64,000 nucleotides of DNA from Leptolyngbya sp. FACHB-321 (GTDB lineage Bacteria; Cyanobacteriota; Cyanobacteriia; Leptolyngbyales; Leptolyngbyaceae): contig NZ_JACJPI010000041.1 of assembly GCF_014695975.1 (NCBI RefSeq), positions 1 through 64,000 of the forward strand. Direction: 5' to 3'. The position numbers and the translations under genes were made by a program. Shown here one piece after another: positions 1 through 64,000 of this stretch; position 1 is the first letter of the stretch, and each line of letters opens with the position of its first letter. Under the pieces are notes generated by a model. It made no database searches and was not told where the DNA came from. It saw only the letters and a list, made by a program, of their open reading frames with translations.

Positions 1-955
1 GGAAAACGCGCTCTTTGAGCTGTTCAAACGCCTCTGGATCACGAAAAAAGCTCGTGACATGAATCAGCATTTCTTCATACAGCGCTTTGACTTCCGCCGG
101 ATGCTCCTGCAAATAGGTTGCATAGTCGTCCAACTGTTCCAGCTTGTACAACAGCATCCGCCGCTGAATCCGGCGATGGACCGTGTTGGGCTTGTAGCGG
201 CTAAAATCAACCCCCGTAGCAGCTTTCAGCAGTGCAAAAATCGTGCTCAAGGCATCCTCTGTCTCCGGTGCGGCACTGGGCACGCTCACTGACAAAGGGT
301 TGACCAGCAGCGGATTGCGGCTGAGGGTTGCCAGTTCTTCCGCAATGCGGGCGGGCGGCAGCACAAAATCCACCTTCCCCGTCGCTACTGCCGTATGAGG
401 CATACTGTCAAACTGTGCCGTGTCTTCACACTGGGCAAACGTCACACCGCCAGCCGCTTTGATGGCCTTGAGCCCCAACGACCCATCGCCGTCGCCGCCC
501 GATAACACGACGGCGATCGCTTTGTGTCCGCGATCTGCCGCTAACGAAGTAAAAAAGGCATCCCCTGGCATATATTTGCCAAAGACCTTCTCGCGGGGCG
601 ACAGTTGCAGCACACCCTCAGAGAGAATCATCTTGGTGTTCGGCGGAATCACATACACCTGGTTGGGCTCCACGAGCATGCCGTTTTGCACCTCGTGCAC
701 AGCCAGAGGCGTTGCCCTGGAAAGAATTTCGCTCAGCAAGCTCTCGTGATCCGGGGCTAAATGCTGAATCAGGACAAACGCCATCCCTGTGTCAGTCGGC
801 AGATGGTTCAGTAATTGCGTAAAGGCTTCTAACCCGCCCGCAGAGGCAGCGACTCCCACCACGGGAAAGGGGGCTTCCACTAAGTTTTGCTGCCCGGAGT
901 CGCAGGCAGCGTCGGTAGCAGCAGACGGTGGTTGAGCCGAGGGATCAACAGTCAT
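1..955 (-). CDS. CheB-CheR hybrid methylesterase/methyltransferase, N-terminal part (runs off the left edge)
   Basis: Absent from the ORF track because it is open to the window edge; I translated it from the ATG at 955. The first ~190 residues are a CheB methylesterase domain: the nucleophile region reads VGVAASAGGLEA, followed by the conserved QHL histidine and the LSGGDGDGSLG loop that carries the catalytic Asp. After a short linker comes the CheR N-terminal helical domain (GVDFSRYKPNTVHRRIQRRM), ending in HVTSFFRDPEAFEQL, where the SAM-binding domain would begin. In hybrids of this family CheB and CheR are often followed by PAS and kinase modules; here the rest is outside the window. There is no chemoreceptor CheW/CheA context in view, so its partner is unknown. 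The first ~25 residues are low-complexity, so the exact start is uncertain. Confidence 0.9.
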   Translation of the reverse strand, partial: MTVDPSAQPPSAATDAACDSGQQNLVEAPFPVVGVAASAGGLEAFTQLLNHLPTDTGMAFVLIQHLAPDHESLLSEILSRATPLAVHEVQNGMLVEPNQVYVIPPNTKMILSEGVLQLSPREKVFGKYMPGDAFFTSLAADRGHKAIAVVLSGGDGDGSLGLKAIKAAGGVTFAQCEDTAQFDSMPHTAVATGKVDFVLPPARIAEELATLSRNPLLVNPLSVSVPSAAPETEDALSTIFALLKAATGVDFSRYKPNTVHRRIQRRMLLYKLEQLDDYATYLQEHPAEVKALYEEMLIHVTSFFRDPEAFEQLKERVF

Positions 956-1321
956 AGACGCAAGTGTGGCACCACAGGTTGACAAACATCCTCTCCACTG
1001 TAGAATGCTTTACCGAATCTTTCTGCAGGAATCGAAAGCCAAGCCAGGGTAAACGCCTCTGCTTGGGCAAGGACAGTCAAGCGGTAGTGCTGGTCCCAAT
1101 CGGCTCTAAAGGCAGCGGGCGATCACTTTGGTTAGTTGTACCCCGGAGCAACGGTGCAACGCAGCATAAGACTTTCAGCCGCTGCAAAGGGGCAAAAAGC
1201 GCCTCTGTACTACTCACTTTTGCTGCACATGAGTCCAATTTTAGGCCAAGACCACTAGTACAGCGCCTTTGGTGGCAACGACTCAAGGGTATTGGGGCGG
1301 TCAGGGGCGGCAGGTATGAGC
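956..1321. other. Intergenic, no gene supported
   Basis: This stretch upstream of the CheB-CheR gene should contain its promoter. The listed ORFs on both strands have no recognisable family motifs or ribosome binding site, and I treat them as chance. I see no convincing sigma-70 boxes. Confidence 0.5.
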
Positions 1322-1612
1322 CTAATAACAGCACTGGCAGCCGTTCTTAATATCAACCACGCCTTTGAGGGGCACGTGCACAGAAGTAGCATTACCTAGC
1401 ACGGTAATTTCCCACTCCAGCAGAGAGGCAGTTTGATCTGGTCTACCGACCGCTAAGGACAAATAGTTTTTCGTCAAAAAAATGGCAGACTGCCGTAACT
1501 CATAAGCGACCCGTGCTGAAACCTGAAACTCGCTCAAAGCGTCCAACCCGTGAATCACATCACTGGCTGTCTGCTGTGCTGTCAGCTGTCCACCTACTTC
1601 GCTTAGCTGCAT
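1322..1612 (-). CDS. Small hypothetical protein (96 aa)
   Basis: The ORF starts at an ATG preceded by TTGAGG with about 7 bp spacing, a reasonable ribosome binding site. The translation has ordinary composition (MQLSEVGGQLTAQQ..., then a hydrophobic/polar alternation typical of a folded alpha/beta protein) and ends in CQCCY. I do not recognise a family. It lies alone in a low-coding region between the CheB-CheR gene and another small minus-strand ORF, so it may be a minor plasmid gene or a fragment. Overlapping plus-strand ORFs look like shadows. Confidence 0.4.
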   Translation of the reverse strand: MQLSEVGGQLTAQQTASDVIHGLDALSEFQVSARVAYELRQSAIFLTKNYLSLAVGRPDQTASLLEWEITVLGNATSVHVPLKGVVDIKNGCQCCY

Positions 1613-1924
1613 CGCCCGACCTCAAGTTCAAAGCGGCTTTGCTGATCAACCTAGTACAGGTTAACGGCCAACACTGCTCTCCCACCAGGAGGGGGAACAA
1701 GAGCTTTAGCACTCCTTTCCCTAGTGAGAAGGGCTGAGGATCATGCCTACTTTCACGCCGCCAGGCCAGCTTTCTTGCGCAACACGCTGACTGACCACGC
1801 TTGCTAGACCACCGCAAGCAGGAGAGCAGCAGCGCCGGCGCCGTCTACAGCTCTACACGCCTAGTTGAGCAACGCCACACTCAACCCAGCCCAGAGCGAT
1901 CGCCTTCCTCTCTATGTCTCAGTA
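1613..1924. other. Intergenic, nothing recognised
   Basis: About 310 bases between two small minus-strand ORFs. A C/T-rich stretch is present, and the overlapping ORFs (1560-1817 minus, 1801-2193 plus) have no coding character I can support. Confidence 0.4.
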
Positions 1925-2209
1925 TCAGACCTTTGACGCGTCCTCTTGACCTTTCAATTGCGCCGCCTCAGCCAACAGTTGTGCTGCTTCAACCTCCAGC
2001 TGGGTCACACGATCCGCATGGCCACCGTCAGAGACACCCGCCATTGCTTCCGTTCTCGCTAGCGCTTCCGGACAGTTTTCCGTCTCGTCCATGGAGTCAT
2101 GCTGATGCTCGCAAAGCGGATACATCCCACCTTCGCCATCGGAGAGAGCCACTTGCCGATATTTGTCCGTATCATGACCATGTTCATTCGTGATTTTGAG
2201 CACCTGCAC
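1925..2209 (-). CDS. Small acidic hypothetical protein with a C-terminal coiled coil (94 aa)
   Basis: Starts at GTG; no strong Shine-Dalgarno is visible. The protein is acidic and rich in His, Asp and Glu in its first half (ITNEHGHDTDKYRQ) and ends with an Ala/Gln/Leu/Glu heptad stretch (VTQLEVEAAQLLAEAAQLKGQ) likely to form a short coiled coil. The composition looks genuine and not like a shadow, and the opposite-strand ORF (1801-2193) is Pro/Ser/Arg-rich as expected of a shadow. Function unknown. A strong hairpin lies just upstream at 2258-2288. Confidence 0.45.
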   Translation of the reverse strand: MQVLKITNEHGHDTDKYRQVALSDGEGGMYPLCEHQHDSMDETENCPEALARTEAMAGVSDGGHADRVTQLEVEAAQLLAEAAQLKGQEDASKV

Positions 2210-2257
2210 CAGCTAAGTCATGTTCAATCGCTCGCTTTGTCTTCTCCACCATTATTC

Positions 2258-2288
2258 CCTTGGGTCGAGCCAAAGGCTCGACCCAAGG
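2258..2288. repeat. Perfect 14-bp inverted repeat with a 3-nt loop
   Basis: CCTTGGGTCGAGCC, AAA, then its exact reverse complement. A second small palindrome (AAGGC-GTA-GCCTT) follows at once. There is no T-run on either side, so it looks more like a dispersed REP-type hairpin than a Rho-independent terminator. Confidence 0.6.
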
Positions 2289-2768
2289 CGTAGCCTTGCT
2301 CAAGCTGGTTTTGCCCTGGGACTGCGCGTGCGTTGCTGCCGCGACTGGGATACCCAACAGACGAGCGCTGGCGTCTGCAAAGCGCTCACGCTAGGCTTGC
2401 CTGTCAAGACAGTAGCAAGATCGACATAGAGCACTGCTTTGCAGAGACGGGAAGCGGCAAAGGCAAGCCTAAAAAGGACTGGAAGTGTGAATGAGTCGAA
2501 AATGTGGTGCCGCTGACCAATGAGTAGCGCTATGGGTCGGTGTTCCTCCAGACTAGCATTCTAGCTTGTGATGACCTGGGCTAAGCTATGGGTAAACAGC
2601 ACAGCTTAGGCGTGGTTCAAAAGCCTAGAACACTGACGGGTGCTAACCTTGCAAGATTACGCCACATTTTCTGCTCACTCACAGCATAAGTTAACGATGC
2701 GGGGATAAGTTGCAAAGGGCACGAGCTCCATCGTTCGCATAGATACTGTAGGTTAGATAATTTTTTAA
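2289..2768. other. Intergenic, probably decayed DNA
   Basis: Short peptide-like stretches interrupted by stops occur in several frames (for example DSSKIDIEHCFAETGSGKG on plus). They look like remnants of an old gene or insertion sequence, but I cannot assign a family. Confidence 0.3.
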
Positions 2769-3260
2769 TCAGTGACAACTTTGTGCTAGTAGTTCATCTA
2801 AATCCACCACTTTCCGTAAACGGGCTGTGGAGTCACTCGATACTGAGGCAACTATGGAGCCATCTGGACTGAACCGAATTTTATAAACGCGATTCAGATG
2901 GTCTGAAAATATCTGTAGTTGCTGGCCATTCAAGTCCCATAATCGGACAGTACCATCATCTGAAGCGGTTGCAAGTTGCGAACCATGGGGGCTAAATTGA
3001 ACGTCGCGAACCGGGCTTAAATTGCTGTTAAAGGTTTGCAGCAGTTTACCCTGGATTGTCCACAAATGGGCTATCCCATCGGCACAAGCAGTTGCTAGCT
3101 TTTCACCGTTCGGGCTAAAACTAGCACTAAGAACCAGTTCTGGATGCTTCAAGGTTTGAATCAGTTGCCCATTAAGCTTCCACATTTTTGCTGTACGGTC
3201 CTCTGAAGCGGTTACGATTTGGTTGCTAACAAGATCGAAACTGAGATTTGTAATCGGTAC
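2769..3260 (-). pseudogene. C-terminal remnant of a WD40-repeat protein
   Basis: The frame holds about three and a half WD40 units, each with the cyanobacterial pattern FSP(N/H/D)G..(L/V)A(T/S)...D.(T)(A/V)(R/H)LW. Read upstream of the listed Met, the frame continues (ITNLSFDLVSNQIVTASEDRTAKMW) until an in-frame TAA at 3261-3263, so there is no proper start. At the 3' end the frame reads LDELLAQSCH, stop, LKNYL. The family normally has a Trp at that position (...LARGC.WLKNYL), so the TGA is best explained by a TGG to TGA change. A truncated, decayed gene. Confidence 0.75.
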
Positions 3261-4147
3261 TTAGCACTTAAAACCGCTGCCTGTAGTCAAGCATCAAGGG
3301 CGATCGCCCGGTCTTAAGGCAGCCAGAAGCAGTCAACAACAGTGCTACAGGCACTGCTAGAGGCAGACAGAGCGATCGCTCCACTCAGTTACTAACAACA
3401 ACTAAGCCTCTACCGCTTCAGACCTAAAGCGCAGGCAGAAAGTACCTGTTACCACTCGCCAACCGACCTGGCAGCACGACCGAGGTAAAGCCCTGGAACG
3501 CTACCAAACTCACGACTAGCAAGCAGTGGTTTTGTGTACCATGCCCACCGGTTTGGCTAAGCTGCCACAGCCGCAAAACGGACTTAACCTCTAAGTAAGG
3601 CAAAGTAGTGACACCCTTTTTAAGGAAGGGTTCTTTAGTGGCCTGAAGCCTCCCCAGTTCCCTGATTAGCACGTTCCAACGCCTTTGCGCCAGGAGTCGT
3701 AGGGCTAATCAACTGCTAAGACTGGGTAGTTGAGTTGATGTCATTTTCTGACAACGACCAAATCCTTTGCTCAAATAAACTGTGGCAATGCATAGGAAAC
3801 CCAAGAAGGCTCTATAGAAAGTGCGAAGTTTGACGAACAACTTAAAACAACAATCAATGAACAGTCGGAGCCCCTTTTTGCTGCCGATTTATTTGCAAGC
3901 ATTGCAGCGGCACTTGAACCAGGCGACTACCTTCCTGCCCTTGTTAGCGAGCAAGCAAATTAGCAGACAGCTTGCACAGCTAAAACTTTGGTGGTGTGGG
4001 CACGAAATTCGATAACCCGGATGATTGGACTGCTGGAGAGACTCTGGAGCGATTAATGGCTTCTCTCAACAAGACGCTCAGTACGATCTATGGCAGTGGC
4101 TGACGAAAGGTTTTGAGCCAGCTACCGCATTGTGTAGCAGCATGGAA
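3261..4147. other. Long intergenic stretch with fragments of a decayed gene
   Basis: Plus-strand frame 3794-3960 is open without a start codon and reads like protein (KFDEQLKTTINEQSEPLFAA then ALEPGDYLPALVSEQAN). A second piece in another frame at about 4001-4103 reads FDNPDDWTAGETLERLMASL and ends YGSG, stop. Together they look like one frameshifted gene of unknown family. Nothing else between 3261 and 4147 can be supported, and the listed ORFs 3424-3672 and 3821-4015 are probably shadows. Confidence 0.35.
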
Positions 4148-6235
4148 CTAGCGGGCGCCCATTGCCAACATACTTAAAGCAGCGACCTGATAATAGTGAC
4201 CTAAAATTTCTCGATAGCCATAGCCCTGTTGAGCCATTGAAGCAGCACCCCATTGGCTCATACCAAGCCCTCCGTGAGCTTTGTCAGTAATTGCCTGAGT
4301 GGAAGCATATTGAGCTAACAGCACTTGACCGTCTGTGGTGAGCATGACTTGCCCACGGGTCTGAGCAACAGCCTCAGCGGTCGTATTGAACTCGCTGTCA
4401 ATGCCCCGGTATGACTGGTAGCGAGTGCTGGAATCCAAATCGTACAGTGAGTGAGCAGGACTGATATGGTGATTTAACGCATAAGACCGAGCAGCGATCG
4501 CCTGAGCCTTCAGCGCTTCCATACCCCAGGACGGGGACGCTTCAGCACCGACTACACTAATCAGGTATTGCTCCAAAGCGACCCAGTTCACTACAGTCAA
4601 GCCGCCCGGCCGAGAGGTGACCATTAAAGTGCCGCGATACCACTTCCCACCAACAGCGATCGCGCCACCGGCACTGGGTCGAATGAGAAAAGTTGACGGC
4701 AACTGCACCGAGCCTAGCTGAATGCCCTTAGAGTTCGGAGACGTGACCAGGCTTTCCATTGCGGGCACCATACCAAGCGGTCGTTGAGATGAGTCCAGAA
4801 TCCAGGCAGGTGTAGAGCTAGCAAGCTGTAGAGCAATCACGTCTTGCACCAAAGCAACGCGCATTGTCACACCTGAAGTTGGCTGTGACATGACTAAAGG
4901 TACACTACCGTTCTGTTGCCATGATTGAGCAGGCGCTTTAGCTGCTTGGGTTGCAGCTGTCAGCAGTGGTTGGCTGTCCACAGTTTCCCAACGCCCGTCT
5001 ATAAATTCCCGCAGTTCAAAGTGAAGGTGCGGACCAGTGGACATACCGGTGCTGCCCACCCGACCAATGACCTGACCTGGTTGGACCATTTGACCAGTCC
5101 GCACAGTAACGGCAGACAAATGGGCATAAAGCGTTTGTAAGGAACGTCCGCCCCACTGAGACTGGACGAGAATACGCAGGCCATAGCCACCGTCGTAAGC
5201 AGCAGAGACAACCTGACCCCCTAAAGCAGACAGAACAGGTGTCCCAGAAGCAGCACCCAGATCAACGCCAGCATGGAAGCGACGCCTGCCCGTAATGGGG
5301 TGCGTCCGCCAACCAAAACCCGACGTGATTGGTACTGAAGTAGGGAGTGGATAACGCAACAAAGCCCCGACCTGGTCTAAAGAAGACGGCAGATCAAGGG
5401 CTTGAGGGAAGCGGGGCTGAGGACGGTAATGAGACTGAGTCGCCACCGTGAAATAGTCGTTTATGTAACCACCAACAGGTGCCGAAGGAGGAGCAGGCAA
5501 ACCTTGGTAGCCGGTGGTTTGAGTTGGTGGCACAAAAAGCTGCTGTGGCTCACTTTGTCTCACAACTGCTGCTGACGGTAACGCAGTCGGTACGACTGGA
5601 GTCGTAACTGGAGGTGACTGGCTTGCTGGAGGTACCGGCGATGCTACCGTAATCGCTTCAGTCGGCGGCGACACTTCGAGCCAGTACCCCTCACCTTTGT
5701 GGCGAATTAGCTTTATGTCTGGGGGTACTGAAGTCGGTTGCTTCCTGGTAGCCTTTAGCGTAGGTAACTCAGTGGGAGGTAACACTGTCGTTGTAGGCAT
5801 CTCTACAGTCGGGGCAAGCGGGTCGTCATGCAAAGAACCTGGAGCCTCAGGTGTTTCTAACGTCCCCCCAGGCACGCTCGCAGCGTCAGGCGTAAACGAA
5901 GGTTCCAGTAGAGGTGCTGACGTCGCAGTCGACTCACCAGAAACAACCGGATTAAGAGGTAGGGGTTCGCTCGCTGAGCTTGAAGCCGAGTGCCCTATAG
6001 GCTCAGTTGCAGCTGTAGCGCTGTAGTCATTCAATAATAGTAGAGGGGATGAGCGTCCTAAACTTCCAGGCTCAGAAAGAGCCAATTGATTGACTGAAAA
6101 ACTAGTTTCTAATTGCACGGTCGGTACGAGAAAGTGATCCGGTTTCGGCAAAGCCTGACCCGAAAGACCAGTAACAACGAACGTCGTTAAGGTTCCGATT
6201 CCTGCAATCAATCCTCGTCGTACAGCACCGTGCAT
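4148..6235 (-). CDS. Secreted M23 metallopeptidase / SpoIID-LytB fusion
   Basis: I chose the ATG at 6235 (21 codons inside the listed TTG ORF) because it begins a classic signal peptide: basic MHGAVRRG, hydrophobic IAGIGTLTTFVVTG, then LSGQA. About 250 residues of Pro/Thr/Ser-rich linker follow. The M23 (LytM-type) domain spans roughly residues 300-410, with the ligands in FHAGVDLG, YAHLS and GPHLHFEL, so the zinc site is intact. The last ~160 residues are SpoIID/LytB-like (VNWVALEQYLISVVGAE, KAQAIAARSYAL, GMSQWGA). M23 enzymes cut peptidoglycan cross-links and SpoIID-type proteins act on the glycan, so this is inferred to be a periplasmic peptidoglycan remodelling enzyme with two activities. 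It is divergent from the next gene across about 295 bp. Confidence 0.9.
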   Translation of the reverse strand: MHGAVRRGLIAGIGTLTTFVVTGLSGQALPKPDHFLVPTVQLETSFSVNQLALSEPGSLGRSSPLLLLNDYSATAATEPIGHSASSSASEPLPLNPVVSGESTATSAPLLEPSFTPDAASVPGGTLETPEAPGSLHDDPLAPTVEMPTTTVLPPTELPTLKATRKQPTSVPPDIKLIRHKGEGYWLEVSPPTEAITVASPVPPASQSPPVTTPVVPTALPSAAVVRQSEPQQLFVPPTQTTGYQGLPAPPSAPVGGYINDYFTVATQSHYRPQPRFPQALDLPSSLDQVGALLRYPLPTSVPITSGFGWRTHPITGRRRFHAGVDLGAASGTPVLSALGGQVVSAAYDGGYGLRILVQSQWGGRSLQTLYAHLSAVTVRTGQMVQPGQVIGRVGSTGMSTGPHLHFELREFIDGRWETVDSQPLLTAATQAAKAPAQSWQQNGSVPLVMSQPTSGVTMRVALVQDVIALQLASSTPAWILDSSQRPLGMVPAMESLVTSPNSKGIQLGSVQLPSTFLIRPSAGGAIAVGGKWYRGTLMVTSRPGGLTVVNWVALEQYLISVVGAEASPSWGMEALKAQAIAARSYALNHHISPAHSLYDLDSSTRYQSYRGIDSEFNTTAEAVAQTRGQVMLTTDGQVLLAQYASTQAITDKAHGGLGMSQWGAASMAQQGYGYREILGHYYQVAALSMLAMGAR

Positions 6236-6530
6236 AACAATCCATGTGAAAATAAAGACGTCATCGCCCTTACGCAGACTGCCCCGCTCTGAAGCCAAAG
6301 TGAACTCGCCAAATCTACCGAATTGCGCCTCAAAAAGTTAGTTAGCAGGCGTTATTACGGAGAATTAATCGTTTTGTTTCAGAATAATTCAGCTTATGCC
6401 GTCATAAAATTGGTGCAATTAAAAAGTCTCTACGTAAATACTGTTCAAACGGGCATACTAACGGGGTAAATGTCTCTAGAGGCCACAGCAAGTTTGGCAG
6501 TACTAACGCTACCTCTCTTTTGAAGAACTT

Positions 6531-8396
6531 ATGTCTCGAACATCAACCTGGAATTTTGCTCCTACCGACACACTTCGTTTGCCCAAGGTGTTTAAGGTAG
6601 GAATTGAAAAAATAGCGAGAGCCATTGATGCCGGCAATGGCGCTGAAGCTAGAGCAGTTCTAAATAAGTTGCTAGCAGAATACGAGCCCATGGAGGCAGT
6701 GATTGAAGAGCCACAATGGAGTGAATTTACCCCTCCAGTAGCAACCAAGGCTGTTAGCTCTAGCGCTGTAGAAGATCTCTTTTTAGAAGACGAACCAATT
6801 CCCGTTGAAGTGTTGTCACAAGTCTTTCAAAAAGAAGTCCCTGTTAGCTCTGTAACAAGACTAACAGAGAGTTCTGCTTTGCTAGAAGACGATAACCCGG
6901 CAGCAGAACCCAGTGCTTCACCTGAGCAAGTTAGCAGCGGCTCAGACCTTGTTACCAGTTCATTAGAGCTGATAACCGAGGAAACTGAAGGCACAATGAG
7001 TGGCACTCAAGAAGGTACTGTTGTGGCTGTCGGTCCTGAAGTTGCAAGTGGCTTAACTGAATCTATAGATCCACAAAGAGATGCTGTCATAGAACAGTCA
7101 ATCGAACCAACACAACCACTGCTTGAAAAGGCAACTCCTGGTCATCAAGGCAGTGACCTGATAACACAACCACATGCTGTAACAGTAAAGATTGCGGACG
7201 CTGAAGAAGCAAATTCAAACCCTGACAATGCAGGCCAAGCAGAAGCCATTGAGGCGCTTCTTACTGAACCGGAGAAAACACAAGCAACAACAGAAAGCGT
7301 AGTAACGAAAGCGCCTAACCTAACCGAAATTATTTGGTTGCAGACTCTAGTGACAACCATTGAAGAGACGTTTGGCAAGACGAGTGTTGACACCGATAGC
7401 TACAGAGAAGAACACGTTGAAGTAAGTGAAAGTGCAGCCAAACCATATTCTGTTACAGAATTGCAAGGGCAACAAAAAGAGGAGCTCTATGCTGTAACAG
7501 AATTCAAAGCTGACACGAGCAATACCCTTCCAGGAGAATTAACTGAAAGTGAAACAGGCACCTTCGAAGCAGTAGAAAACAGCGTTACAGAATTGAAAGA
7601 GGCACTCAATTCAGTAACTACGTTCAAAACAGCCACGCCCGTAACCTTTAACGAATTTGTCGTAAGTAGCACTGCTGAAAAAACTCTTAAAAAGCTTGAA
7701 GCCATTGCCACGCAAGGAAAGCAAGACTCCAGACCAGAGAATCTTTATTCTGTGACAGAAACACTCAATGATTCTGTTACCGAACCAACCACTGTACTTC
7801 AAGACTTACCCAACAGTAGTGAATCAAAGGTAATTGAAACAATTGAAGCTCTACCAGCAGAAGCACTACCAACACCAGCCGAAATTGAGCAATTAGCGGA
7901 GTTTGGTCAAAACCTTTTCCAAACGTGGCTCTTACTGGCTCAACAAAGAAACCGGTTGAATCAAGAAGACTGTTGGGGTGTAAATATCGGTATTGAACTG
8001 ATTTACAAAGAGGGCTTTCAGTCTGTTTCCATGCACCGCTTCCTCAACCTGCTCGGAAGCTTGGCTAAGGCTAAGGCTATGCAGACTTATGGGCACTTAC
8101 ACTTGTCTCAAAAGGGCAGTCAGGAGTCAGTTACTTTGAACGGAGTGCCCGTTAACAAAGTAGCTTACTATGACCCACAGAAACCATTAGATCTAAGAGG
8201 TATAAACCGAAATCAACAGACTATAGTAACGGCTTCGGAAGAATATCCAAGTAAGTTTGAAGAAGCTCGTCAAGCGATCGCTTTTCATGCTGATCAGTTT
8301 GAACAGCACGGGAAACAAACGAAGCGAAAGGAAGAAGGAGCAGCTAACAATAAAGGCTTAAATATACTCGAAAGCCTGAGACGCTTCTTAAACTGA
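6531..8396 (+). CDS. Large acidic protein with SVTE-type repeats, unknown function (621 aa)
   Basis: The start at ATG 6531 gives MSRTSTWNFAPTDTLRLPKVF. A short N-terminal segment (about residues 1-65, including GNGAEARAVLNKLLAEYEPMEA) may be helical. Then come ~350 acidic, Ser/Thr/Glu-rich, probably disordered residues in which (S/A)VTE(L/F) recurs (SVTELQG, AVTEFKA, SVTELKE, SVTTFKT, SVTETLN, SVTEPTT). A compact C-terminal domain of about 150 residues follows (EFGQNLFQTWLLLAQQRNRL...CWGVNIGIELIYKEGFQSV). I do not recognise the family. The layout suggests a scaffold or tether: two folded ends joined by a repetitive acidic linker. It is convergent with topA across a shared terminator. Confidence 0.75.
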   Translation: MSRTSTWNFAPTDTLRLPKVFKVGIEKIARAIDAGNGAEARAVLNKLLAEYEPMEAVIEEPQWSEFTPPVATKAVSSSAVEDLFLEDEPIPVEVLSQVFQKEVPVSSVTRLTESSALLEDDNPAAEPSASPEQVSSGSDLVTSSLELITEETEGTMSGTQEGTVVAVGPEVASGLTESIDPQRDAVIEQSIEPTQPLLEKATPGHQGSDLITQPHAVTVKIADAEEANSNPDNAGQAEAIEALLTEPEKTQATTESVVTKAPNLTEIIWLQTLVTTIEETFGKTSVDTDSYREEHVEVSESAAKPYSVTELQGQQKEELYAVTEFKADTSNTLPGELTESETGTFEAVENSVTELKEALNSVTTFKTATPVTFNEFVVSSTAEKTLKKLEAIATQGKQDSRPENLYSVTETLNDSVTEPTTVLQDLPNSSESKVIETIEALPAEALPTPAEIEQLAEFGQNLFQTWLLLAQQRNRLNQEDCWGVNIGIELIYKEGFQSVSMHRFLNLLGSLAKAKAMQTYGHLHLSQKGSQESVTLNGVPVNKVAYYDPQKPLDLRGINRNQQTIVTASEEYPSKFEEARQAIAFHADQFEQHGKQTKRKEEGAANNKGLNILESLRRFLN

Positions 8397-8422
8397 AACG
8401 GATTGATATAACCGCAAAAAAA

Positions 8423-8461
8423 GAGGCTTTCAGTCAGCACATCAGTGCTCTTTGAAGCCTC
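8423..8461. terminator. Bidirectional Rho-independent terminator
   Basis: Inverted repeat GAGGCTT...AAGCCTC between two convergent genes. It is preceded on plus by an A-run (a T-run for the minus strand), so it should stop topA-strand transcription and probably also transcription from the acidic protein gene. Confidence 0.6.
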
Positions 8462-8486
8462 GCATAATAATTAGACTAAACAAGCG

Positions 8487-10271
8487 CTACTTAGCAGCAG
8501 TAGCCTTACGCTGTAGTTTAAGTTGGGCGATCACTGACTCAGCTTTGTCAAGCGATGGCGCAAATGTTTGGTTGTAGAAATCAACTAAAAAGGTTTGCCA
8601 ATCCAACTTGCCAGACGCAATTTGGTCTAGTTGAGATTCCATTTGAGCTGTGAATTTCGGACGCACTAGATCAGGAATAACAGCATCCAGAAAGGACATT
8701 AGTTCCATGCCAGTTGGAGTCACAACTAACTTACCTTTTTCCACCTGGACATAGTTACGGTCTTTCAAGGTTTTGACCGTGCTGGCATATGTAGAAGGAC
8801 GACCAATGCCCTTCTTTTCCATTTCTTGAATCAAGCGTGGTTCCGAGAAGCGACCGGGTGGGGACGTGCGTTTTTTGTCAGCTTGGACTTTAACACTAGT
8901 CATCATTTGACCTTCTTTAACAGCAGGCAGCACTGAATCACCACTCAGGTTGTTCCAGTACTTGGTGTAGCCAGGGAAGGTTAGCACCTGACCACGAGCC
9001 TCCCAATTTGTTGTGCCGGACTGTAGCAGCACTTTCGTTTTAGCTATCAGTGCGGGTGCTGCTTGTGTAGCGATCGCCCGCCGCCAAATCAGGTCATACA
9101 GTTTGATTGCCTCTGCTTTGCCGTTCCCCTTCAACTTTTGAAAAGGCGCTTCAGCCAGAGACTGAGCCTTCTCTGCTGTCATTGCGCAATCAGTAGGACG
9201 GATTGCCTCGTGAGCTTCCTGAGCACCGTCCTTGCTTTTATGTTTTGCCGTTTTTGCAGGCACATTTGTCGGGTCTGTCTGCTGGAGGTATGCCAGGGCA
9301 GCCTCACAGAAGCTAGCAGACAATGCCACTGAGTCAGTCCGCATATACGTGATCATGCCTTGCTCATAAAGCACCTGAGCCAACTCCATCGTCCGCTCTG
9401 GGGCTAATTTCAGGAGTGCCCCTGCTGCTTGCTGCAAAGAGGACGTAGTAAACGGTGCTGGAGCATTGAGCGTGGCTTGCTGACTCTCAACCTTCACAAT
9501 TTTATGAGGCTTAGACTGCGCCTCTGACACGATTTGAGCCGCTATTTTAGGGTCTGTAATACGGTCAGACTCTGACTCTTTAGCTTCCTGTTCTTCAGAG
9601 ACTGCTGCTTCAGTGTCTTGGCTACCCGCTTTAGACGCACGGTACAGCGCTTTGAACCCTTCAGGGTAGGTTGCTGAGAGTGTGAAGTAGTCTTCTGGCT
9701 TGAAGGCACGAATCCGCAGCTCTAGAGAAGCCAACAACCACAGTGCTGAGGATTGAACACGACCCATTGACTTAGCACCAATGTCCAATGCCCACACAAT
9801 CCGTTTGGTGCCAGAGTAGCCCACCATTTTGTCCAGGTGTGCTCGTCCTAAAGCAGCGCCCACAAGATCAACGTCTAGCTTGCGTGGGTTCGCCAACGCT
9901 TTTTGAATCGCGTCCTTCGTGATTTCCTGGTAGACCACGCGATCAGGGTTCTTCAGCTTCAACTCCTCAGTTAGATGCCAGGCAATGCTTTCACCTTCGC
10001 GATCGCCGTCTGTCGCCAGAACAACTCGGCGACCTTTCATTTCCTGCTTAATTGCACTCAGGTTTTTCTTTTTGTCTTTGGAGACTTCCCAATTTGAGAC
10101 TACTTTAGAGCCGTGAATGTCGAACCCACGGCTGTCTTCGCCGGAATCCCCAAGTTCACGAATGTGACCGACGCTCGCTTTAACCACAGCGTCTATGCCC
10201 AAGTCCTTGCAGTACTTCGTAATTTTCTCGCGCTTACCGGGAGACTCAATGATGAGCAGTAGCTTTTCCAT
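8487..10271 (-). CDS. topA: DNA topoisomerase I, short plasmid-type form
   Basis: Type IA topoisomerase, which relaxes negative supercoils through a 5'-phosphotyrosine link. I start it at ATG 10271 (MEKLLLIIESPGKREK) because the Toprim domain begins there; the listed TTG start adds 27 unlikely residues. Toprim motifs IIESPGK (Glu9) and ATDGDREGE (about 87-95) are intact. The active-site tyrosine is in QGMITYMRTDS (Tyr309), and the usual RFSEPRLIQEMEKKGIGRPSTYA motif follows. At 594 aa it ends right after domain IV and lacks the C-terminal zinc-finger or basic repeats of chromosomal TopA. That fits a plasmid-borne paralogue, together with dnaX and holB on the same replicon. Confidence 0.93.
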   Translation of the reverse strand: MEKLLLIIESPGKREKITKYCKDLGIDAVVKASVGHIRELGDSGEDSRGFDIHGSKVVSNWEVSKDKKKNLSAIKQEMKGRRVVLATDGDREGESIAWHLTEELKLKNPDRVVYQEITKDAIQKALANPRKLDVDLVGAALGRAHLDKMVGYSGTKRIVWALDIGAKSMGRVQSSALWLLASLELRIRAFKPEDYFTLSATYPEGFKALYRASKAGSQDTEAAVSEEQEAKESESDRITDPKIAAQIVSEAQSKPHKIVKVESQQATLNAPAPFTTSSLQQAAGALLKLAPERTMELAQVLYEQGMITYMRTDSVALSASFCEAALAYLQQTDPTNVPAKTAKHKSKDGAQEAHEAIRPTDCAMTAEKAQSLAEAPFQKLKGNGKAEAIKLYDLIWRRAIATQAAPALIAKTKVLLQSGTTNWEARGQVLTFPGYTKYWNNLSGDSVLPAVKEGQMMTSVKVQADKKRTSPPGRFSEPRLIQEMEKKGIGRPSTYASTVKTLKDRNYVQVEKGKLVVTPTGMELMSFLDAVIPDLVRPKFTAQMESQLDQIASGKLDWQTFLVDFYNQTFAPSLDKAESVIAQLKLQRKATAAK

Positions 10272-10631
10272 AATGCTTAGAAGGTTGAAGTCGTCCAATG
10301 CGCTCTTACCAAGGTGGCGACATTGACCGCTGTACAACCTTAGAGTGCCCAAACAGTACGGTTGCTAAGCGTGGCACGTCAAACAGCTGCACTGATAATC
10401 GTCCTTGAGCTTAAAAGTCAAGCTGTAACTTAAAACAAAACACAAAACTAGCAACACCACTAGACTTTCGTTGCTTGCTTGACTGGCGCTTTGTTAAAAC
10501 GAGGGTCTTGACAAAGCGCTAGAGTGATCCATTTCCGGGGGACTCTAGTACTATAGAAAGCAAATTCCCCGTCTGTCCCCAGCTTCGCTACATTCGTTGG
10601 CGGCAGAGGGGCTATACCAGGAGTTTTTGAC
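10272..10631. other. Intergenic between topA and small plus-strand genes
   Basis: A TTGACA hexamer occurs at about 10508-10513 and a TACTAT box near 10549, but they are about 35 bp apart and so are not a single classical promoter. The region should hold divergent promoters for topA and for the 40-aa gene. No other structure is recognised. Confidence 0.35.
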
Positions 10632-10754
10632 ATGGAAGAGTTACTGACCCAGGCAACGGTGGCCGTCGAGTGGTTTAGTTTGGGCTATATGGCGGGGTCA
10701 CTCGCCTGGCGCACACACCTTCACTTCACCCAGCCGTTCCAGACTAAGTTCTAG
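10632..10754 (+). CDS. Small protein, 40 aa (too short for the ORF track)
   Basis: ATG at 10632 is preceded by CCAGGAGTTTTTGAC, a strong AGGAG ribosome binding site with 8-nt spacing. The product MEELLTQATVAVEWFSLGY... has an amphipathic/hydrophobic first half with a possible short membrane-associated helix. It ends at TAG 10752-10754. The downstream SAP-like ORF is in the same reading frame with no other stop between them, so this could be the front of a longer, amber-interrupted gene. Function unknown. Confidence 0.55.
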   Translation: MEELLTQATVAVEWFSLGYMAGSLAWRTHLHFTQPFQTKF

Positions 10755-10787
10755 ACGCGGCGACAGACCACACCCGTCTTACGGGAA

Positions 10788-10976
10788 TTGAGTCCCCATC
10801 TGCCAGTTCAGACCGTCCCACCGTCCAAACTACGCTCCCCCGTGGAGCAGCTACGGCAACAATGTCAGCAAGTCGGGATCAAATGGCGTGACGCATATGG
10901 GAAACACAAGCACCTCAAGAAACATGAAATGCTAGCGGCCCTTAAAGCCAGCAACGTGATTCCCTTCCAGCGTTAA
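10788..10976 (+). CDS. Small basic protein resembling a SAP-type DNA-binding motif (62 aa)
   Basis: The listed start is TTG 10788. No ATG or good ribosome binding site is visible; the frame is open back to the TAG of the preceding 40-aa gene. The core VEQLRQQCQQVGIKWRDAYGKHKHLKKHEMLAALKA has the helix-turn-helix spacing and basic residues of SAP-like or Rho-N-like DNA-binding motifs, but this is pattern similarity only. Possibly expressed by translational coupling to, or readthrough from, the upstream gene. A terminator follows at 11015. Confidence 0.5.
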   Translation: MSPHLPVQTVPPSKLRSPVEQLRQQCQQVGIKWRDAYGKHKHLKKHEMLAALKASNVIPFQR

Positions 10977-11014
10977 GCGTCAGGCGCTACACCCAATAAC
11001 AGTTTGTACTACCC

Positions 11015-11045
11015 GCCCCAGACTACCCATGTTTGGGGCTTTTTG
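11015..11045 (+). terminator. Rho-independent terminator
   Basis: GCCCCAGAC, 7-nt loop, GTTTGGGGC, then TTTTT. It closes the two small plus-strand genes. The ORF track's start at 11033 for the next gene lies inside this hairpin and is therefore unlikely. Confidence 0.75.
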
Positions 11046-11146
11046 TTGGCAGTGAGATAGTGCTAGGGGCAAGACGCCATGCCACAAGACAAGTAACGCC
11101 ACTGCTCCCACAGTGGACAGCCGTTCACGCCACAGCCACAAACCCC

Positions 11147-11521
11147 ATGTCAGAACCAACCCAACCCAACGCCAAGACCGAGTCCACTGACGCTACAGAT
11201 CGTAGCTTGCAGCAAGACTTCAACCAGTGCCTCGATCAGTGGGTGGTAGAAGGCGAAGTGAACCTTGTCTGGTTAACTGCCTTGGTTATGGCGCAGGCAC
11301 AACAACTTAAAGCCGAGACCGACGAGTACCAGGCGCTCAGCGAGCGACTGGCTGAAACACCAACCCAACCACAAGTCAAGGCAGTCGTCAAAAAGGTGTC
11401 AGAGCACACAAGATTAGCGGATAGGACTGGTAGCCCCGCGCCTTCAGGTCGAGGTGGAAAGTCCAACGAGCTTTTAAGCGCCGTCTCCTGGCTGTTTAGT
11501 GCGTATGGTGTGGATCGTTGA
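11147..11521 (+). CDS. Small hypothetical protein (124 aa)
   Basis: I use ATG 11147 (MSEPTQPNAKTE...) because the listed upstream start sits in a terminator hairpin. After a polar N-terminus, residues ~20-75 look helical (LQQDFNQCLDQWVVEGEVNLVWLTALVMAQAQQLKAETDEYQALSERL). A basic, Gly/Pro-rich segment (DRTGSPAPSGRGGKS) and a short C-terminal helix follow. No family recognised. No clear Shine-Dalgarno sequence. It borders the transposase remnant that begins at 11530. Confidence 0.55.
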   Translation: MSEPTQPNAKTESTDATDRSLQQDFNQCLDQWVVEGEVNLVWLTALVMAQAQQLKAETDEYQALSERLAETPTQPQVKAVVKKVSEHTRLADRTGSPAPSGRGGKSNELLSAVSWLFSAYGVDR

Positions 11522-11529
11522 TTTAACGT

Positions 11530-11885
11530 TCAATCACCGCTTGGCTGACCTTGCCAGCCGTAGAATGCCAGTAAGAGCGCAAACACTAAGAGCCAAGGCT
11601 TAAGTAAGCAAAAATAAACATAGGGCTGAATCATCAGTTGTAAGTTGTGGAAGCGACTCGTCCAACTGCATGATGAATGCCAGCAAGCATGAGCACGAAA
11701 TTTCTCAATGAACGGCTCTTGAGGGGCAGCCTTGCCAGAATTTAGCCCGCTGCATGGTAAGCTCACCAGCAGATAGGCACTACTGACGCTTTCCCACCAC
11801 CGCTCTATCTGGATATAATGCGTCACTCGATAATCCGCCCACCCTAACTTGTCTCGAGCGAAATACCGCAGCCTTGCACCTTTAC
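11530..11885 (-). pseudogene. C-terminal remnant of an IS701/IS4-type transposase
   Basis: Reading past the listed GTG, the frame continues upstream as LRYFARDKLGWADYRVTHYI then QIERWWESVSSAYLLVSL. This matches the conserved C-terminal block of cyanobacterial IS701-like DDE transposases (IERWW...SAYLLVSL, and NLQLMIQPYVYFCLLKPWL near the end). The frame hits a TAG near 11891, so only the last ~115 residues remain and the catalytic residues upstream are absent. A dead fragment, and the left border of the cassette region. Confidence 0.7.
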
Positions 11886-11927
11886 ACTAAAGTTGGGTTT
11901 GTTGCTGAACGCTCGCGGTGGCAAGGG

Positions 11928-12011
11928 GGCGTCAGCTTTGGCTTGAAATGCCGTTGTAGCAACAGCCCAAGCAACTAGCTGCACCGGCATACATTCAAGC
12001 TAGCGTTAGGA
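11928..12011 (+). repeat. attC-like site F (degenerate)
   Basis: Arms GGCTTGAAATGCCG and CGGCATACATTCAAGC pair as L''/L' with a 2-nt bulge, followed by GTTAGGA as an R'-like box. The matching R'' is poor. It is the weakest of six attC-like sites but sits where the left end of the array should be. Confidence 0.45.
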
Positions 12012-12152
12012 GGCATCGGTTATTGCAGCCGGTAACCACAAGCGTCATGCCACTTACATTATGGGTGGCGACGGTAGTTAAGCATCCCTCTGTGAGTTCC
12101 ATCCGTCAAGTTTTGTGTTTGGTTAGGGTGAGTGTTTGTCAGTCTCAGTCAC

Positions 12153-12608
12153 TTAGCGCTTCGCATAAGCAACTAACGCAACGCCTAAAACCACCAGTAC
12201 AGCGCCTGCAATGCGTGTTGGGCTAGCGGGATACTTTGCCAGCCCAAGCGCGCCGTAGTGATCCAGCAAGAGGGCGGCAATCATCTGACCGGCGATCGTC
12301 AGCGCCAGTGCCAGCGCGGCTCCAATCCTCGGTGTGGCGAAAATGGTGGACCAGACATACAACGTGCCTAAGCAGCCGCCCACCCACATCCACCAAGCGG
12401 TTTGAGCCAGCGTCGTTGCAGCGGGAAGGGGAGACCGTGCAGCGACGCAAAGCGCGAGTGATGCTAAGGTGCCGGCAAGATAGGAAATAAATGTCACCTG
12501 CATCGGTTCACCCACATAGCGCCGCAACAGCGTGTTCAGCGCCACTTGAATCGGTAGAATAGCGCCGCCAACCAACGCCGCCAGCAGGTAGAGCGTTCGT
12601 CCATGCAT
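12153..12608 (-). CDS. DMT-superfamily permease, DUF606/YdcZ type
   Basis: A 151-aa, very hydrophobic protein with about five transmembrane segments (LYLLAALVGGAILPIQVAL; FISYLAGTLASLALCVA; WWMWVGGCLGTLYVWSTIFA; GAALALALTIAGQMIAALLLDH; IAGAVLVVLGVALVAYA). Its length and the N-terminal ...AALNTLLRRYVG-type motif fit the small DUF606 branch of the drug/metabolite transporters, which often work as inner-membrane exporters of small solutes. It is divergently transcribed from a marR gene across 119 bp containing a MarR-type palindrome. The inference is a self-regulated efflux cassette. Substrate unknown. Confidence 0.85.
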   Translation of the reverse strand: MHGRTLYLLAALVGGAILPIQVALNTLLRRYVGEPMQVTFISYLAGTLASLALCVAARSPLPAATTLAQTAWWMWVGGCLGTLYVWSTIFATPRIGAALALALTIAGQMIAALLLDHYGALGLAKYPASPTRIAGAVLVVLGVALVAYAKR

Positions 12609-12629
12609 CGTAGAACCTCTCGTTCGATT

Positions 12630-12647
12630 TATCTTGATATTGAGATA
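12630..12647. promoter_or_regulatory. MarR-type operator palindrome
   Basis: TATCTTGATATTGAGATA is a near-perfect inverted repeat between the divergent permease and marR genes. A related half-site TTGATGTCAAGATA lies at 12679-12691. MarR proteins typically bind 16-20 bp palindromes in such intergenic regions. Inference from position and symmetry. Confidence 0.6.
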
Positions 12648-12727
12648 CTTGAAGGTAAGATTATTCTAGAAGTTCTTTTGATGTCAAGATAGTTAGGAGC
12701 CAGAAACTTTGATGAGTGCATGGGACG

Positions 12728-13219
12728 ATGGAACTTGATCCAGTCGATCAGATTTTGGGGCAATGGCAGCGAGAACGTCCTGATTTAGATGTTTCACCCA
12801 TGGGCATCATTGGGCGCATGGGGCGGTTAGCCAAGCACTTAGAACGAGCCATTCAAAAGACATTTTCAGACTTTGGTTTAACCGCTGGAGAGTTTGACGT
12901 GTTAGCAACGCTCCGTCGTTCTGGTGAACCGTACCAACTGTCACCCACCGCGTTGTTTCACACGCTCATGGTTTCATCAGGGACGATGACGCATCGTCTT
13001 GATCGCTTAGAACAAGCTGACCTTGTGAGGCGTACTCCTGATCCAAGCGATCGACGAGGCACGCTCATCATGCTGACAAATGCAGGCTTGACGCTGATTG
13101 AGAAGGCTGTTGAAGCGCATGTTGCTAATGAACATCGCCTTCTTAGCGTTCTGGAAGCACCAGAACGTGAAGCACTCATCCTCTTGCTTCGTAAACTGTT
13201 AGTTTCGTTCGAGGAGTAG
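12728..13219 (+). CDS. MarR-family transcriptional regulator
   Basis: I prefer ATG 12728 (MELDPVDQILGQWQRERPDL); the family usually starts with this DPVD.I..QW.RERPD block. The winged helix is visible: helices LTAGEFDVLATLRRSG and LSPTALFHTLMVSSGTMTHRLDRLEQADLV, then the wing RTPDPSDRRGTLIMLT, and a C-terminal dimerisation helix. It probably represses itself and the divergent permease, relieved by a small ligand. It carries no attC of its own: the next one is interrupted by the group II intron just downstream. Confidence 0.9.
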   Translation: MELDPVDQILGQWQRERPDLDVSPMGIIGRMGRLAKHLERAIQKTFSDFGLTAGEFDVLATLRRSGEPYQLSPTALFHTLMVSSGTMTHRLDRLEQADLVRRTPDPSDRRGTLIMLTNAGLTLIEKAVEAHVANEHRLLSVLEAPEREALILLLRKLLVSFEE

Positions 13220-13315
13220 CCGTTGCAACTCATTGAAGGCTGTTTCAAGTTGAGCGCTAAGCGCAGCAAGGCAACAGAATCGGGTCGAGGAAGGCATTTA
13301 ACCTTCCCCTCCCAC

Positions 13316-13347
13316 ACCACCCATCATGCGGGTCCGCAATGGGCGGT
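13316..13347 (-). ncRNA. Group II intron domain V
   Basis: On minus, ACCGCCCATTGCGGACCCGC continues to ATGATGGGTGGT. The arms ACC.GCCCAT and ATGGGT.GGT pair around GCG/CGC, the compact hairpin expected for the catalytic domain V, about 30 nt after the maturase stop. Confidence 0.75.
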
Positions 13348-13377
13348 TCATGACGATGCGCAAACAAGACTGATGAC

Positions 13378-14712
13378 TTAAACGTATCCTTGAACCTTCA
13401 TCCAAAGTTGTTTAATCGCTAGCAATCCCTGTTGCTCTAACCACTCATTCGTCATTCCCGTATGCGTTGCTAACGTCTTTGACAAGCGCCAATAGCCTTT
13501 ACGACTAATGCCCGTCCAAATCGCCTGACGCTTTGTTGTCCCGAGTTTGAGCAAGTTGGTGATGCGGGTTCTGGGTCTACGCCACTGCTTCCAGTAACAC
13601 ATCCGAATCCGCCGCCTCAACCAACCGTCTAACGCCTCAATGGGACTGTAATGTTGGGAAATGCCGAAGTAGTTCATCCAGCCTCGTAGGTATCGATTCA
13701 ATCGCTCGATTCGTGCTGCCATTGAGACTCCCCAACTGCGTGAGGTTAACCCCTTCAGTCGGTGTTTGAAGTCTTGCAGAGCTTGGCTAGAGGTAAAGAT
13801 CCGAATGCCCCGGAAGGTAAATCCCAGGTATTCGAGGTCTTCGATCCTGACCACCCGACTTTTCTCGCGATTGACCTTCAGCTTCAGCTTTTGGGTTAGG
13901 TAACGGCTAATGTTCGCCATCACCCGTCGCCCTGCCCGTCTACTTTTGACCAGGATCACCAGGTCATCCATATAACGGACAAAGTGATGCCCTCTCGCTT
14001 CAAGCTGTTTGTCGAGATCGTCCAACAGGATATTGGACAATAACGGTGATAAGGGCGACCCTTGCGGCGTCCCCCAGTCCGTCGCCTCAATCGCGCTACC
14101 GACTAACACCCCTGCTCTCAGGTAACGACCTATCAGCCTTAAAAGCACTTTGTCAGTGACTTGCCGGGCAAGGCGGGACATCAAGACATCGTGGTTGACC
14201 GTATCAAAGAATTTCTCTAGATCCAGGTCAACCGCATACCGATAGCCCTCTTTAACAAAGGTCTTCACCTGCCGGATGGCACCGTGAGCAGAACGTTTGG
14301 GTCGGCTCCCAAAACTTGACTCGGAAAATCCAGGGTCAAAGATGGGAGTCAGCACTTGCAGAATGGCTTGTTGGATCACCCGGTCAACGACACAAGGGAC
14401 TCCCAACTTTCGCTCTCCCTTGCCGTGGGGCTTGGGAATGACCACCCGTCGCACGGGACGCGGTTGGTAGTTGCCATTCATCAGGGATTGGCGAATCTCA
14501 CTCCAATGCTCCCGCGCATGGGCTGGGAAATCTTCCAAGGTCATTCCGTCACTGCCGGGTGCCCCTTTGTTCGATTTCACTCGTTCCCAGGCTCGTTTCA
14601 CATTGTCGCGCTCTAAGATTCGCGCCATCAGGTTGTCTAAGGCTGGCTCTCTGTCAGCACGCCAAACCCCATCTCCCCCATGCGGGTTCATTGATGAGCT
14701 TGAGTTGTTCAT
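13378..14712 (-). CDS. ltrA: Group II intron reverse transcriptase/maturase
   Basis: This protein helps the intron RNA fold, splice and reverse-transcribe into new sites. RT motifs are intact: RRVVIPKPHGKGERKLGVP, SSFGSRPKRSAHGAI, AVDLDLEKFFDTVNH (about 160-174), GTPQGSPLSPLLSNI and the catalytic YMDD at 247-250. The maturase domain follows (LNRYLRGWMNYF, RRRIRMCYWKQW). There is no HNH endonuclease domain, as in the class C lineage. At 444 aa it appears full length, and no frameshift is visible, so the element may still be mobile. Confidence 0.93.
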   Translation of the reverse strand: MNNSSSSMNPHGGDGVWRADREPALDNLMARILERDNVKRAWERVKSNKGAPGSDGMTLEDFPAHAREHWSEIRQSLMNGNYQPRPVRRVVIPKPHGKGERKLGVPCVVDRVIQQAILQVLTPIFDPGFSESSFGSRPKRSAHGAIRQVKTFVKEGYRYAVDLDLEKFFDTVNHDVLMSRLARQVTDKVLLRLIGRYLRAGVLVGSAIEATDWGTPQGSPLSPLLSNILLDDLDKQLEARGHHFVRYMDDLVILVKSRRAGRRVMANISRYLTQKLKLKVNREKSRVVRIEDLEYLGFTFRGIRIFTSSQALQDFKHRLKGLTSRSWGVSMAARIERLNRYLRGWMNYFGISQHYSPIEALDGWLRRRIRMCYWKQWRRPRTRITNLLKLGTTKRQAIWTGISRKGYWRLSKTLATHTGMTNEWLEQQGLLAIKQLWMKVQGYV

Positions 14713-15217
14713 GGCTCCTCCTTAGTTCATTCATGTTTGTCCCTTCGCTCCCACAAGGGGAACTACTATGGACTCTGCTGACTTCTGTAAGGCTGGACGG
14801 CAGGAGTTTCCTCCTGTCGGGCTGTTCTCGCAGCTTTAGGGTTCTGTGGCTTCCTAACCGTTTCCAGCTAGACCTCAATCAGGCTCCCATGACGGCTTGA
14901 ACCGCTTCCTTACAGACCTCCCCAGATAAGAACGTGAACTGTCCCTGCACAACCGCGTCATTTACTGTGTTCCCTGAACCAGACGGCTTCGTTGTGTTGT
15001 GCCAACTCGCCCCAAGAATCTCAGCCTTCTATGACGTTTCTGTTCGTCGGCTTGCAGGTTTGCCGCTGGCTTCCTTCAGACCCTTCCTCACGGAAGCGCC
15101 CTTGCCTTAGGCTAGTCGTTGTTGTCACTCGGCTCCTATCACTTTCGAGCATTTGGACACTGGTTCTCCGACAGGGGACTTTCACCCCATTAGTTCACGC
15201 CCATGCTGGGCGTACAC

Positions 15218-15294
15218 AAATTGTTGGAGCGGCAAACAGAGCCTTTTCGCTTTGTTTCGGTGTTGCTTGTCGCCGCTCAACGGCAGCGTTATGC
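15218..15294 (+). repeat. attC site A (3' part; its R'' lies across the intron at 13270-13275)
   Basis: ATTGTTGGAGCGGC (L'') pairs with GCCGCTCAAC (L'), followed by GGCA and R' = GTTATGC. R'' (GGCAAC) is on the far side of the group II intron. The same GTTATGC(C/G)GCTT...GTGGC-type sequence recurs after sites A and D. Confidence 0.7.
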
Positions 15295-15397
15295 GGCTTC
15301 GGTTATGGATGGTAGCTGTAGTTTAAAGGCAAGCTGTTTTTGTTGAGTGCTAAGTTAGATTCCTAATGCATCTTCATCAGCTTCATGAGACATTGCA

Positions 15398-16156
15398 ATG
15401 GAGTCACGTATTCAGTCGTACCTACGTGTTGCAGCTAGCCATCAACGCGATACAGAGCGCATTGGTTCCTTTCTCGCTACCTTCTCTCGTTCCAACGCTA
15501 ATCCTTTCCTCAACTACGCGATTCCCGATGACAACGCCACACCATCACTGGCAGATGTGATCGCTCTGATCGCTGCCTACGAGAAACGTTTGCGCAAACC
15601 GCGCTTAGAGTATGTTGCACAGTTAGCCCCTGCGGTTGAAGGGGTGCTGATGGATGCGGGCTTTCACGTTGAAGGACGTCTGCCGCTCATGGCTTGCGCT
15701 CCTGGTTCAGAGCAAGGCCTGCCCGTTCCTTCAGGGATCGAGTTGATTTTGCCAGCTTCTGATGCTGATCTGCTGGCTACAGTCGCGGTTCAGAACGAAG
15801 CGTATGGTGCTCCTCCTCCAGACTCCGCCGCGATCGCCCAACTGCAACACAGCCTTGAAGTCGGTGGAATCGCTGTTTTAGCTCGAATGGAGGCAACCGG
15901 TGAACCTGTGGGTGCGGGTGTCTGTACGGTTCCTTATCATCAAACAACGGAAATTGCAGGTATTGGTGTGCGTGCAGCCTTCCGCCGTCGAGGTGTGGCA
16001 GGAGCGCTGACAACTCGATTGGTACAAGAAGCGTTTACGGCAAACATTTCAGTCCCCTTCCTAATGGCAGCACATGAAGCGGAGGAAAGGCTTTACGCGC
16101 GTGCAGGGTTTGCTGTCGTTGGCAAGATCCTACATATCTCGCGCCCAATAACGTAG
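15398..16156 (+). CDS. GNAT-family N-acetyltransferase (cassette gene)
   Basis: 252 aa. The C-terminal half carries the acetyl-CoA signature: beta4 ...TTEIAGIGVRAAFRRRGVAGAL (motif A, R-x-x-G-x-G/A variant) and the closing ERLYARAGFAVVG motif. The N-terminal half (residues 1-100) is a less conserved second GNAT-like lobe. It transfers an acetyl group to an amine; substrate unknown. It sits alone in plus orientation between attC A and attC B, so by position it is a single-gene cassette. Acetyltransferases are among the commonest cargo of integron arrays. Confidence 0.85.
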   Translation: MESRIQSYLRVAASHQRDTERIGSFLATFSRSNANPFLNYAIPDDNATPSLADVIALIAAYEKRLRKPRLEYVAQLAPAVEGVLMDAGFHVEGRLPLMACAPGSEQGLPVPSGIELILPASDADLLATVAVQNEAYGAPPPDSAAIAQLQHSLEVGGIAVLARMEATGEPVGAGVCTVPYHQTTEIAGIGVRAAFRRRGVAGALTTRLVQEAFTANISVPFLMAAHEAEERLYARAGFAVVGKILHISRPIT

Positions 16157-16187
16157 ACAATGACAATTAAGCCTGTCAGCGATGGCA

Positions 16188-16275
16188 GCATAACAAAGCC
16201 CATGCACACCGACCACCGAGCGGTTATCCTTGGAAATCCAAGGAGCTTTGCAGCGGGTGATGGGCACCGTTATGT
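16188..16275 (+). repeat. attC site B (strong)
   Basis: R'' GCATAAC and R' GTTATGT frame an imperfect hairpin: CATAAC-AAA-GCCCAT-g-CACACC against GGTGATGGGC-ACC-GTTATG. The unpaired G in the 5' arm is the extrahelical base typical of attC sites. Total length 88 bp. Confidence 0.85.
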
Positions 16276-16295
16276 GGAAAGCCAATAGAGGGTAA

Positions 16296-16856
16296 ATGGA
16301 GATCACTACAACCTATAAAGCAGTGGATAGAACCGCATGGCGTTCTTGGCTTGAGCAACATCATGCTACAACCAAGGAGATTTGGTTGTTGTTTGATGAT
16401 GTTCCTGAGGCCTTAACTATTTCCTACCTTGATGCCGTTGAGGAAGCAATTTGTTTTGGTTGGATTGACAGTGTACAAAAACGCTTCTCAACCCATGAGC
16501 GTGTTCAGCGATTTACGCCTCGGAAAAAGCGAAGTAACTGGACAGAATTAAATAAGGAACGTGCTTGCCGTCTGGTTCGATTGGGCATGATGACTGATGC
16601 TGGATTTGCAACGCTCCCTGATCTAACCGCCAAGTTTAAGGTTCCCAAAGATATTGTTGAGGCACTTAAGGCAGAACCTGATGCTTGGTCTAACTTCCTT
16701 ACATTCCCCGCTTTGTATCGGCGAGTACGCATCGGATATATTGAGAAAATACGAAAAAATCAAAGCGAATTTGAGCGGCGACTTCGGAATTTTGTGAACA
16801 AAACTGCCCGCAACCAAATGTTTGGCAATTGGAATGATCAAGGAAGACTTATTTAA
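16296..16856 (+). CDS. YdeI/OmpD-associated-family protein (cassette gene)
   Basis: A 186-aa single-domain protein with the family pattern: N-terminal W..WL..HH....E.WL (RSWLEQHHATTKEIWLLF), then the hallmark YLDAVEEAICFGWIDS, QRFTPRKKRSNWTELNK, and a C-terminal helical segment rich in Arg/Lys. The biochemical role of this family is not settled; some members bind DNA-like or stress ligands. It starts at ATG 16296, 21 bp after the R' box of attC B, and ends 25 bp before attC C, which is textbook cassette geometry. Confidence 0.88.
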   Translation: MEITTTYKAVDRTAWRSWLEQHHATTKEIWLLFDDVPEALTISYLDAVEEAICFGWIDSVQKRFSTHERVQRFTPRKKRSNWTELNKERACRLVRLGMMTDAGFATLPDLTAKFKVPKDIVEALKAEPDAWSNFLTFPALYRRVRIGYIEKIRKNQSEFERRLRNFVNKTARNQMFGNWNDQGRLI

Positions 16857-16880
16857 ATTAGTTGCAGGAATCTTAATCCA

Positions 16881-16967
16881 CATGGCAACCGCGATGCACC
16901 GGAACTTTGGAGTAAGCTAGCTAGTACCCGGAGTTGTCTGAGTCCGGTGATCGCGAACGTTATATGG
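16881..16967 (+). repeat. attC site C (strong)
   Basis: CATGGCAAC...CGCGATgCACCGGAAC pairs with GTCCGGTGATCGCG...GTTATATG. The central CGCGAT(g)CACCGGA/TCCGGTGATCGCG match is 12 of 12 with one extrahelical G. R' = GTTATAT. Confidence 0.85.
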
Positions 16968-17003
16968 CTTGAGTTATCTGTGGGGACGTACACTTATTTA
17001 TTG

Positions 17004-17807
17004 ATGGCTGAAGATTTTTCTGTTGCTCAAAAGCTTGGCTGTGATAAGTATGCGCTAGACAACTGCATTCTTGTTAAAGCCCCCGTTGAAGCTGTCAACA
17101 CTGTTGTTCAGCAATCTTTTGGGTTTGAGGTGCGATCTCATTGCAAGCTTGCTGACTATGTTGATGCCAATAAAGCTTCATGGAAGGAAGTTGAGCGACA
17201 TCGACAAGTTAGAAACTTAAGACCTAATAAATCGCTACCTCCAATATTGTGGGCAGTTCCGTTTTGGCGATATCTCAAGCACCAGTGGGCTATTTTGCCT
17301 CTTTCAGGTACAGAAGAATCGATTGCTTTTGCATTAGCGCTACTCTTAAATACTGATGTCATTACCTTTCATGATTCTCATCATGCTTCTTTCAATGAGT
17401 TCAAGGTTTTTCGCAGAGATCGACTCGTTGAGCATTATTTATTTGGATTTGAATGTGGAAAAGACTTTAAGGATGGTTGGGACATCAAGCTAGAGGACTC
17501 TGAGTTTGACACTTGGAGCAACTATGAACATCGATTCAAAAGCTCCATCAGGCAAGTTTCCGAAGCAGAATTAAGAGCGGCATTTTTAGCAAGGAAACAT
17601 GACAGGGACAACAGAGGTTTTCTAGATGCTTGCCTTAAGTATTACAGCGCTTACATTCCGCTGAAGGAGGAAACTCCATATCACTATCATGGTGAATGGA
17701 ACTCAGATTTCCAGAAATGGGACTCAACTGTGGAAAGGATGGATATGATGGTCATACCGCCTAATTGGGGTTACGCTGATTGGAAAATAATCGATCGCAG
17801 CACATAG
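17004..17807 (+). CDS. Hypothetical protein (267 aa), cassette gene
   Basis: I use ATG 17004 (MAEDFSVAQKLGCDKYALDN); the listed start lies inside the R' end of attC C. No ribosome binding site is obvious. The protein is soluble, with mixed alpha/beta character and many aromatic residues (ILWAVPFWRYLKHQWAILPL, YHYHGEWNSDFQKW). It has no signal peptide and no catalytic motif that I recognise. Codon usage looks more AT-rich than the neighbours, consistent with a transferred cassette. Its stop codon lies within the 5' edge of attC D. Confidence 0.75.
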   Translation: MAEDFSVAQKLGCDKYALDNCILVKAPVEAVNTVVQQSFGFEVRSHCKLADYVDANKASWKEVERHRQVRNLRPNKSLPPILWAVPFWRYLKHQWAILPLSGTEESIAFALALLLNTDVITFHDSHHASFNEFKVFRRDRLVEHYLFGFECGKDFKDGWDIKLEDSEFDTWSNYEHRFKSSIRQVSEAELRAAFLARKHDRDNRGFLDACLKYYSAYIPLKEETPYHYHGEWNSDFQKWDSTVERMDMMVIPPNWGYADWKIIDRST

Positions 17808-17867
17808 CACGAAGCTTTTAGTGGTGAGTTCGATGTTACTTGCATCCGCTGAACGCAATCGTTATGC
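17801..17867 (+). repeat. attC-like site D
   Basis: CATAGCAC as a decayed R''; GCTTTTAGTGG pairs with CCGCTGAACGC (two G-U pairs); R' = GTTATGC. 67 bp. The 3' flank GTTATGCCGCTTGAG resembles that of site A. Confidence 0.6.
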
Positions 17868-17919
17868 CGCTTGAGTTTCGGGTGGCGGTAGTTGGGAACG
17901 TAGCTGTGGTTAGCCAGCA

Positions 17920-18522
17920 TCAAGATAGCTTGCCTCTCAATCGATTGCATTCATCTAGTAGCACGTTGAGTTCCGCGGCAACTTTCCACGGATTGCGCCC
18001 TTTGAATGGGGCAGCGATAACTGCTTCGTAAGGATTTTTCCCAGTTTGTTTAACAGCATCGAGCGCGGCTTTGTTAGAAAGTCCTCGTCCAGCTACAAGC
18101 CAAGCTGCTAAAACATGCCCCGTGCGCCCAACTCCGCCAGAGCAATGAACAACAACCTTTGCATCATTCCGATTAGCAGTTGCTAAGAACGGTAAAATTT
18201 GGTGGGTGAGAACTTCTGGAGTGGCAAAGTGAAAATCCTCGATCGGTGTCCAACATACGTGGTCGAGTCCAAAGGTCTGTCGGTAAATATCAAGTAGATT
18301 GGCATAGCGAGTCAGTTGAGATTCAGGAAGCAAACAGCAAACATGCTTGATGTCCTGATTCTGCATAAATTCAATCCACTTAGTTACTTGCTCGTTGCTA
18401 TAGCCAGGGCGAGCAGAGCCAAACACGATCGATTCATTCTTTGAAGCGGCAGCAAATTTATACATAGTGAGTGCATTGAGTTGCTCAACGGTTGATTGCT
18501 GATTGATGATCAACGAGGTCAT
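17920..18522 (-). CDS. Dual-specificity/tyrosine-type protein phosphatase
   Basis: Catalytic P-loop VVVHCSGGVGRTG (HCxxGxxR) and upstream general-acid loop PIEDFHFATPEV are intact, so an active cysteine phosphatase is expected. I start at ATG 18522 (MTSLIINQQSTVEQLN). The frame stays open upstream into the last third of the adjacent HxlR regulator, so the two are fused in frame except for one missing base (see that entry). Domain length (~200 aa) is normal for small DSP-like phosphatases. It is on the opposite strand to the cassettes, directly behind attC D. Substrate unknown. Confidence 0.85.
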   Translation of the reverse strand: MTSLIINQQSTVEQLNALTMYKFAAASKNESIVFGSARPGYSNEQVTKWIEFMQNQDIKHVCCLLPESQLTRYANLLDIYRQTFGLDHVCWTPIEDFHFATPEVLTHQILPFLATANRNDAKVVVHCSGGVGRTGHVLAAWLVAGRGLSNKAALDAVKQTGKNPYEAVIAAPFKGRNPWKVAAELNVLLDECNRLRGKLS

Positions 18523-18884
18523 TGAGTTTTCTGTACTGGAAAGCTTGTCTCGAGATCGACGCTCTAGCCGTTTTAAATGCTCTTGCCCCCAATCACAAAG
18601 AGGTTCTAACACAGGAATAAGGCTTTTCCATAAGCTGTGAATGAGTACTCCACTCTGGGAGGTACATCGGATTGAACATTACGATTCACAATCTCATCTT
18701 TCTCTAATGCTCGAAGCTGTTGTATCAGCAGCTTCTCAGTAATCTCGGGAATTAAACATTTGAGTTTGCTGAAGCGTTTTCCGACATCTTTCAGGTGCCA
18801 CAAACTTAGAAGCTTCCATTTACTACCAATGATTTTGATCGTAGTTTGTACAAATACGGTTTCCTCTAGTTGCGTTGCTGTCAT
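18523..18884 (-). pseudogene. HxlR-family regulator, frameshifted
   Basis: The listed 92-aa ORF (MTATQLEETVFVQTTIKIIGSKWKLLSLWHL...VPPRVEYSFTAYGKALFLC) is an HxlR winged helix that ends too early. The missing C-terminus, VLEPLCDWGQEHLKRLE, lies in the next frame at the start of the phosphatase ORF. One extra A in the run GGAAAAGCC would restore TAYGKSLIPVLEPLCDW. So either the gene lost one base (or the read did), or expression uses a frameshift. HxlR proteins sense redox or reactive carbonyls. Its own promoter side carries the CTTACAAAAAAGTAAG palindrome. Confidence 0.75.
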
Positions 18885-18920
18885 TTACCTGGACTCCTCA
18901 GAGCATGGACTTACAAGTTG

Positions 18921-18936
18921 CTTACAAAAAAGTAAG
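18921..18936. promoter_or_regulatory. Palindromic operator of the HxlR gene
   Basis: CTTACAAAAAAGTAAG is an inverted repeat 37 bp upstream of the HxlR start. A related block, CCTTACCAAAAAGTGC, lies upstream of the second HxlR gene at about 37193-37208, which supports a shared recognition core CTTACnAAAAAGT. Confidence 0.55.
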
Positions 18937-18966
18937 TACTTCCCAAAAAAACAGTTGAAGTATACC

Positions 18967-19232
18967 TTTATAGTTGATTTAAATGCTTGGGAGATGATTA
19001 TGCTTTTTCCTGCGGAAGTCGTGGCGATCGCCCCAGCATTTTCTATTGTGGCAACAATTCAGATGCTAAGAAGACGGTTGCTCAACTCATGGAGGATTGT
19101 GAGTATGAAGCCATTGACGCAGGCATGTTAGTTGTAGCTCGTTCTCTAGAAACCTTGGCAACTGTTTGGGTACAGTTTGCAGTTGCTAGTCAATTATTTT
19201 CAAATCTTGGGCTGAAAGCACTGCAACGCTAA
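18967..19232 (+). pseudogene. C-terminal remnant of an F420/NADPH-type reductase
   Basis: The frame reads SCGSRGDRPSIFYCGNNSDA then KKTVAQLMEDCEYEAIDAG and ARSLETLATVWVQFA. This is the C-terminal part of NADPH-dependent F420-reductase-like proteins, which normally begin with a Rossmann fold of ~120 residues. That N-terminal domain is absent, and no proper start is seen. Such reductases are often HxlR targets, so this and the divergent HxlR gene were probably once a regulator/target pair. Confidence 0.6.
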
Positions 19233-19272
19233 CTCATGGCATCACAATTCATTTGGAGCATTGGAAAGTTAG

Positions 19273-21294
19273 ATGAAAAAAGACCTGTGCGAGTGCTTGA
19301 AATGTGTTGGTTCACCTAATTCACTCAGCCGCAGAAAGCTTTTGATGCTGGGGGCGACTTCAGGACTGGCAACGCTAATCACTGGGCGCGGCAACGCCGC
19401 AGCTCCAGAATTGGCCGTCTCTGGCAAGCCTGAAACACCTGCTCCAGAACAGGCAGACCTCATTCTTTTTAATGGTCGCATCACTACCATGAATGAGTCT
19501 CAGCCTTCAGTAACAGCCGTTGCCATCCGTGAAGGACGTTTTGTTGCTACTGGCTCTGATCGCGACATCATGCGCTGGCGCAGTTCTAAAACTCAGATGA
19601 TTGATCTGAACAAACGCACGGTGATTCCGGGGCTCAATGATTCCCATACCCATTTGATTCGCGGGGGCTTGCACTACAACATGGAACTGCGCTGGGATGG
19701 GGTTCCGTCTCTGGCAGATGCCATGCAAATGCTGCGTCAACAGGCAGAGCGAACCCCCCCCCAGTGGGTACGAGTAATTGGCGGCTTTTCCGAATTTCAA
19801 TTTGCAGAACGTCGTCTACCGACGTTAGCAGAACTCAATGCAGCCGCTCCAGACACACCCGTTTTTGTCTTGAACCTCTACGATCGCGCACTGCTCAACC
19901 GAGCTGCTCTTCGAGCAATAGGCTATACCAAAGACACTCCCGATCCACCGGGAGGCTTCATTGAACGCGATCGCGCCGGAACCCCCCTGGGTCTAATCGT
20001 TGCCAAACCCAGTCCGCTATCGCTCCTGGCAGCCCTTGCCCTGGCAGAACGGCTTTCCCCCGATGATGAAATCAACTCGACTCGGCAATTTATGCGAGAG
20101 CTGAATCGACTTGGCATCACTAGCGTCATTGATGCCGCAGGAGGCGGATTACGCTACCCCGATAACTACAACGTCATTGAGCAGTTAGCTAAAGCTGATC
20201 AGCTAACCGTTCGGATTGCTTACAATTTGGTCTCCCAAAATATTGGACGTGAGCAGGAAGATTTTGTTAACTACGTGAATACGCTTCAGATGGGGCAAGG
20301 CAATGATTTTTATCGTCTGAATGGTGCCGGAGAAAATCTCGTGCTTGCCGCAGCGGATTTTGAGAATTTTTTGGAACCTCGCCCGCCATTAGCTGACAGC
20401 ATGGAAACCTCTTTGGAAGCAGTGTTAAGACTGTTACTGGAAAAGCGTTGGGCCTTTCGCCTCCATGCAACTTATAATGAGTCGATTTCTCGGTTTTTGA
20501 CTGTATTTGAGCGGGTAAATCAAGACATTCCCTTTCAAGGTTTAAATTGGATTCTGGATCATGCTGAAACCATTAGCGATCGCAATCTAGAGCGAGTTGC
20601 CGCCCTTGGGGGTGGCATTGCCATTCAACACCGCATGGCGTATCAGGGCGAGTACTTTATTGATCGCTATGGTCAACAGGCTGTAGAGCGTACGCCTCCC
20701 ATCCGTAAAATGCTGGAGATGGGGTTGCCAGTCGGTGGCGGAACAGATGCTACTCGTGCCTCAAGCTACAACCCCTGGACAGGCCTCTACTGGTTAGTTA
20801 CAGGCAAGACGGTGGGTGGTACGACGTTATACTCTGCGGCTAATCGGCTCGATCGCACTGAAGCATTACGATTATGGACGGTTGGCAGCAGTTGGTTTTC
20901 TAACGAGGTTGAGCAAAAAGGAGCGATCATACCGGGTCACTTAGCCGATTTAGCCGTGTTATCAGCCGATTATTTTTCTGTACCTGAAACGGAAATTCAA
21001 TCGATAACGGCAGTTTTAACAATCGTTGGTGGCAAAGTGGTCTATGCAGCGGATCGCTTTGAAAGCCTATCGCCACCTCCGCTGCCCATCAGTCCAGACT
21101 GGTCGCCGGTGATTCACTATGGGGGCTGGGGCGCACCCGGATTCTATGATCGCACCCGTCAAGGTCAGTCGGCTCCTGCTGCTTTTGCCTCTACCACTTG
21201 CTGCACCGCACACCGTTTGGCATCTGGAGTACAGAACGCCTTGTGGGGGCGCGCGAAAATCTCGAATATCGGTTGCAGTTGTTGGGCGTTTTAG
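19273..21294 (+). CDS. Exported amidohydrolase of the YtcJ-like family
   Basis: 673 aa. The N-terminus has a twin-arginine-like signal (SLSRRKLLMLGATSGLATLI), so export of the folded enzyme is inferred. The amidohydrolase barrel shows VIPGLNDSHTHLIRGG (metal-binding H-x-H), ...RLHATYN, WILDHAETI, and GGGTDATRASSYNPW near the end, typical of YtcJ-type metal-dependent hydrolases acting on cyclic amides or amines. The last ~30 residues (...GCSCWAF) include several cysteines. Only 36 bp separate it from the upstream remnant. A small NTF2-like gene follows 44 bp downstream, probably co-transcribed. Confidence 0.88.
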   Translation: MKKDLCECLKCVGSPNSLSRRKLLMLGATSGLATLITGRGNAAAPELAVSGKPETPAPEQADLILFNGRITTMNESQPSVTAVAIREGRFVATGSDRDIMRWRSSKTQMIDLNKRTVIPGLNDSHTHLIRGGLHYNMELRWDGVPSLADAMQMLRQQAERTPPQWVRVIGGFSEFQFAERRLPTLAELNAAAPDTPVFVLNLYDRALLNRAALRAIGYTKDTPDPPGGFIERDRAGTPLGLIVAKPSPLSLLAALALAERLSPDDEINSTRQFMRELNRLGITSVIDAAGGGLRYPDNYNVIEQLAKADQLTVRIAYNLVSQNIGREQEDFVNYVNTLQMGQGNDFYRLNGAGENLVLAAADFENFLEPRPPLADSMETSLEAVLRLLLEKRWAFRLHATYNESISRFLTVFERVNQDIPFQGLNWILDHAETISDRNLERVAALGGGIAIQHRMAYQGEYFIDRYGQQAVERTPPIRKMLEMGLPVGGGTDATRASSYNPWTGLYWLVTGKTVGGTTLYSAANRLDRTEALRLWTVGSSWFSNEVEQKGAIIPGHLADLAVLSADYFSVPETEIQSITAVLTIVGGKVVYAADRFESLSPPPLPISPDWSPVIHYGGWGAPGFYDRTRQGQSAPAAFASTTCCTAHRLASGVQNALWGRAKISNIGCSCWAF

Positions 21295-21338
21295 GGTCGC
21301 GTCAACACAGATTTCAAATCACTACAGGAGCTTAACCA

Positions 21339-21752
21339 GTGGACGAGCGGATTGATATTCTGACAACACTTTATGTTGCAGAGCAAACGTTTGATTCGGG
21401 AGACTTAGAACAGAATATCCAGACCTGGAGCGATGAGGTGCTCCTTGAAACACCCTTTGGTTCTGCGGATAGTTTGGAGTCTTACAAAACCTGGTTTAAC
21501 GGGTTTTACGCGCAGACCTCTGCGAATGGTGGAACACGCCATTATGTTCACAATCCGATTGTTCATATCAACGGCGATCGCGCCGAAATTATTGCGTATC
21601 TCTACATCATCAACGCCAGCACAGGTGGTTTTCTCGGCTCTGCAAGAATTCATGAAAAGCTGAAGAAAACGGCTGCTGGCTGGAAGTTCACTTACCGTAG
21701 TGTAGAGTCAGATCAAGACTTATCCAAACCGACTTCTGAAGAAGGTTCGTGA
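21339..21752 (+). CDS. NTF2-like (SnoaL-type) small protein
   Basis: A 137-aa cone-shaped alpha+beta fold of the NTF2/SnoaL superfamily: N-terminal helix IDILTTLYVAEQTFDSGDLEQNIQTW, then SDEVLLETPFGSADSLESYK, ...RHYVHNPIVHINGDRAEIIAYLYI, and a final strand WKFTYRSV. It starts at GTG 21339 with GGAGCTTAACCA in front (GGAG, 8 nt spacing). Members bind small hydrophobic ligands or act as cyclases or dehydratases; no specific activity can be read here. It directly precedes attC E, so it may be the last gene of the cassette array. Confidence 0.8.
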   Translation: MDERIDILTTLYVAEQTFDSGDLEQNIQTWSDEVLLETPFGSADSLESYKTWFNGFYAQTSANGGTRHYVHNPIVHINGDRAEIIAYLYIINASTGGFLGSARIHEKLKKTAAGWKFTYRSVESDQDLSKPTSEEGS

Positions 21753-21763
21753 CCTTGTTGATA

Positions 21764-21849
21764 GCATAACAAGCCGCTGCACCGGAACGCCGCAAGCTGT
21801 TGGTTGAGTACCAAAGGTTATCTGTGTCCGGTGAGCTTGGTCGTTCGGC
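21764..21849 (+). repeat. attC site E
   Basis: R'' GCATAAC; GCTgCACCGGA pairs with TCCGGTGAGC with an extrahelical G; R' is GTTCGGC, one base off the GTTRRRY core. L''/L' closely resemble those of attC C. Confidence 0.7.
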
Positions 21850-21878
21850 ACTATCCCATCTCTTTCACCTATTCTCTT

Positions 21879-22403
21879 ATGCCAGCTCAATTTGCACCAG
21901 ACATTGAGCTGCTACGCGCAGCGTACGCGGTCTTCAACGCGCGTGACATTGATGCCGCCCTTGCCCTCATGACTCCCAACGTGGCTTGGTCGAGAGCCTT
22001 CAAAGGTAGTTTTGTCCACGTCGAGCCGATTGCCTTTTACCTAGAGGAGGATGGGCAGATCTTGGTCGAGGTGCATCAGGTCGTGCGCGATCTGGCCGGA
22101 GCCGTGCTTGCCGATGAGCACGTTGGCCACCATTTCACCCTTGAGCAGGGCTTGGATCAAGCCCTGGAAGTCTGTCCACCGCCAGCGTCCGGTCTCGGTG
22201 CCTCACCACGTGCTCCAGCGAACCGAGGCTGGCGTTCAGCTCCTTTCTGCACTCCACGCTTGACCGCGCCAGCACTTGCACAGTTGCTCCGGATGCAACT
22301 ATCCAACGTGATCGCCTCTAGGAGTTTGCTCTTGCTCAGGCTGGCACAAAAACATAGCCGTGTTCAGAGGATTGGTCGGCAGCCCGTAGTGATACCAAGT
22401 TAA
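21879..22403 (+). pseudogene. Broken SnoaL-like gene fused to unknown sequence
   Basis: Starts MPAQFAPDIELLRAAYAVFN. The first third and the segment EPIAFYLEEDGQILVEVHQV match the SnoaL/NTF2-like pattern, but ~25 residues between them (the usual ...GPEAIRAYW... helix) are missing, so an internal deletion is likely. After LEQGLDQALEV the frame runs into Pro/Arg-rich sequence of no recognised family and terminates inside the end of the IS630-type element (stop at 22401-22403). By position it would be the cassette after attC E, damaged by the IS insertion. Confidence 0.55.
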
Positions 22404-23730
22404 ACGGCGTTCAAGGCAGATAGGGCATCCAAGATGAAGGGATAACCAGTGATGGAAGCAGTGCTTGCCGGTGTCAACTGGGCTAGGAGTTGATCAACTT
22501 TGGTTTGCAGTTAAGCCAGAGTTTTGAATGCACCCCACTTCAGCTTTGCTTTGAGATGCTCCCACCGTTCACTGGGGTTTAGTTCTAGACAGTAAGGCGG
22601 TTGAAAGAACAAAATGACATGCTCTGGCATCACCAGACCTTTGCCCTTGTGAAACCGTCCATTATCCACTTGAAGGGTATTGAGACGATCGGGATACGCC
22701 TTGGAAAACTCATCGAAAAAGCGTTGCTAGCCTTCGGTAGCGACAGGGGAGAATCGCCGAAAAAAGGCTTCCCCTGTGGTCGGTTCAACCGCACCGTCAA
22801 GCCAAAACGCTTTGAACAACTACTGCCAAGCGCCAACGGGTTTGACACCACAAGCAGTAAGCAAGCGTCCAATGATAGTTTTGAGTCCAAAGCGGCTCTC
22901 ATCCTGAGCAAAGTAGCGCATTTCGCGCTCCGCCTGCCGAACTTGGCGGTCATGCTGACTTAATAGTCTGAGGTCGTCGGCAAGGTTTGCTGAAAGGCAG
23001 CGCGCTGCTCACTGTCCTGCTTGTAGTTTTGAGGATGGGGGTAGTCCTAAAGATGTAAGGATGGCTAAAACGCTTTGCCAGTCTTGAGTTTATCGAGACA
23101 CTGTCGTTTGGAAAGCTCCAAGTATCAGCTCAAGACGGCAGCTACAAGGCTGATGCTCTCGTTGCTCCCTTGGGCATGTTGCTGCAAAGACGTGAAAAAA
23201 GTCGGTATACTTCCGGTCTGCCAAGTTGGCTGTGGACTCTGAAAGCTCCATCTGGAAGAACTTACAGTTATCATTACCTGTTTAGCACTACCAGGATGGG
23301 CAACCTTGAGCTTGGCTTTGAGTCGGTGGCAAGTCATCTGATCGACCGCGTGATACGCCGCTTCCACCCCCAGCGTTTCGGCTAGCCACTGTTGCACTGC
23401 TCTATAGCTTTGGCACCCGTGACTTGCTTGTAGCCGCTTTGCCAAAGCCGTTGCTACCAACTGCGGAATCACTCGCACGCCCCCCTGTGGTTGCTTGACC
23501 GCCAGCATCGCTGGCACACCACCTTCACGGTAATGCCATCACCAGGTTTGCACCGTGTTTCGATGTTTTCCGACCGCTTGGGCAATCGCACTGATACTCG
23601 GTGCCTTGTCCTGTTTGAACCAGTAAAGGACTTACAAGCGTTCTTTAGCGGTTGGCGTTTCGACTTGGCGCCACTGTGCTGCCAAAGCAGCTAAACTTTC
23701 CTTCACCTCAATTGAGGTTACACCAGCCAT
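22400..23730 (-). pseudogene. IS630-family transposase, inactivated
   Basis: Begins MAGVTSIEVKESLAALAAQW and shows the helix-turn-helix and DDE parts of IS630 transposases: APSISAIAQAVGKHRNTVQTW, AQDESRFGLKTIIGRLLTAC (first Asp), VDNGRFHKGK (second Asp), LELNPSERWEHLKAKLKW (Glu). It is broken by in-frame stops (after TAKERL, after QTW, after GAWQ), at least one frameshift (near 22955) and the MITE-like insertion. Removing that insertion and one 8-bp duplicate restores KLKVAHPQNYKQDSEQ exactly. Cannot encode an active enzyme. Confidence 0.85.
23040..23292. mobile_element. MITE-like element, copy 1 (253 bp)
   Basis: Ends GGTAGTCCTAAAGATGTAA and, inverted, GGTAGTGCTAAACAGGTAA; flanked by an exact 8-bp duplication AGGATGGG (23032-23039 and 23293-23300). 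The same-length relative is at 30083-30335. No transposase is encoded. An 8-bp target duplication excludes IS630 as its mobiliser; families making 8-bp duplications such as IS1595-like or IS66-like elements are candidates. Confidence 0.85.
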
Positions 23731-23825
23731 AAGTACAGAAATCGAAACGCCTCTTCCACTCTAGTTCATCTGCCCTATCTCTCATTTAAATTGGTATGAG
23801 AACCCGTGAGCAGATTGGGGCATAG

Positions 23826-24107
23826 CAAGCGATCGTTCCTCACGACGCTCCCCTACAACAGCGGCTAGAAGCACTTGCGAATCAACGCACTGAGGAAGGC
23901 TATATGGCAGAGGTGATGGCTCAAACTGATGGCACGTTTTTCTTGGCTGAAAAGCATTGTCCGATTTGTGCAGTCGCGACTGCTTGCATTGGCTTGTGTC
24001 AGATGGAGTTAGAAATCTTTCAAGCGGTACTGGGTGAGGATGTCACGATCGAGCGAATTGAACATATTTTGATGGGTGATCGTCGTTGCGTTTACCGAGT
24101 AAATTAA
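23826..24107 (+). pseudogene. 5'-truncated SufR-like iron-sulfur regulator
   Basis: The frame is open from a TAG at 23823-23825 and reads LQQRLEALANQRTEEGYMAE, then AEKHCPICAVATACIGLCQM and GDRRCVYRV. The four-cysteine pattern CPIC...C...C plus the terminal ERIEHI..GDRRC.YR block is that of the C-terminal domain of SufR-type DeoR/ArsR-like repressors, which hold an Fe-S cluster. The N-terminal helix-turn-helix is missing, cut off by the IS630-type element 30 bp upstream. The listed ATG at 23904 is probably not a functional start. Confidence 0.7.
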
Positions 24108-24210
24108 GCGTAGACTGCCTACCTGGAGGAGGTGGACTTCATCTACTTGAGGTAGTTTTAGACTGAAAGTGTAGAAACCCCAGTCGTAGAGCGTTCTCTA
24201 GGTGCAAGGT

Positions 24211-25053
24211 ATGACTGACCAGCCAGCGCTGTTGCTCAGAAAAGAGTGGAAAGACATCACGGTCGAGTATGGCTTGATGGAAGCAGTCGGTGACTTTGAC
24301 TTTACCATGCCGAAACATGCTATCAGTGTGGCATTTATCCCTCACGATCGCGTCACTTGGTCAGTGGATGGATTGAAGCAAACCACACCGCTACCAGCCG
24401 GAAGCACCTTCTTGTATGGTGATCGTGAGTTTATCTGGCATCAGCGCACGAAACCCAGTGAGTATGTCACGATTTCTCTGGAGCCAGAGTTTTTGCGCCG
24501 GACTGCGATCGAAAACGAACTATCCGCCGAAACCAAACTGGCTCATCGGGTAATTTTTCCTGACTCCATCATTGTGCAAGTGGCACACCTGTTTAAGGGC
24601 GAGTTGCTCAGTGAAGGACTGGCAGGCATTCTGTTCGCGGAATCATTGAAGAATCTGCTGGCGGTTCACTTACTGCGTCAGTATTGTGAACAGGCTCCAG
24701 CGAAAAAATTGGTGATTCCCGCAGGCGCGCTAGATGTTGTGAAACTGAAGCAAATTCAGGATTACATTGAGGAGAATCTAGCAGATGAGATTGTCATTGA
24801 AGATCTGGCAGCGTTAATTCCCATGAGTCAGTTTCATTTTGCCCGTGCGTTTAAAGCGGCGAGCGGCGACTCACCACACAAATACTTGACTCAGCGTCGG
24901 CTTGAACGAGCGAAAGTACTTTTAACTGTTACCAAACTACCCGTTGCTGAAATTGCCTACCGGGTAGGATTCTCCAATCAAAGCCACTTCACGGCGCACT
25001 TTCGCAAAGTGACTGGCGTGACACCCAAAAATTATCGATCGCAGTGCAGCTAG
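24211..25053 (+). CDS. AraC-family transcriptional regulator
   Basis: I start at ATG 24211 (MTDQPALLLRKEWKDITVEY); AGGTGCAAGGT lies just upstream. The N-terminal ~170 residues are a cupin-like sensing domain (TTPLPAGSTFLYGDREFIWHQ). The last ~100 are the double helix-turn-helix of AraC: IQDYIEENLADEIVIEDLAA, MSQFHFARAFKAASGDSPHKYL, LERAKVLLTVTKLPVAEIAY, RVGFSNQSHFTAHFRKVTGVTPKNYR. Full length, no defect seen. It converges on the GNAT gene 10 bp downstream. Ligand and targets are unknown; the neighbouring oxidoreductase cluster is a reasonable guess. Confidence 0.9.
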   Translation: MTDQPALLLRKEWKDITVEYGLMEAVGDFDFTMPKHAISVAFIPHDRVTWSVDGLKQTTPLPAGSTFLYGDREFIWHQRTKPSEYVTISLEPEFLRRTAIENELSAETKLAHRVIFPDSIIVQVAHLFKGELLSEGLAGILFAESLKNLLAVHLLRQYCEQAPAKKLVIPAGALDVVKLKQIQDYIEENLADEIVIEDLAALIPMSQFHFARAFKAASGDSPHKYLTQRRLERAKVLLTVTKLPVAEIAYRVGFSNQSHFTAHFRKVTGVTPKNYRSQCS

Positions 25054-25063
25054 ACTCTGATAC

Positions 25064-25624
25064 TCAAGGAGCCACGTTTCGCTTCCAATCCTTGTACAGA
25101 ATTGCTAGCAGCACTACATCTTCAAACACTCCCCACTTTTGAACGCGTTGCCGCAGCACACCCTCTTGAACAAACCCATTTTTCTTCAACACCCTACCTG
25201 ACGCTGGATTTCTCAACATGTGGTGAGCGTAGAGCCGATTGAGATGCAGGTCATTAAAGCTGAAACAAAGTACTGAAAGTAGAGCTTCACTCATGTATCC
25301 CCGCCCCCATGCCTCAACTCCTAACCAGAAACTCAGTTCAGCAAGTGAATGTTCTCGATCGATTTCTCGGATTTCAATCACTCCGCTCACTGACTTCTCT
25401 GGCTTACGTTCAATCGCAAACGCAACAGAATGCTGCTCTTGAAACTCAGAGATTCTCGTAGAGAGATAGTTCTCAGCTTCGCCTTCCGGGTAAGGATGAG
25501 GAATCGAAATCATCGTATTGGCAACTGCACGATCACTGGCAAGTCTTTGGATAGCTGGCGCGTCAGTGAGCGCTAGCGGACGTAAGACTAACCTGGGAGT
25601 TTCAAGCGTGATGAGAGGGAGCAT
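25064..25624 (-). CDS. RimJ/RimL-type GNAT acetyltransferase
   Basis: 186 aa with the RimJ/RimL layout: ETPRLVLRPLALTDAPAIQRL, GVIEIREIDREHSLAELSFWL, the acetyl-CoA loop GVEAWGRGYMSEALLSVL, NRLYAHHMLRNPASGRVLKK, and GFVQEGVLRQR. Such enzymes acetylate N-terminal alanines of ribosomal proteins or, in paralogues, small amines. It is the last gene of a long minus-strand run starting at merR (33152); the gap to the previous gene is 48 bp. Confidence 0.88.
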   Translation of the reverse strand: MLPLITLETPRLVLRPLALTDAPAIQRLASDRAVANTMISIPHPYPEGEAENYLSTRISEFQEQHSVAFAIERKPEKSVSGVIEIREIDREHSLAELSFWLGVEAWGRGYMSEALLSVLCFSFNDLHLNRLYAHHMLRNPASGRVLKKNGFVQEGVLRQRVQKWGVFEDVVLLAILYKDWKRNVAP

Positions 25625-25672
25625 GAGGGCAGTTTACTATCAACTTTGATAGCAATATAACTGAGACTTTTG

Positions 25673-26086
25673 CTAGGGGCGAGTTCCTTGCTCCCATGTC
25701 CAGGTCATTTTCATGCGATTGACTCGCCAACCATCAGCGGTGTGGACGAGAGTATGTTCATAGAACCCTCCCAATGTCCAGGTTCCTTTCTGAGTATCCA
25801 GGTAAACATGATGCGCCTGAAAGTTGGAAAGGCAAATGGCCCTGTCGCCAGTGATGGTGACAACATGGCTACCAATGAGATGCTGAGTCGTTGTAAAGGT
25901 TTGGGTGAAGAACGCCTTCCATCCGTTGATTAGGTCGTCTGCGTTGACCGACGTAGGTTGCCCACCGTTCAACGAGGTGTAATCGGTTTCAACGCGATCG
26001 CTAAAGACATCCCGACAGGCTTGCCAATCTCGCCGGTCTGCCATCAAACCAATGCGATTGACCACATCAATAATTTCAGCTTGCAT
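25673..26086 (-). CDS. NTF2-like (SnoaL-type) protein
   Basis: A 137-aa single domain: N-terminal IIDVVNRIGLMADRRDWQAC with the frequent ..LFSDRVETDYTSLNGG-type motif, INGWKAFF, HLIGSHVVTITGDRAICLSN, WTLGGFYEHTLVHTADGWRV. This is the NTF2-like fold with hydroxylase/dehydratase-type ligand pockets; no catalytic claim can be made. It lies 27 bp after an exported SDR in the same direction, so it is probably co-transcribed with it. Confidence 0.85.
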   Translation of the reverse strand: MQAEIIDVVNRIGLMADRRDWQACRDVFSDRVETDYTSLNGGQPTSVNADDLINGWKAFFTQTFTTTQHLIGSHVVTITGDRAICLSNFQAHHVYLDTQKGTWTLGGFYEHTLVHTADGWRVNRMKMTWTWEQGTRP

Positions 26087-26113
26087 GAGCTTTGTTCCTT
26101 TGAGGCTATCAGC

Positions 26114-26995
26114 TTAACCAAGACCGCCACCATCCACATTAAAAGCTACGCCTGAAACGTAGGATGCTTCTGGCGAAGCCAACCACAACACGGCGGCAGC
26201 GACTTCTTCTGGTTTGCCCACCCGCTTAATTGGGTAGCCAGAAGCCAACTGTTCTTTCGTCACTTTCCAATCCCGCTCCACCCGATCGAGCATGGCAGTG
26301 TCGATCGCTCCCGGTAAGACCGCATTGATGCGGATGGTTTTGCCATATTCCTGTGCGGCCATTTTGGTCATATGAATCACGGCGGCTTTGCTGGCACCAT
26401 AGCCGACAATGTTGGCAAAGGCCCGCTGTCCACCAATACTTGCCATGTTGATAATCGCTCCGCTACCAACTTTAAGCAGATGGGGAATTTCGTATTTCAT
26501 GCCCAGAAACACTCCACGGGCGTTAGTGTTCATCAGATCATCAAACTCAGCGATCGCGGTGTCCGCGATCGAGTTGGGTGGATAGTCAATCCCGGCATTG
26601 TTGAAGGCGATGTCTAACCGACCATACTTGGCGACACAGGCATCGACAAAAGCTTTGACTTCGGTTTCTTTGCGAACATCAGCCCGCATGTAAGTGGCAT
26701 CACCACCGGTGCTGCGGATTGAGGTTTCGACTTGCTTGCCCAACGTCTCACGCCGACCACAGAAGAAGACGTTCGCCCCTTCTTTAGCAAACAGTCTGGC
26801 AGTCGCTTCCCCAATGCCAGACGTTGCACCCGTAATCAGGACAACTTTGTTAGCAAATTTGCCAGTTTGAGTTGTTGTTTGCAAGGGTTGCGGGGTTGGC
26901 GTATTGGCGTGCGCTTTTCCTGTCAGGGTTGTTGCCACACCTGCTAATCCTAAACCTCCGATCGAAAGAATGCGCCGACGATTCAGACCTTTCAT
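26114..26995 (-). CDS. Exported short-chain dehydrogenase/reductase with Tat-type signal
   Basis: 293 aa. The N-terminus MKGLNRRRILSIGGLGLAGVATTL is a twin-arginine-like signal, then a linker and a classical SDR Rossmann fold: VLITGATSGIGEATA (TGxxxGIG), NNAG (AFNNAGIDYPP), catalytic Tyr-Lys in YGASKAAV, and VSGVAFNVDGG at the end. The Asn-Ser-Tyr-Lys tetrad appears intact (MASIGGQ region for Ser). SDRs oxidise alcohols or reduce carbonyls with NAD(P)H; a Tat signal on one is unusual and suggests it folds with its cofactor before export. Ribosome binding site GGAGAAAACC precedes the ATG. Confidence 0.9.
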   Translation of the reverse strand: MKGLNRRRILSIGGLGLAGVATTLTGKAHANTPTPQPLQTTTQTGKFANKVVLITGATSGIGEATARLFAKEGANVFFCGRRETLGKQVETSIRSTGGDATYMRADVRKETEVKAFVDACVAKYGRLDIAFNNAGIDYPPNSIADTAIAEFDDLMNTNARGVFLGMKYEIPHLLKVGSGAIINMASIGGQRAFANIVGYGASKAAVIHMTKMAAQEYGKTIRINAVLPGAIDTAMLDRVERDWKVTKEQLASGYPIKRVGKPEEVAAAVLWLASPEASYVSGVAFNVDGGGLG

Positions 26996-27024
26996 GGTTT
27001 TCTCCTTTTCAGATATGCATCCTG

Positions 27025-27777
27025 TTAATTGCTTGTAGTGTAGCCGCCATCAATCGCCAGATTTTGTCCCGTCACGAAACCAGCAGCATCCGAACAGAGC
27101 CACAAAACGGCTTCAGCGATGTCATTCGGTTGTCCAACGCGCTGTAATGGAATCCCGGTGGCAACCTGTTCTAACATACCTGCGGGTGCGTTTGCCCACA
27201 GTTCAGTTTCCACCGCACCAGGGCTAACTGCATTGATCCGAATACCATTGGCTGCATATTCTGCCGCTGCTGCCCGTGTCAAAGCCGCCACTCCACCTTT
27301 TGCCGCTGCGTAAGCGCCGTAGTTTGGTACTCCCAAAATGCCGCCTTGAGAAGACATATTAACGATCGCTCCTTTGCCCGATCGCAACATAGCTGGAATC
27401 TCGTATTTCAAACACAGCCAGACAGATTTGAGATTCACCGCCATCTCTTGCTCCCAATCTGCTTCCGCAAGCTCGATCAGTTTGCCTGGTTTGCCTGACC
27501 CAGCATTGTTGAAGGCACAATCAAGCCGACCATAACGTTCCAGCGTGCGATCAACCAATGTCTGTACCTCTAATGCTTGCGTTACATCGGTTTGAACAAA
27601 AGTCGCTTCACCACCCGCTTCCACAATCTGCCGAACGGTTTCTTCACCTTCAGGCACTCGTCGTGCGGCAATCACGACTTTGCCTCCCTCTTTAGCAAAG
27701 GCGATCGCGGTGGCTCGACCAATCCCCGAACTGCCACCTGTCACTAGTGCTACCTTTCCATCCATACGTCCACTCAT
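27025..27777 (-). CDS. Short-chain dehydrogenase/reductase (glucose 1-dehydrogenase-like)
   Basis: 250 aa, classical SDR: VALVTGGSSGIGRATAIAFA with an arginine-rich loop after beta2 (VVIAARRVPEGEET), suggesting NADP preference; FNNAGSG; MSSQGG; YAAAKGGVAAL; and C-terminal VTGQNLAIDGGYTTSN. No transmembrane or signal segment, so cytosolic. It is one of four closely related SDRs within 11 kb here, in the run merR to GNAT, 29 bp upstream of the exported SDR. Confidence 0.9.
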   Translation of the reverse strand: MSGRMDGKVALVTGGSSGIGRATAIAFAKEGGKVVIAARRVPEGEETVRQIVEAGGEATFVQTDVTQALEVQTLVDRTLERYGRLDCAFNNAGSGKPGKLIELAEADWEQEMAVNLKSVWLCLKYEIPAMLRSGKGAIVNMSSQGGILGVPNYGAYAAAKGGVAALTRAAAAEYAANGIRINAVSPGAVETELWANAPAGMLEQVATGIPLQRVGQPNDIAEAVLWLCSDAAGFVTGQNLAIDGGYTTSN

Positions 27778-27819
27778 AGGTTGTGTTCCTGATTAAGGTA
27801 ATCTCTTGCACAAAGAGCG

Positions 27820-28872
27820 TTATTTCTGTGAAATCGTTGGGCTGGCAAGTGTTTTTTGAAAGTGAGTTGCGACGGCTGCAACGGCCGTGGAAACCTGCGG
27901 ATCGCGATCGTAGAAATCGAGGTGTTGTCCGTCTGTCCACACCAGTTGCTTCTGTCCACCCAATTGGCTGTAAAACTTGCGGGCATTATCAGGTAGCGCA
28001 GACCCATCACTGTGCACGATCAGCGTGGGAGCTTTGATGCTAGAGGCAAGCGCCACACCATTAAAGTCCTGCCATTCGTGCCACGACATCACGGCAAAAC
28101 GGTTTGTCCATTGTGGAATCACGCCGCGTTCTTTGCTACCGTAGTAGCTGACATCGCCCGACATGGCAGCATTGAAGTTCGCTTGAGCATACGCAGGGAC
28201 ATACTCTACTTTGCCTGTGCGATCGAACGCTTGACGAGCCGCTTTGCCAATTGCCATCCGACGCTGCACGGTTTCTTTGCCAAATAGAGCTTGCAGAGAT
28301 TCTGGATCATGCAGCCATGCTGCCACCGTCGCAAACGATTTGAAGTTAGCATCTTCAGCCACCGCTTTTGCCATGTAACCTGCACTGGCACAAATGCCCA
28401 AGCCACCGACCTGGTTTGCATCTACCACTGGCAGCGACTTCAGAAATGCTGCTGCGTTCTTGATGTCCTGCACTTTTGCCGCAGGCGATTCGTACTGACG
28501 CGGGGTGCCGCTGCTTTCGCCCCAATAGCGGAAGTCAAACGCAAAGGTAGCAAACCCCCGATCGGCAAGCCGTTGAGCATACACCGCAGGCATCTGTTCT
28601 TTCACCGTTGTCCATGCACCCGTGACGATGATCGTGGGCAAGCGATCTCCGGTTTGATAAGTCGCAGGGAGATAGAGATTGCCGACTAGGGTTTCGCCTT
28701 CACCTTGAAAGGTGACTCGATTGATTCCCGGTCTGAACGTGGGTTGAGTGGTCATGATCGTTGGCTCCCTGCGCTGAAGCGAAGGATTGGGTGTTTCTGA
28801 CAAAACAGTGGGAATGGGGGTGAGCGCAAGCAGGGCGATCGTTCCAAGCGAGAAGAGCTTTGTGGTGTTCAT
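27820..28872 (-). CDS. Exported alpha/beta hydrolase
   Basis: I use ATG 28872 (MNTTKLFSLGTIALLALTPI), which begins a signal peptide and has AGGAAATTGCC upstream; the listed start adds 57 residues from the leader. The alpha/beta fold shows a TIIVTGAWTTVKEQM oxyanion segment, the nucleophile elbow GLGICASAGYMAK (Cys or Ser of GxCxSxG), an acid near LIVHSDGSALPDN and the catalytic His in TDGQHLDFYD. This pattern is seen in dienelactone-hydrolase-like and FrsA/YcjY-like esterases. Probably periplasmic; substrate unknown. Confidence 0.85.
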   Translation of the reverse strand: MNTTKLFSLGTIALLALTPIPTVLSETPNPSLQRREPTIMTTQPTFRPGINRVTFQGEGETLVGNLYLPATYQTGDRLPTIIVTGAWTTVKEQMPAVYAQRLADRGFATFAFDFRYWGESSGTPRQYESPAAKVQDIKNAAAFLKSLPVVDANQVGGLGICASAGYMAKAVAEDANFKSFATVAAWLHDPESLQALFGKETVQRRMAIGKAARQAFDRTGKVEYVPAYAQANFNAAMSGDVSYYGSKERGVIPQWTNRFAVMSWHEWQDFNGVALASSIKAPTLIVHSDGSALPDNARKFYSQLGGQKQLVWTDGQHLDFYDRDPQVSTAVAAVATHFQKTLASPTISQK

Positions 28873-29081
28873 GGCAATTTCCTGTTCCTTGAGTAGTGTT
28901 CCGTTTGGATACCTCAAGATTAGAAAAAAGCCTCGCTGAACTAAAGCCCAATTCTTGCGCTGTTTTGTTGCATTCTTGCGCTCTTGGTACTGCACCAATT
29001 TATTGAGTAAGCAAGGGCGATCGCAACCGCTTAAAAGCCGCAAAACGATTGCCGTGATTGCTCTACTTGGCGGGTCACATC

Positions 29082-30077
29082 CTACAGTGCAAACCGACGC
29101 ACGAAAAACGTATTGGGAACAGCGGCTTCTTTTCCTGGCAGCAAGCGATGACGAATGCGGGATTCGGTAATCCAGATGGTTTGACCCGCGATCGTCAAGT
29201 TTACAGGTGATTCCAGTCCGCTTGCCAGCGTTTCGATCTCCTTCGGTGTCTTGGTATCCAAAATATTCCTGATCCGCAGTAGACGACCATTACCGCTGGA
29301 GACTGCTCCTTCGGTGATTAGCAGCGAACCATCAGGTGCAAATTGCATTCCATCGGGATTCTCTAGCGATCGCGGTAACGGAATCGCCTCCACTTTCGGG
29401 TTTCCCTGCGCTTGCGGAGTTATTTTCAACAGCTTGCCATCTGAGAACATGCCTACAATCAAAACGCCATTGGCAGCACGGGCAATGCCACCTAACCCAA
29501 TTTGACGAGAGCGAAACTGCTCATCTTCTGCCCAAACTCGGAACTGCGTGGTTCCAGGAGCAAGGTAGTGGATGCGTGGACGCGAACTATCCGTTACATA
29601 GACTCCTCCATTCTCATCCAGTGCAATATCATTGCTAAATCCACCATCAGGCATGGCAATTACTTGCAGGACTTTAGCGGTGCGAATATCGATCGCAAAA
29701 ATTCGGTGAGGGCGACGAGTCACCTGACCATCGGCACCGCGAACGCCAAGAAAGTCAGGTGAGGCTCCCCAGAGAACGCCCCGTTGCTCATCCAAGCGTA
29801 GACTGGTTGCGGCAAAAATCTCGTCTGTTCCTGGAAAGAAGGTTTCTGTCTTGCCATTTGGCGTGATGCGGAGAATTTGTCCACTCGTAACAGAGCCAAC
29901 ATACAACGTACTTGCAGCGGAGCTGAGCCGTATCGGATCGCGGCTGTGAGTGATGCCATTAGGATACTGAAACCCCGTTGGCAGTTGAATCAAACTTTGT
30001 GCTTGAGCAGGAGCAGCCAAAATAGGAGAAGCGGCGATCAAAATCAGGGTAATTGTGTGGAGGAGAGTTCGATTCAT
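29082..30077 (-). CDS. Exported SMP-30/gluconolactonase-like beta-propeller
   Basis: I start at ATG 30077: MNRTLLHTITLILIAASP, then AAPAQAQS, a clean signal peptide. The mature part has propeller blades with typical loops (GFQYPNGITHS, GGFSNDIALDENGGVYVTDS, LENPDGMQFAPDGSLLITE, ITESRI). SMP-30-like proteins hydrolyse lactones or act as Ca-dependent esterases. The MITE-like copy 2 is inserted exactly at this start codon: its 8-bp duplicate CATTTTTT contains the reverse complement of ATG. The native ribosome binding site (GAGAAAAAATG) was moved 261 bp away. The listed 382-aa ORF reads through the element in frame, giving a 51-aa extension. Confidence 0.85.
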   Translation of the reverse strand: MNRTLLHTITLILIAASPILAAPAQAQSLIQLPTGFQYPNGITHSRDPIRLSSAASTLYVGSVTSGQILRITPNGKTETFFPGTDEIFAATSLRLDEQRGVLWGASPDFLGVRGADGQVTRRPHRIFAIDIRTAKVLQVIAMPDGGFSNDIALDENGGVYVTDSSRPRIHYLAPGTTQFRVWAEDEQFRSRQIGLGGIARAANGVLIVGMFSDGKLLKITPQAQGNPKVEAIPLPRSLENPDGMQFAPDGSLLITEGAVSSGNGRLLRIRNILDTKTPKEIETLASGLESPVNLTIAGQTIWITESRIRHRLLPGKEAAVPNTFFVRRFAL

Positions 30078-30082
30078 TTTTT

Positions 30083-30335
30083 GGCAGTGCCCTAAAGGTA
30101 ATGATGGCTGAAACACCTTGCCTGTCTGGATTTTATTGAGAGACTGTCGTATGAGCAGCTCTAAGTATCGGTCTAAGACAGAAGCCACAGTGCTGCTTTT
30201 CTCGTTGCGCTCCTGGATGTGTTGTTGCAAAGACGTGAAAAAAGTCGAGCTACTTCAGGTCTACAAAGTTAGCTTTAAGTCCTGAAAACCTGATCTGGAA
30301 GCATTCATAGCTATCATTAAATTTTTAGGACTACC
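30083..30335. mobile_element. MITE-like element, copy 2 (253 bp)
   Basis: Flanked by a perfect 8-bp duplication CATTTTTT (30075-30082 and 30336-30343). The right end inverted reads GGTAGTCCTAAAAATTTAA; the left end reads GGCAGTGCCCTAAAGGTAA. It aligns along its whole length with copy 1, including an identical block around GCAAAGACGTGAAAAAAGTC. It separates the SMP-30-like gene from the aldo/keto reductase and from the native leader. Confidence 0.85.
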
Positions 30336-30357
30336 CATTTTTTCTCATTCTAATTAT

Positions 30358-31364
30358 TTATGATCTTAGAAATAGGTTTTGCAATCCACGCAAAAACTGT
30401 AGAGCAAAACCTGGATCAACTTCGCTGGCTGTATTGAGACGAGTGAGTTGAGCCTGGTTCAACGTGACATTCAGGCAACCAAGATTGTCTTTGAGATGAT
30501 CGAGATTTCTGGCTCCAATGATGGGAATGTGGCAAGGTGATTGTTGCCGAATCCAAGCAAGGGCAACCTGAGCAGCACTACAGCCGACTTCAGCCGCAAT
30601 ATCGATCACGATTTGAGCAATCTGCATGGCACGCTCGACTTTGTAATGCTGAAAGTACTCAGCTTTGTTAAGTCGATCATGGTCAGAATCAGCGTTCAAG
30701 TGTTTCCCCGTCAGCACACCCCCGCCAGCGGCGACCAATCCAGAATGCTCAAATTTAAGTCTTCTGCCATTGGTAGTAAATCTCGTTCTACTGTGCGTTC
30801 CACCAAATTATATTCAAGTTGAATCGCGGCAAACGGGGTCATGTTCTTTAACTGAGCGATCGTCTGAACACGACTGATAATCCAGGCAGGCGCATTGGAA
30901 ATGCCGACATACATCACTTTGCTGGAGCGAACCACATCATCCAACGTCCGTATCATCTCTTTCACTGGAGTCACCGGATCCCACATATGCACCCCGTACA
31001 AATCGATGTAGGCAGTGTTCAAACGCTTGGGGCTAGCATCGAGCGATCGCACCAGGTTTTTGCGCTGGTTGCCCCTAGAATGCGGGTCATTCGGATTCAT
31101 CATCACTGTGTATTTGGTGGCGATGACAAAGCGATCTCGTTCAGAACGCACAAACTCACCCAGCATTTTCTCACTCGTGCCATTGGTGTAAACATTTGCA
31201 GTGTCGATGAAATTTCCCCCTGCCTCTGCAAAGGTCTCAAACATCGCCTGACTAGTTTCTCGATTCGCGCCCCATTCCCACTTTTCGCCAAAGGTCATTG
31301 CACCCAAGCAGAGTTCAGAGACTCTTAATCCCGTGTTGCCCAAAAGTTTGTATTGCATGATCAT
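30358..31364 (-). pseudogene. Aldo/keto reductase, split by a one-base frameshift
   Basis: Two ORFs (30711-31364 and 30358-30738) make one AKR of about 335 aa: MQYKLLGNTGLRVSELCLGA, NFIDTANVY, IATKYT, YVGISNAP, then NLSILDWSPLAGG joined to VLTGKHLNADSD and PIIGARNLDHLKDNLG. At the junction the reading is CTGGCGGGGGTGTGCTG; one more G in the G-run would restore LAGGVLTG. Catalytic Asp-Tyr (FIDTANVY) and Lys (IATKYT) are present. Either a recent inactivation, a read error in the homopolymer, or a real frameshift. Its start overlaps the ABM gene's stop by 4 nt. Confidence 0.8.
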
Positions 31365-31687
31365 TCTCTAGTTTGAGATCGCCGTGATGATTCGATTTTT
31401 CTCAGGGATAAAATCGCGATCGGCTCCGCTAGTGTCTCCTCATAGGCTTGCAAAACTTGCTTCACGTAAGGCTGTTGGAAGTGGGCATCTAGTGTCACTT
31501 GGTCTTTCCAGTTTTCGTACAGCACAAAAACGGTTGGATCGTTCGTGTCTTGCAATAAATCAAATGTGATGCAACCAGATTCAGCGCGAGTCGGGGCAAG
31601 CAAACTCAGCAAATCCTGCCGCATTCGCGCTTCTAACCCAGGTTGGGCTTTGATGCGGGCAATGATCGTCAATAGCGAATCTGACAT
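31361..31687 (-). CDS. Antibiotic-biosynthesis-monooxygenase-type (ABM) protein
   Basis: A 108-aa ferredoxin-like dimeric alpha+beta barrel: LLTIIARIKAQPGLEARMRQ, PTRAESGCITFDLLQD, PTVFVLYENWKDQVTLDAHF, and QPYVKQVLQAYEETLAEP. This is the pattern of YgiN-like quinol monooxygenases and ABM proteins, which handle quinones or aromatic intermediates without metal cofactors. It is translationally coupled by an ATGA overlap to the aldo/keto reductase and lies 24 bp behind an SDR, so it belongs to the same operon. Confidence 0.88.
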   Translation of the reverse strand: MSDSLLTIIARIKAQPGLEARMRQDLLSLLAPTRAESGCITFDLLQDTNDPTVFVLYENWKDQVTLDAHFQQPYVKQVLQAYEETLAEPIAILSLRKIESSRRSQTRE

Positions 31688-31711
31688 AGTGAACCTCCTG
31701 AAATGATGGGA

Positions 31712-32491
31712 TTAGTACCGAAAGCCGGGAATTGCGAAACCTCCATCAACGGCGATCGTCTGTCCAGTGATGTAAGCCGTCGCCTTAGAACATAGCCAGA
31801 CTACTGCTTCTGCCACTTCCTCTGATTCACCCAACCGTTTCAGTGGAATGTGGTGTGTGAAAGCTTGCACCACCGCATCACTTGGATCATCAGGGTTGCC
31901 AAAGCGCCGAAACATCTCAGTATCAATGATGCCAGGATTGACATTGTTGACGCGAATACCGTGCTGGGCACCTTCCAGTGCCGCTGCCCGTACCATGCCA
32001 TCCAAGCCCCCTTTGCTGGCAGAGTAGATGGTGGAGCCGAGCATTCCGCCTTTTGCTAACCAGGATGAGGTGTTGACAATGGCTCCACCTGTACCTTGTT
32101 TAATCATCTGCTCCATCTCATACTTCAGACAAAGCCAGACGGCTTTTAGGTTCGTGTCAATAGTGTGATCCCAATTTTCCTCGGTGAGTTGAGGCATAGG
32201 AGCAAACGCTCCTTCGGTGCCAGCATTGTTGAAAGCATAATCTAACTGTCCATACAGCGAAACCGTTTTTTGAATCAGCGCCTTAATCTCGGCGGGTTGC
32301 GACACATCGGTTTTGATAAAGCTAGATTCTCCGCCCCACTGGCGGATTTGCTCAACGACAGCTTGTCCTTCGGTTTCTCGACGGGCAGCGACGACGACTT
32401 TTGCGCCGTGTTTGGCAAGTAGCAGGGCACCTGATCGCCCCATGCCCGAACTCCCGCCTGTGACTAACGCTACTTTGTTTTGCAGATCCAT
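31712..32491 (-). CDS. Short-chain dehydrogenase/reductase
   Basis: I use ATG 32491 (MDLQNKVALVTGGSSGMGRS), with GGAG 8 nt upstream; the listed start adds 60 residues that overlap merR. 259 aa: TGGSSGMG cofactor loop, AARRETEG after beta2 (NADP-type), FNNAGTEGAF, TSSWLAKGG, YSASKGGLDGMV, and YITGQTIAVDGGFAIPG. A classical cytosolic SDR. First enzyme gene after merR (gap 121 bp), so it is the likeliest primary target of that regulator. Confidence 0.9.
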   Translation of the reverse strand: MDLQNKVALVTGGSSGMGRSGALLLAKHGAKVVVAARRETEGQAVVEQIRQWGGESSFIKTDVSQPAEIKALIQKTVSLYGQLDYAFNNAGTEGAFAPMPQLTEENWDHTIDTNLKAVWLCLKYEMEQMIKQGTGGAIVNTSSWLAKGGMLGSTIYSASKGGLDGMVRAAALEGAQHGIRVNNVNPGIIDTEMFRRFGNPDDPSDAVVQAFTHHIPLKRLGESEEVAEAVVWLCSKATAYITGQTIAVDGGFAIPGFRY

Positions 32492-32612
32492 TATGAATGC
32501 TCCATTGTTGTAAGGGTTAATTGCAGCGCCAAGCGAACCCATGAGGTCTGTCGTTTGAAGACATACTCGACGGGTGAAGCTGAACGCGGTCAGTCTAGAG
32601 TGAAAAGGACAT

Positions 32613-33152
32613 TCAGCGATCGCTAGCGATCGCTGCAATGGATGGAGATGCTTCCTCCGGTTGCGGTTCAACCTCTACGTCAGCCTCTCCCTGCTGTGGA
32701 GCGCATTCCAACATGAAGGCTCGTCCTGCCGCCAAGCATTCCTGACGTTCGTTTATCTCAGAATAGGAGTAGGTTGCATCCGCCTGTTGCCGTGCTTCCA
32801 AGCCTTTGTAGTAGCCAATCTTCCACTGAATCGCTTCTAGGTTGCGCTGGAGTTCCTGAATGTGTGCCTGTACCTGCTGTTCATGCGCTTCCAGCAGTTT
32901 ACGTCGATCTCTGATCGCTTCCGGTTGCTGCCGAAACAACTGGGCAAACTCCTGCATCTGGCGAATTGGCATTCCCGTTGCTCGCAGGCGAGTCAGAAAC
33001 TCAATGCGGGCAATGTCTTCTGCCGAATAGCGACGATGTCCACTGCTGGCGCGGTCGACGGGTTCTAACAATCCATTGCGTTCGTAGTAGCGGAGCGTAT
33101 GGACACTCAAGCCCGTTTGCTGGGCAACCTGTTGAATTGTCAGGGCTTGCAT
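32613..33152 (-). CDS. MerR-family transcriptional regulator
   Basis: 179 aa. The N-terminal winged helix is canonical: LTIQQVAQQTGLSVHTLRYY, ERNGLLEPVDRASSGHRRYS, ARIEFLTRLRATGMPIRQMQ. A long coiled-coil helix (LLEAHEQQVQAHIQELQRNLEAIQWKIGYY) and an acidic tail follow. It resembles AdhR/YraB-like MerR proteins that control aldehyde reductases, but the cysteine seen in the NmlR/AdhR group (in the RCL.. position) is Thr here (EFLTRL), so the sensing mode differs. Its own promoter has the 19-bp MerR spacer. It heads a minus-strand run of ten genes. Confidence 0.92.
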   Translation of the reverse strand: MQALTIQQVAQQTGLSVHTLRYYERNGLLEPVDRASSGHRRYSAEDIARIEFLTRLRATGMPIRQMQEFAQLFRQQPEAIRDRRKLLEAHEQQVQAHIQELQRNLEAIQWKIGYYKGLEARQQADATYSYSEINERQECLAAGRAFMLECAPQQGEADVEVEPQPEEASPSIAAIASDR

Positions 33153-33178
33153 GGCACTTACCTCAGAAGCATAGTTCC

Positions 33179-33209
33179 ACCTTAGAATTTAGAGCGCGCT
33201 CTAAGTCAA
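33179..33209 (-). promoter_or_regulatory. MerR-type promoter with a 19-bp spacer and central palindrome
   Basis: On minus: -35 TTGACT, 19-bp spacer TAGAGCGCGCTCTAAATTC, -10 TAAGGT. The palindrome TTAGAGCGCGCTCTAA sits between the boxes. Overlong spacers with a centred operator are the hallmark of MerR-activated promoters, and it lies 27 bp upstream of the merR-like start, so autoregulation is expected. Confidence 0.85.
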
Positions 33210-33569
33210 GCTCTGTTGAAGCGCATGGGGAAATATCATCCGATCGGAGGAGCGATCGTTTAAATTCGCTGAAGTCAATAGGTAGAAGCTGGCTATAGAT
33301 TGAGGCTTGGCAAAATTGCTTCTAATGGAGAATTTAGAATTCCTTCATTTGTTGAAGATGGCAAGCATCGCTAAACTCTGAATAACACAGGCTAACTTTG
33401 GTTTGAAACATCGTTAGTTCCTTAATCACTACGGGTCAATTCCCCACCCCTTAGAGCGCATAAGGCAGAGCAGTCCAAATGGGCGCTGTTGAGCGCAGCC
33501 GAGCCGCGAAGCGTGTAAGGCGCAGCGAAGTGATACTCCGTCCGCTTGCGGCGGAGACGTTCATTTAAA
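33210..33569. other. Intergenic, no gene
   Basis: About 360 bases between merR and the NmrA-like gene. It contains a GC-rich stretch with short palindromes (CCGCTTGCGGCGG region near 33545) and no supported ORF. Confidence 0.4.
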
Positions 33570-34466
33570 CTAGGCAGTTGTGGGTTCTGCCAGTAGAGGC
33601 ATCATCTTGTCTTGCACAAATTGAACAAAGGTCGTCGGCGTAGTTGTTTCTGGAGTGCGTGGTTCGGCTGGACTGTAATCAGGATGCGCCAGACCTGACC
33701 ACATTTCAACATATTCTCCTGCAACATGCTCAGTTGCGCCCAGTTGCAGCAGCGTATCTCGAAACTGATCGAGGGTTGTTTGAACATGAGTGACCGGTTG
33801 CTTGAGGACTTGTCCTAAAATCTGTGCCGCTTCGTCGAAATTCAGATCGGTTGCACCATGTAGACCTAAAACAGACTGTCCACTCCAAGCGCGATCGCGC
33901 AACAGTTTTGTGGCAACATCCGCAATATCTTGAGTGGCGATCATCGCCAGACGACGATCGCCTGCGATCGGCATGAAGACCTGATGGGTAGTGCGAATAG
34001 CATCAAGCTGTAGCAGGTAATTCTCCATAAAGAAGCCTGGACGCAAATGCACCACATTGGCAGCCACCGCATTCAGGCTCTGCTCTACAGCGTGTAGTCC
34101 TGAAATCGGACCCATCCCATTGGGTCGATGGGCACCGTTGCTGGAGAGATTAACGACATGAGGAATGGCGTTAGTCGCAATGGCTGCAGCAGCGGCGGCT
34201 CCGACCTGCCGTTGCCATTGGCGCAGATGGAACGTGCCAAAGTTGTAAGGGACAACAAGGTAGAGCGCATCGGCATTTTGAGTTGCCTGCGTCAGCGCCG
34301 CTGGGTCATCCACAGAGCCTTGGTAAATGGTGGCATTCTGACGAATTACGTCCGCTATTCTAGCGGGATCTCTTACAAGTACAGCAACCTTTTCGCCTGC
34401 TGCAATGAGCTGTTGGGCAATCCGTCCACCTGTATTTCCGGTTGGTGCTGTGATCACGATCGTCAT
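33570..34466 (-). CDS. NmrA-like NAD(P)-binding protein
   Basis: I start at ATG 34466 (MTIVITAPTGNTGGRIAQQL), GGAG 8 nt upstream; the listed GTG adds 13 residues. The atypical SDR fold has the NmrA loop TAPTGNTGGRI (GxxGxxG), YQGSVDDPAALTQA, ALYLVVP, VVNLSSNGAHRPNG, LRPGFFMENYL, IATQDIADVATKLL. Proteins of this type either reduce quinones (QorB-like) or sense NADP without catalysis; no YxxxK is present, which favours quinone reductase or sensor roles. Divergent from an araC gene across 108 bp, so probably controlled by it. Confidence 0.88.
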   Translation of the reverse strand: MTIVITAPTGNTGGRIAQQLIAAGEKVAVLVRDPARIADVIRQNATIYQGSVDDPAALTQATQNADALYLVVPYNFGTFHLRQWQRQVGAAAAAAIATNAIPHVVNLSSNGAHRPNGMGPISGLHAVEQSLNAVAANVVHLRPGFFMENYLLQLDAIRTTHQVFMPIAGDRRLAMIATQDIADVATKLLRDRAWSGQSVLGLHGATDLNFDEAAQILGQVLKQPVTHVQTTLDQFRDTLLQLGATEHVAGEYVEMWSGLAHPDYSPAEPRTPETTTPTTFVQFVQDKMMPLLAEPTTA

Positions 34467-34574
34467 TTGTTTAGCTCCAGCGCGTACCTCTCCATGTAAC
34501 GCCAAGCAAGCTGGACAAACAATGATAAAAGATCCACAATTAATTGCAGATCGTCCAAATCCCAGGTAGCCTCA

Positions 34575-35513
34575 ATGGATGCGCTGACCGAAGTGCTCAA
34601 AGCGGTGCAACTGCACAGTACGGTTCACTGCCGCTCTGAATTTTCTGCCCCTTGGGGTGTGCAAATTGATCGCACCAATTATGCATCCTTCCATGTCATC
34701 ACCCGTGGCAACTGCTGGCTCGGAGTGGAGGGAGACAACGCACCAATTTTGCTGACAGCAGGTGATCTGGTCGTCTTGCCAACCGGGGTAGCTCATACTT
34801 TGCGTGATGCCTTCGACAGCCCGATCGTCAGTCTAGCAACGTTGCTGGCACAGCGTCCTTGCCAAGGGCAACTGGCGCTTAACTACGGCGGCGATGGCAT
34901 GCCTACTACCGTGCTTTGCGGTCGCGCCAGCTTTGCCGAACGTGACAGTAATCCGCTGTTGGCGGCACTACCGCCCCTGATCCACATCAAAGGTGAAGCC
35001 GGACAAGCGGTGGCATGGTTAGAGACAACCTTGCAATTCATCACTTGTGAAAGCAATTTGAATCGTCCGGGTGCCGAGATGATGATTACTTATCTCTCCA
35101 GCATTCTGTTTATTCAGGCAGTGCGGGCATACATTGCCAGTTTGCCAGAAGCCGAAGGGGGATGGCTGCGGGCACTGCTTGATCCGCAAATGAGTGTGGT
35201 TTTAGGCTTGATTCATCAGCAGCCAGCACATGCTTGGACAGTAGAATCGCTAGCAAAACAAGTGAATTTGTCCCGCTCTGCCTTTGCCGCCCGCTTTAAG
35301 ACACTGGTGGGCGAAGCGCCTTTGCAATACCTGAGCCGCTGGCGAATGCATCAGGCAGTAAGACTGCTGCGCTCAACTCCCAAATCGCTTAGAGAGATTG
35401 CCGAATCAGTGGGATATGAATCGGAAGCAGCGTTTAGCCGAGCCTTTAAGCGGCAGATCGGTCATGCTCCTGGAGCATATCGGCAGCGATTAATCGTCTA
35501 CTCTATAGCTTGA
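34575..35513 (+). CDS. AraC-family regulator with cupin domain
   Basis: 312 aa. The N-terminal ~190 residues are an AraC-type cupin: SAPWGVQIDRTNYASFHVIT, RGNCWLGVE, LTAGDLVVLPTGVAHTLRD. The C-terminal double helix-turn-helix is complete: WTVESLAKQVNLSRSAFAAR, FKTLVGEAPLQYLSRWRMHQ, LREIAESVGYESEAAFSRAF, KRQIGHAPGAYRQR. The family often activates the divergently transcribed oxidoreductase, here the NmrA-like gene. Ligand unknown. Confidence 0.92.
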   Translation: MDALTEVLKAVQLHSTVHCRSEFSAPWGVQIDRTNYASFHVITRGNCWLGVEGDNAPILLTAGDLVVLPTGVAHTLRDAFDSPIVSLATLLAQRPCQGQLALNYGGDGMPTTVLCGRASFAERDSNPLLAALPPLIHIKGEAGQAVAWLETTLQFITCESNLNRPGAEMMITYLSSILFIQAVRAYIASLPEAEGGWLRALLDPQMSVVLGLIHQQPAHAWTVESLAKQVNLSRSAFAARFKTLVGEAPLQYLSRWRMHQAVRLLRSTPKSLREIAESVGYESEAAFSRAFKRQIGHAPGAYRQRLIVYSIA

Positions 35514-35618
35514 AGTCGTTCCAGATACTAAGGTTTATGAGCGTTTTGTACTGAGGTCGTGGAAGTGCTCCATTCATCAACTAGCCTATAGTTAGCTCCC
35601 TAATTAGATGATTCGATT

Positions 35619-36140
35619 GTGGTAATTTTGCGCCCTTTTGTTGATCGCGTCATCGATCGTCAGGCTCTTCAAGCTCTGGCAGCTCGCTATCCAGAGTTGG
35701 ATGTTGCCTCAGTTGAAGCCTGTTTAGCATTTTTGAGGGCAACCGCAGATGTCCAATCTGCTCTAGAAGCGCATCTTGCCCGATACGGTTTGTCGATGGG
35801 TAAATTCACGCTCCTGATGCAGCTATTGCAAGTTGAGGAATCAGGGCTAACGCCCTCTGAGTGTGCTGAACGCTCAGGCGTCACCCGTGCCACAATTACC
35901 GGATTGCTCGATGGACTGGAGCGCGAAGACCTGGTTGAACGGCGACCTTGGCCGGGTGATCGACGAATGCTAAGTGTCCACCTGACCGAGAAAGGGAAAA
36001 ACCTGCTCGCTCAGATGCTGCCCGATCACTTCTGCCGCACCACAGAGCTAATGGTAAATCTGAGCGCGACTGAGAAAAAAACGCTAATCAGACTTCTTCA
36101 GAAAGTGCAGGCGGGTACGCCTGCCATGCTGCAGCCATAA
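35619..36140 (+). CDS. MarR-family transcriptional regulator
   Basis: 173 aa from GTG 35619. Winged helix: LMQLLQVEESGLTPSECAER, SGVTRATITGLLDGLEREDL, wing VERRPWPGDRRMLSVHLTEK, then a dimerisation helix (LLAQMLPDHFCRTTELMVNL). The N-terminal ~45 residues are a helical extension common in the group. It precedes a membrane protein gene by 120 bp in the same direction, the likeliest target. Confidence 0.9.
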   Translation: MVILRPFVDRVIDRQALQALAARYPELDVASVEACLAFLRATADVQSALEAHLARYGLSMGKFTLLMQLLQVEESGLTPSECAERSGVTRATITGLLDGLEREDLVERRPWPGDRRMLSVHLTEKGKNLLAQMLPDHFCRTTELMVNLSATEKKTLIRLLQKVQAGTPAMLQP

Positions 36141-36260
36141 AGATGAATAGAGCTTTGCAGAATGGCTAAGTTTGTTTTATTTTAATTAGGAGCCTAACTA
36201 TTAGGCGGCTAACAAATTTGCCATCTGATAAACTCCCGCCATTCTTTTGAGGAAAACGTG

Positions 36261-36803
36261 ATGAAGAAATTGAGTGTGAAGCCGAAAAAATGGCTGGTCT
36301 CGGCTCATGTGATCTTGAGTGGAATTTGGCTGGGAACTGCTCTATGTTTGGTGACAATTGCCCTACTCAACCGCGACACTCCCAATGGTGACGAGCTGTA
36401 TGCAGTCAACTTTGTACTTAAGTTTCTAGATGATTGGGTTGTGATTCCCACTGCTACTCTGTCATTGGTTACGGGCGGGCTGCTTTCTTGGCTCACCAAT
36501 TGGGGTTTTGTGAAACACTACTGGGTGATTACCAAATGGGTGGCAACGGTAACGTTGATTGGGACAGGCACGATTTGGTTAGGTCCATGGGTGAATGCGA
36601 TGACTGCTCTCTCAGAGGCAGAACGATCGCAAGCTTTATACAATCCACTGTATGCCTTCGACCACACAGCAGTTGTGGTGGGCGGTAGCATTCAAGTGGC
36701 TTGCCTGTTCGCAGTGATTGCAGTTTCAATCCTAAAGCCTTGGGGCAGACGCATCAGCAAGAGCCAGACTAGCGACCTATCTGACGTTGACTCAGCTCAG
36801 TAA
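36261..36803 (+). CDS. Small integral membrane protein (DUF2269-like)
   Basis: I start at ATG 36261, after TTGAGGAAAACGTG (GAGG, 8 nt). 180 aa with four hydrophobic segments: WLVSAHVILSGIWLGTALCL, VVIPTATLSLVTGGLLSWLT, WVATVTLIGTGTIWLGPWV, VVVGGSIQVACLFAVIAVSI. The conserved His and Trp pattern (AHVILSGIW; FVKHYWVITKW) resembles DUF2269/CopD-like membrane proteins. Function unknown. Its 3' end overlaps the convergent hxlR gene by 35 bp. Confidence 0.8.
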   Translation: MKKLSVKPKKWLVSAHVILSGIWLGTALCLVTIALLNRDTPNGDELYAVNFVLKFLDDWVVIPTATLSLVTGGLLSWLTNWGFVKHYWVITKWVATVTLIGTGTIWLGPWVNAMTALSEAERSQALYNPLYAFDHTAVVVGGSIQVACLFAVIAVSILKPWGRRISKSQTSDLSDVDSAQ

Positions 36804-37134
36804 AGCAGCCCGTCTCTAGTTCTCGCTGCAACTCGGCAACCGCATCCAGAATTGTGACAAATCGCTGCCCAAACGCAGTCAGTTTGTACTCTACGCGGGG
36901 CGGAACTTCTGGATAAACGACCTTCTGTAAAATATTGAAACTGACCATTTTGCTCAGGCAGTCACTTTGCACTTTAGTCGTCAGTCCCTCGATTGATCGT
37001 GTTATGGCTCCCGGACGATCGACGCCTTGCCGAACCAGCGTCAAAATCCGGATTGACCATTTGCAGCCCACAATGTACTCCAACATCGCGGCGGCTGACA
37101 TGGATTTAGATTTGCTCAATCGAGCGTGACTCAT
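36769..37134 (-). CDS. HxlR-family transcriptional regulator
   Basis: A 121-aa winged helix with family motifs: MLEYIVGCKWSIRILTLVRQ (the sensing Cys of HxlR proteins at CKW), RSIEGLTTKVQSDCLSKMVS, VVYPEVPPRVEYKLTAFGQR. HxlR proteins usually sense formaldehyde, quinones or disulfide stress through that cysteine. Divergent from an SDR gene across ~155 bp, which is a typical regulator/target pair. Complete, unlike the frameshifted paralogue at 18.5-18.9 kb. Confidence 0.92.
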   Translation of the reverse strand: MSHARLSKSKSMSAAAMLEYIVGCKWSIRILTLVRQGVDRPGAITRSIEGLTTKVQSDCLSKMVSFNILQKVVYPEVPPRVEYKLTAFGQRFVTILDAVAELQRELETGCFTELSQRQIGR

Positions 37135-37181
37135 TTTATCCGTGTAAAAACATCCTTCAGGCTCTGCCTCAATTTCTACCT

Positions 37182-37208
37182 AAAAGTGCGTACCTTACCA
37201 AAAAGTGC
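37182..37208. promoter_or_regulatory. Repeated AAAAGTGC sites between hxlR and SDR genes
   Basis: Two direct copies of AAAAGTGC 19 bp apart, with CCTTACCAAAAAGTGC overlapping the second. The block resembles the palindrome upstream of the other HxlR gene (CTTACAAAAAAGTAAG), so it is a plausible HxlR operator. Confidence 0.45.
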
Positions 37209-37288
37209 TGACTTTCGCAGATAGAGGGAGTTGCTTACTATCTAGCTATGAGTTGCTGGCAACTCGCAGTTTTAAGTAAGGAACATGC

Positions 37289-38065
37289 ATGTATTCAGAT
37301 TTTAAGCATAAACAGGCACTGATTATCGGTGGCAGCAGCGGCATCGGGCAGGAGATTGCTAAGACCCTCCTGATTCACGGCGCATCCGTCACTATTGTGG
37401 GACGCAACTTTGATAAGCTTCAAACCGCCGCCGCCGATCTACAGCAATTGGGTCACGTCCAAGCTTGGCAGTCTGATATCAGCGATCGCCAAGCCACCTT
37501 TCAGCTTGTGAAGCGGATTGCTGCTGAGCTAATCGATGTGCATTATTTGGTGAATGCTGCGGGTGTGTTTCTGCCTCAATCGTTTCTCGATCATGCTGAG
37601 GCTGACTACGATCGCTACCTCGACCTCAATCGCGGTACCTTTTTGGCAACTCAGCAAGTTGTTCGCAATCTGATTCAGCAGCAGCAAGGCGGGGTGATCG
37701 TCAACATCGGCTCGATGTGGGCACATCAGGCGGTGCTAGCAACCCCTTCGTCTGCTTACTCAATGGCAAAAGCCGGATTACACGCTCTCACCCAGCATTT
37801 AGCAATGGAACTAGCTCAGTATCAAATTCGTGTTAATGCAGTTGCGCCCGCAGTTGTGGAAACGCCAATCTATGGAGCCTTCATGCCGCCTGAAGCAATT
37901 CACGCAACGCTACAAAGCTTTGACAGCTTTCATCCAATTGGACGGGTTGGACAACCCAACGATGTTGCCGAAGTTGTGGCATTCCTGCTATCCGATCGTG
38001 CTGCCTGGGTTACGGGTGCAATATGGAACGTAGATGGTGGAGTCATGGCAGGACGTAATGCCTGA
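37289..38065 (+). CDS. Short-chain dehydrogenase/reductase
   Basis: 258 aa from ATG 37289 with TAAGGAAC upstream. SDR motifs: [22 protein letters not shown] (in place of NNAG), IGSMWAHQ (catalytic Ser), [11 protein letters not shown] (Tyr-Lys), and [17 protein letters not shown]. Cytosolic. Probably repressed or activated by the divergent HxlR protein in response to an electrophile or aldehyde (inference from gene pairing). Confidence 0.9.
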
Positions 38066-38124
38066 TGCCTAATACCGATCGACAACTCTAAGCCCATTAG
38101 GCTTTGAACAGTCATCTATCTCCG

Positions 38125-38511
38125 CTACTTCATAGCATCCCAAATCAGCTTGGTGTCGGTAACTTGGCGAAACCGCCATACTTTGCCATCTCGTAGGTCG
38201 TCAACATGGGCAGCAGGTGAGCGAAACGCCCGAGCAGACAGCCGATGCTCACCTATGTAGCTGCCAATCACGACGATTGTTTCTCCTGCATCAAGCCACT
38301 GCTCAAGCTCAAATGACCATACTTTTCAGTCGTCGTTGAATGCTTTGAAGACTTGATCAACAACTGCTTCTGGGTCTTGATGTATCGCCCCACAGAGGAA
38401 TCCTTCATTCTGAATCCATTGCAGATCTGAAGTGCAGACTTGCAGAAAGGCATCGTAATCTTTCTCGCGAAACGATCGATAGAGTTCTTGAATGATCTCA
38501 ATATTGCTCAT
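38125..38511 (-). pseudogene. NTF2-like (SnoaL-type) gene with a premature stop
   Basis: Starts MSNIEIIQELYRSFREKDYD at 38511 and reads to VFKAFNDD, stop TGA, then continues in the same frame KVWSFELEQWLDAGETIVVI, SYIGEHRLSARAF, GKVWRFRQVTDTKLIWDAMK, stop. Relatives in the family have Trp (ND-W) at the stop position, so TGG to TGA is the simplest explanation. Otherwise the frame is intact, suggesting recent inactivation. Confidence 0.75.
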
Positions 38512-38516
38512 CGTTA

Positions 38517-38639
38517 CTAGGGAAGTTCCTCGCCGCTGGCGTGCCAAACTGTACTGGAGTTTTGTAGGTTGAGTTGATGAATGCGCTCCAAAATTTCTCG
38601 CATAGACTCCGCAGCCAGAATACCTTTGTGTCTTATCAT
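38517..38639 (-). CDS. Possible 40-aa protein
   Basis: ATG at 38639 to TAG at 38517: MIRHKGILAAESMREILERI then a short polar tail. An amphipathic helix is possible. No ribosome binding site or family is apparent; it may be a fragment of a larger lost gene. It lies 5 bp upstream of the broken NTF2-like gene. Confidence 0.25.
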   Translation of the reverse strand: MIRHKGILAAESMREILERIHQLNLQNSSTVWHASGEELP

Positions 38640-38882
38640 ATTGGCGCTGATCATATTAGGATGAAGAATCGCCACCGCAATTTATAGCGGCTGCAAAGCG
38701 ATTGAAAGTGATTTGCTAGCCATCGAGAAGCATTGCTTTCGACATCCGGTAATCATAAGAGCTGCCAGAAAGGTTGTCAGCGATCAATAAACTGAGGTCA
38801 GGGCTTGAGGTCGTAGAAGGTCAGCTACCCTTACCGACAACAGCCCCGAATGCCGCAAACTTAGGTGTCTAACTAAGTAAGC

Positions 38883-39695
38883 TCACTCTACAGCCACCAC
38901 CTGTAACAACTCGCTACTATAAAACAACGTCGCTTCATCCAGAGCCACTGTACTCTCTGGCATGGGCGACTCACTCCGTTGCAACGTGTACCCACTATCG
39001 CCCAACAGCAAGGCTAACCACACTTCCACTAAGGGCACCTGTAACGACTGCTGTAAAGCCATTAAAGGCAGTCCCTTCACCTGGTCTCGCTGCTCCATAG
39101 AGAGTGATCGCATGGCTTGAGACACCTGACGTGACCACAATGGTATATTCTCTCCATGCGAGAGCGACTTAATCGACGCCATGACCTCAGACTCGGAAAG
39201 CGGTGCAGTCGGCGTTTCAGGCAGTTCTGTGTCACTACCACCAGGGAGCATGTCACCCAAAAGTCCCTCAAGGATTGCTTCCCCTCCCGCTTCATCGAAT
39301 GCAGAATCGGGGCTAGTGGGGGACTTGCGTTGAAATGGGTAAAACAGAGGGTCAGGCGTAGTGTCCAGTAGGTCAGACAGCTCTAAGCGCTGCGACTGCA
39401 CGAACAGGTCAGGGTCATTGCTAAAGTCGAGAATTGGGTCAGTCGGACGGTGCCAAGACTCCCAGGACTCAATCAGGAGCGTCGCCCGGTTCTCTACCAC
39501 ACCTGCAAGTTGGTCAAAGACCAGACCCGCGATCGCCAGTTGGTCTGAAAGGGGTAACGGGGCGATCGCCTGAGCCAAAAAACCAAGCAGTGGTGAGAGT
39601 GCTAATGACTCCGGGTAACGCACCACCTGATCGAGCGCTTGCCACAAGTCAGAAAGGCTTGGAACCGGTTGGTTGTCATCGTCTACTGGCACCAT
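38883..39695 (-). CDS. Hypothetical plasmid protein (270 aa), acidic
   Basis: Opens MVPVDDDNQPVPSLSDLWQA. Mostly helical and acidic, with a Pro/Ser-rich middle (LFYPFQRKSPTSPDSAFDEA) and a second helical half (LSHGENIPLWSRQVSQAMRS). No catalytic motif or membrane segment seen and no family recognised. It follows the Cys-containing gene at 39716-40330 by 20 bp on the same strand, so the two probably form an operon expressed from the palindrome-rich region at 40.4-40.5 kb. Confidence 0.7.
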   Translation of the reverse strand: MVPVDDDNQPVPSLSDLWQALDQVVRYPESLALSPLLGFLAQAIAPLPLSDQLAIAGLVFDQLAGVVENRATLLIESWESWHRPTDPILDFSNDPDLFVQSQRLELSDLLDTTPDPLFYPFQRKSPTSPDSAFDEAGGEAILEGLLGDMLPGGSDTELPETPTAPLSESEVMASIKSLSHGENIPLWSRQVSQAMRSLSMEQRDQVKGLPLMALQQSLQVPLVEVWLALLLGDSGYTLQRSESPMPESTVALDEATLFYSSELLQVVAVE

Positions 39696-39715
39696 ATAAA
39701 CCTTACTTAGAGTCC

Positions 39716-40330
39716 CTACGGTTCGGGGTGCAACGGACAGGGACGTAACGGGCAGCGGTCGGGCATGAGTTCCACTTCGTCCCGAAAGTGCCGCACTTTA
39801 GACCCTGCTAGCGTACTAAATTCCTGAAGGACGTGCAGCAACGTTTCCTTAATTTGCACAGCACCGCCGCCAGTCACATGGAAACAGGCACGAGCACGAC
39901 GGTGATCACCAATCCACAGTTCAGCCGCGATCGCATGGACAGGCGCATCTTTCGCACGACGGTACCAGTAGAGGTATGCATGAGGAGTCGCAGCGTCAAA
40001 GGTAGGCACCGTCACGGTTTCAGTCCGTTTGGAGCGTGAACGACGGGGGGCAGCGACTACTGCTTCACCGGGATGGAAGTCGCGCTGAAGCTGAAGGGTG
40101 GAGGATGCTCCCAAGGAAGACACAGCAGGCGCTTGTCCCTTTTGTTGGCGCCTGCGCTGCTTCCGCACCTGATTAAACATGGGCGCGTTGCGGTGGTAGT
40201 GCCTGCGGTTGTCGCAGGTTTTGACTTTCCAGCACTGCACCCCAGTCCCCTCAGGGCCATGTAAAGCGATCGCCTCATCACGCGAGAGCTTAGCACATTG
40301 CACACAAAGGGGATTGGCAGACGGCGGCAT
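39716..40330 (-). CDS. Hypothetical protein with a zinc-finger-like cysteine cluster (204 aa)
   Basis: I start at ATG 40330 (MPPSANPLCVQCAKLSRDEA) because it begins the conserved-looking part; the listed start adds 17 residues. CVQC near the N-terminus and CWKVKTC about 25 residues later could bind zinc. A basic stretch (RKQRRRQQKGQ) and a C-terminal domain (HAYLYWYRRAKDAPVHAIAA, GDHRRARACFHV) follow, ending in C-rich DRCPLRPCPLHPEP. Looks like a nucleic-acid-associated plasmid protein, but no family is recognised. Confidence 0.7.
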   Translation of the reverse strand: MPPSANPLCVQCAKLSRDEAIALHGPEGTGVQCWKVKTCDNRRHYHRNAPMFNQVRKQRRRQQKGQAPAVSSLGASSTLQLQRDFHPGEAVVAAPRRSRSKRTETVTVPTFDAATPHAYLYWYRRAKDAPVHAIAAELWIGDHRRARACFHVTGGGAVQIKETLLHVLQEFSTLAGSKVRHFRDEVELMPDRCPLRPCPLHPEP

Positions 40331-40379
40331 CGGGGTTTGCGGTGTTAAAAGCGTGCCCTCAGTGTACCTCACGCACTCC

Positions 40380-40485
40380 AATCCGACAACAATTTCATGC
40401 TTCTGAAGGACTTTGAAGGCTGTAAACCTTTGCTGGTTAAGCTTTTACCGTTTGCAATCGCTAATTGCCTGAATGTTGTCGGATT
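40380..40485. repeat. 12-bp inverted repeat AATCCGACAACA / TGTTGTCGGATT
   Basis: Perfect arms at 40380-40391 and 40474-40485 spanning 106 bp, just upstream of the minus-strand operon. It could form an operator pair bound by one looping regulator, or mark a recombination or partition site. Confidence 0.6.
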
Positions 40486-40492
40486 AAGAGCC

Positions 40493-40521
40493 ATATAAGA
40501 TATTAATCACATATCTTATAT
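40493..40521. promoter_or_regulatory. AT-rich perfect palindrome ATATAAGATAT-N7-ATATCTTATAT
   Basis: 11-bp perfect arms, all A/T except one G or C per arm, in an AT-rich island between the divergent 40330 (minus) and 40948 (plus) genes. A strong candidate operator or DNA-unwinding/partition element. Confidence 0.65.
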
Positions 40522-40586
40522 AAGCTGTGTGTTGAGTTTAAGGGGCCAAACGCGACCCCCCGCGCTGAGCTGCTTTACCGTTTGGG

Positions 40587-40616
40587 TTGAGATAAGTGTC
40601 GGGCAACCGTTATGCT
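40587..40616 (+). promoter_or_regulatory. Probable sigma-70-type promoter
   Basis: TTGAGA, 18 bp, TATGCT. It would drive the PD-(D/E)XK-like gene with a leader of about 320 nt. Confidence 0.45.
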
Positions 40617-40947
40617 CTGAAAGAATAATAAAATAGAGACTTGAGCGGAAGGCAGACCACAACGCCAAGGGGCAGCTTTACACACCCGCTTAGGCATTGG
40701 CCTGGAGTTCTCTCACCGCGGACCTTCTTACTAGAGGACAAATCAGCAGCTACCAGCCGAGAGAAACCCGTTTCCCAGAGAGCAAGGCGCTCCTACCAAC
40801 CCAATGCAGCAGTAAGCCTGTCCCAGTCTCTCCCCCAACCACCTTTTGACGAAGGCGTGACCTCTGAGCGAACACAGCTCTCCCCTGTCACAAGCCAACT
40901 ATACTGACAGTATGAGGGCTGGTCGTAGCTTTACCAAGGAGCAACAA
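40617..40947 (+). other. Long leader region, no gene supported
   Basis: The TTG-started ORF 40641-40907 is Ser/Pro/Arg-rich with no family signal. The stretch contains a C/T tract (CCCAGTCTCTCCCCCAACC) like the leaders of backbone genes further right. It may be an untranslated leader. Confidence 0.35.
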
Positions 40948-41601
40948 ATGCCGATCATTAACCCCAACGAACCGTACACCTTTCGCAAGTACTTTGACTT
41001 AAAGATTGACCCGATCGACCTGGCCCTGTACTTTGAGTACGACTACCAGAAGCAGCGGTTGAGTTTGCCCCAGGCAACCGTAAGTTTCGATGCTGCCCAG
41101 CTCACCGAGCGGATTGAACGGACATTACCCCGAATTCTGTCGAGCAATGAACAGACGAAGCGGGAAATGCTGGTATCACCCATTTTACGCAGCATCCTGG
41201 AACACACAGCTGTCCAGATCCGTATTGAGTACCCCCTGAAGGTGACTGAGCAATTGCAAGGGGTGGTGGACTACCTGCTGTCTGTACATAACTTAAGCCA
41301 ATTGGTCGTGATTGAAGCCAAAAACGACGACCTGGACTATGGCTTTACTCAATTGCTGGCGGAAATGATTGCCCTCGATCAGTGGGAGCGTTCGCCTAAT
41401 GTGACGGCTCAATCTACCCTGTTAGGAGCCGTGACGACTGGGAGCGTGTGGCAGTTCGCCACATTGAACCGACAGACCAAGCAACTGGTACAGGGGGTGA
41501 ATATCTATAAAGTCCCTGAAGAACTGGACGTGGTTATAGGGATTTTGTTGTACCCACTGACACAACCCCAAACTGCCACTAAGACAGGAGTTGCACCTTA
41601 G
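40948..41601 (+). CDS. PD-(D/E)XK nuclease-like protein
   Basis: I use ATG 40948 (MPIINPNEPYTFRKYFDLKI) with GGAG 8 nt upstream. 217 aa. The central part has the restriction-endonuclease-like order: helix (EMLVSPILRSILEHTAVQIR), IEYPLKVTEQLQGVVDYLLS with the Asp, VVIEAKND (E-x-K core), then a helix DYGFTQLLAEMIALDQW with a Gln. This is the pattern of restriction-fold proteins common in cyanobacteria as unannotated plasmid genes. Whether it cuts DNA is unknown; no methylase partner lies beside it. Confidence 0.75.
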   Translation: MPIINPNEPYTFRKYFDLKIDPIDLALYFEYDYQKQRLSLPQATVSFDAAQLTERIERTLPRILSSNEQTKREMLVSPILRSILEHTAVQIRIEYPLKVTEQLQGVVDYLLSVHNLSQLVVIEAKNDDLDYGFTQLLAEMIALDQWERSPNVTAQSTLLGAVTTGSVWQFATLNRQTKQLVQGVNIYKVPEELDVVIGILLYPLTQPQTATKTGVAP

Positions 41602-42010
41602 TATGAAGTGTAGTATGAAGTGTTCACAGCATGTAGGCACAGCCTGTCTTGCGCTGCCTCTCAAAACAGGTACGAGTCACTAGAGTAGAGTAATTTGAAA
41701 CATGTAGTGTGCTCTCTAGACTTCGGCTTAGGAGCTTTCTCCTCAGGGCGGTGGTGTTAAGTTCCAGCAAGACCAGAACCAAAAAGTTTTGCGAACGTTT
41801 GCAGTTTTTTAGCGTTTTGCCTCAACGCTGTCAGGAAGGACGGCAAGACTTGGGCAAGACGACAGCGCAGAGAAGCCAGCAGGAAATCTCTAGTTACGAG
41901 TGAGCCATGACAACTGAAGACAGTTCTCCTCTACCCGTCCTTCTGTAACGGCTTACCCAAAACGAGGTTTGAGGTACAGAGAGGCAGCTTAAGGCGGTAT
42001 GAAAAGCTTT
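41602..42010. other. Intergenic, about 400 bp
   Basis: Contains a direct repeat TAGTATGAAGTGT / TATGAAGTGT just after the preceding stop and a small hairpin AGGAG-CTTT-CTCCT at about 41730. No supported gene. Leads into the first 10-bp phased array. Confidence 0.4.
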
Positions 42011-42163
42011 GGGCTGTTTTGGGCAAAACAGGGCAAAAACGGGAAAAATTGGGACAGGTTGGGGTGAAGCGGGAAATCAAAGGCAAAAACGGGACAAGTT
42101 GGGGCAAAACGGGACACGTTGGGACACGTTGGGATACGTTGGGACAAGGCGGGACAGGATGGG
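42011..42163 (+). repeat. 10-bp phased GGG array 1
   Basis: GGG occurs at 42011 and every 10 bp through 42161, 15 of 16 positions (one is AGG), with no slip. Units include GGGACACGTT (twice in a row), GGGATACGTT, GGGACAGGTT and GGGACAAGTT. The spacing is not a multiple of three, so it is not coding. It ends 108 bp before the tyrosine recombinase gene. Confidence 0.9.
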
Positions 42164-42270
42164 CAAAAACACAAACCGGGCAAGGTGAAACAGAACGCGT
42201 ATACTAGCTTCAGAGTGACTTCCCGCTTGCCCGCTGCCCTCTCTTCCATGCTTTCTCTGTCTAGCAGACC

Positions 42271-43440
42271 ATGCAGTTTGACCGCAAGCCTTTACCTGAT
42301 ATTGTCATTGAGGTGTTCCCGTTTAAGCCGGTTGCGCCCACAGTCAACGTGCCCAAACAGCGAGGTCGTCCCCCGTTACCCGTCCCAGCAGTAGACGACC
42401 CCCGGTTGCATATTGTGGAGACTTGGTTAGCCAGTGAAAGCTTAAAACCCAATAGCCGTAAAGCCTATGCAAGGGAGTTGAAACGGTTTCTGGTATGGAG
42501 TGATCGCGCCCTAGAGGAGTTTACTCAGGCAGACATAGCCCTCTACAAAGACGATCTGAAGTCGGTGAAAGCAGAAGACGGGGAAACGAGTGTAAATAGT
42601 GTCAATGTGGCACTGACTGCACTGCGGAGCTTCTTTAACTGGTACTGTGCGCAAGCTATAGAAGTGGGACAGTCCGCCCGAGTGAACCCCACGTTGGGAG
42701 TAAAGTTTGAACGCGTACCGCTACCACCACCTAAGGACGTGAGTCAGACAGCATTGGAGTGGTTAAACACTGCATTGGAGTACACACAGGAAACCCAGTC
42801 GCGCGATCGGGCAATGGTACAGGTGTTGTGTCATGGACTAAGAGCTGGTGAACTGGTGAGCCTGAATGTGGGCAGTTATGACGGGAGACGACTGCATATT
42901 GCACACACGAAGACCAACGAACCGCGCACGGTGCCGCTATGTGATGCAGGGAGATCTGCACTGAATCAATATCTGGAAGGGAGAGCTATAGACGGGGAGA
43001 CATTGACCCCAGAACGGCCGCTCATGCACTCGTTGAGTCGTAGTGAGCGGTTGAGTTACCACGGGGTTTACCAAGCAGTGAAGCGGTTGGGGATGTTGGC
43101 GGCACAATTGAGCTTAAAGGACTGGCTGAGTCAGCAGTCAGAAGAGGCAAGGCACGTGAGAGAGGGAGTGCAGGCATTGAACGCGGAGTCACTGTTGTCG
43201 CTAGCGCCTGTACTGCCTTATGGGGTGTGGGCAGTAGCGTCTGAGTTGGTGCAACTCCACCCCCACCAGTTACGGCATACGTATGCAACGGGGTTGTTCC
43301 GGCAGGGATTAGACCCCACTCATGCTCGCAGGCTGTTAGGACATAGTTCTGAACAGACCACGAGACGGTATACGCAGGCGGTAGAGGCAGAGGCGGCAGA
43401 GGCGGCCTATTATCGGTTGATTGGAGAGACGGTGGAGTAG
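42271..43440 (+). CDS. Tyrosine recombinase/integrase
   Basis: 389 aa. N-terminal SAM-like DNA-binding domain (about 45-130: HIVETWLASESLKPNSRKAY, TALRSFFNWYC). The catalytic domain carries Arg191 (CHGLRAGEL), Lys214 (AHTKTNEP), His332/Arg335 (HPHQLRHTYATG), His358 (LLGHSSEQTT) and nucleophile Tyr367 (RRYTQA). A ~45-residue insert (about 280-325) precedes the HQLRH box, unlike XerC/D. It is not an IntI-type integron integrase by its motif spacing as far as I can see. Likely plasmid dimer resolution or integration. The first phased array lies just upstream. Confidence 0.92.
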   Translation: MQFDRKPLPDIVIEVFPFKPVAPTVNVPKQRGRPPLPVPAVDDPRLHIVETWLASESLKPNSRKAYARELKRFLVWSDRALEEFTQADIALYKDDLKSVKAEDGETSVNSVNVALTALRSFFNWYCAQAIEVGQSARVNPTLGVKFERVPLPPPKDVSQTALEWLNTALEYTQETQSRDRAMVQVLCHGLRAGELVSLNVGSYDGRRLHIAHTKTNEPRTVPLCDAGRSALNQYLEGRAIDGETLTPERPLMHSLSRSERLSYHGVYQAVKRLGMLAAQLSLKDWLSQQSEEARHVREGVQALNAESLLSLAPVLPYGVWAVASELVQLHPHQLRHTYATGLFRQGLDPTHARRLLGHSSEQTTRRYTQAVEAEAAEAAYYRLIGETVE

Positions 43441-43563
43441 GGAAAGAGCAGTCTTTACTTGAACCGAGGCCGGTAAGCTGTACCTTCCGCTCTCCCCCTC
43501 TTCTCTTTCCCCACATAAGTACAGCACTTTTTAGTGTATTTGTACTAGAAAAACCTTGAAGCC

Positions 43564-44055
43564 ATGTTAATCTTACGGTCAACCCTCAATAGGGTTGCAG
43601 TCGGTCCTGCTCGTGTTGCCGCCCGTCTGGCACTGGCACTGATTCTGCCTTTAAACTATTTGTCTACTTTATCGATGCCAGCGAGAGCGCAACAAACTGT
43701 TCCAGCAGCGGTTGCAGCTTGTGCCGCTCAACCAGAAATCTGCGGACTTGTGGTAGTCGGTTTCGGAGTCTGGTATGTGTATTGGCGAGGCCGTCCACCA
43801 GAATACTGTACCTTTGCTACCTGCGAGGTCTTACGGCAGCCGTTACGGATTGATGACCCAGACCAGCCGATTGAGTCCCAAATCATTGATTATGTTTGGG
43901 GTAATAATGCCACAGAGGCGGAACAAAACTGCAAACGCCTTGCTGCACAAGCAGGGTTGCGGTACGTCAAGGTCAGACGCACGAGTCAAAAGGGCAAACG
44001 CTGGGAATGCCACGTTGACAACCATCCTGAGACTACTCCCCACCGAGGACGCTAA
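43564..44055 (+). CDS. Hypothetical exported or membrane-anchored protein (163 aa)
   Basis: N-terminal signal-like sequence (VAARLALALILPLNYLSTLS, then MPARAQQ cleavage-like region), a second hydrophobic segment (GLVVVGFGVWYVYW) and a Cys-containing soluble domain (EYCTFATCEVLRQPLRI, WGNNATEAEQNCKRLAAQAG, KRWECHVD). Probably an exported disulfide-containing protein attached by the second segment. Family not recognised. Its TAA is followed after one base by the next gene's ATG, so the two are co-translated. Confidence 0.65.
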   Translation: MLILRSTLNRVAVGPARVAARLALALILPLNYLSTLSMPARAQQTVPAAVAACAAQPEICGLVVVGFGVWYVYWRGRPPEYCTFATCEVLRQPLRIDDPDQPIESQIIDYVWGNNATEAEQNCKRLAAQAGLRYVKVRRTSQKGKRWECHVDNHPETTPHRGR

Positions 44056-44056
44056 C

Positions 44057-44566
44057 ATGCACATTTTGCAATTCACGCTTTGCTACCCGCTTGGTGAGTG
44101 CCACCCTGACGCTTTGCTCGACATGCCGCCAGACGACGTGGAGTTGAGCGGCAACTATGAGCTTTATGAGTTTCAGACAGCCGCTCAAGTACCTGCTGTA
44201 GGAAAAGGGTGGGACTTTCCTGAATCGGGTGGGCGTTGGGTAATCACTAAAGTCGAGTCGTATGCACCCACGGTTCCCAACACGATCGACGGGTTTCACA
44301 CGGTGCTTTGTACCAGAGACGGTGTGCTTTTAGACCGTAAGGACAGTGACACTGACTACCGTGTGCTGGGTCTACGGCTGGACGGTGACACAATCTATGA
44401 ACGTGAGCCGGGACTGGCTGATTGGTGGGTCAGTTCAGCCCTGTCACTACCAAAACCCTCTAACGAGCAAACTATACACCTGTTTCAACCAGTTGAGGGA
44501 CGACCCGCATGTGGCTATGATCTCGTTGCCATTGTCCAAACACAAGGATCAACCGTCACTGCTTAA
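44057..44566 (+). CDS. Hypothetical protein (169 aa)
   Basis: True start ATG 44057 (MHILQFTLCYPLGECHPDAL), 1 bp after the previous stop; the listed start at 43775 is in another gene's shadow. Soluble, acidic, beta-rich by appearance (VGKGWDFPESGGRWVITKVE, DYRVLGLRLDGDTIYEREPG). No motif recognised. Probably an operon partner of the exported protein before it. Confidence 0.65.
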   Translation: MHILQFTLCYPLGECHPDALLDMPPDDVELSGNYELYEFQTAAQVPAVGKGWDFPESGGRWVITKVESYAPTVPNTIDGFHTVLCTRDGVLLDRKDSDTDYRVLGLRLDGDTIYEREPGLADWWVSSALSLPKPSNEQTIHLFQPVEGRPACGYDLVAIVQTQGSTVTA

Positions 44567-44890
44567 GGCTGTTTGAGTGCTGTGTAGTTACGTTTAGCAC
44601 CAGCACTAGACAGACAATCCAAAACAAAGCTATTCCACGAGAAAGATCGGGTCGGGTGGCAAACTCTCCCTCCCCCCTCCTAGGCAGTGAAGCAGAGCCG
44701 CAGCAAGGTAACGCTCATTCACCGCAGGACTAACAAGTTCTGCCAAAAAGTCGTGTAGCGAAGTGAACGGTGTACAACTTTTAGTGGGGTCTGCTCAACC
44801 ACAGTACCTTTGACGCCTATGCCCTGATCGCGGTCTAAACAACAGGTCTGCCAACATCGCTCATTCATACCAATTGCTTAGAGCTAAATC
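44567..44890. other. Intergenic, C/T tract and hairpin
   Basis: Holds a C/T tract (CTCTCCCTCCCCCCTCC) and an imperfect hairpin AAAAGTCGTGTA ... TGTACAACTTTT near 44754-44792. No gene seen. It leads into phased array 2. Confidence 0.4.
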
Positions 44891-45034
44891 GGGAAAAATC
44901 GGGACAGTCTCGGACAAAACTGGGATTAAATGGGAAGCAATGGGCATGAACGGGCAAAATTGGGACGCTCCGGGGTAATTTGGGTCGATGCGGGGCAAAT
45001 GGGGCACTGTTGGGACGGTTTAGGCAAAACCGGG
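44891..45034 (+). repeat. 10-bp phased GGG array 2
   Basis: 15 positions spaced 10 bp (one +1 slip after the second), 13 of them GGG or GGGG, plus CGG and AGG. Units such as GGGACAGTCT, GGGACGCTC and GGGACGGTTT share the GGGAC core of array 1. G-rich on the plus strand. It lies between the hypothetical operon and the IS200/IS605 element. Confidence 0.88.
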
Positions 45035-45328
45035 CGAATTGGAAACTTTACTAACTGTCCATAGGGGGTTGGTTAATTCCTACTGCACTTGTCTAGCAAG
45101 CGTTGAGGATAGGTAAAAACATCATTGTTGAGATAGTAAGTCAGCTGACGACTCGGCTCAGACTTACCAACGCCCCTTGTGTACGAGTTGCTGGACTTTA
45201 GCCGCTAGAAAGCTGACCGATCAATCAGGGAGCTGAGGGTGCGACGCAAGCTGCTATAGAAAACCAGCGTGAGAACCCCGGTCTTTCAAGCCGGGGATGA
45301 AACGCCGCCGCAGCTTTGAAGCTGCCAG

Positions 45329-45742
45329 TTACTTGCCGTTCTGAGATTCAATGTACTGCTTAACAATGGTGGTGGAAACATTGCCCACTGAGCCAACAAA
45401 ATAGCTTGGAGTCCAGGTAGAGGGCAGCTTTTTCAGCCATTCGAACTCTAGCCGCAAGTTGTGAGAAAGCCTGCCCTTAGACCGATGGGCTACCTTTGCC
45501 GCTGAATCGTTGACCGTGACGTTGACCAATAGGTGCACATGGTCAGGTTGAACCCCCAGAGAGAGGATGCGCCAACGGTTTTCGACTGCCACAGCAAAGA
45601 TGATTTCTTGAGCACGGTCAACGATGCCTTTGACGAGTACAGGTCTGCGACGTTTGGGTACAAAAACGAAGTGAAAGTTAATCAGTGAAACCGAGTTCCC
45701 TTCGTGCCTGTACTCATGATCTTTCGCCAAAAGTTTAGCCAT
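45329..45742 (-). CDS. tnpA: IS200/IS605 transposase TnpA (Y1, HUH)
   Basis: 137 aa. HUH motif in VQPDHVHLLVNV, catalytic tyrosine in TTIVKQYIESQ, and the N-terminal SVSLINFHFVFVPKRRRPVL block of the family. It cuts single-stranded DNA at the element ends during replication. Full length without stops, so potentially active. It is divergent from tnpB across 59 bp. Confidence 0.93.
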   Translation of the reverse strand: MAKLLAKDHEYRHEGNSVSLINFHFVFVPKRRRPVLVKGIVDRAQEIIFAVAVENRWRILSLGVQPDHVHLLVNVTVNDSAAKVAHRSKGRLSHNLRLEFEWLKKLPSTWTPSYFVGSVGNVSTTIVKQYIESQNGK

Positions 45743-45801
45743 GCTTCACACTTTTATCTTTTGCTGGGTGCTAGTGTAACAACAGTTATGAGGTAGTACG
45801 T

Positions 45802-47079
45802 TTGTTTGGTTGTCAACCCATACTGATCGAATCAAACCCAGTCTTGGAGTTCGTTTGTAGTGAAGCAAATAAGCTCACAAACCAGGGCCTTTATTACGCT
45901 TGGCAGTGGTATTTCAAGACGGGCAAATATGTCAGTAAGTTTGACCTAAACTACCAGTACAAACCGAGCAAGCATTTTGCCGCGTTAGCAGCACAGGCAG
46001 CGCAGCAGGTATTAGGCTCAGTCTACGAAGCGTTCAAGTCCTACCGTGAGCTATTGAAGCTCTGGAGAGCGGGTGAGCTAGCCGATAAGCCCAAGTTGCC
46101 CAACTACCGGACGAAAGGTGGTTTAGCGGTTGTCTCGTACCCCAAACAGGCAATCAAGCTAGTTGATGGGCAGGTACGTTTACCGTTAGGCAATCAAATC
46201 AAGGCGTGGTTTGACTTGGATTGCTTCATGGTGCCAATGCCAAGCAACCTGAAGTTTGAGGACATTAAGGAAGTGCGGCTACTGCCACGCAACGGGTGCT
46301 TCTACGCTGAGTTTGTCTACCGTCTGCCTCAGTTCAAGGTTGAGGTTGATTTCAGTAAGGCGTTGGGGATTGATTCTGGCTTGCATAACTGGCTGACGTG
46401 TATCTCCAATATAGGCACTAGCTTTATTGTGGATGGCTTGCAGCTCAAGTCGGTGAACCGCTGGTATAACAAGCAGATTTCAACCGTGAAGGAAGGTCAG
46501 CCGCAAGGTTTCTGGTCGAAGCGCTTAGCAGGCATCACCGAAACACGCAACCGACAAATGCGCGATGCCATTAATAAAGCAGCACGATTAGTGCTTGACC
46601 ACTGCCTTGAGCATAGTATCGGTACGGTCGTGTTTGGGTGGAACAAGGGGCAAAGACAAGCAGTCAATTTGGGGCATCAGACCAACCAAAAGTTTGTGCA
46701 GATTCCCACAGCGCGACTCAAAGACCGTATCGCTCAACTGTGTGAGCAGTACGGCTTGCAGTTCGTGGAAACAGAGGAATCGTACACTTCAAAAGCTTCG
46801 TTTGTGGATGGCGATCAGCTACCTGTTTTCGGTGCAAAACCCGAAGGGTGGCAAGCTTCTGGCAAGCGAACGAAGCGCGGTTTGTACCGTACCGCAATGA
46901 ACTGGTACATCAACGCCGATTGCAACGGCGCTGCCAACATTCTGCGTAAAGTAGCGACGATGCTTGGACTTGATCTGAGCGGAGTTGGTAGGGGGTCTTT
47001 GACTGCCCCCACTCGGATGCAAGTCTGGGTGACAGCTAAAAGGAGACGTGAAGCGGCATCTCTTCAGAGTGCCGCGTAA
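45802..47079 (+). CDS. tnpB: TnpB (RNA-guided nuclease of IS605 elements)
   Basis: 425 aa from TTG 45802 (no ATG in frame). RuvC-like residues: Asp in ALGIDSGLHNWLTC, Glu in VETEESYTSKASF, Asp in NADCNGAANILRK. The usual CxxC...CxxC zinc finger between Glu and Asp is missing: SYTSKASFVDGDQLPVFG in place of ..TSKTCSxCG... TnpB uses an RNA made from the element's right end to cut the empty donor site; the guide would be encoded just past 47114. The start is uncertain. Confidence 0.88.
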   Translation: MFGCQPILIESNPVLEFVCSEANKLTNQGLYYAWQWYFKTGKYVSKFDLNYQYKPSKHFAALAAQAAQQVLGSVYEAFKSYRELLKLWRAGELADKPKLPNYRTKGGLAVVSYPKQAIKLVDGQVRLPLGNQIKAWFDLDCFMVPMPSNLKFEDIKEVRLLPRNGCFYAEFVYRLPQFKVEVDFSKALGIDSGLHNWLTCISNIGTSFIVDGLQLKSVNRWYNKQISTVKEGQPQGFWSKRLAGITETRNRQMRDAINKAARLVLDHCLEHSIGTVVFGWNKGQRQAVNLGHQTNQKFVQIPTARLKDRIAQLCEQYGLQFVETEESYTSKASFVDGDQLPVFGAKPEGWQASGKRTKRGLYRTAMNWYINADCNGAANILRKVATMLGLDLSGVGRGSLTAPTRMQVWVTAKRRREAASLQSAA

Positions 47080-47153
47080 CATCCGTTTAGAATCCCCGCG
47101 CATTGATGCCGGGGAGTAGTCAATCTTGCAGAGTCAGCACGAGCCGCCGCTGA

Positions 47154-47169
47154 CTTTTCACGTGAAAAG
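47154..47169. promoter_or_regulatory. Perfect 16-bp palindrome CTTTTCACGTGAAAAG
   Basis: Lies in the gap between the IS element and phased array 3. Perfect dyad with CACGTG centre, a good candidate for a dimeric regulator site. Confidence 0.5.
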
Positions 47170-47361
47170 ACGCTACGTCATTTAGGTGCAGCGATCGCCA
47201 ACGCGCTGAACTAACAGACACAAGCACCAACGCCCTACTTAAAACGCAGTTCACAGGGTCGCTTTCTGGCAAACCATAGTAGAGAGCGCGAGCTTTTGCG
47301 TGTGCAACCCACAATTCTGCAAGGCAAAGTGATCAAAAGTGCTGCCTGCGTGTATAGTTGT

Positions 47362-47507
47362 CCCAAGTCGTCCCGTTTTACCCCGGAACATCCCCAACGT
47401 AACCTTGAATGTCCCAGAGTTTCCCATTCCGTCCCAAGTGTGGCTTCAAATTCCCCAATCAAACCCAGTCTGTCCCAGATAAGCCCAAGCTTGCCCTTAA
47501 CTGTCCC
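47362..47507 (-). repeat. 10-bp phased GGG array 3 (G on minus strand), upstream of parM
   Basis: CCC recurs every 10 bp (four +1 slips) at 13 of 15 positions from 47362 to 47507. On minus, units read GGGACGACTT and GGGACAACTA. A TATAGT -10-like box at 47353-47358 directly precedes it. It ends 41 bp before the parM start, the position that parC centromeres occupy in parMRC loci. Confidence 0.88.
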
Positions 47508-47547
47508 GGGCTGAACCACAAAGCCTGTTGAATCATTAGGAGTTTCC

Positions 47548-48891
47548 ATGCCTGAACCACGTGAACCAGTCCCTGTACTACTCGCAATCGACAACGGGTT
47601 GTCAGAAACAAAAGCCTTTTGGAATGTCGCTGGTGAACCTGTCCAACTCATGCGGCTGTCACCAGAAATTATTGAAGTACAGAGCGAAAACCTCTTGGAG
47701 TCTGGGTTGCTCGGCGGTCGTCCAGAAGACAATGCCTTAATTGAAATCATAGACGGGCGGCTCTTTGCTGTTGGTAAGCAAGCACGAGACTTGCGAGGCA
47801 AAAGCCCAGTCGAAGAGACCAAATACCAAATGAGTGTGTATAAGATTCTGGCGACGGTAGGTGCAATCGCTACCAGGTTGGGTGTGACACGGCTTGAACT
47901 CACTATCGCCACCCTGCTACCGTTCAGTGAGTACCAGGACAGGAAAGAGTTTATTGAGCTGCTCAAGGAGCAACTGAGAGAGTTTAATTTTCGGAAAACA
48001 CCGATTCGGTGCAAAATCGAGAGCGTAGCTGTAAAGCCTGAAGGGGCAGGCATTTCAATTAGCTACATGCATAGGGAAGCTAACTTTAAAGATCAGAACA
48101 CCCTGGTACTTATGGTGGGACACCGTGACGCCTCTCTACTACCGTTTGAAGAAGGCAAGCCTCTTACCGGTATGGGTGACCAGTTAGGTGATCAACTCGG
48201 GTTTCTCGAACTGCAAAAACAAGTAGTGACCCGTGCCGCCTTAAACCTAAGTGCACGGAACCAGGTAAGGCTACCGGAATACTTGTTCCGCGCGAAGGCA
48301 GAACCTGAGTACATTCAGCGCATTGCTGAAATGGCTGTAACAGGAACTGAGATCAAGAAAAAAGTGGCTCGTCTCCAAGAAGCCATTACAGCGAGTCAGA
48401 AATGGTACATCAGCACTCTCACCCACTGGATCAAAGCGACACTGGGTCCCTTCCTGTCCACTGTTGATCGTGTGATCATTTCAGGAGGCACTGCGCTTTA
48501 CCTACAAGAAGACCTTGTTGAGTTCTTTAGCGCCTTGCCCAGATTGCATGACCCAGACAGCATTATTTGGGGTGGCTTGGAGTCTCAAGCAGAGATCGAA
48601 GCATGGTTAGGCTCCGAAATTGACACGGAGCTAGCTGTGAGACTGGCGGATGTCTACGGTTTGTATGTTGATACAATGGCCCGCTTCCCCAATTTAGGGC
48701 CTGGGGAAACGGAGTCAGTAACCGAGTTAGACGAAAGTGAAGAAAGCCTCGCTGTAGCAACTACAAGCGAAGAGTTGACTGACACCGAACCCACGAACGG
48801 CAAAGCTAAAGCTGGGTCAAGAAGACAAGCTAAGGACGTCAAACTCCCAGTAGTTCCAAAGCAAAGACAAGGCGCTGCTAAACGGAGTTAA
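47548..48891 (+). CDS. parM: ParM/StbA-like actin-family partition ATPase
   Basis: 447 aa, ATG with AGGAG 7 nt upstream. Actin-fold motifs: phosphate 1 VLLAIDNGLSETKAFW (about 10-25), phosphate 2 TLVLMVGHRDASLLPFEEG, adenosine loop VDRVIISGGTALYLQEDLVE. A C-terminal ~70-residue Ser/Glu/Lys-rich tail (ETESVTELDESEESLAVATT... ends in AAKRS) is not needed for the fold and could be a regulatory or interaction tail. Plasmid-segregating filaments are the expected role. The ParR-like gene follows by 1 bp. Confidence 0.88.
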   Translation: MPEPREPVPVLLAIDNGLSETKAFWNVAGEPVQLMRLSPEIIEVQSENLLESGLLGGRPEDNALIEIIDGRLFAVGKQARDLRGKSPVEETKYQMSVYKILATVGAIATRLGVTRLELTIATLLPFSEYQDRKEFIELLKEQLREFNFRKTPIRCKIESVAVKPEGAGISISYMHREANFKDQNTLVLMVGHRDASLLPFEEGKPLTGMGDQLGDQLGFLELQKQVVTRAALNLSARNQVRLPEYLFRAKAEPEYIQRIAEMAVTGTEIKKKVARLQEAITASQKWYISTLTHWIKATLGPFLSTVDRVIISGGTALYLQEDLVEFFSALPRLHDPDSIIWGGLESQAEIEAWLGSEIDTELAVRLADVYGLYVDTMARFPNLGPGETESVTELDESEESLAVATTSEELTDTEPTNGKAKAGSRRQAKDVKLPVVPKQRQGAAKRS

Positions 48892-48892
48892 T

Positions 48893-49384
48893 ATGCCGAA
48901 CGAAAACGGGCAAGCACCCAAGGACAACCGACTCAGGTTAAGACTGCAGTCCGGCACCATGCTGGAGCAGACAGTCAACAGACTTAAAGATGACGGCAGA
49001 GACAAGGAAAGGCAGCGTCTTGAAGCAGCGATCTGTGCCTTCTGGGCACCTTATGCCTACCAGGACTCAGAGACCTTACAGGAAGTAGCACTGCAATCAA
49101 TCCTCGATCTCAGTGACCAAATTCTAGAGATTGCCCTACTCGCCAACCTCCCGATCGACCACCTCGATCCAATGCGGTTGAAGGCGAATGCTGTTAGTCT
49201 CAAACAACTGCTTAAAAATTCGGCGGCAGCGACAAGCAGTACCGAAAGCAAGGTCACAATCGGCACTCAGGCAAAACCACCCCAGCCGACCAGTGAGCCA
49301 ACTAACGTAAAACAAAATAGCAGTAGAGCCACAAAACCAAGTGTGACCGCAAAACCAGAAAGAGAGAGCCTCTTTGACGACTAA
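48893..49384 (+). CDS. ParR-like partition adaptor candidate
   Basis: 163 aa, 1 bp after parM (TAATATG), clearly co-translated. The first ~100 residues are helical with an N-terminal basic, beta-like start (NRLRLRLQSGTMLEQTVNRL) as in ribbon-helix-helix adaptors, followed by LEAAICAFWAPYAY and LDLSDQILEIALLANLPI. The tail is a disordered Thr/Ser/Pro region ending in the acidic motif RESLFDD, which could touch ParM or the replisome. Identification as ParR rests on position and architecture, not on sequence identity. The natural partner for the phased arrays. Confidence 0.6.
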   Translation: MPNENGQAPKDNRLRLRLQSGTMLEQTVNRLKDDGRDKERQRLEAAICAFWAPYAYQDSETLQEVALQSILDLSDQILEIALLANLPIDHLDPMRLKANAVSLKQLLKNSAAATSSTESKVTIGTQAKPPQPTSEPTNVKQNSSRATKPSVTAKPERESLFDD

Positions 49385-49415
49385 GGTAAGCAAACCTCCT
49401 CCCCTTTTCTCACAC

Positions 49416-49444
49416 ACTCACCCTCCTGACAGGGTGAGTTTTTT
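49416..49444 (+). terminator. Terminator/leader hairpin before dnaX
   Basis: ACTCACCCT-CCTGAC-AGGGTGAGT followed by TTTTT. It closes the parMR operon and also forms the leader of dnaX. The apical CCTGAC recurs in two other leaders (50860 and 60474). Confidence 0.75.
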
Positions 49445-49455
49445 ATGAGCAACCG

Positions 49456-50832
49456 ATGTCTTACCAACCCCTACACCAGAAATACCGACCACAAACATTA
49501 AAGCAACTCGTCGGGCAGGAGGTAATTGCCACCATGCTGGCTAACGCGCTCCGCCAGCAGCGCATTGCTCCGGCTTATTTATTCACAGGCGCACGCGGTA
49601 CCGGCAAAACGTCGAGTGCTCGTATTTTGGCCAAGTCACTAAACTGCTTCAGCGCAAATGTGCCGACACCAGAACCCTGTGGCACCTGCTCAGCCTGTAT
49701 CAGTATTACTAAAGGAGGTGCACTTGACGTTATTGAGATTGACGCGGCTAGTCATACCGGTGTCGACAATATACGTGAGCTCATTGAGCAGTCCCAATTC
49801 CAACCTATGCAGTACCGTTACAAGGTTTATTGCATAGACGAAACGCACATGCTAAGCAACGCGGCATCGAATGCGTTGCTGAAAACACTTGAAGAGCCAC
49901 CCGAGCGCGTGGTGTTCGTGCTAGCAACTACAGACCCACAGAAATTGTTGCAGACGCTTATTTCGCGCTGTCAACGATTTGACTTCCAGCGGCTTCCGAC
50001 TAAAGCAATCGCGCAGCACTTAAAACACATTGCGAACGCAGAAAGAATCGCCATCACAGACAGTGCTCTGATGCTCGTTGCTCAAATCGCTCAAGGCGGT
50101 TTACGAGACGCCGAAACGTTGTTAGACCAACTCAGTTTGCTCAGTGAAGAAATCACACCCCAACACGTGTGGCAGGTAAGCGGTGGTCTCAGTGAACCAG
50201 ACCTGCTGGAAGTCTTAAGCGCTATTCTGCAGCCAGAGCTTAGCCCACTTAAACCGTTACGACGGCTCTGCGACCAAGGACGGACACCCGTTGCCATTGT
50301 CGAAGGACTGCTACGCTTCCTCACTGACCTGCAACAGTTGTGTACAACCGGGTCAAAAGAACGGTTGTACGCTAGTCTGCCAACTACCGTGGCGCAGCTC
50401 AGTATCTTAGCTAAAAGTGTGAGTGTCCCACAGCTGCAGCTACTCAGTGTGCACCTGTCCAGTGCGATCGGACTCATACGGCTAACCAGTCAGCCAGTCG
50501 TCTGGTTAGAGCGTTGCATCCTTGACCTGGCAGTTAATGAACAAGTCACAGTCACAGCAGCAAAGAGCAGCAACCGTTTGTCTGACCTGGATGACCTGTG
50601 GCAACGTGTTGTAGAACACACACCGCCTAACCAGCACCGGCTCTTACAACCCATCAAGCTGGTGGAGCTACAGGAGCAAGTAGCGACGCTAGACGCTCCT
50701 ACACCTGTTGCTTCAGCAACCGTAAAGGCGTACAGCAAAAACATTGAGAACGCCTTCAAAGCCTTGGGTTACTCTGTGGCACTTCGAGTGCATACACAGG
50801 GCACAACCAGGGCTGTAAACAGCCATAAATAA
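49456..50832 (+). CDS. dnaX: DNA polymerase III gamma/tau-like subunit (clamp loader ATPase)
   Basis: 458 aa. Walker A GARGTGKT (45-52), zinc-binding cysteines at about 64, 75, 78 and 81, Walker B YCIDETHML (DET at 128-130), sensor 1 ATTDPQKL, SRC at 170-172. Domains II and III are recognisable; the C-terminus is short, ending near residue 458, so it resembles the gamma form without the long tau extension (a unique tail of ~50 residues is polar). Clamp loading with delta prime (holB, 3.5 kb downstream) is expected. No Shine-Dalgarno is visible; the leader is C/T-rich with a hairpin. Confidence 0.93.
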   Translation: MSYQPLHQKYRPQTLKQLVGQEVIATMLANALRQQRIAPAYLFTGARGTGKTSSARILAKSLNCFSANVPTPEPCGTCSACISITKGGALDVIEIDAASHTGVDNIRELIEQSQFQPMQYRYKVYCIDETHMLSNAASNALLKTLEEPPERVVFVLATTDPQKLLQTLISRCQRFDFQRLPTKAIAQHLKHIANAERIAITDSALMLVAQIAQGGLRDAETLLDQLSLLSEEITPQHVWQVSGGLSEPDLLEVLSAILQPELSPLKPLRRLCDQGRTPVAIVEGLLRFLTDLQQLCTTGSKERLYASLPTTVAQLSILAKSVSVPQLQLLSVHLSSAIGLIRLTSQPVVWLERCILDLAVNEQVTVTAAKSSNRLSDLDDLWQRVVEHTPPNQHRLLQPIKLVELQEQVATLDAPTPVASATVKAYSKNIENAFKALGYSVALRVHTQGTTRAVNSHK

Positions 50833-50859
50833 GCAAGCTTCCTCCTTTTTCAACGTTGC

Positions 50860-50888
50860 TGCCCCTCTCTCCTGACAGTGGGCAAATT
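50860..50888 (+). promoter_or_regulatory. Leader hairpin with TCCTGACAG apex
   Basis: TGCCC...TCCTGACAGT...GGGCA then AATTTT, 15 bp before the ATG of the exonuclease gene. It shares the TCCTGACAG core with the hairpin at 49416 and the one at 60474. Confidence 0.5.
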
Positions 50889-50902
50889 TTCAGCCCAACA
50901 CC

Positions 50903-52708
50903 ATGCCGCCACAAAATGAAGCGAAACGGTCAGACGTAGTGTACGTAGACAGTGCAGCAGCGTTGCATCTCGCCGTCCATAAATTACGCCAAAGACCATT
51001 GTTTGAACCTAGGGCTGTCGACACAGAGACTACAGGTGCCAGACCATATTTTGACAGGCTCAAAGTTGTGCAAATCGCAGTCAGAGGTCTTCCCATTTAC
51101 GTCCTTCAAATCGAAAGAATCCCTAAAAGCGACTGGGCACCGCTACGGGAATATTTAGCAGAATCACGTCTAAATGTCCTCCAAAACGCCAAGTTTGATC
51201 TGAAAATGCTGTCTGCTGAAGACTTGCCTTTAAACGGCAGCATCAAGGACACTTGCCTCCGCTCGAAACTGCTGCATCTAGGGGATTCTGTCTACAACCA
51301 CGACCTCGGATCAATCGTCTATGAGCACCTTAAGGTAAAGTTGGACAAAGATGAACAGAAAAAGTTTGTCGGTGATGAAAGCCGAGCACCCTTAACGACT
51401 GAGCAAATTACTTATTGCGCCGCAGACGTTGAGTTCCTTGAAGCACTAGTTGAGATTATTACAGCGAAGCTCGAACGAAAGGATCAGTTTGAAGGAAGCA
51501 AAATTGTTGCCCGTGCTCAGCGAGAAGAGGGCTTTTTGCCGCTGCTAGCTGCACTAGAACTGAGGGGCTTCTCTGTCAATGAAGACGCACTCACAGAGCT
51601 AGAACAGGACGTAAAGCTCAGGCTTGAAACAATCGAAAAGGTGTTAGTTGGTCTTCTGAGACCCAACTTAAAGCAGTTGAAACTCAATTTCGGCAAACCT
51701 GTAGCGTTTATTCCCACAAAATTCACCGAGCAGGAATTACAAACAGCCTTTCAGCTTGAAGCTGGCACGGAAGCAGAGCTACTCAAAGGACTGGTAAAAA
51801 TGCCGCAGATTGCGTTAGCGCTGGAGCACCGAGTCTTGCTCAAACAGCTGACACTGTGCCAACAAACTGTGGCAGGTGTCAATCCAGTCACAGGGAGATT
51901 ACACCCTCAACATAATCAGGTCGAAAAAATGAGTGGGGTTATGAGTGGTTCACGGACAAGAGTGGAACCACTGGAAAATTTGGCTCAGAGCTATCGTAAA
52001 GTGCCGCTTTGTCTACTCCAAGTCAACCCGGGCCAAAAACTCCTTAGAGTTAGTTTCCCTGAACTCGAACTACGCTTGCTTGCGTTTTACAGTCAGGAGG
52101 CGCAACTACTAGAAGATTTTGCAAAGGGAGTGTCGCCCACCCGGAAACTAATGCAAGCACTAGCAGACGCAAACGTGAAATTAACGCCCTATGAGAGGAA
52201 GCGTGTTGCGGAGGCTTTCTGGCACGGACTTGGCATTTTAAATATCAAACACTTTTACCTCCGTCAGTGGCTTTACGCGGAACGAGGGCTAATCTGCTCT
52301 CCTTCTGTAACGAAAACGGTTCAAAACTTATTGGCAAGGCTCTACCCAGGACTGAGCCGTTTCCACGCAGAGATTAACAAAAGACGTTACCGAGACCGAT
52401 GCACCTTATTGGGCGGACTGCGGTGGTGGAAGGGAGCGTCTGATCGAGACGTGCGTCATTTCCTAGTGTGGGGTTCCTCGGACGAGGTCTTAAAAACGGC
52501 CGTTGGCACGGTAAAAGACTGTCCCGAAGGAACCGACCGCATTGTCTTTCTCAACCAGACAAGTTTTTACATTTCCAGCCCTGCAGACCAAAGTAAGGCT
52601 TTAGCAGAGCAACTAGAACTTCAACTAAGCGCTCAATTGACACAAACGTATCCACAAATTGCGATCGCAGTGCAAGCCGAAATATTTCAAAATTGCAACC
52701 CGGCGTAA
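50903..52708 (+). CDS. 3'-5' exonuclease with a degenerate PolA-type polymerase domain
   Basis: 601 aa. N-terminal DnaQ-like exonuclease: ExoI VDTETTG (Asp40, Glu42), ExoII NAKFD (95-99), ExoIII YCAAD (171-175), all intact. The rest aligns with family A polymerases (GRLHPQHNQ...SGVMSGSRTRVEPLENLAQS), but the catalytic residues are changed. Motif A DYSQIELR is VSFPELELR (Asp to Ser), motif C HDE is NQT (549-551), and the motif B Lys aligns with Glu. So nuclease yes, polymerase probably no. Likely a proofreading, primer-processing or DNA-binding role in plasmid replication. Confidence 0.85.
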   Translation: MPPQNEAKRSDVVYVDSAAALHLAVHKLRQRPLFEPRAVDTETTGARPYFDRLKVVQIAVRGLPIYVLQIERIPKSDWAPLREYLAESRLNVLQNAKFDLKMLSAEDLPLNGSIKDTCLRSKLLHLGDSVYNHDLGSIVYEHLKVKLDKDEQKKFVGDESRAPLTTEQITYCAADVEFLEALVEIITAKLERKDQFEGSKIVARAQREEGFLPLLAALELRGFSVNEDALTELEQDVKLRLETIEKVLVGLLRPNLKQLKLNFGKPVAFIPTKFTEQELQTAFQLEAGTEAELLKGLVKMPQIALALEHRVLLKQLTLCQQTVAGVNPVTGRLHPQHNQVEKMSGVMSGSRTRVEPLENLAQSYRKVPLCLLQVNPGQKLLRVSFPELELRLLAFYSQEAQLLEDFAKGVSPTRKLMQALADANVKLTPYERKRVAEAFWHGLGILNIKHFYLRQWLYAERGLICSPSVTKTVQNLLARLYPGLSRFHAEINKRRYRDRCTLLGGLRWWKGASDRDVRHFLVWGSSDEVLKTAVGTVKDCPEGTDRIVFLNQTSFYISSPADQSKALAEQLELQLSAQLTQTYPQIAIAVQAEIFQNCNPA

Positions 52709-52804
52709 AAAATTTGTACCTCTCTCTTCCCCCCTCTCTTCGTAAACACAAGGTAGAAGGTTAACCGCAGCTTTCAAGGTAAAGCCAAAGTCATATCAGA
52801 CCGA

Positions 52805-52949
52805 CCCGCTTTGTCCCATATCAGACCTGAAATATCCCGTGTTGTCCCAAGTCGTCCCATTTTCTCCCATTCTGTCCCAAATTGACCCAGTAAGTCCTAA
52901 AGTTGCCTTAAATGCCCCAAAGCTGACCTTACCTGACCCATTCTGTCCC
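52805..52949 (-). repeat. 10-bp phased GGG array 4 (G on minus strand), upstream of holB
   Basis: 15 positions, about 11 with CCC and the rest CC, spaced 10 bp from 52805 to 52949. On minus, GGGACAGAAT, GGGACAACAC and GGGACGACTT repeat the GGGACA core. It ends 20 bp before the holB ATG, so it overlaps the whole leader. Confidence 0.88.
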
Positions 52950-52968
52950 AAATTCGTCAAATCTTCTT

Positions 52969-54072
52969 ATGAAACCAATTGGACATGCCCTGAGTGTACA
53001 GCTACTACAAAACGCTTTAGACCAAGAGCGAATCCACAATGCTTACCTGTTCGTTGGCAGCCAAGGCGTTGGCAAACGGACGCTAGCCCGCTGGCTTGCC
53101 GATCAGTTGCTGTATCTGCCCGGTCAACGACGCTTACTACTGGACGGACACCCAGACTTCTATACCCTGGAACCGCTTGACACTGAAACTGGCAAACGCG
53201 CTGTTATCAAAGTAGACGCGGTGCAGTCCCTCATTCGCTACTTACGTCAACAGCCGTTGGTCAGCAGTCGTAGTGTCATATTGATTGACCAAGCGGACAC
53301 GCTGACAGTCAGTGCGGCCAATGCGTTACTAAAAACCTTGGAAGAGCCGCGTAAAGCGGTGTTGCTATTGACTACAGACCAACTAGACGCAGTGTCCACA
53401 ACAATCCGTTCGCGTTGCCAAACGTTCTACCTGCAGGCGCTTTCAGAGTCCGAGTGTCAGGCTGTATTAGCGCCCTATGTCACACCAGCACCGGCTGAGT
53501 TAGTAGCACTGGCACCCGGTCAACCAGGGCAAATCTTGCAGCATTGCCGAATGGTTAATGCACTGGCACCGATAAGCAGTGCTTTGGCACAAGGCGTGCG
53601 GTCACCCCATGAGTGTTTAGGACTAGCGCAAAGCCTCAAAGCACTGACGCAAACCCAACAGATGTGGCTCATACAGTGGTGGCAGCGCTCACTGTTTGAC
53701 CAGCCGCACCTGTTGGAATGCTTCGATCACGCGATCGCCCAGCTCCAGCAGTCCGTACAACCAGAGCTAGCTTGGGACGTGCTCTTGCTCCAACTGAACC
53801 GCAATGGGGTTTGGGCGGTGACCTTACCAGAGCCAGTAAGCCTGCACGCACCCATGCCAGTCACTGCCGAAGAAGCAGTAGAGCGGACCAAGCTAGCAAA
53901 AAGCCGTCAGGCTCAAAAGTCCAACGGCTCAAAGAAAACAAAAAGCATAGCAACAGTGATACCAGTTGACGTAGAACAGACAACAGCCACCTCAGACGTA
54001 CAAACACCACAAACACCAGCCCTAAAACAGCTCACTCTATTCCCAAAGCGCACTGTTACTGGTAGCTCATAA
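52969..54072 (+). CDS. holB: DNA polymerase III delta-prime-like clamp loader subunit
   Basis: 367 aa. Walker-A-like SQGVGKRT (31-38), Walker-B-like ILIDQAD (104-110; Gln in place of Glu, so ATP hydrolysis is unlikely, as in classical delta prime), LLKTLEEPRKAV, and the arginine-finger SRC at 148-150. The C-terminal third is a helical collar (LAQSLKALTQTQQMWLIQWW), ending in a polar tail and TLFPKR. It works with DnaX to load the sliding clamp. The gene overlaps the convergent TPR gene by 17 bp. No Shine-Dalgarno sequence: the 20 bp between the array and ATG are T/C-rich. Confidence 0.92.
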   Translation: MKPIGHALSVQLLQNALDQERIHNAYLFVGSQGVGKRTLARWLADQLLYLPGQRRLLLDGHPDFYTLEPLDTETGKRAVIKVDAVQSLIRYLRQQPLVSSRSVILIDQADTLTVSAANALLKTLEEPRKAVLLLTTDQLDAVSTTIRSRCQTFYLQALSESECQAVLAPYVTPAPAELVALAPGQPGQILQHCRMVNALAPISSALAQGVRSPHECLGLAQSLKALTQTQQMWLIQWWQRSLFDQPHLLECFDHAIAQLQQSVQPELAWDVLLLQLNRNGVWAVTLPEPVSLHAPMPVTAEEAVERTKLAKSRQAQKSNGSKKTKSIATVIPVDVEQTTATSDVQTPQTPALKQLTLFPKRTVTGSS

Positions 54073-54694
54073 AGCTGTGCTGCTCCCAGAACATAACGAG
54101 GCTGTTCAGGACACCCTGCAGATTGCCGTTCTGCAACTCTAGAGACACTCGATCCATATAACCTTCAACTTGTTGACGCTCGACCACCCCGCAATACGAT
54201 ATATAGCGTCTCAAGGCTTCCCGGTAGTCAGCAACGGCAGCAGCATACTCTCCCTGCCAACGTAGCAGGCTTGCCCGCTTCAAGTATGTGTCCACAGTGG
54301 GTTGAATCGTAATTAAGCTGCCCAAGTCAGCGATCGCTCGTTGAGGGCGTTGCTGAGAGTACAAAGCAGCGCGTGCCTGGTAAGCCTCAGCAAAGTTAGG
54401 GTCAAGACTAAGCGCTGTGCCAAAGTCTTGTAAAGCCCGTCCTGTTAACGGACTAACCCAAACGCCTTCCGTCAGAGCTGCAAAGGCCACACCACGGTGG
54501 TAGTAAGCCTCTGCCCAACGAGGACGTTCGTGAATTACAATATCGAGCGCTAGTTTTGCTTCCCAATAAGCTGGCTCCATAAGCATTTCAGGCGAGCCCG
54601 GCAGTGCGGGCATAGTGTTGACATAAAGCAGCTTGAGGGCACAGTTAAACCACATCCGTACCCCGTCTTCTAGCTCACTAACCTTTATAAACAT
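54056..54694 (-). CDS. TPR-repeat protein
   Basis: 212 aa. At least three tetratricopeptide-like helix pairs: ERPRWAEAYYHRGVAFAALTE, DFGTALSLDPNFAEAYQARA, ALYSQQRPQRAIADLGSLIT and WQGEYAAAVADYREALRRYI. A protein-protein interaction scaffold; no catalytic part. The only minus-strand gene between 47 and 64 kb, convergent with holB. Confidence 0.85.
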   Translation of the reverse strand: MFIKVSELEDGVRMWFNCALKLLYVNTMPALPGSPEMLMEPAYWEAKLALDIVIHERPRWAEAYYHRGVAFAALTEGVWVSPLTGRALQDFGTALSLDPNFAEAYQARAALYSQQRPQRAIADLGSLITIQPTVDTYLKRASLLRWQGEYAAAVADYREALRRYISYCGVVERQQVEGYMDRVSLELQNGNLQGVLNSLVMFWEQHSFMSYQ

Positions 54695-54919
54695 AAGAAC
54701 AGCCTCCTAATATTGATAAAACAGTACAAAATTACTAAGCCAAACAAGTTTACCTCAGCTTTCTAAGCGTGTCGTCGAACCGCAAAAAATTAGTCAGCAA
54801 AGCAAAAAGTTGCTCGCTGTAACGCCTTTCCTTCTCTTTCCTGCCCTTTCTCCCTTGCTTGTATCCGTTGTGAGGGCTGACGCCCCAGTGACACAACGTT
54901 CAGGAACAAACTTATCGCT

Positions 54920-56038
54920 ATGCAAAAACGTACTCCCACTCCCTCTGATTGCGACCCCCAAGCGTTCGCGTTGGCCCAAGACATTGTGTTGAATCCCACG
55001 ATGGGAAAGACCAGCGAGGAACTAGAAACAGCTCAGGCTCTCTACAAGCTGTACAACAGTCTGAGATATGGTTTTAAGACCCTGCTGACGAACTTTATCA
55101 ATGATCGTCAGTACATGGCGGTACGCGATCAGCTGCCCCGTCGCTCCGACGAAAACTTGCCTTCAGCAATGGCTGAGTACAAGGAAGCTCGCAGACGTAT
55201 GATCTATGCGCCTGTCAAAGCCGCAGTCGAGGCATATATGGAGCAAAACTTGCAAGCGGCAGGCACAGAGGCTGAGTTTCTCAAGAACTTTGGTGCCAAT
55301 AGCGAACAAACGATCCGGGCTCTCATTGAGCGCCTGCTCGACCTTGCAGTGGAACGGTACTGGGTAGAAGTGCAGCTCAACCCTGACACTGAAAAGCGGC
55401 AGCCTGAAATCATTAAAGTCAAGCTAGAGGACGGTCGTCCGGTTGAGGTTAGCGAACAGGAGCAGCGAAAGCACATGCGACAGTGTTTGTTACGACTGAA
55501 TCAACAAGAACTCGAAGCGAGACAGCGCCAATTCGGCAATCGCTCGAATACTCATAAAGAGAGCCACATTGACACAGTCATGGCGAGAGGTGGACCCGTC
55601 GCTCAACCTGGTGCGTCTAACTTCGTCGTTACAGAGCAATCAGGTGTGGGGCAGTACTGTGTGCTGCTGCTGGACTTTAATACGAGTGAGTGGGAGTGCT
55701 TGGCGCGCCTTCGCAACCAACAAAGCAGCTTTACCTACGCTGACGAACAACGGAAAGCAGCACCTCAAGGAGTGCTCATTCGAGCCTTTCGGGACGCACA
55801 AAACGAGTTCCCCTTAGGGACGGTTGGAGCGTTGCAAGACATAGATTGCAAGTGGCGCAAGCCGCTCCAAATCCCGCACCTTCAAGCACGCGAAGGACAA
55901 GCGCCTGTGCTGGTGTCATTCATGGACACCAAACGGATTGAGGGCACCTGGTACATGAACGCTCTAATTGAAATGCTGGAGGAGTACAAAGTGCAGTTTC
56001 ACCGCAAATCTGAGGCTACCGTCACTATTGCGGAGTAG
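54920..56038 (+). CDS. Hypothetical plasmid protein (372 aa)
   Basis: ATG 54920 (MQKRTPTPSDCDPQAFALAQ); no Shine-Dalgarno, C/T-rich upstream. Two regions are visible: a helical N-terminal half (~1-200; YKLYNSLRYGFKTLLTNFIN, EYKEARRRMIYAPVKAAVEA) with many Arg/Gln, and an alpha/beta C-terminal half (FVVTEQSGVGQYCVLLLDFN, IPHLQAREGQAPVLVSFMDT). No motif recognised. Followed by a strong terminator, so it is monocistronic. Confidence 0.7.
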   Translation: MQKRTPTPSDCDPQAFALAQDIVLNPTMGKTSEELETAQALYKLYNSLRYGFKTLLTNFINDRQYMAVRDQLPRRSDENLPSAMAEYKEARRRMIYAPVKAAVEAYMEQNLQAAGTEAEFLKNFGANSEQTIRALIERLLDLAVERYWVEVQLNPDTEKRQPEIIKVKLEDGRPVEVSEQEQRKHMRQCLLRLNQQELEARQRQFGNRSNTHKESHIDTVMARGGPVAQPGASNFVVTEQSGVGQYCVLLLDFNTSEWECLARLRNQQSSFTYADEQRKAAPQGVLIRAFRDAQNEFPLGTVGALQDIDCKWRKPLQIPHLQAREGQAPVLVSFMDTKRIEGTWYMNALIEMLEEYKVQFHRKSEATVTIAE

Positions 56039-56109
56039 CCAACTCCGCAATTACACAAACGGTCACAACCAGCCCAGTTGCAAACTTCTGCGTTCTCGCT
56101 GCTAGTAAA

Positions 56110-56147
56110 AACCAACTCTTCTAGTCAAGCTAGAGGGGTTGGTTTTT
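56110..56147 (+). terminator. Rho-independent terminator followed by a CGC microsatellite
   Basis: AACCAACTCTTCTAG, TCAA, GCTAGAGGGGTTGG then TTTTT. A (CGC)n tract of about 18 bp starts immediately after. Confidence 0.8.
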
Positions 56148-56331
56148 CGCCGCCGCCGCCGCCGCACTCTTTCCTTCTCGCGCCTGCTCACTTCTGCAAG
56201 TACGGAACAAACACAACCAAACCACAGCCCATGAACAGCCTCAACCAGCATTCACTCATTGAAATCGTGAACCAAAGCGGTGCCACCTCGACACACTCAA
56301 AACCTGCCTGGACAACCAGCGAACACCGTCA

Positions 56332-57840
56332 ATGCAAACTCCCGAAACCGCTTTCAAAGACATGCCTGAATTTCCTGAGCGGACACAACGACCAGCAGCA
56401 ACCGCGTCCCAGTGGGCACACTATGCACCAGTCAGAAAAGCAGGTTATGAGTGTTCTACTCAAGGTGATCGCCGCTTCAGTGCCCTCTATGCAAAGCTGA
56501 GCGACGGACGGACGATTGAAGAGGCGTGTCAACTGGACGTAAAGGGGTACCGAGTGCAAGGCAATGACTGGCGCTTAGGGAAAGGCAAACTGCTGCTGAA
56601 ACCAATGCCTATAGAAGCATTGCATAGCCAGTACAAAAGTCTCTGGCAACGGTGGGCAACCGAGAACCCTGTGCTCATGGATACATTGACAACTGCAGCA
56701 GAAGGCAAAGTGCTGACTGACAAGTTTGCCCGTACACCCATTTCACAGGCACAGGTGCTGGCAGAACTGCTGTTCGTTCAGCAGTTAGACGCAGCTGAAG
56801 TCAGCGACCAAGCAACGGCTTCACCTGATCGTATCACCGCTCTAGAGCCATACCAAGTGTTTATGTTCGTCGGCAACACTCAGGGACGGCACGGTAAAGG
56901 AGCTGCCCTCCAAGCCATGAAGTTCGGTGCAGAATACGGCAACCCATGTGGACGGCAGGGTCAAGCTTACGCGATTGTGACCAAAGATTTGACGAAGCCC
57001 AAAGAGCAGCAGTTACGCTCAGTCCCCTTAAACGAGATCGAGCAACAGATCAGTGTGTTCCTGGAACATGCGATCGCACACCCTAAGCATGAGTTTCTGG
57101 TCACTCGCTTCGGCTGCGAACTGGCAGGCTACTCAGAGACCGAAATAGGCGGACTGTGGGTTGGGAAAGCAGTGCCCACAAATGTGAAACTGCCCCAAGC
57201 CTTTCTTAACGTCGTGCAGGCAGCAGCTCTAGAGCCAGCGATCGCACCAAAAACACCAACCACAAAAGGAGTAGAGACAGTGGTACCTAAACCAACAACA
57301 CTCGTTGTCATTTCAGGTGGACAAACCGGAGCGGACATAGGTGGACTGAAGGCAGCCCATGCATTAGGGCTTCAGACAGGCGGCGTTGCCCCTTACGGCT
57401 GGTTAGTCGAGTGCTGTGCCCGATTTCCCAATGGCACAAATCCCCGTTTGGCTGATTATGGCTTGGTTGAAGGTCCGTGCGGTAATAGTGCCGGTCACAC
57501 GTACATACTCCGCACTGAACTCAATGTAAAGCAATCAGACGGCACCCTAGTTCTGGGCAGCATTGACCCTAAACAGGACAAAGGCACTTTTCGCACTGTA
57601 GAGCTGGCTGACAAGCATAGGAAACCCTGCCTGCACCTTAGTACCGCCAACTTGTTCAAGCACCCTAACGAGCCCGTACAACGGATTAAAGACTGGGTTT
57701 TAGATGAGGGCATTCAAACGCTAAACGTCGCTGGCAATCGCGAATCCAAGTGCCCTGGATTAGAAGACAGAGTGGAGACCGTGCTGAAAGTTGCACTGGC
57801 AGAAATCGTAAGAGTAAGGTCAGAGCTTGCAATGAATTAA
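56332..57840 (+). CDS. Three-part fusion: unknown N-domain, macro-like (A1S_2505-type) domain, SLOG/molybdenum-carrier-like domain
   Basis: 502 aa. N-terminal ~130 residues: STQGDRRFSALYAKLSDGRT...DVKGYRVQGNDWRLGKG, a block seen in phage and plasmid proteins. Middle (~170-300): YQVFMFVGNTQGRHGKGAAL, QAYAIVTKDL, HEFLVTRFGCELAGYSETEI, the pattern of A1S_2505/macro-like proteins that bind ADP-ribose-type ligands. C-terminal ~180: TTLVVISGGQTGADIGGLKA, GVAPYGWLVECC, LVEGPCGNSAGHTYILRTEL, a SLOG/YpsA-like nucleotide-binding domain of the molybdenum-carrier group. The combination suggests sensing or processing of NAD-derived nucleotides, possibly in phage or plasmid conflict. Function is inferred from domains only. 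Confidence 0.75.
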   Translation: MQTPETAFKDMPEFPERTQRPAATASQWAHYAPVRKAGYECSTQGDRRFSALYAKLSDGRTIEEACQLDVKGYRVQGNDWRLGKGKLLLKPMPIEALHSQYKSLWQRWATENPVLMDTLTTAAEGKVLTDKFARTPISQAQVLAELLFVQQLDAAEVSDQATASPDRITALEPYQVFMFVGNTQGRHGKGAALQAMKFGAEYGNPCGRQGQAYAIVTKDLTKPKEQQLRSVPLNEIEQQISVFLEHAIAHPKHEFLVTRFGCELAGYSETEIGGLWVGKAVPTNVKLPQAFLNVVQAAALEPAIAPKTPTTKGVETVVPKPTTLVVISGGQTGADIGGLKAAHALGLQTGGVAPYGWLVECCARFPNGTNPRLADYGLVEGPCGNSAGHTYILRTELNVKQSDGTLVLGSIDPKQDKGTFRTVELADKHRKPCLHLSTANLFKHPNEPVQRIKDWVLDEGIQTLNVAGNRESKCPGLEDRVETVLKVALAEIVRVRSELAMN

Positions 57841-57858
57841 ACAATGAATGGAGACAAC

Positions 57859-58260
57859 ATGGCGCCCTTCAATTAAGTCAGTCAAGCCATTCAGTCTTTT
57901 TGTGACACAGAAATCTTCAGACATGCGATCGACCCAGAAGACTTCGACACCCCAGACGCAATCGGTGTTGTGGAGGGCGGTTGTCTCATGGTTGCCTGCG
58001 CCCTACAAGACAGTCTTGACGCTGGCATGGTTTGCCTTGTGATCAGTACTGATTTAGAAGAACTAGACGACTTCCCAGTTTTCCGCCACGCAGTTGTGAA
58101 GCTTGAAAGCGAAGGCGAAACCCCTTACCTTGACGGCTTTGGTCTGCATACAGAAGCCGAGTTCAGAGCCAAGTGTGTCCTTCCAAACGAGCAAAACAAC
58201 TTCCAAATCGACGTTGAACCGCTTACCCCCGAAAGTCTAGACCTTGCCGTCAGCAACTAG
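57859..58260 (+). pseudogene. Hypothetical gene with an early in-frame stop
   Basis: Reading from ATG 57859 (GGAG 8 nt upstream) the frame is MAPFN, TAA at 57874-57876, then VSQAIQSFCDTEIFRHAIDP, DFDTPDAIGVVEGGCLMVAC, CLVISTDLEELDDFPVFRHA, ending in LDLAVSN. The coding character starts at the ATG, so the TAA looks like a nonsense change (CAA to TAA would restore it) or the protein starts downstream, as the track assumes (GTG 57970). Function unknown. The next ORF is in the same frame. Confidence 0.55.
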
Positions 58261-58887
58261 GGCGCTTACTTCCACAAAGGGACGGTTGCAGTGCTGACAG
58301 AGCTGCGTTGAGAGGGACTGAAAGCCGAAGCAGCGCAACTGCAAGCAGTTTTCAGTGAAGTACAGTCGCCGAAGCCAGCACGTTACTTGATAGACGCTGA
58401 CTCGGAATGCTGCCCACAGTCAGATTCTACAGACATCCAAACACAGACGTGTACTTTGACCCAGAGAGCCATTAAAGAAGGGCAGAAGCGAGGACACGAG
58501 CGCATTGAAATTATTGTCGCGTCGCTGAATGACTACCCAGACAACCTGAAGTGTTTACAGCCTTTAGTAGCAGCGGCTGAGGCTGGAGTAAGGAAAGAAC
58601 AGGTGAGTAGTGAAATCGAGGGTAAAGCCCCGTTTCAAACTGAAGTTTATGAAAGCCCAGACGCAACGTTAGACCTGCTGAACCTCAAAGGCAACTCTGA
58701 TAATCGACTCATTCTGATCAGCAACGGAAAAGGGGTAGGGACTCAACAAATGGTGCACCATGCTGAGAGCTTGGGAGTGAAGGTCATTGGGTACAACCCA
58801 GAGACAAAGAAGTATATTGGTGCGCCCTCACTAGCAGTACCTACGCCTACGAAGTCGGCTAAGGTCGCTAAAGACTCCGCACGTTAA
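58261..58887 (+). CDS. Hypothetical protein in the same frame as the previous gene
   Basis: The track gives TTG 58387. Coding-like sequence continues upstream in the same frame to the previous TAG (GAYFHKGTVAVLTELR, TGA, EGLKAEAAQLQAVFSEVQSP), so one or two stops may interrupt a longer ancestral gene. The C-terminal half has an alpha/beta flavour: LNLKGNSDNRLILISNGKGV, GTQQMVHHAESLGVKVIGYN. This resembles the nucleotide-binding strand-loop of SLOG/A1S_2505-like proteins, of which the 502-aa protein upstream carries a copy (weak inference). The actual start is uncertain. Confidence 0.5.
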
Positions 58888-58952
58888 GCCTTAACCTCAA
58901 CTCCTCCCCTCACTTTGCTCATGAGGCAGGCAGAATCTCTCAAAACACTGCC

Positions 58953-59540
58953 ATGCCTGCACTCACCCTTAGAAACTGCAACACAGACATACGGCTGGTA
59001 CAAGCACTGGAGACGGCTAAGAAAACGTTAGCCGAACTCATTTACACACCCGGTCTTGCTAATGCCGTACTCGAAGCCAACGGTATGGCGGCGAGGCAAA
59101 TTCTTGAGGTGACGCCTGACCTGGAAGGCACTACCGTCAACATTGCGTTCTACGCCTACGACGACAGCCGTCACTGCAAGACTGTTCCTTGTGAGGCGTT
59201 CTTAGAACCCTTCCGACTGCGACGCGCCTTGCGTAGCGGTGCCTACAAGCTAGCTTCCATTAATCCACAGCAGGCAGACCAACTCACGGCGATCGCTAGG
59301 TGGTTGCCGCTTGCTCCTGAAGCAACCATTACAGCGGTTTACGAGAACAAGCATCGACCGGCACACTTAGTTGTCTGTGAACCAACAGCGGACGGACAGA
59401 CGCATTACCGCTGTACATGCCCTGACGCTCAAGCACAATTAGCGGTGCTGCCAACCCACCCAGCACTCTGGAAGGCTATGGGTCAACAACCGCTCTGCAA
59501 GCACCGACTCCGGCACGAGCGGCAGCAAACGCAAAGGTGA
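58953..59540 (+). CDS. Hypothetical protein with a C-terminal SWIM-type zinc finger
   Basis: 195 aa from ATG 58953 (no Shine-Dalgarno; C/T-rich leader). The C-terminus has CTC-x21-CKH (YRCTCPDAQAQL...PLCKHRLRH), the CxC...CxH pattern of SWIM domains, which bind DNA or proteins. The first ~110 residues (TAKKTLAELIYTPGLANAVL, EVTPDLEGTTVNIAFYAYDD) are of unknown family. Probably a nucleic-acid-associated backbone protein. Confidence 0.75.
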   Translation: MPALTLRNCNTDIRLVQALETAKKTLAELIYTPGLANAVLEANGMAARQILEVTPDLEGTTVNIAFYAYDDSRHCKTVPCEAFLEPFRLRRALRSGAYKLASINPQQADQLTAIARWLPLAPEATITAVYENKHRPAHLVVCEPTADGQTHYRCTCPDAQAQLAVLPTHPALWKAMGQQPLCKHRLRHERQQTQR

Positions 59541-59615
59541 GGAGGAACGCTCTCTTCTTCCTCCTTCGCCCCTCCTCGCTTTGGCGCAGCACGTAAACGC
59601 TCGCCCAAAAGTCTC

Positions 59616-60272
59616 ATGCCAAAACAGAAAACAGACAAACCAGGCAAAGTCTCAGAAACAACCACAGACATGACAGCACCTCTAGCAGCCCTGACAGCCG
59701 TGAGCAACGATTCTAAACCAGTGTCACTTTATGACGCTGAAACAGCCATGGTGCTACTGGAAGACGCCTTAGCACAAGCAGCAGAGGACAACGCTAGCGT
59801 TACAGAAGAGCAGTTAGAAACGGCTGCTAACGCCTTTTTGGAAGCCACAAATGCTGCCAAAGACGCTGTTGAACGCTATTGCTGGCTGATCTTCAATCGG
59901 CTGGCTCGTAGTGACGAACGCAAAGCCCAGGCGAAAGTCTGGGAGTCAAAGGCTAAAGACCTGAAGACGATCGCCCAACAGGACGAGTCCCTGGCAGTAC
60001 GGCTGAAGCAAAAGCTTTTAGCCTTCCTTGATCGACGCGAAATCGCAAAGCTGGAAACCACAACGTTCAAGCTCAGTGCCCGTAACAACGGTGGCAAGCA
60101 GCCACTGGCTGTTGACGAGGACTACCCGATTCAGGACATCGCGCAATTCTACCCCAACTTGCTGAGGTTAGAAGTCGATAAAGACGCAGTCAGAGAGTTC
60201 TTGGAGAACGGTGGCGAACTCCCGTTTGCTCGCCTCGAAGAACGGGGACGCAGCTTAGTCATCAAGCCGTAA
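59616..60272 (+). CDS. Siphovirus Gp157-like protein
   Basis: 218 aa. A long helical/coiled-coil middle (AANAFLEATNAAKDAVERYC ... KVWESKAKDLKTIAQQDESL) and the family's C-terminal beta part: KLETTTFKLSARNNGGKQPL, then LRLEVDKDAVREFLENGGEL and ARLEERGRSLVIKP. Gp157-family proteins occur in phages and plasmids, have been linked to phage resistance, and often sit next to recombination genes. The N-terminal ~45 residues are disordered. No Shine-Dalgarno sequence (CAAAAGTCTCATG). Confidence 0.82.
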   Translation: MPKQKTDKPGKVSETTTDMTAPLAALTAVSNDSKPVSLYDAETAMVLLEDALAQAAEDNASVTEEQLETAANAFLEATNAAKDAVERYCWLIFNRLARSDERKAQAKVWESKAKDLKTIAQQDESLAVRLKQKLLAFLDRREIAKLETTTFKLSARNNGGKQPLAVDEDYPIQDIAQFYPNLLRLEVDKDAVREFLENGGELPFARLEERGRSLVIKP

Positions 60273-60296
60273 AGCTGGTTTCCTTAAAGGTCGAAA

Positions 60297-60319
60297 GGGC
60301 AGTTGAGCAAAAACTGCCC
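60297..60319 (+). terminator. Hairpin at the end of the Gp157-like gene
   Basis: GGGCAGTT-N7-AACTGCCC, perfect 8-bp stem with an A-rich loop and no T-run. It borders phased array 5, whose first CCC is the end of this stem. Confidence 0.5.
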
Positions 60320-60452
60320 ACAAAGGACCCAAAGTGTCCTGTTTTGCACCAGCTTTGACCCAAAAAAGCCCGAATTGTCCTAGTTCAACCCATGAAAGAC
60401 CAGATTGGGACAGTTTAGACCCAACGTGGCTAAAAGCAGCCCAATCAAGCCC
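60317..60452 (-). repeat. 10-bp phased GGG array 5 (G on minus strand)
   Basis: About 14 positions at 10-bp spacing from 60317 to 60452: CCC at eight, CC at four, single C at two. The least regular of the five but in the same register throughout. It ends 81 bp before the ATG at 60533. Confidence 0.8.
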
Positions 60453-60473
60453 AATTGCCTATCGACCACCCTC

Positions 60474-60508
60474 TTCCCCTCTCACCCCTCCTGACCAGCA
60501 AGGGGGAA
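60474..60508 (+). promoter_or_regulatory. Leader hairpin with TCCTGACCAG apex
   Basis: TTCCCC...CCCCTCCTGACCAGCAAGGGG...GGGGAA. The stem can form with the inner (CCCCT/AGGGG) or outer (TTCCCC/GGGGAA) arms. 25 bp before the ATG at 60533. Confidence 0.5.
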
Positions 60509-60532
60509 CTTCATTCTTCAAACCTTCTTCCC

Positions 60533-61681
60533 ATGGCTAAAGTAAACTCTAAGACTGCGGCAAGCAAAACAACCCCAGTAACCGCAGCAACCGGTAAACA
60601 AGCAAAGTTGCCAGTGACATCCTTTCCATGTGGCAACCTGTCGCTTTTAAGTCTTCTGACCCGACCTTATACACGAGCAGGTTCAGCGCTCATTGGTCTG
60701 GAGGAACTCAGTCCCGACGAACAAACAATGTTTCTCAAGTTTCTTGAGTTCGCAGGCAAGCCACTGCAACCCCTCGACCTGACGAAAATTCTTCGTGTTT
60801 CGGTCGAATCCGATGCTGAGACGGGTGTACTGGCGCTGAAAAAGATCTCCTCCTTTTCAGTTGCGAAAGACGGAGACAAAATGGTGCTGACTCTCGGTGC
60901 AAACAACTGGGAGATCAAGCAGAAGAACACTGAAGCCGGTGCTGTGTTTCAAGTCGGCAAGCTGACCTCACCCTTGAGCTGCAACAGCCCGAAAGACAAC
61001 GAGTCTGTTGCTGCTTGGTTTAACTGGCGAGTCAAAGACACGACGGTTGGACAGGTCTACGAGTGGTCAGACTCTAAAGTCTGGTTACTCACCGAAGAAC
61101 ACGGCGAGGCCACAACTGTGCAAGACCTGCGCGGGGTCATGACTGATGGTGACGACCTTTTGCCACTACTGGCACTCAAACTTGTCTTACCAGAGCCGGT
61201 GTGGAAACTGGCTTACCCTGGAGGAGACGACACTCAAGAACAGCTCATGCTACCCCTGGAGTTTGACATTACTGGGGTGTCCATTAAAACGTACACGGGC
61301 GGCAGCGGTAGCGCGTCTCGCGTTGTCCATCTGAAAGGCGCGCCGTATGAAACGGTTGCAGTCAGACGGAATGCTGCAAGCACAGTAGACGCGCTAGTCA
61401 AAGCGGGAAAAACGACCTTTGGGCTCGGTACTTACAAGCTCCAGATCTTCAGCGTCGAAATTGACAGCGAAGGCAAACATTTGACAGGACACCAAATCTT
61501 GCAAGGAAAAGCCGTTACGCTTGACATTGAAGCTGAAGAAGTGGAGTACGAGGAAGAAGACGTCGAAGCAGAGTACGAAACCGATGATGAAGACGTCGAA
61601 GCAGAGTACGAAGAGGAAGAACCTGAAGAAGCGGACGAAACCGAAGAGTCTGAAGAGACCGAAGAGGAAGACGAGTACTAA
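60533..61681 (+). CDS. Hypothetical backbone protein with a very acidic C-terminal tail (382 aa)
   Basis: I start at ATG 60533 (MAKVNSKTAASKTTPVTAAT); no Shine-Dalgarno, pyrimidine-rich AAACCTTCTTCCC before it. Basic Thr/Ala/Lys-rich N-terminus, a central alpha/beta region (LSLLTRPYTRAGSALIGLEE, ISSFSVAKDGDKMVLTLGAN, AAWFNWRVKDTTVGQVYEWS, VVHLKGAPYETVAVRRNAAS), then ~50 residues almost all Glu/Asp/Tyr. The motif EDVEAEYE occurs twice (DNA repeat GAAGACGTCGAAGCAGAGTA). Such tails resemble DNA-mimic or single-strand-binding-partner tails. Family unknown. Terminator downstream. Confidence 0.7.
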   Translation: MAKVNSKTAASKTTPVTAATGKQAKLPVTSFPCGNLSLLSLLTRPYTRAGSALIGLEELSPDEQTMFLKFLEFAGKPLQPLDLTKILRVSVESDAETGVLALKKISSFSVAKDGDKMVLTLGANNWEIKQKNTEAGAVFQVGKLTSPLSCNSPKDNESVAAWFNWRVKDTTVGQVYEWSDSKVWLLTEEHGEATTVQDLRGVMTDGDDLLPLLALKLVLPEPVWKLAYPGGDDTQEQLMLPLEFDITGVSIKTYTGGSGSASRVVHLKGAPYETVAVRRNAASTVDALVKAGKTTFGLGTYKLQIFSVEIDSEGKHLTGHQILQGKAVTLDIEAEEVEYEEEDVEAEYETDDEDVEAEYEEEEPEEADETEESEETEEEDEY

Positions 61682-61726
61682 ACCGCTCTGTCCGCAGGTG
61701 TCCGTCCTCACAAGCTGAACGTAACT

Positions 61727-61762
61727 GGCTCTAGTCCTCGGATTAGAGCCTTTTTTCATGTC
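61727..61762 (+). terminator. Rho-independent terminator
   Basis: GGCTCTAGTCC-TCG-GATTAGAGCC followed by TTTTTT; closes the acidic-tail protein gene. Confidence 0.82.
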
Positions 61763-61815
61763 AACGACCGCATGAAAAAAGGGGGAGAGAGGGGCGGTCT
61801 TCCAACGAGAAAGTC

Positions 61816-64000
61816 ATGTCAGTAGTTACAACCTGTGGTTCTAAGTCCGGGGTATGGGACAGACTCCCGACCGCTTTCCCTCACCCTCAAGCTCATCGCA
61901 GGCGACTGCAAGGGCAACTTTCAGCTTTAACGCATATGCTGCAACAATTTAAACTGACCAAACCCCAGACTCAAGCTACTAAGCCAGTCGTACCAAACAC
62001 ACATCTTGACCCAGAGTGGTTGCAACGTTCCAAGACCGTGCGGCAAAAGGTGCGCGACACACTCACAGCCATTGAGACGGTCAAAGCGCTGCAAACAGGC
62101 AAACAGGAACGGACGGACACTGACGCGCAACGTCTGAGCTGTTACTGGGGCATGGGAGTGATGACGCCGTTGTTCAAAGTGCCCGTAGAACCAGCGTGGG
62201 TGAAAGACGCAGAGCAGCTGCAAGCACTACTGACCGACGAAGAGTACGCCAAGGTACGCTCGACCATTAACACGGCGTACTACACGCCCACGTACCTCAT
62301 CGACTTCATTTACCGGGTGCTGGCACGGTTTGGCGTCAGGGGCGGTAACTTCCTTGAGCTTGGTTGTGGACCCGGTTGGTTTCTCGGACTGGCTCCTCAA
62401 GCGTGGAAAGTGAAGTGGACAGGGGTTGAAACAGAACCCATAAGTGCCGCGATCGCAGCACAGCTTTACCCACAAGCTGTAGTGGTCAATCGTCCGATTG
62501 AACGGACACGGTTAGCTTTTGACTTCGATGTGGCAGTAGGGAACGTCCCTTTCAGTGAAGTGGTGCCCTACGACCCACAGAGTCAGTTGCGTTCCCTCGG
62601 TGGTGTGCATGACTATTGCCTCATGCGCGAGATCGAAGCACTCAGACGCGGCGGCCTTGGGGCAGTGTTAACGTCCATTGGTACGCTTCAGTCCAAGAAG
62701 TCGCAACCCTTTCGTGAGTGGGCAGCCCAACGGGTGAGACTCATTGCCGCGCTCAAGCTACCAATGGGTGCCTTGAGTGAGAGTTCCAACACAGACGCAA
62801 GTTCCGACCTGCTGATCTTCCAGAAGCTCCAGGAAGACGAAGAGGGTAATGCTGACGAGTGGGTGAACTTGGTGGAAAGCCCGATCGTGAATGAAGAAAC
62901 GCAAGAGCCGTTTCTCATGAATCAGTGGTTTCAGTCGCACCCAGAGCACCTGCTAGGCAAACTTGGGCGCGACAAGCTCTACGGTGCGGGACGGTTAGCG
63001 CTTGAACCAGAAGGCGATGTCGAGGCCTTACTAGCAGGTGTCTTAGAACGCCTGCCACAGCAGATCTATGAAGCACCCCGGTCACAGAAGCAGTACCAGG
63101 AACCAGACACAAAGGCGATGCCGCTCGACATGCAGGAGACTAAGCCCTTTGCCTTCGTATGGCACGAAAACGAACCGTGGCAGTGCCGGGACGGCATACT
63201 GAAGCGGGTGAAAGTCAAGGGCACAGCACGTAAGCGCTTATGGTGGCTCATCATGATCAAAGAAGCCGCCCGTAATGTTGTGCAAGTGCAATGGGAGTCT
63301 GACGACGACGAACAACTAAAAAAAGCACAGAAACGCTTAGAGCGGCTCTATGACGAGTTTACGGGTTTGAGCAACATGGGTTGGTTGCACAGTCAGGGCA
63401 ACAGTAACGTCTTTGGGAACGACCCAGACTACCCATTACTGTTAGCCTTGGAGACATGGGATCCAGACTATCCAGAACTAACTCGCAAAGCAGACATTTT
63501 CAGCAGACGCACGATTAAGCACGTGCAGTCTGTGGACAAAGTAGAGTCTGCCGCAGAAGCGCTCGTTCAAAGTAACCTCGAACAGGGACGCATTGACCTA
63601 GAGTACATGAGCCACATCTACGGCAAGCCTGTAGATGAAATTCTGGTTGAACTTCAGAAAGAAGAGCATCCACTGGTCTTCCATGACCCGGTAACGCAGC
63701 AGTGGGTGTCTGAGGACGAGTACCTCAGTGGCAACGTCCGGGAACGGCTGGAAAAGGCAGAGCTAGCAGCCCGCACGGTCCCGAACTACCTGTTCAACGT
63801 CAAAGCACTCCAGGCAGTGCAGCTAAAACCAGTGGAACCGGGCAAAATTTATGCCCGACTGGGTTCCCCATGGCTACCACCAGAGATCATTGTCGAATTC
63901 ATTCGTTACGTGCTGGAGTTGCCAGCAACCCACAAAGTAACGGTTTACAAGAACCCGCGCTCGTCCAAATGGACGGTAGAAGGCGCTGACGTAAGTAGCC
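61816..64000 (+). CDS. DarB-like N6-adenine DNA methylase/helicase, N-terminal part (runs off the right edge)
   Basis: Open from ATG 61816 to the window edge (>728 codons), so absent from the track. The segment STINTAYYTPTYLIDFIYRV precedes SAM motif I FLELGCGPGWFLG (about 179-191), and the catalytic motif is AVGNVPFSEV (N-V-P-F at 243-246; most relatives have NPPF or NPPY). The layout matches the N-terminal methylase of very large phage/plasmid proteins (such as P1 DarB) that continue into a superfamily 2 helicase. They protect incoming plasmid DNA from restriction. The later part (DLEYMSHIYGKPVDEILVEL) is also typical of them. The helicase half would lie beyond the window. Confidence 0.85.
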   Translation, partial: MSVVTTCGSKSGVWDRLPTAFPHPQAHRRRLQGQLSALTHMLQQFKLTKPQTQATKPVVPNTHLDPEWLQRSKTVRQKVRDTLTAIETVKALQTGKQERTDTDAQRLSCYWGMGVMTPLFKVPVEPAWVKDAEQLQALLTDEEYAKVRSTINTAYYTPTYLIDFIYRVLARFGVRGGNFLELGCGPGWFLGLAPQAWKVKWTGVETEPISAAIAAQLYPQAVVVNRPIERTRLAFDFDVAVGNVPFSEVVPYDPQSQLRSLGGVHDYCLMREIEALRRGGLGAVLTSIGTLQSKKSQPFREWAAQRVRLIAALKLPMGALSESSNTDASSDLLIFQKLQEDEEGNADEWVNLVESPIVNEETQEPFLMNQWFQSHPEHLLGKLGRDKLYGAGRLALEPEGDVEALLAGVLERLPQQIYEAPRSQKQYQEPDTKAMPLDMQETKPFAFVWHENEPWQCRDGILKRVKVKGTARKRLWWLIMIKEAARNVVQVQWESDDDEQLKKAQKRLERLYDEFTGLSNMGWLHSQGNSNVFGNDPDYPLLLALETWDPDYPELTRKADIFSRRTIKHVQSVDKVESAAEALVQSNLEQGRIDLEYMSHIYGKPVDEILVELQKEEHPLVFHDPVTQQWVSEDEYLSGNVRERLEKAELAARTVPNYLFNVKALQAVQLKPVEPGKIYARLGSPWLPPEIIVEFIRYVLELPATHKVTVYKNPRSSKWTVEGADVSS

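Follow-up and report, generated by a model that had tools for sequence, protein, structure and literature searches.

The question raised by this locus is what interrupts the end of a marR gene cassette in Leptolyngbya sp. FACHB-321, and whether the interrupted site is an attC. In the window, the 64,000-nucleotide stretch of contig NZ_JACJPI010000041.1 analyzed here, the minus strand of 13279-15215 was found to be a full-length group IIC intron of 1,937 nt that splits an attC R'' box (Table 1). Introns that interrupt the attC of a cassette array are already known; this one belongs to a cyanobacterial branch whose reverse transcriptase (RT) active site is altered in an unusual way. A single attC, available both with and without its intron, shows that IIC-attC introns occur in Cyanobacteria and proves the target at the level of single bases.

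Table 1 Features of the intron, the split attC and the surrounding cassettes (positions in the window)
Feature	Position	Strand	Details
Group IIC-attC intron	13279..15215	-	Starts GUACGCCC.., ends ..CCCGAU; ends from consensus over 60 homologous junctions, empty-site alignment and tandem copies
Intron domain I (part)	14931..15097	-	Rfam group-II-D1D4-3
Intron domains II-IV (part)	14740..14821	-	Rfam group-II-D1D4-1
Domain V hairpin	13316..13347	-	ACCGCC..GGGUGGU, CGC triad position; RNA fold; conserved in homologs
Domain VI and intron 3' end	13279..13314	-	Candidate branch A in ACCCGAU
Intron-encoded protein, 444 aa	13378..14712	-	RT and maturase X; catalytic motif YMDD
EBS1 (ACAA)	14997..15000	-	Loop GCACAACA; same loop in class 1 integron IIC-attC introns
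IBS1 UUGU, end of 5' exon	15216..15219	-	Pairs with EBS1 ACAA
IBS3 U, first 3' exon base	13278..13278	-	T after CCCGAT in nearly all homologs
Cassette interrupted at 3' end	12044..13278	+	ydcZ (12153-12608, -) and marR (12716-13219, +), divergent pair; Pfam DMT_YdcZ, MarR; R' repeats at 12044 and 15288
attC R'' left part ACAGA	13274..13278	+	Completed by AC 15216-15217; empty site L096 and marR orthologue L103 read GCAGAAC
Rest of split attC	15216..15294	+	AC of R''; L'' 15223-15235 with extrahelical G; L' 15270-15281; R' GTTATGC 15288-15294
Next cassette	15288..16269	+	GNAT acetyltransferase 15398-16156
attC after GNAT gene	16188..16275	+	R'' GCATAAC, extrahelical G, R' GTTATGT; bottom-strand DNA fold z = -3.5
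attC after YdeI/OmdA-like gene (16296-16856)	16882..16965	+	Extrahelical G, R' GTTATAT
R' end GTTATGC of degenerate attC after 286-aa unknown gene (16947-17807)	17861..17867	+	R' junction repeat

The intron and its protein

The minus strand matched the Rfam models group-II-D1D4-3 (131 bits) and group-II-D1D4-1 (54 bits), and domains V and VI gave a stable RNA fold (z = -5.95), with CGC at the triad position of domain V, as expected of IIC introns, and ACCGCC conserved across homologs; assignment of the ribozyme to class C by this triad draws on the Rfam D1D4 matches, the domain V fold and the conserved ACCGCC. The 3' end, ACCCGAU, fits the class C consensus AXX(X)XRAY, and the 5' end, GUACG, departs from GUGYG at one base, which counts against the assignment; the plasmid IIC-attC introns and most other members of the clade share this difference. 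The target also has the features of class C, namely a short EBS1-IBS1 pairing (ACAA with UUGU), a T at +1, and a bulged hairpin upstream in place of IBS2.

The intron-encoded protein matched only RVT_1 and GIIM in Pfam and group_II_RT_mat in NCBIfam (405 bits), and its nearest match in the PDB was GsI-IIC (6ar1, E = 1.5e-135). An earlier note on this DNA had described a maturase lacking an endonuclease domain, which the Pfam matches bear out; the note had also counted this lack as a trait of IIC-attC introns, but it is shared by the whole of class C. Its assignment of the element to class C and to the IIC-attC introns agrees with the GsI-IIC match, the CGC position in domain V, a GT/T junction in the bottom strand of R'' (here and below the slash marks the point of insertion) and the antisense orientation. 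Judging by a dN/dS of ~0.1 between this protein and its relatives, it is evidently under purifying selection. The element is very probably an intact member of the IIC-attC lineage of class C group II introns, and is probably mobile.

That the intron is instead an immobile relic, kept in place by descent, seems unlikely. Only one full copy is present in the FACHB-321 genome and a 5'-truncated relative on contig 75 indicates that decay occurs, but the RNA is complete, the reading frame is open and its dN/dS is low, the orthologous cassette of another genus carries no intron, and the relatives occupy different attC sites. The remnant on contig 75 of the same genome (10427-10707; L114, L132) is that of a related class C intron.

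The split attC and its intron-free orthologue

Joining the sequences on either side of the intron restores the site ..GGCAACAGA/ACAAATTGTTGGAGCGGC.., in which R'' is ACAGAAC and the complementarity of the L arms extends over 12 bp, leaving one base extrahelical (bulged). R'' pairs with R' (GTTATGC) at six of seven positions, compared to five of seven for the version of R'' in the earlier note, which had placed the intron in the R'' box; the insertion is indeed inside R'', but the box is ACAGAAC, split as ACAGA/AC, and not GGCAAC. The restored attC scored 18 in a structural scan in which shuffled sequence gave ~4 sites of score >=15 per 64-kb strand. On the bottom strand, R'' reads GTTCTGT, which departs from GTTRRRY, and the minimum-energy fold of the restored bottom strand alone, as single-stranded DNA, did not recover the expected R/L arms.

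An empty-site orthologue, which the earlier note had proposed to look for, was found as a natural intron-free site in genome G028, from another genus of the same family (L096/L111). GCGGCAGAACAAATTGTTGGAGCGGC follows its marR orthologue, which is 93% identical at the DNA level, the empty site ...GGCAGAACAAATTG... aligns base for base across the intron junction, and the last base shared with the window lies in R' (GTTA), where a cassette would be expected to cross over. Another marR orthologue (L103) also reads GGCAGAAC, and R'' is thus [AG]CAGAAC. The split attC is thus more than chance, by its scan score against shuffles and by its intron-free orthologue. In G028 (L111, contig 41, ~8450-9790), the orthologous ydcZ/marR/attC cassette is part of a prophage head operon, flanked on one side by a portal-side gene and on the other by the gene for the head protease; no uninterrupted phage site was found for this prophage cassette, and a second phage copy in G028 has a different insert of ~1 kb there.

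The cassette array

The intron is on the minus strand and the marR, GNAT and YdeI-like genes are on the plus strand, confirming the earlier description of the intron as antisense to the cassettes. The R' junctions at 12044, 15288, 16959 and 17861 share ~45 nt, and each ranked first after the training sites in leave-one-out scans of ~128,000 positions; the site at 16269 was not top-ranked, yet is a clear attC, and the hairpin of the degenerate attC near 17861 folds no better than shuffles. Since an automatic attC scan of the whole window gave too many chance hits at lower scores, the cassette boundaries rest on the R' repeats and the orthologues. The array runs on upstream, with a GNAT-like remnant and an attC-like site at 11850-12044, before the ydcZ/marR cassette. 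No integron integrase over the cut-off was found in the FACHB-321 genome (assembly of 91 contigs, 97% complete) and, with two or more attC sites, the array is therefore a CALIN. Across this cyanobacterial family such integrases are frequent: 29 of the 42 genomes searched (FACHB-321 being one of the 42) have one over the curated cut-off.

Terminators are the main target of class C introns (PMC4424553) and a hairpin is present upstream of IBS1, so the intron might have gone in behind an intrinsic terminator hairpin that follows marR, and not into an attC. This is highly improbable, as one base of the hairpin is extrahelical and a GCATAAC box flanks it, attC repeats stand at the cassette boundaries, the empty orthologue keeps the same attC, and attC targets are common to the nearest relatives. 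The earlier note had taken the intron as independent support for the attC reading; because class C introns also insert after terminators, this argument is only suggestive, and the empty orthologous attC and the neighboring attC repeats are the stronger proof of an attC.

Splice boundaries

The 5' junction reads as a ..TTTGT/T-type IIC-attC target, with the intron placed after the GT and before the T of the bottom-strand R''. The ends at 13279 and 15215 follow from the intron-end consensus, the EBS1/IBS1 pairing, the class 1 integron junctions, the tandem copies and the empty site. EBS1 offers ACAA for IBS1 UUGU, so the 5' exon must end in UUGU. In homologs fetched from genome contigs, sequence is kept up to ..CCCGAT, followed by a near-constant T and then divergence, and the introns begin with GTACG or GTGCG directly after ..GT. 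The GT/T junction was present in at least 46 of 60 distinct homologous junctions, which is a lower bound because at some loci the script called the 3' end at a spurious CCCG motif further upstream. The same ends and GT/T junctions were found in class 1 integron introns from Providencia and Klebsiella plasmids (L116, L117), and a planctomycete contig (L076) carries three head-to-tail copies joined as ..CCCGAT/GTACGCCC.. (GTACG start) with nothing between. When the window was compared by BLAST with the genome that has the empty site, two blocks aligned, 12120-13279 and 15216-15291, which meet at one target base; this single shared base leaves 13280-15216 as the sole alternative, and the consensus (..RAY/T) decides for 13279-15215. 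The predicted spliced-exon junction on the minus strand is ..AACAATTTGT/TCTGTTGCC.. The three tandem class C introns of L076 (1353-7430) are ~99% alike and have no exon sequence between them; a junction in L092 is similar.

The excision given in the earlier note, 13276-15217, misses the left end by 3 nt and the right end by 2 nt, and its R'' box, GGCAAC, is wrong as a consequence. Those ends have next to no chance of being correct: excision there would likewise restore a plausible attC with an AAC box (score 17 versus 18), and GGCAAC is present as R'' in another attC of the array, but homologs end in ..CCCGAT before T, EBS1 would face AUUU with no pairing, GAT runs straight into GTACG in the tandem copies of a relative, and the empty site, reading CAGAACAAATTG, contradicts them.

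Proposed mechanism

Splicing, recognition of attC hairpins and endonuclease-free priming are behaviors of the intron family summarized in PMC7923331 and PMC4424553. By analogy, the intron RNA would be transcribed from its own strand, folded with the help of the maturase, spliced, and remain bound to the protein. The RNA-protein particle would recognize the bulged hairpin of an exposed attC bottom strand, where EBS1 ACAA would pair with IBS1 UUGU and EBS3 with the next T, and reverse splicing would take place between GT and T of R''. With the endonuclease absent, cDNA synthesis would be primed from the replication fork. Forward transcripts of the cassettes carry the intron in antisense and so cannot remove it by splicing. 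As the R box cannot form while the intron is present, this attC should recombine poorly or not at all with an integrase.

Lineage and comparison with known introns

In a tree of 87 intron-encoded proteins, the window protein groups with those of attC-inserted introns, and GsI-IIC and a Clostridia intron stand apart (100/99, tree drawn at the midpoint root). An attC-type bulged hairpin, defined as an AAC box with a stem of at least 7 bp and one bulge, precedes 51 of 67 homologous 5' junctions, versus 8.4% of 3,000 random positions from the same loci. The 19 cyanobacterial rows (15 distinct) form one clade (100/100), and in all cyanobacterial members (13378-14712 and L016-L026, L033, L082, L087 and L105-L108, the motif of L020 having been read separately) the variable position of YxDD is M, V or I, whereas 68 of 68 other relatives have YADD. 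A tentative reading is that the cyanobacterial IIC-attC introns are a separate lineage, in a host family rich in integrons, in which the RT swapped the otherwise invariant YADD for YMDD, YVDD or YIDD, a change that may alter fidelity or processivity. Natural RTs with M, V or I at this position are thus available for comparison with their YADD relatives. The literature covered on integron-associated class C introns does not mention cyanobacteria; the key IIC-attC papers lie outside that scope, and we make no claim of priority.

The introns of class 1 integrons (L116 from Providencia and L117 from Klebsiella), which we take to be relatives of S.ma.I2 by their setting and not by comparison with the S.ma.I2 sequence, likewise encode an RT-X protein, lie antisense to the cassettes, start with GTACGCCC, end in ACCCGAT, interrupt attC R'' at GT/T and have the EBS1 loop GCACAA. 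They differ from the window intron in their protein (53% identity; YADD in place of YMDD), in their arrays, which have an intI1 gene where the window array has no integrase, and in R'', which is GTTRRRY at their sites and GTTCTGT in the window. GsI-IIC from Geobacillus (6ar1) has the same class C RT/maturase architecture as the window protein, but falls outside the attC-targeting group in the tree and has YADD. The class C introns of Leptolyngbyaceae and related cyanobacterial families (L016-L026, L033, L082, L087), at 84-90% identity for the closest, have the same ends and Y[MVI]DD. An attC-type hairpin was present in 12 of 13 cyanobacterial 5' exons tested, the window included, and each of these cyanobacterial relatives lies in a different attC.
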